Origin: Thermoplasmatota archaeon
GTDB taxonomy: Archaea > Thermoplasmatota > Thermoplasmata > Thermoplasmatales > Thermoplasmataceae
Direction: 5' to 3'
NCBI GenBank assembly: GCA_023379355.1
Contig: JAMCUD010000032.1
Span: 1-8,915 of the forward strand
DNA length: 8,915 nucleotides
Below are positions 1 to 8,915 of the stretch, piece by piece. The notes below the pieces were generated by a model, which did not search any database, was not told the origin of the DNA, and worked only from the letters and a program-made list of their open reading frames with translations. Within the stretch, counting starts at the first letter, position 1. Each line of letters starts with the position of its first letter. Position numbers and translations under genes: made by a program.

Positions 1-21
1 GATTGGGTATTCCTACATCCC

Positions 22-95
22 GGGTCCGTAGCTTAGTCAGGTAGAGCGATGGACTCTTAATCCATAGGTCGGGGGTTCGAACCCCCTCGGACCCG
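22..95 (+). tRNA. tRNA-Lys (anticodon CTT)
   Basis: A full cloverleaf can be drawn. The 7-bp acceptor stem GGGTCCG (22-28) pairs with CGGACCC (88-94), with discriminator G95. The D stem is GCTT/GAGC. The anticodon stem ATGGA/TCCAT (49-53 and 61-65) encloses the loop CTCTTAA, so the anticodon is CTT and reads Lys codon AAG. The T arm GGGGG-TTCGAAC-CCCCT closes with one G-T pair. No intron is seen and CCA is not encoded. Only 21 bases lie upstream, so its promoter is not visible. It sits at the edge of a defense island, and tRNA genes are common integration sites, but no second copy of its 3' end occurs in the window. Confidence 0.96.
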
Positions 96-100
96 CTCTA

Positions 101-133
101 TATACGGTTTAGTTTTTTATGAAAAACCGTATA
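101..133 (+). terminator. Hairpin with T-run behind the tRNA
   Basis: TATACGGTTT (101-110) and AAACCGTATA (124-133) form a perfect 10-bp stem around a 13-nt loop that contains six consecutive T residues (113-118). It starts five bases after the mature tRNA end. Archaeal RNA polymerase stops at T-runs, so this is a reasonable terminator for the tRNA transcript. The inverted repeat might instead be a trace of an integration or insertion event. Confidence 0.5.
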
Positions 134-430
134 ATACTATGTCTACAATCAATTAATTGGTATATGTATCTGAAGGATTTTTGATTTCTGTTTATATACG
201 CATGGGCCAAATTCTGAGATATAAAATAGCTGAATATTAATGGAGGCATGATCAGTTTCACTGCAATATAGTCTCCATATTGGCAAAGTAGGATACACCT
301 TTGTTTTTGTATCCGGTTATCCTTCATGATGCGTGCAAAAAATCAACAAAAGGCACATTATCTACATCGTGTGTCTTTTTATTCTAGTTTCTAAAAAAAT
401 GAATCAACTTTAAAACTACAATACGACATG
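134..430. other. AT-rich stretch without a supported gene
   Basis: No convincing gene is seen between the tRNA hairpin and the promoter of the RHH gene. A leftward open frame of about 72 codons (327-109) exists. It has no SD and an unremarkable composition, it ends inside the hairpin, and it resembles no family known to me. The stretch is markedly more AT-rich than the genes to its right, as expected of a spacer or decayed island boundary. Confidence 0.6.
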
Positions 431-447
431 TATTAATATTGTTAATA
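431..447 (+). promoter_or_regulatory. TATA box overlapped by a 17-bp inverted repeat (leaderless promoter)
   Basis: TATTAATA (431-438) is centred about 26 nt before the A of ATG 461, the normal TATA-to-start distance in archaea, and no SD lies before that ATG. This predicts a leaderless mRNA beginning at or next to the ATG. The TATA box is also the left arm of an inverted repeat, TATTAA-tattg-TTAATA (431-447). A symmetric site over the TATA box of a gene for an RHH protein is what an autorepressor operator would look like. That last step is inference. Confidence 0.55.
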
Positions 448-460
448 ACATTTACTTTTG

Positions 461-658
461 ATGGCTACTGATATAGTTACCAGTTTCAGGGTTGACTCTG
501 AGCTGTGGAAGAAGGTTAGGATTTATGCTGTTGAACACGATTTAACAATTAAGGAATTCATAGAAAATTTAATAATACAAGAGCTCTTGAAAAATAGTAC
601 AGATTGTAATACAGTTGAAAGAATGAATTACCATGACAGATATTCCCATGAGCGGTGA
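461..658 (+). CDS. Small ribbon-helix-helix-like protein, possible operon regulator
   Basis: The protein is 65 residues. I chose ATG 461 over TTG 458 because the TATA spacing predicts leaderless initiation there. Residues about 4-10 (DIVTSFRV) suit the DNA-contacting beta strand of the CopG/Arc/MetJ ribbon-helix-helix fold. Residues about 12-26 (SELWKKVRIYAVEHD) and 29-43 (TIKEFIENLIIQELL) suit the two helices, and a polar tail follows. Such proteins act as dimeric DNA-binding repressors or antitoxins. No toxin-like partner is adjacent. The gene overlaps the methyltransferase start, so the two are probably translated from one mRNA. The likeliest role is a controller of the modification operon, analogous to the C proteins of restriction-modification systems. 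The fold call is moderately sure; the regulatory role is inferred. Confidence 0.7.
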   Translation: MATDIVTSFRVDSELWKKVRIYAVEHDLTIKEFIENLIIQELLKNSTDCNTVERMNYHDRYSHER

Positions 659-1607
659 TCTTGACTTGAGTAACAGAAAATTTAAGGTACTCGACCTCTT
701 TAGCGGTATCGGCGGCCTCTCCTATGGTTTCTCGAAAAATGGATTCAACGTAACAGGGGTAGATAAGTCAGAACGGGCAGGTATGGTTTACCAGATTTTT
801 GCATCACCCAATTTTATTCATGCCGATCTTGGTATTGATCTGATCAAAGGATCGTTTGATGTTATTGTTGGCGGACCACCATGTCGCCCATGGTCTTCTG
901 TAAATCTCTCGAAGAGATCTGAGATTCACAGGGACTACCATCTGGTTGAACGATTCATGGAACATGTAGCAACAAACAGACCCAGAATATTCATCATGGA
1001 GAATGTCCCCTCTCTCAAAAGCGATAAAGGATTTGGAATCCAAATGGCAAGAATTGCTAAACTGGGCTATTCGGTCACTTCTGCATACGTCAAATATTCT
1101 GATTATGGCGCATCGACATCGAGGAAAAGACTGATAGCTGTTGGTCTTCTGGACGGAACTGCAGATGCATTTATTCAGGACTTGAAGAAATTCTCAAAGC
1201 CACCAAAACTCCTGAAGGATACAATCAGAGAATTCAGATATAACGATCGTGGTATCCCACAAGATCATGTCTGGCCAAATCTCAGGACAATCAGTAAGTA
1301 CGCGGAAAAGTATGCTACAGGTAAATATGGTTGGAAGATACTTGAATGGGATTCTCCAGCCCCCTCATTTGGGAACGTTATGAAAACTTATATCCTACCA
1401 CCAGACTCTGACCCGCTCAGTCCTGAAACCCGTGTCGTTTCGGTTCTCGAAGTATCCAGAATAATGGGATTTAATCATGGATTCAGCTTCCCAGAAGGTA
1501 TGCATATAGGTGAACGCTATCAGATGCTGGTTGACTCTGTAAGCCCGGTATTTTCAGACATACTTGCTAAACAGACTCTCTCTTACCTGAAACAATACCG
1601 GCTCTGA
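633..1607 (+). CDS. DNA (cytosine-5-)-methyltransferase
   Basis: A 324-residue C5-cytosine methyltransferase of usual length, transferring methyl from S-adenosylmethionine to cytosine C5 in a specific DNA site. Motif I is DLFSGIGG (21-28). D44 and D65 suit motifs II and III. Motif IV GGPPCRPWS (80-88) carries catalytic C84. Motif VI is ENV (123-125) and motif VIII is SRKR (163-166). The target-recognition region spans about 172-265 and includes YGW and SFGNV. Motif IX is near 267-281. Motif X is ERYQMLVDSVSP (294-305), where VDSV replaces the usual GN-A/S-V. The start at 633 overlaps the RHH gene by 26 nt; ATG 648 is an alternative, and neither has a clear SD. The target sequence cannot be read from the protein. 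It is the probable self-marking enzyme for the convergent nuclease operon, and the glycosylase gene follows 7 nt after its stop. Confidence 0.95.
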   Translation: MTDIPMSGDLDLSNRKFKVLDLFSGIGGLSYGFSKNGFNVTGVDKSERAGMVYQIFASPNFIHADLGIDLIKGSFDVIVGGPPCRPWSSVNLSKRSEIHRDYHLVERFMEHVATNRPRIFIMENVPSLKSDKGFGIQMARIAKLGYSVTSAYVKYSDYGASTSRKRLIAVGLLDGTADAFIQDLKKFSKPPKLLKDTIREFRYNDRGIPQDHVWPNLRTISKYAEKYATGKYGWKILEWDSPAPSFGNVMKTYILPPDSDPLSPETRVVSVLEVSRIMGFNHGFSFPEGMHIGERYQMLVDSVSPVFSDILAKQTLSYLKQYRL

Positions 1608-1611
1608 AATT

Positions 1612-1618
1612 GAGGTGA
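1612..1618 (+). promoter_or_regulatory. Strong SD overlapping the annotated GTG start
   Basis: GAGGTGA (1612-1618) is a seven-base match to the archaeal anti-SD (CACCTCC region). It overlaps GTG 1615, the first standard start codon of the glycosylase frame. At a normal spacing of 5 nt the SD instead points to ATT at 1624-1626, in the same frame. Either the GTG is read despite the overlap, or the protein starts at a rare ATT codon three residues later. Confidence 0.55.
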
Positions 1619-2277
1619 GTTACATTTCTGATTTTGGGAATCAACTGATCGAGTGGTGGAAAAGAGAAGGACGTAGATTCCCTTGGAGGAACACAAATGA
1701 TCCATTTCGAATTTTTTTGGCGGAAGTTCTGCTGCATCGGACAAGAGCTGATAATGTGGTTCCAGTATATCAGAACCTTATAGAAAACTTCCCATCTCTT
1801 GACAGTATCGCAGGAATTGAGGAGAAGAAGCTAAGGAGCATTCTTTCACCATTGGGACTCAAATGGAGGATTGATACGCTGCTTGTTTCGCTAAGAGAGA
1901 TAGTCAGCAATTTTGATGGGAGAATTCCGATGAGCAGGGATCAGCTAATGTCCCTTCCAGGAATCGGTGACTATATCGCATCAGCTACAAGGGTCTTCAC
2001 GTTAAATTCAGATGATCCCCTTATAGATACCAATACTGTGAGAGTCATATCCAGAGTCTATGGGTTGAAAGTTACAGATTCCACTAGAAGAAAAAAGGCA
2101 ATAAGATACAAATATTCGACCCTACGTAATAACTCAGACCCAAGAGCTTTCGGTTTCTCTATGATAGATCTCGCATCATTAATATGCAAGAGTCATGTAC
2201 CGGATTGCAGACACTGCCCGGTATTAAATTTCTGCTCGACAGGACGTACCAGTTTGAACTTTACTCCTCATCAATAA
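1615..2277 (+). CDS. Mig-type T:G mismatch DNA glycosylase (HhH-GPD, [4Fe-4S])
   Basis: A 220-residue HhH-GPD glycosylase, almost exactly the length of Mig.Mth (about 221 residues, archaeal plasmid pFV1). That enzyme removes T from T:G pairs made by 5mC deamination. WWKREGRRFPWRNTNDP (14-30) and EVLLHRTRADNV (37-48) resemble Mig; MutY and EndoIII have a Q-T in the latter place. The helix-hairpin-helix is LPGIGDYIASA (114-124). Tyr120 sits where EndoIII has its lysine, and Asp138 (IDTNTVRV) lies 18 residues on, as Tyr126 and Asp144 do in Mig.Mth. C191-X6-C198-X2-C201-X5-C207 is the cluster loop. The gene lies 7 nt after the methyltransferase stop, supporting repair of methylation-induced mutation. 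It could be a MutY-like A:G enzyme, but its short length without a C-terminal NUDIX-like domain and its linkage argue for Mig. The start (GTG 1615 or ATT 1624) is uncertain. Confidence 0.88.
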   Translation: MSYISDFGNQLIEWWKREGRRFPWRNTNDPFRIFLAEVLLHRTRADNVVPVYQNLIENFPSLDSIAGIEEKKLRSILSPLGLKWRIDTLLVSLREIVSNFDGRIPMSRDQLMSLPGIGDYIASATRVFTLNSDDPLIDTNTVRVISRVYGLKVTDSTRRKKAIRYKYSTLRNNSDPRAFGFSMIDLASLICKSHVPDCRHCPVLNFCSTGRTSLNFTPHQ

Positions 2278-2369
2278 GCATGAAATATCAGAAATTTCTA
2301 CGCGAACGCAGTAAAATCCTATCTGTATAAATTGTTTAATGTTCGAAGCTGAATCCTTTAGAAAGTGAT

Positions 2370-3386
2370 CTATATCTTCAGGTCGAAGTTTTCTGGTCTC
2401 CTTGCGACAATGCAACTCTCGAATCCATCTAGATTTATCTGATACTTCACTCGCTCGACTCCAGTAGGATGTCCATTTAACAGAGTCTTATTTGTGATTT
2501 TGGGAAAATTCGCATCGACGTTGTAAAGCATCTCGTCTACGACTCTAAACTTTAACTTCTCATATTCTGAATCGTGTGCTGGTGAGTATCCTACTGAAGA
2601 CAGTGCACTTTCAAACTGGTCAAGAACCTCTAAATCCTCATTCAGAAGCTCACCAAACGATCTCACCATCTCTGGGAGATCTCTCACTCCTCCATTCTCT
2701 TCTCGCAACTTTAGACTAAAAAATAAAAGTTCCCCATCTTCTGGAGGAAGAAGCTGATCAAGACCGTGAATCCAGTGTATCCTTCCTTCAACGATGGTGG
2801 TTCCCTTGACTTCAAATGAGATATTGGGAAATTCGAAATCATGTCTTCCACCTCGTGGGCCACTCCAGCTTTCAATCACCTTCCGTTTATCAAGACGCGG
2901 GAAAAGCCAGTATTTCATAAACCATAACTCTGAAAAAAGTCCTATTGTCTGTTCTTTAGACAGTATATTCTTAGGGATTTTACCCCAGAAATATCTCCAT
3001 CTGGTCAGGACATTTCTGACAGCCTCAGCCTTGGTCGAAACATCAGCCGATACAGCCTCAGTAATCTGTCGACCTATCAGGTTAAATTGGTCAAACCCAG
3101 TTCTATCAACACACATTATATCAATATACCTTGAAATTATTCCGTTTTGGCTTGTGCCTTTTGTCCTCATATAATTGGTGTTTACATTAATACCTCGGCT
3201 CTCATTATCGCTTATCTCATCTTCTGAGGCAAGAATAGGTATAAGAAAGTGTCTGTGTCCAGAAGAGTCTATTGCGGCCAATACAACTTCAGAAATATTT
3301 GGGAATGCAGGTCTGGCTGTGATCTCAGAGCCTGAGGGAGTATCTCTTGAAAGTTTCAACCAGACTTCTTCCTCAGGTATCGTCAT
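2370..3386 (-). CDS. DUF4420 PD-(D/E)XK family nuclease of an Mza/MORC-type system
   Basis: I start this 338-residue protein at ATG 3386, preceded by GGAG with 8-nt spacing. A TTG at 3434 in the same frame would add 16 unlikely residues and a longer overlap with the Z1 gene. The N-terminal EEEVWLKL (5-12) and the mid-region QTIGLFSELWFMKYW (146-160, conserved-type E153) are typical of DUF4420. The nuclease core is SWSGPRGGRHDFEF followed by SFEVKGT: D183, E192 and K194 form the D...ExK metal-binding site. The family is predicted, largely from context, to cut DNA in systems with Z1 and GHKL ATPases. It is the last gene of the leftward operon, overlapping the Z1 stop by 14 nt, so translation is probably coupled. 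All predicted catalytic residues are present. The DNA-cutting role is inferred from the motif. Confidence 0.88.
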   Translation of the reverse strand: MTIPEEEVWLKLSRDTPSGSEITARPAFPNISEVVLAAIDSSGHRHFLIPILASEDEISDNESRGINVNTNYMRTKGTSQNGIISRYIDIMCVDRTGFDQFNLIGRQITEAVSADVSTKAEAVRNVLTRWRYFWGKIPKNILSKEQTIGLFSELWFMKYWLFPRLDKRKVIESWSGPRGGRHDFEFPNISFEVKGTTIVEGRIHWIHGLDQLLPPEDGELLFFSLKLREENGGVRDLPEMVRSFGELLNEDLEVLDQFESALSSVGYSPAHDSEYEKLKFRVVDEMLYNVDANFPKITNKTLLNGHPTGVERVKYQINLDGFESCIVARRPENFDLKI

Positions 3387-6021
3387 AATATGGTCTCCAT
3401 CCAGCTGTACCGGTCTTGTATGCCTGAACACCAAGTTCGAAATTTGAGCGGGGGAAAGATATTGCTAGAGCCACCAAGTCACGCTTGAATTGTTCTTCGA
3501 TACCGTCGTAAAGTGGTACCCTTCTCTTAGCTGTTTTTGTTTTTGGTGAAGAGTTTCTGCTGATGGGATAAATCAGCATCAGACCTCTTTGGGGGGAACG
3601 TGATATTCTGGCCGCAACATTTTCTGCCAGATCTGGGTCTGTCTGTCGCAGTTCTTCGAATTTTTCCATTTCCTCGGCTGTAAGGCCCAGTTTTTCATCT
3701 CCCGGTGAGGTAATGACTCCGAGAGAATTTGTATCCCTCAATCTTGTACGTGAAATCTGATGAATTTTATTTCCACCAACGCTCCAAGCGGTATCTCCAA
3801 GATCGGGATCTTTCTGGGCAAGTCCCATAAATCCAACAGTCCATTCTACCAGTTCGTCACTGTTTATTCTTCCAGTGATATAAGCGCTTATGAGAGAGAG
3901 TGAGCAGCCAGTCTTCTCTGGAAATTCACTCTGATGAAAACTGCGGAGAAAGTTAGCAATGCTTTCACCTTTTACATTGTACCACACCGGGTTATTATCT
4001 ATCCATTCAGGGTTGCCCAAAGTGGACAGAAAACTCAATAGATGCCTTTCGTTCTCGTCCACCATATTCGCAAGTTCATCTGGTTGATCAAATGGATACT
4101 TGAATGTCTGTTCTATCTGTCCACTGTAGCTCTGTTGAAGGATTATATCCCTAGCATGACGGCGTTTAAGCGGACTGGTTACCTGCATTGAAGGATGCTG
4201 CCAGATTCTCATGCCCAGCTCATACGGGGTTGCCTGAAGGTCTTCGTACACTCTGATATCTTCACGAAGTCTATTTTCAACATATGCCAGATCCGCAAAC
4301 CATGCTGAGAGCACTTTAGTTGTCCAGATTCTCGTCAGATCCAGATAATCACTTCTAAACCCAAACCACCTTCCCATCTGCATCAGGGTATCATACATAT
4401 TGGTCTCTCTGACGAAATAACTGACAGTGAGACCTTCAAGAGTAAGCCCCCTTGAGAGTCTGTTTCCCCCTATTATTATAGCTTTCAGTTCTGGCTCTCT
4501 CTCATAATCGATGATTTCTCCAGTCCAGCTGTTCACAGTTCTTATCTGTACAGACTCAAAAAAGGGCGTAATGAATTTTTCTATCTGAGAAAAGTCAACA
4601 ACCTTAAGTGGGTAAATTGCACTCACTGTGTTTTTGAAATCAGTTTCCCACATGTCGTTAAGAGTTTTTCTTATACCACTTCCTCTATCATATCTCCACT
4701 GATTTCTGAACTCATTGAATCTGTCTCTGACAATTTGGGTAACAGTATCGTGCGATGCTGTCAGACGACTTGTATGAATTAACATCGTACAGGGTTTCAA
4801 AGCATCGCCTCTCTGTGCTCTGGCAGCTCCTGTGAGAACAAAATTTAACAATGCCTGGTCTAAAGAATTTGGAATTGTGCCATTTTCGAGCAAGGTTGAA
4901 TCTTCATCAGGGACCGTTCTAATTACATCAAGCCCAGGATCATATTCACCTGTTGAAGAATTGTTCCTTCCAAATAAATCTTCAGCTCCAATGTATCCAT
5001 CAGGCTTGGGTAAATCGACAATGAAATCTTTTGGATACAGATCATTATGAACCTTTGGATCAAAGGTATCATGAGGTATCAGAATGTTCGCAAAAGGCGT
5101 AGCAGTGTATGCAACGTAAGCTTTTTTCCTGAAACGGTTCAGGAGTTCTCTAACTAATTTGTTCATCACTGACGGTTCAGTATAGTCTGGCGGTAATTCT
5201 TCATCAGGTGTCTGATATGAACCTCTGGTGTCTATGGAAGCAAGATCAGCTTCGTCGTCGATTACCAGTGTGGGAATTTCTCGCATTATATCAGGAGGGG
5301 CGGAATCTAACCAATTAAACAACCTTCTCAGAACTGGGCCATTTTTCTTGACAACCATGATGACTGGTTCGGGCCCTTGCAGTACAGCCTGATTGAAAGT
5401 GCCTGACTGAAAATCCCCATCTACCTCATCTGAGGTCAATCTGTGCCACTGTTTTCCCTGAGGAGGAAATGGAACTCTAGGAGTATTCCCTCGTTCATCT
5501 CCCAATCCAACCAGTTCCCTGTCTATTCGCATTTGTGTCTGCCGCCGGAGACCTTTATCTATGCCAGATAGAACAATGAACAACCTATAGCCAGCATCCG
5601 CAGCTTTGGCAATCAAGGCGGTGAAATTAGTCGTCTTTCCACTCTGAATGAATCCTAGAACAAGTCCTCTGACATCAAACTCACCCGAATTCGGCTGCCC
5701 CAACTGTCTTAGAATTTTATCAGTGACGTCATCAACCGATCGGATAGATGGAATTGAGCGGCCTTTGAGGGAGAAGAGTTCTCTGAGTCTGGGCCAGTAA
5801 TACCATCCAGCCCTGTCAATATTCTGTAACCAGTCCGAACTAGCCCCTGCAGTTACAAAATGAGCAGGTTCAAGTGTTATATTTTGTTCCAACTCGATTT
5901 TAGAACGTATCCATTCTCTATCTTCCGCTTGAATCTCTGGATTATTTACAGCATCCACTAACTTTGTCCCGGAATCTAAAAGAAATCTGACCAGCGCAAG
6001 TCCTCTGTCTCTGGTAAGCAT
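3373..6021 (-). CDS. Z1-domain superfamily II helicase-like ATPase
   Basis: Starting at ATG 6021 gives 882 residues. A TTG at 6072 would extend it by 17, but the ATG has a strong SD (GGGAGGAGAGGT). The Walker A is GFIQSGKT (123-130, K129). The Walker B is LVIDDEAD (252-259), DEAD-box-like. A motif III-like YTATPFAN lies at 305-312. The Z1 signature is GGNRLSRGLTLEGL (518-531) followed by MQMGRWFGFRSDYLDLTRIW (547-566), including the arginine-rich motif VI equivalent. These residues make it a probable active NTP-driven DNA or nucleic-acid translocase. Z1 proteins accompany MutL/MORC-like ATPases and DUF4420 nucleases in predicted restriction and Mza defense systems, and all three are together here. 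It is the second gene of the leftward operon, 68 nt after the GHKL stop. Its substrate and cleavage mode are not known from sequence. It appears full-length. Confidence 0.93.
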   Translation of the reverse strand: MLTRDRGLALVRFLLDSGTKLVDAVNNPEIQAEDREWIRSKIELEQNITLEPAHFVTAGASSDWLQNIDRAGWYYWPRLRELFSLKGRSIPSIRSVDDVTDKILRQLGQPNSGEFDVRGLVLGFIQSGKTTNFTALIAKAADAGYRLFIVLSGIDKGLRRQTQMRIDRELVGLGDERGNTPRVPFPPQGKQWHRLTSDEVDGDFQSGTFNQAVLQGPEPVIMVVKKNGPVLRRLFNWLDSAPPDIMREIPTLVIDDEADLASIDTRGSYQTPDEELPPDYTEPSVMNKLVRELLNRFRKKAYVAYTATPFANILIPHDTFDPKVHNDLYPKDFIVDLPKPDGYIGAEDLFGRNNSSTGEYDPGLDVIRTVPDEDSTLLENGTIPNSLDQALLNFVLTGAARAQRGDALKPCTMLIHTSRLTASHDTVTQIVRDRFNEFRNQWRYDRGSGIRKTLNDMWETDFKNTVSAIYPLKVVDFSQIEKFITPFFESVQIRTVNSWTGEIIDYEREPELKAIIIGGNRLSRGLTLEGLTVSYFVRETNMYDTLMQMGRWFGFRSDYLDLTRIWTTKVLSAWFADLAYVENRLREDIRVYEDLQATPYELGMRIWQHPSMQVTSPLKRRHARDIILQQSYSGQIEQTFKYPFDQPDELANMVDENERHLLSFLSTLGNPEWIDNNPVWYNVKGESIANFLRSFHQSEFPEKTGCSLSLISAYITGRINSDELVEWTVGFMGLAQKDPDLGDTAWSVGGNKIHQISRTRLRDTNSLGVITSPGDEKLGLTAEEMEKFEELRQTDPDLAENVAARISRSPQRGLMLIYPISRNSSPKTKTAKRRVPLYDGIEEQFKRDLVALAISFPRSNFELGVQAYKTGTAGWRPYYDDT

Positions 6022-6025
6022 AACA

Positions 6026-6037
6026 ACCTCTCCTCCC
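6026..6037 (-). promoter_or_regulatory. SD of the Z1 gene
   Basis: Read leftward, GGGAGGAGAGGT ends four bases before ATG 6021. It offers both GGAGG and GAGGT matches to the anti-SD. It decides the start of the Z1 protein against the upstream TTG at 6072, which has no SD. Confidence 0.7.
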
Positions 6038-6089
6038 AACCTTTTTGAGGCTTTACAACGATTTGCGTGCAATCCTTAATTTTCAACAT

Positions 6090-7562
6090 CTACCATCCAA
6101 GGGAATTTGCGGCTTCAGGATCATCCTGCTTGAGGGAACTTCTGATCCTTTGCAGTGCCCTGCTTTCTCCAATCTTCTCTGCAGCCAATTCCAACGACCT
6201 TCCAAGGGTATTTCTTTCTCTGGAATTGAAATCACTAGACTGATTAGTAGTGTAATGCTTCACCGAGGTTTGATTACCGTTCAAATTGAATGTGGCTGAA
6301 CTCCGGGTCACATTATCTACCAATATACGTGAGGATGGTACACCAACTTGCTGATTCTGGCCTCCGGGATGATTAGTCTGTGAATTATCTGAAGCACTTA
6401 CCGAGGCTCTGGTATTATTCATTACATGAAGGGTCGGATTATCTTTATTCGTTTTATCTGGTGTGTATTTACTTCTAGCGAGGGAACAGAGTTTTTCAAC
6501 AGTATCTCTAAGGCCATCTTTCATTACAGACGGAAAAACAACACTGCTTTTCATTATATTAAGTCCCAGCGTGAAGTCCGCATCAGCGTGCAGATCTAAA
6601 GCAATTCTGGCATACTTTGTGTGCTCGTCTGGGGCTCTCATCCTGTTCCAACCTCCGCTCTGTATCAACCTGTCTTCCCTATAGATGTAGAACCCCTGCT
6701 GTGCATTCCAGTCATTTGGCCCAGAAGCATTCTTCCATGCTTCAAGAGTAGAGAACTGAGCTTTGGTGGGTAAAAGATAAGCAGTGTAATGAACATAGAA
6801 TGCCCTGTCAGAACCAGGTACAGCAATTGTCTTTTCGTCCAACTTAAGCGTACTTTTCTCAGTTCTCGCAAACGGGTCCCACGGTGAAAGTGGTTCATCT
6901 CCCATTTTTATAACAACTTTCTTATCAGGACCCAACTCTCCAGAAAGAAATCTGTGAAACACCATACTCAAATGTCTTTCCAAGTCACGCGCCATTTTCA
7001 TGAAGCCTTTTTGGGCTCGCATACCATCAGGTGGGTCATAAGCCATCATTCTATCAAGGTTTTCCCAGAGAACGACCGTTCCAGAGTGATGAGAAATTGG
7101 ATCAGATACTACAGGTGAATATTCAGATTTTGGTATTGTCTGTATTTCCCAGCGATCGGTCTCCCGGATATGATCCAGATTGAGCTGTCTTATCTCAATT
7201 TCTGAATCGGATTCGTCTGTTTTACTGGCTACTGTCAGTTTTCGGCACTGTGATATGGATGCGGTTTTAAGACCTAATCCAAATTTTCCAAGTTCTCCCG
7301 GTTCATATGTTCTATTTGTTCCAAATCTCATAGCTTCAGTCAGTGTTTCTGAGTCCATTCCTCTTCCATTATCAGATACTAAAAACCATGACGAATTCCC
7401 ATCAAATTTCATTGTTATATTAATCTCTGAAGCACCCGCTTGTATTGAATTATCAATGATGTCAGCTGCGGCAGTCACGAAATCATATCCCTCATCTCTA
7501 AGTGAAGTTACAAGTCTGCGTGCACCAGGGACGACCTCGATTGAACCCCTCTTTTCTGTCAT
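6090..7562 (-). CDS. GHKL (MutL/MORC-like) ATPase of an Mza-type defense system
   Basis: A 490-residue protein with a Bergerat-fold ATP site at its N-terminus. The N-box region is ADIIDNSIQAGA (33-44, N38). Motif G1 is SDNGRGM (63-69). The ATP lid is GKFGLGLKTAS (92-102), and the G3-like SGTVVLW is at 160-166. A middle domain follows to about residue 370, then a Ser/Asn/Gln-rich linker (about 375-450), then a charged helical tail. The usual N-box catalytic Glu is Asp34 here. Such ATPases act as nucleotide-driven clamps, and MutL/MORC-like members occur with Z1 and DUF4420 genes in restriction/defense operons. It is the first gene of the leftward operon. ATG 7562 has no SD but has a TATA-like box 28 nt upstream, so the mRNA is probably leaderless. 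No MutL endonuclease motif is seen. Confidence 0.9.
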   Translation of the reverse strand: MTEKRGSIEVVPGARRLVTSLRDEGYDFVTAAADIIDNSIQAGASEINITMKFDGNSSWFLVSDNGRGMDSETLTEAMRFGTNRTYEPGELGKFGLGLKTASISQCRKLTVASKTDESDSEIEIRQLNLDHIRETDRWEIQTIPKSEYSPVVSDPISHHSGTVVLWENLDRMMAYDPPDGMRAQKGFMKMARDLERHLSMVFHRFLSGELGPDKKVVIKMGDEPLSPWDPFARTEKSTLKLDEKTIAVPGSDRAFYVHYTAYLLPTKAQFSTLEAWKNASGPNDWNAQQGFYIYREDRLIQSGGWNRMRAPDEHTKYARIALDLHADADFTLGLNIMKSSVVFPSVMKDGLRDTVEKLCSLARSKYTPDKTNKDNPTLHVMNNTRASVSASDNSQTNHPGGQNQQVGVPSSRILVDNVTRSSATFNLNGNQTSVKHYTTNQSSDFNSRERNTLGRSLELAAEKIGESRALQRIRSSLKQDDPEAANSLGW

Positions 7563-7585
7563 TTAACTTTATGAGGTAAGGTTAT

Positions 7586-7594
7586 AATATATTT
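7586..7594 (-). promoter_or_regulatory. TATA-like box of the leftward defense operon
   Basis: Read leftward, AAATATATT is centred 28 nt before ATG 7562, within an AT-only tract of about 15 bases. Together with the lack of an SD at that ATG, it predicts a leaderless transcript for the GHKL-Z1-DUF4420 operon. No symmetric operator is seen at the box itself; the nearest palindromes lie about 240 bp upstream. Confidence 0.5.
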
Positions 7595-7833
7595 ATTAAC
7601 TTTTCCGCTACCGCAAGAATTATGGACTAAATCTGCTGTAAAATTGAACAGTCCCTGCAATATCTGGATCTAAGGTCAACCAATATGGACGATTAGCAAA
7701 CAGGAATAGAAAGTGGTAAAGCAAACGAGCTATTTGTTGCTTATTATGAACCCATAAAACCTTGAAAAAAGAGTAAAAAGCTAACTAAATTAGAGTTTAC
7801 TTTCCATGAAGTTCCCATTCATAATTTATACTT

Positions 7834-7921
7834 GCACAGAATTCTGTGCGCTATCTCAGAGTATCTGATCTCTCACAGACTATGCATAATTCCATTAACG
7901 TTGCATCGTTTTTATGCATAG
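7834..7921. repeat. Cluster of three perfect palindromes
   Basis: Within 88 bp lie GCACAGAATTCTGTGC (7834-7849, a perfect 16-bp palindrome), TCAGA-gta-TCTGA (7856-7868), and CTATGCATA (7880-7888) repeated inverted as TATGCATAG (7913-7921) with 24 bp between the arms. No gene covers them. They lie upstream of the leftward defense operon. Operators, a structured RNA or recombination sites are possible; the sequence does not decide between them. Confidence 0.6.
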
Positions 7922-8263
7922 AATGATCGCCATCACTCCTCATGGTATGATTTTACCTCTTTAGATTTACATCAGCATTAAATCGCTTATTTTCGATTCA
8001 CAGAAAGGCGCTTCTTTTCTCTTTCATTAAAAAGGTAGAACCATACTAACTTCTTTTAGTCTTAAATTATTCCTTGGTATGTTGGCTAAAGTTTCAGCTT
8101 GGCTGGACCATTTCCTAACCCCCAATCCTAAAATAGTTCTATTTGACGGCGTTATATATCAGTTCTGCGGAGGTTTCTGATGGAGTAATAGATAGTTATT
8201 TTACATGTATGGTACGAGGTCTTAGCTTTCATTAAATCATTGGTTGATGTCGAATTTGCCCCA

Positions 8264-8283
8264 CCATTTCACAAATGAAATGG
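8264..8283. repeat. Short perfect stem-loop
   Basis: CCATTTCA (8264-8271) and TGAAATGG (8276-8283) form an 8-bp stem with the 4-nt loop CAAA. No run of T follows closely on either strand, so a terminator role is not obvious. Confidence 0.45.
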
Positions 8284-8392
8284 AAATGCTCCAGATCTTG
8301 GTTTTCCAATAAATCCACTGGCTAAAGAACCCATTCCAGTGTTGCTCACACTCCACATGGGATTTTATCAGCAGTTAACACATTATCTCCTC

Positions 8393-8530
8393 TCACAAAA
8401 ACCAATTTTCCTCCTTAACAAGTCCCATCTTAACGACCGATTCGATTCCAAGTCCCATTAAATGCCATTCTTTACCGATTCTGATAATATACTTTCTCTT
8501 CTTGAGGGATTTAAGAATTTGCTTTAGATC
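8393..8530 (-). pseudogene. C-terminal remnant of a gene cut by the IS (winged-helix-like)
   Basis: The leftward frame is open from the proposed IS end near 8531 to TGA 8393, giving about 45 residues. It begins DLKQILKSLKKRKYIIRIG, continues KEWHLMGLGIESVVKMGLV and ends KEENWFL. The pattern, a basic helix, then a short beta hairpin (YIIRIGKEWHL), then a glycine and a final helix, resembles the end of a winged-helix DNA-binding domain. The frame continues rightward into the IS terminal repeat and reaches ATG 8626 only inside the element, so the real N-terminus should lie beyond the IS, outside the window. I do not recognise the family. It might be a missing component of the defense island or an unrelated regulator. 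Confidence 0.45.
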
Positions 8531-8587
8531 AAGATTGTTGCATAACCCATGCAATAATTTTTCTTGAAAATAAGATGGGTGTTGTTT

Positions 8588-8915
8588 GTGCAGAACAACA
8601 ACCCAATTGCTCATGGAAAGGATCATAATAAAAGGATATGGCCCCTCTACAATGAGTCTCTGGTCAGACGCATGAAGAATATCCTTGATCTCAAGGATAT
8701 TGAAAACTACAGGGATGATCTGATGAATCAGAATGCAGGAAAGAATGGAAGGCCTTTCACTCTTCCTGATAAGATCATTGAGATCCTTGCAAGGATCAGA
8801 TCAGTATTCAATGCTTCTTTCAGATCACTGGAATCTTACATTAGAATATTCCAGGAGATTCTCGGAATACCGAGAATCTCATACACATCAATATTCAGAA
8901 GAATAAGGACGTTCA
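8588..8915 (+). CDS. IS5-family transposase, N-terminal part
   Basis: An open frame runs from GTG 8588 off the window end, giving 109 complete codons. WPLYNESLVRRM (about 19-30) and GRPFTLPDKIIEILARIRSV (about 54-73) fit the N-terminal domain of IS903-group IS5 transposases, which read W..YN..LV.R and GRP..YP...IE.L...R. FRSLESYIRIF and SYTSIFRRIR continue the match. The DDE catalytic residues would lie further right and are not in view. The start is uncertain: no good SD exists, and GTG 8579 or TTG 8582 are alternatives. Whether the full gene is intact cannot be told. It acts by cutting and pasting its own element and is not part of the defense module. The coding sequence contains three strong palindromes. 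Confidence 0.8.
   Translation, partial: MQNNNPIAHGKDHNKRIWPLYNESLVRRMKNILDLKDIENYRDDLMNQNAGKNGRPFTLPDKIIEILARIRSVFNASFRSLESYIRIFQEILGIPRISYTSIFRRIRTF
8678..8701. repeat. 24-bp palindrome inside the transposase gene
   Basis: AATATCCTTGA (8678-8688) and TCAAGGATATT (8691-8701) are perfect 11-base inverted arms with only TC between them. In mRNA this would fold into a strong hairpin soon after the transposase start. Confidence 0.75.
8782..8797. repeat. 16-bp perfect palindrome inside the transposase gene
   Basis: GATCCTTGCAAGGATC reads the same on both strands. It shares the ATCCTTG...CAAGGAT core with the palindrome at 8678-8701, so arms of the two could also pair with each other. Confidence 0.75.
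8855..8880. repeat. 11-bp stem, 4-nt loop hairpin inside the transposase gene
   Basis: GAGATTCTCGG (8855-8865) and CCGAGAATCTC (8870-8880) pair perfectly around the loop AATA. It encodes the segment EILGIPRIS of the transposase and has no T-run after it within view. Confidence 0.8.

What the first reader, a model, noticed from the sequence alone, without database searches (positions are those of the whole stretch)
633..7562. Archaeal Mza/MORC-type restriction island pairing a 5mC methyltransferase and a Mig glycosylase with a GHKL-Z1-DUF4420 module
Seen: two convergent operons, RHH-methyltransferase-Mig and GHKL ATPase-Z1-DUF4420, with all key motifs intact. Known: GHKL (MutL/MORC-like), Z1 and DUF4420 proteins were predicted to form restriction systems, often with a cytosine methyltransferase and Vsr, and an Mza type (MutL, Z1, DUF, AIPR) has shown anti-phage activity. 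Inference: this is a modification-dependent self/non-self system in which the three-gene module attacks unmethylated DNA. The combination with Mig in one locus is, as far as I know, not a described subtype.
Basis: partly seen in the sequence, partly recalled or inferred. Interest (0 to 1): 0.8.

Follow-up and report, generated by a model that had tools for sequence, protein, structure and literature searches.

The report
Archaeal MORC restriction system with Mig
An archaeal DNA island pairs a predicted self/non-self DNA-cutting system with a methylating enzyme and a repair enzyme (Mig) that appears to take the place of the usual repair partner, Vsr, a replacement that seems to have happened several times in related systems.

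The parts
458..658 (+). ribbon-helix-helix-like small protein (likely start ATG 461), candidate regulator of the MTase-Mig operon
   Evidence: all matches below curated cut-offs; overlaps the MTase start
633..1607 (+). C5-cytosine DNA methyltransferase (alternative ATG at 648); strongly conserved presumed target-recognition region
   Evidence: (PADLOC DrmMII 1.4e-90)
1615..2277 (+). Mig-type HhH-GPD DNA glycosylase, 220 aa, no C-terminal 8-oxoG domain; GTG start 7 bases after the MTase stop
   Evidence: (PADLOC name: Type II nicking endonuclease, 2.3e-30)
2370..3434 (-). DUF4420 nuclease, PD-(D/E)XK restriction-endonuclease fold (likely start ATG 3386)
   Evidence: (E-D-ExK invariant in 90 of 90)
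3373..6072 (-). [not shown]
6090..7562 (-). GHKL ATPase of the prokaryotic MORC family (motif GFYIYREDRLI)
22..96 (+). tRNA-Lys (CTT) at the left end of the window; relation to the island not shown
8564..8915 (+). 5' part of an IS5-type transposase, cut by the window end (matches below curated cut-offs)

Best explanation
[not shown]
Confidence: 0.72

Rival explanations
1. [not shown]
Confidence: 0.18
2. A modification-dependent (type IV-like) system: the module attacks DNA that carries foreign modification, and the MTase-Mig pair is unrelated housekeeping.
For: The nearest fold match of DUF4420 is DpnI, a methyl-directed enzyme (recalled); fold only.
Against: A cytosine MTase in the same locus in 83 of 92 cases would threaten the host unless the attack spares 5mC.
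Confidence: 0.05
3. The glycosylase is an ordinary MutY that happens to lie here.
For: By sequence the eleven best PDB hits are MutY-type adenine glycosylases, 1kea (Mig) being twelfth; NCBIfam mutY is the top name.
Against: mutY score 156 against a cut-off of 286.5; only 220 aa, without the MutY C-terminal domain; R47 and A50 of the Mig type where the MutY compared has Q and V; an MTase in the stretch in 12 of 12 and 20 of 21 Mig loci surveyed.
Confidence: 0.03

Closest known systems
Prokaryotic MORC operons, third type (Iyer, Abhiman, Aravind 2008, PMC2292703)
   Different: Mig glycosylase where that paper reports Vsr; the paper's held main text has no 'glycosylase' or 'MutY'
MZA anti-phage system (NCBIfam/PADLOC MzaA-E; Gao et al. 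2020, not held, recalled)
   Same: homologous MzaB, MzaC, MzaD
   Different: scores 243/850, 449/1500, 99/420 of the curated cut-offs; no MzaE (AIPR) in the window; no MzaA hit among the seven ORFs scanned
Mig.MthI (PDB 1kea); its place beside plasmid-borne R-M genes is recalled
   Same: short HhH-GPD glycosylase with Fe-S cluster motif and F27/E42/R47/A50/Y126/D144/D191; companion of a C5-MTase
Dcm-Vsr very-short-patch repair
   Same: repair partner of a C5-MTase against 5mC deamination
   Different: unrelated fold and chemistry: glycosylase instead of a mismatch nicking endonuclease

Membership tests
MORC type-3 R-M operon (Iyer 2008) | GHKL protein with MORC motif GhXhhpXXRhl in the S5 domain | tested here: met
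   GFYIYREDRLI; 87 of 92 GHKL proteins, 9 of 839 other ORFs
MORC type-3 R-M operon (Iyer 2008) | SFII helicase with DThhQXuRhFG motif | tested here: met
   DTLMQMGRWFG
MORC type-3 R-M operon (Iyer 2008) | separate nuclease with E-D-ExK | tested here: met
   E, D, ExK invariant in 90 of 90; restriction-endonuclease rows in the second look
MORC type-3 R-M operon (Iyer 2008) | DNA methylase (frequent, accessory) | tested here: met
   PF00145
MORC type-3 R-M operon (Iyer 2008) | Vsr (frequent, accessory, not defining) | tested here: not met
   no Vsr in the window (row WIN); Mig instead
MZA (NCBIfam) | MzaB, MzaC, MzaD above curated equivalog cut-offs | tested here: not met
   243/850, 449/1500, 99/420 bits
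MZA (NCBIfam) | MzaE (AIPR) in the operon | tested here: not met
   none in the window (row WIN); DUF4420 is followed by the convergent Mig gene; sequence beyond the window not seen
MZA (NCBIfam) | MzaA | tested here: inconclusive
   no hit among the seven ORFs scanned; no unscanned ORF is longer than 128 aa; sequence beyond the window not seen
Mig T/G glycosylase | pocket residues F27, E42, R47, A50, Y126, D144 of Mig.MthI | tested here: met
   all six identical, as is D191
Mig T/G glycosylase | L187 (Q182 in E. coli MutY) | tested here: inconclusive
   F in the window; F/Y/L in 117 of 119 relatives; effect on specificity unknown
Mig T/G glycosylase | excises T from T:G | not testable with these tools
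   needs assay
R-M system | restricts DNA lacking the MTase mark | not testable with these tools
   needs assay

The most novel reading that the evidence does not exclude
The MORC ATPase, a MutL relative, does double duty: besides driving restriction it loads or stimulates the resident mismatch enzyme (Mig or Vsr) at deaminated methyl sites, as MutL affects Vsr. The system would then police both foreign DNA and the decay of its own epigenetic mark, and Mig and Vsr would be swappable clients of one ATPase. The occurrence of either enzyme next to AIPR, over 7 kb from the MTase, is compatible with this but does not show it.
Probability: 0.12. Interest if true: 0.75.

Novelty: new variant of a known kind. 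Interest (0 to 1): 0.5.

Full report

What the + operon is. The MTase has the C5 motifs and a presumed target-recognition stretch that is strongly conserved among 20 sequences, so they may share a target. Its best PADLOC name is DrmMII, a DISARM methyltransferase by name, which suggests that this MTase type serves different restriction modules. The glycosylase is 220 aa and lacks the MutY C-terminal domain. At eight compared positions it equals Mig.MthI at seven (F27, E42, R47, A50, Y126, D144, D191), with F at 187 where Mig.MthI has L and E. coli MutY has Q (roles of the residues from the abstract and passages of PMC2714593). [quoted passage not shown] PADLOC names the glycosylase 'Type II nicking endonuclease' (2.3e-30), NCBIfam mutY below its cut-off.

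Interpretation. The steady partnership with a C5-MTase and the exclusive exchange with Vsr are what one expects if Mig repairs the T:G mismatches that the system's own mark creates. That the module cuts unmarked DNA is inferred from the family and the MTase linkage. Rivals: two independent neighbours (0.18), a methyl-directed system (0.05), plain MutY (0.03).

Noticed in passing
L018, L025, L035, L045, L047, L055, L060, L061: C5-MTases of 662-716 aa with a C-terminal HhH-GPD/Mig-like domain that in 8 of 8 has lost the catalytic Asp (D144 column) and the HhH glycine pattern but keeps most Fe-S cysteines; 7 of 8 loci also have Vsr. Pfam sees only the MTase in the two scanned. It looks like a dead glycosylase kept as a DNA-binding or structural part.
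   Followed up: partly
[not shown]
   Followed up: partly
[not shown]
   Followed up: no
Mig of L023, L034, L118, L119, L122, L125: The second Fe-S cysteine column reads His in these six archaeal Migs; could be a real ligand change or an alignment slip.
   Followed up: no
G059 (L119), G080, G116: TAG reported inside three archaeal Mig/MutY-type matches; could be pyrrolysine-decoding hosts or decay.
   Followed up: no
window 7563-8390: About 830 bases without a convincing gene between GHKL and the IS5-type transposase; no Rfam match.
   Followed up: partly
window 7576-7605 and 428-450: A/T-rich TATA-like stretches a few tens of bases upstream of the GHKL ATG and the RHH ATG, compatible with leaderless archaeal transcripts (sequence; judged by eye).
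   Followed up: no
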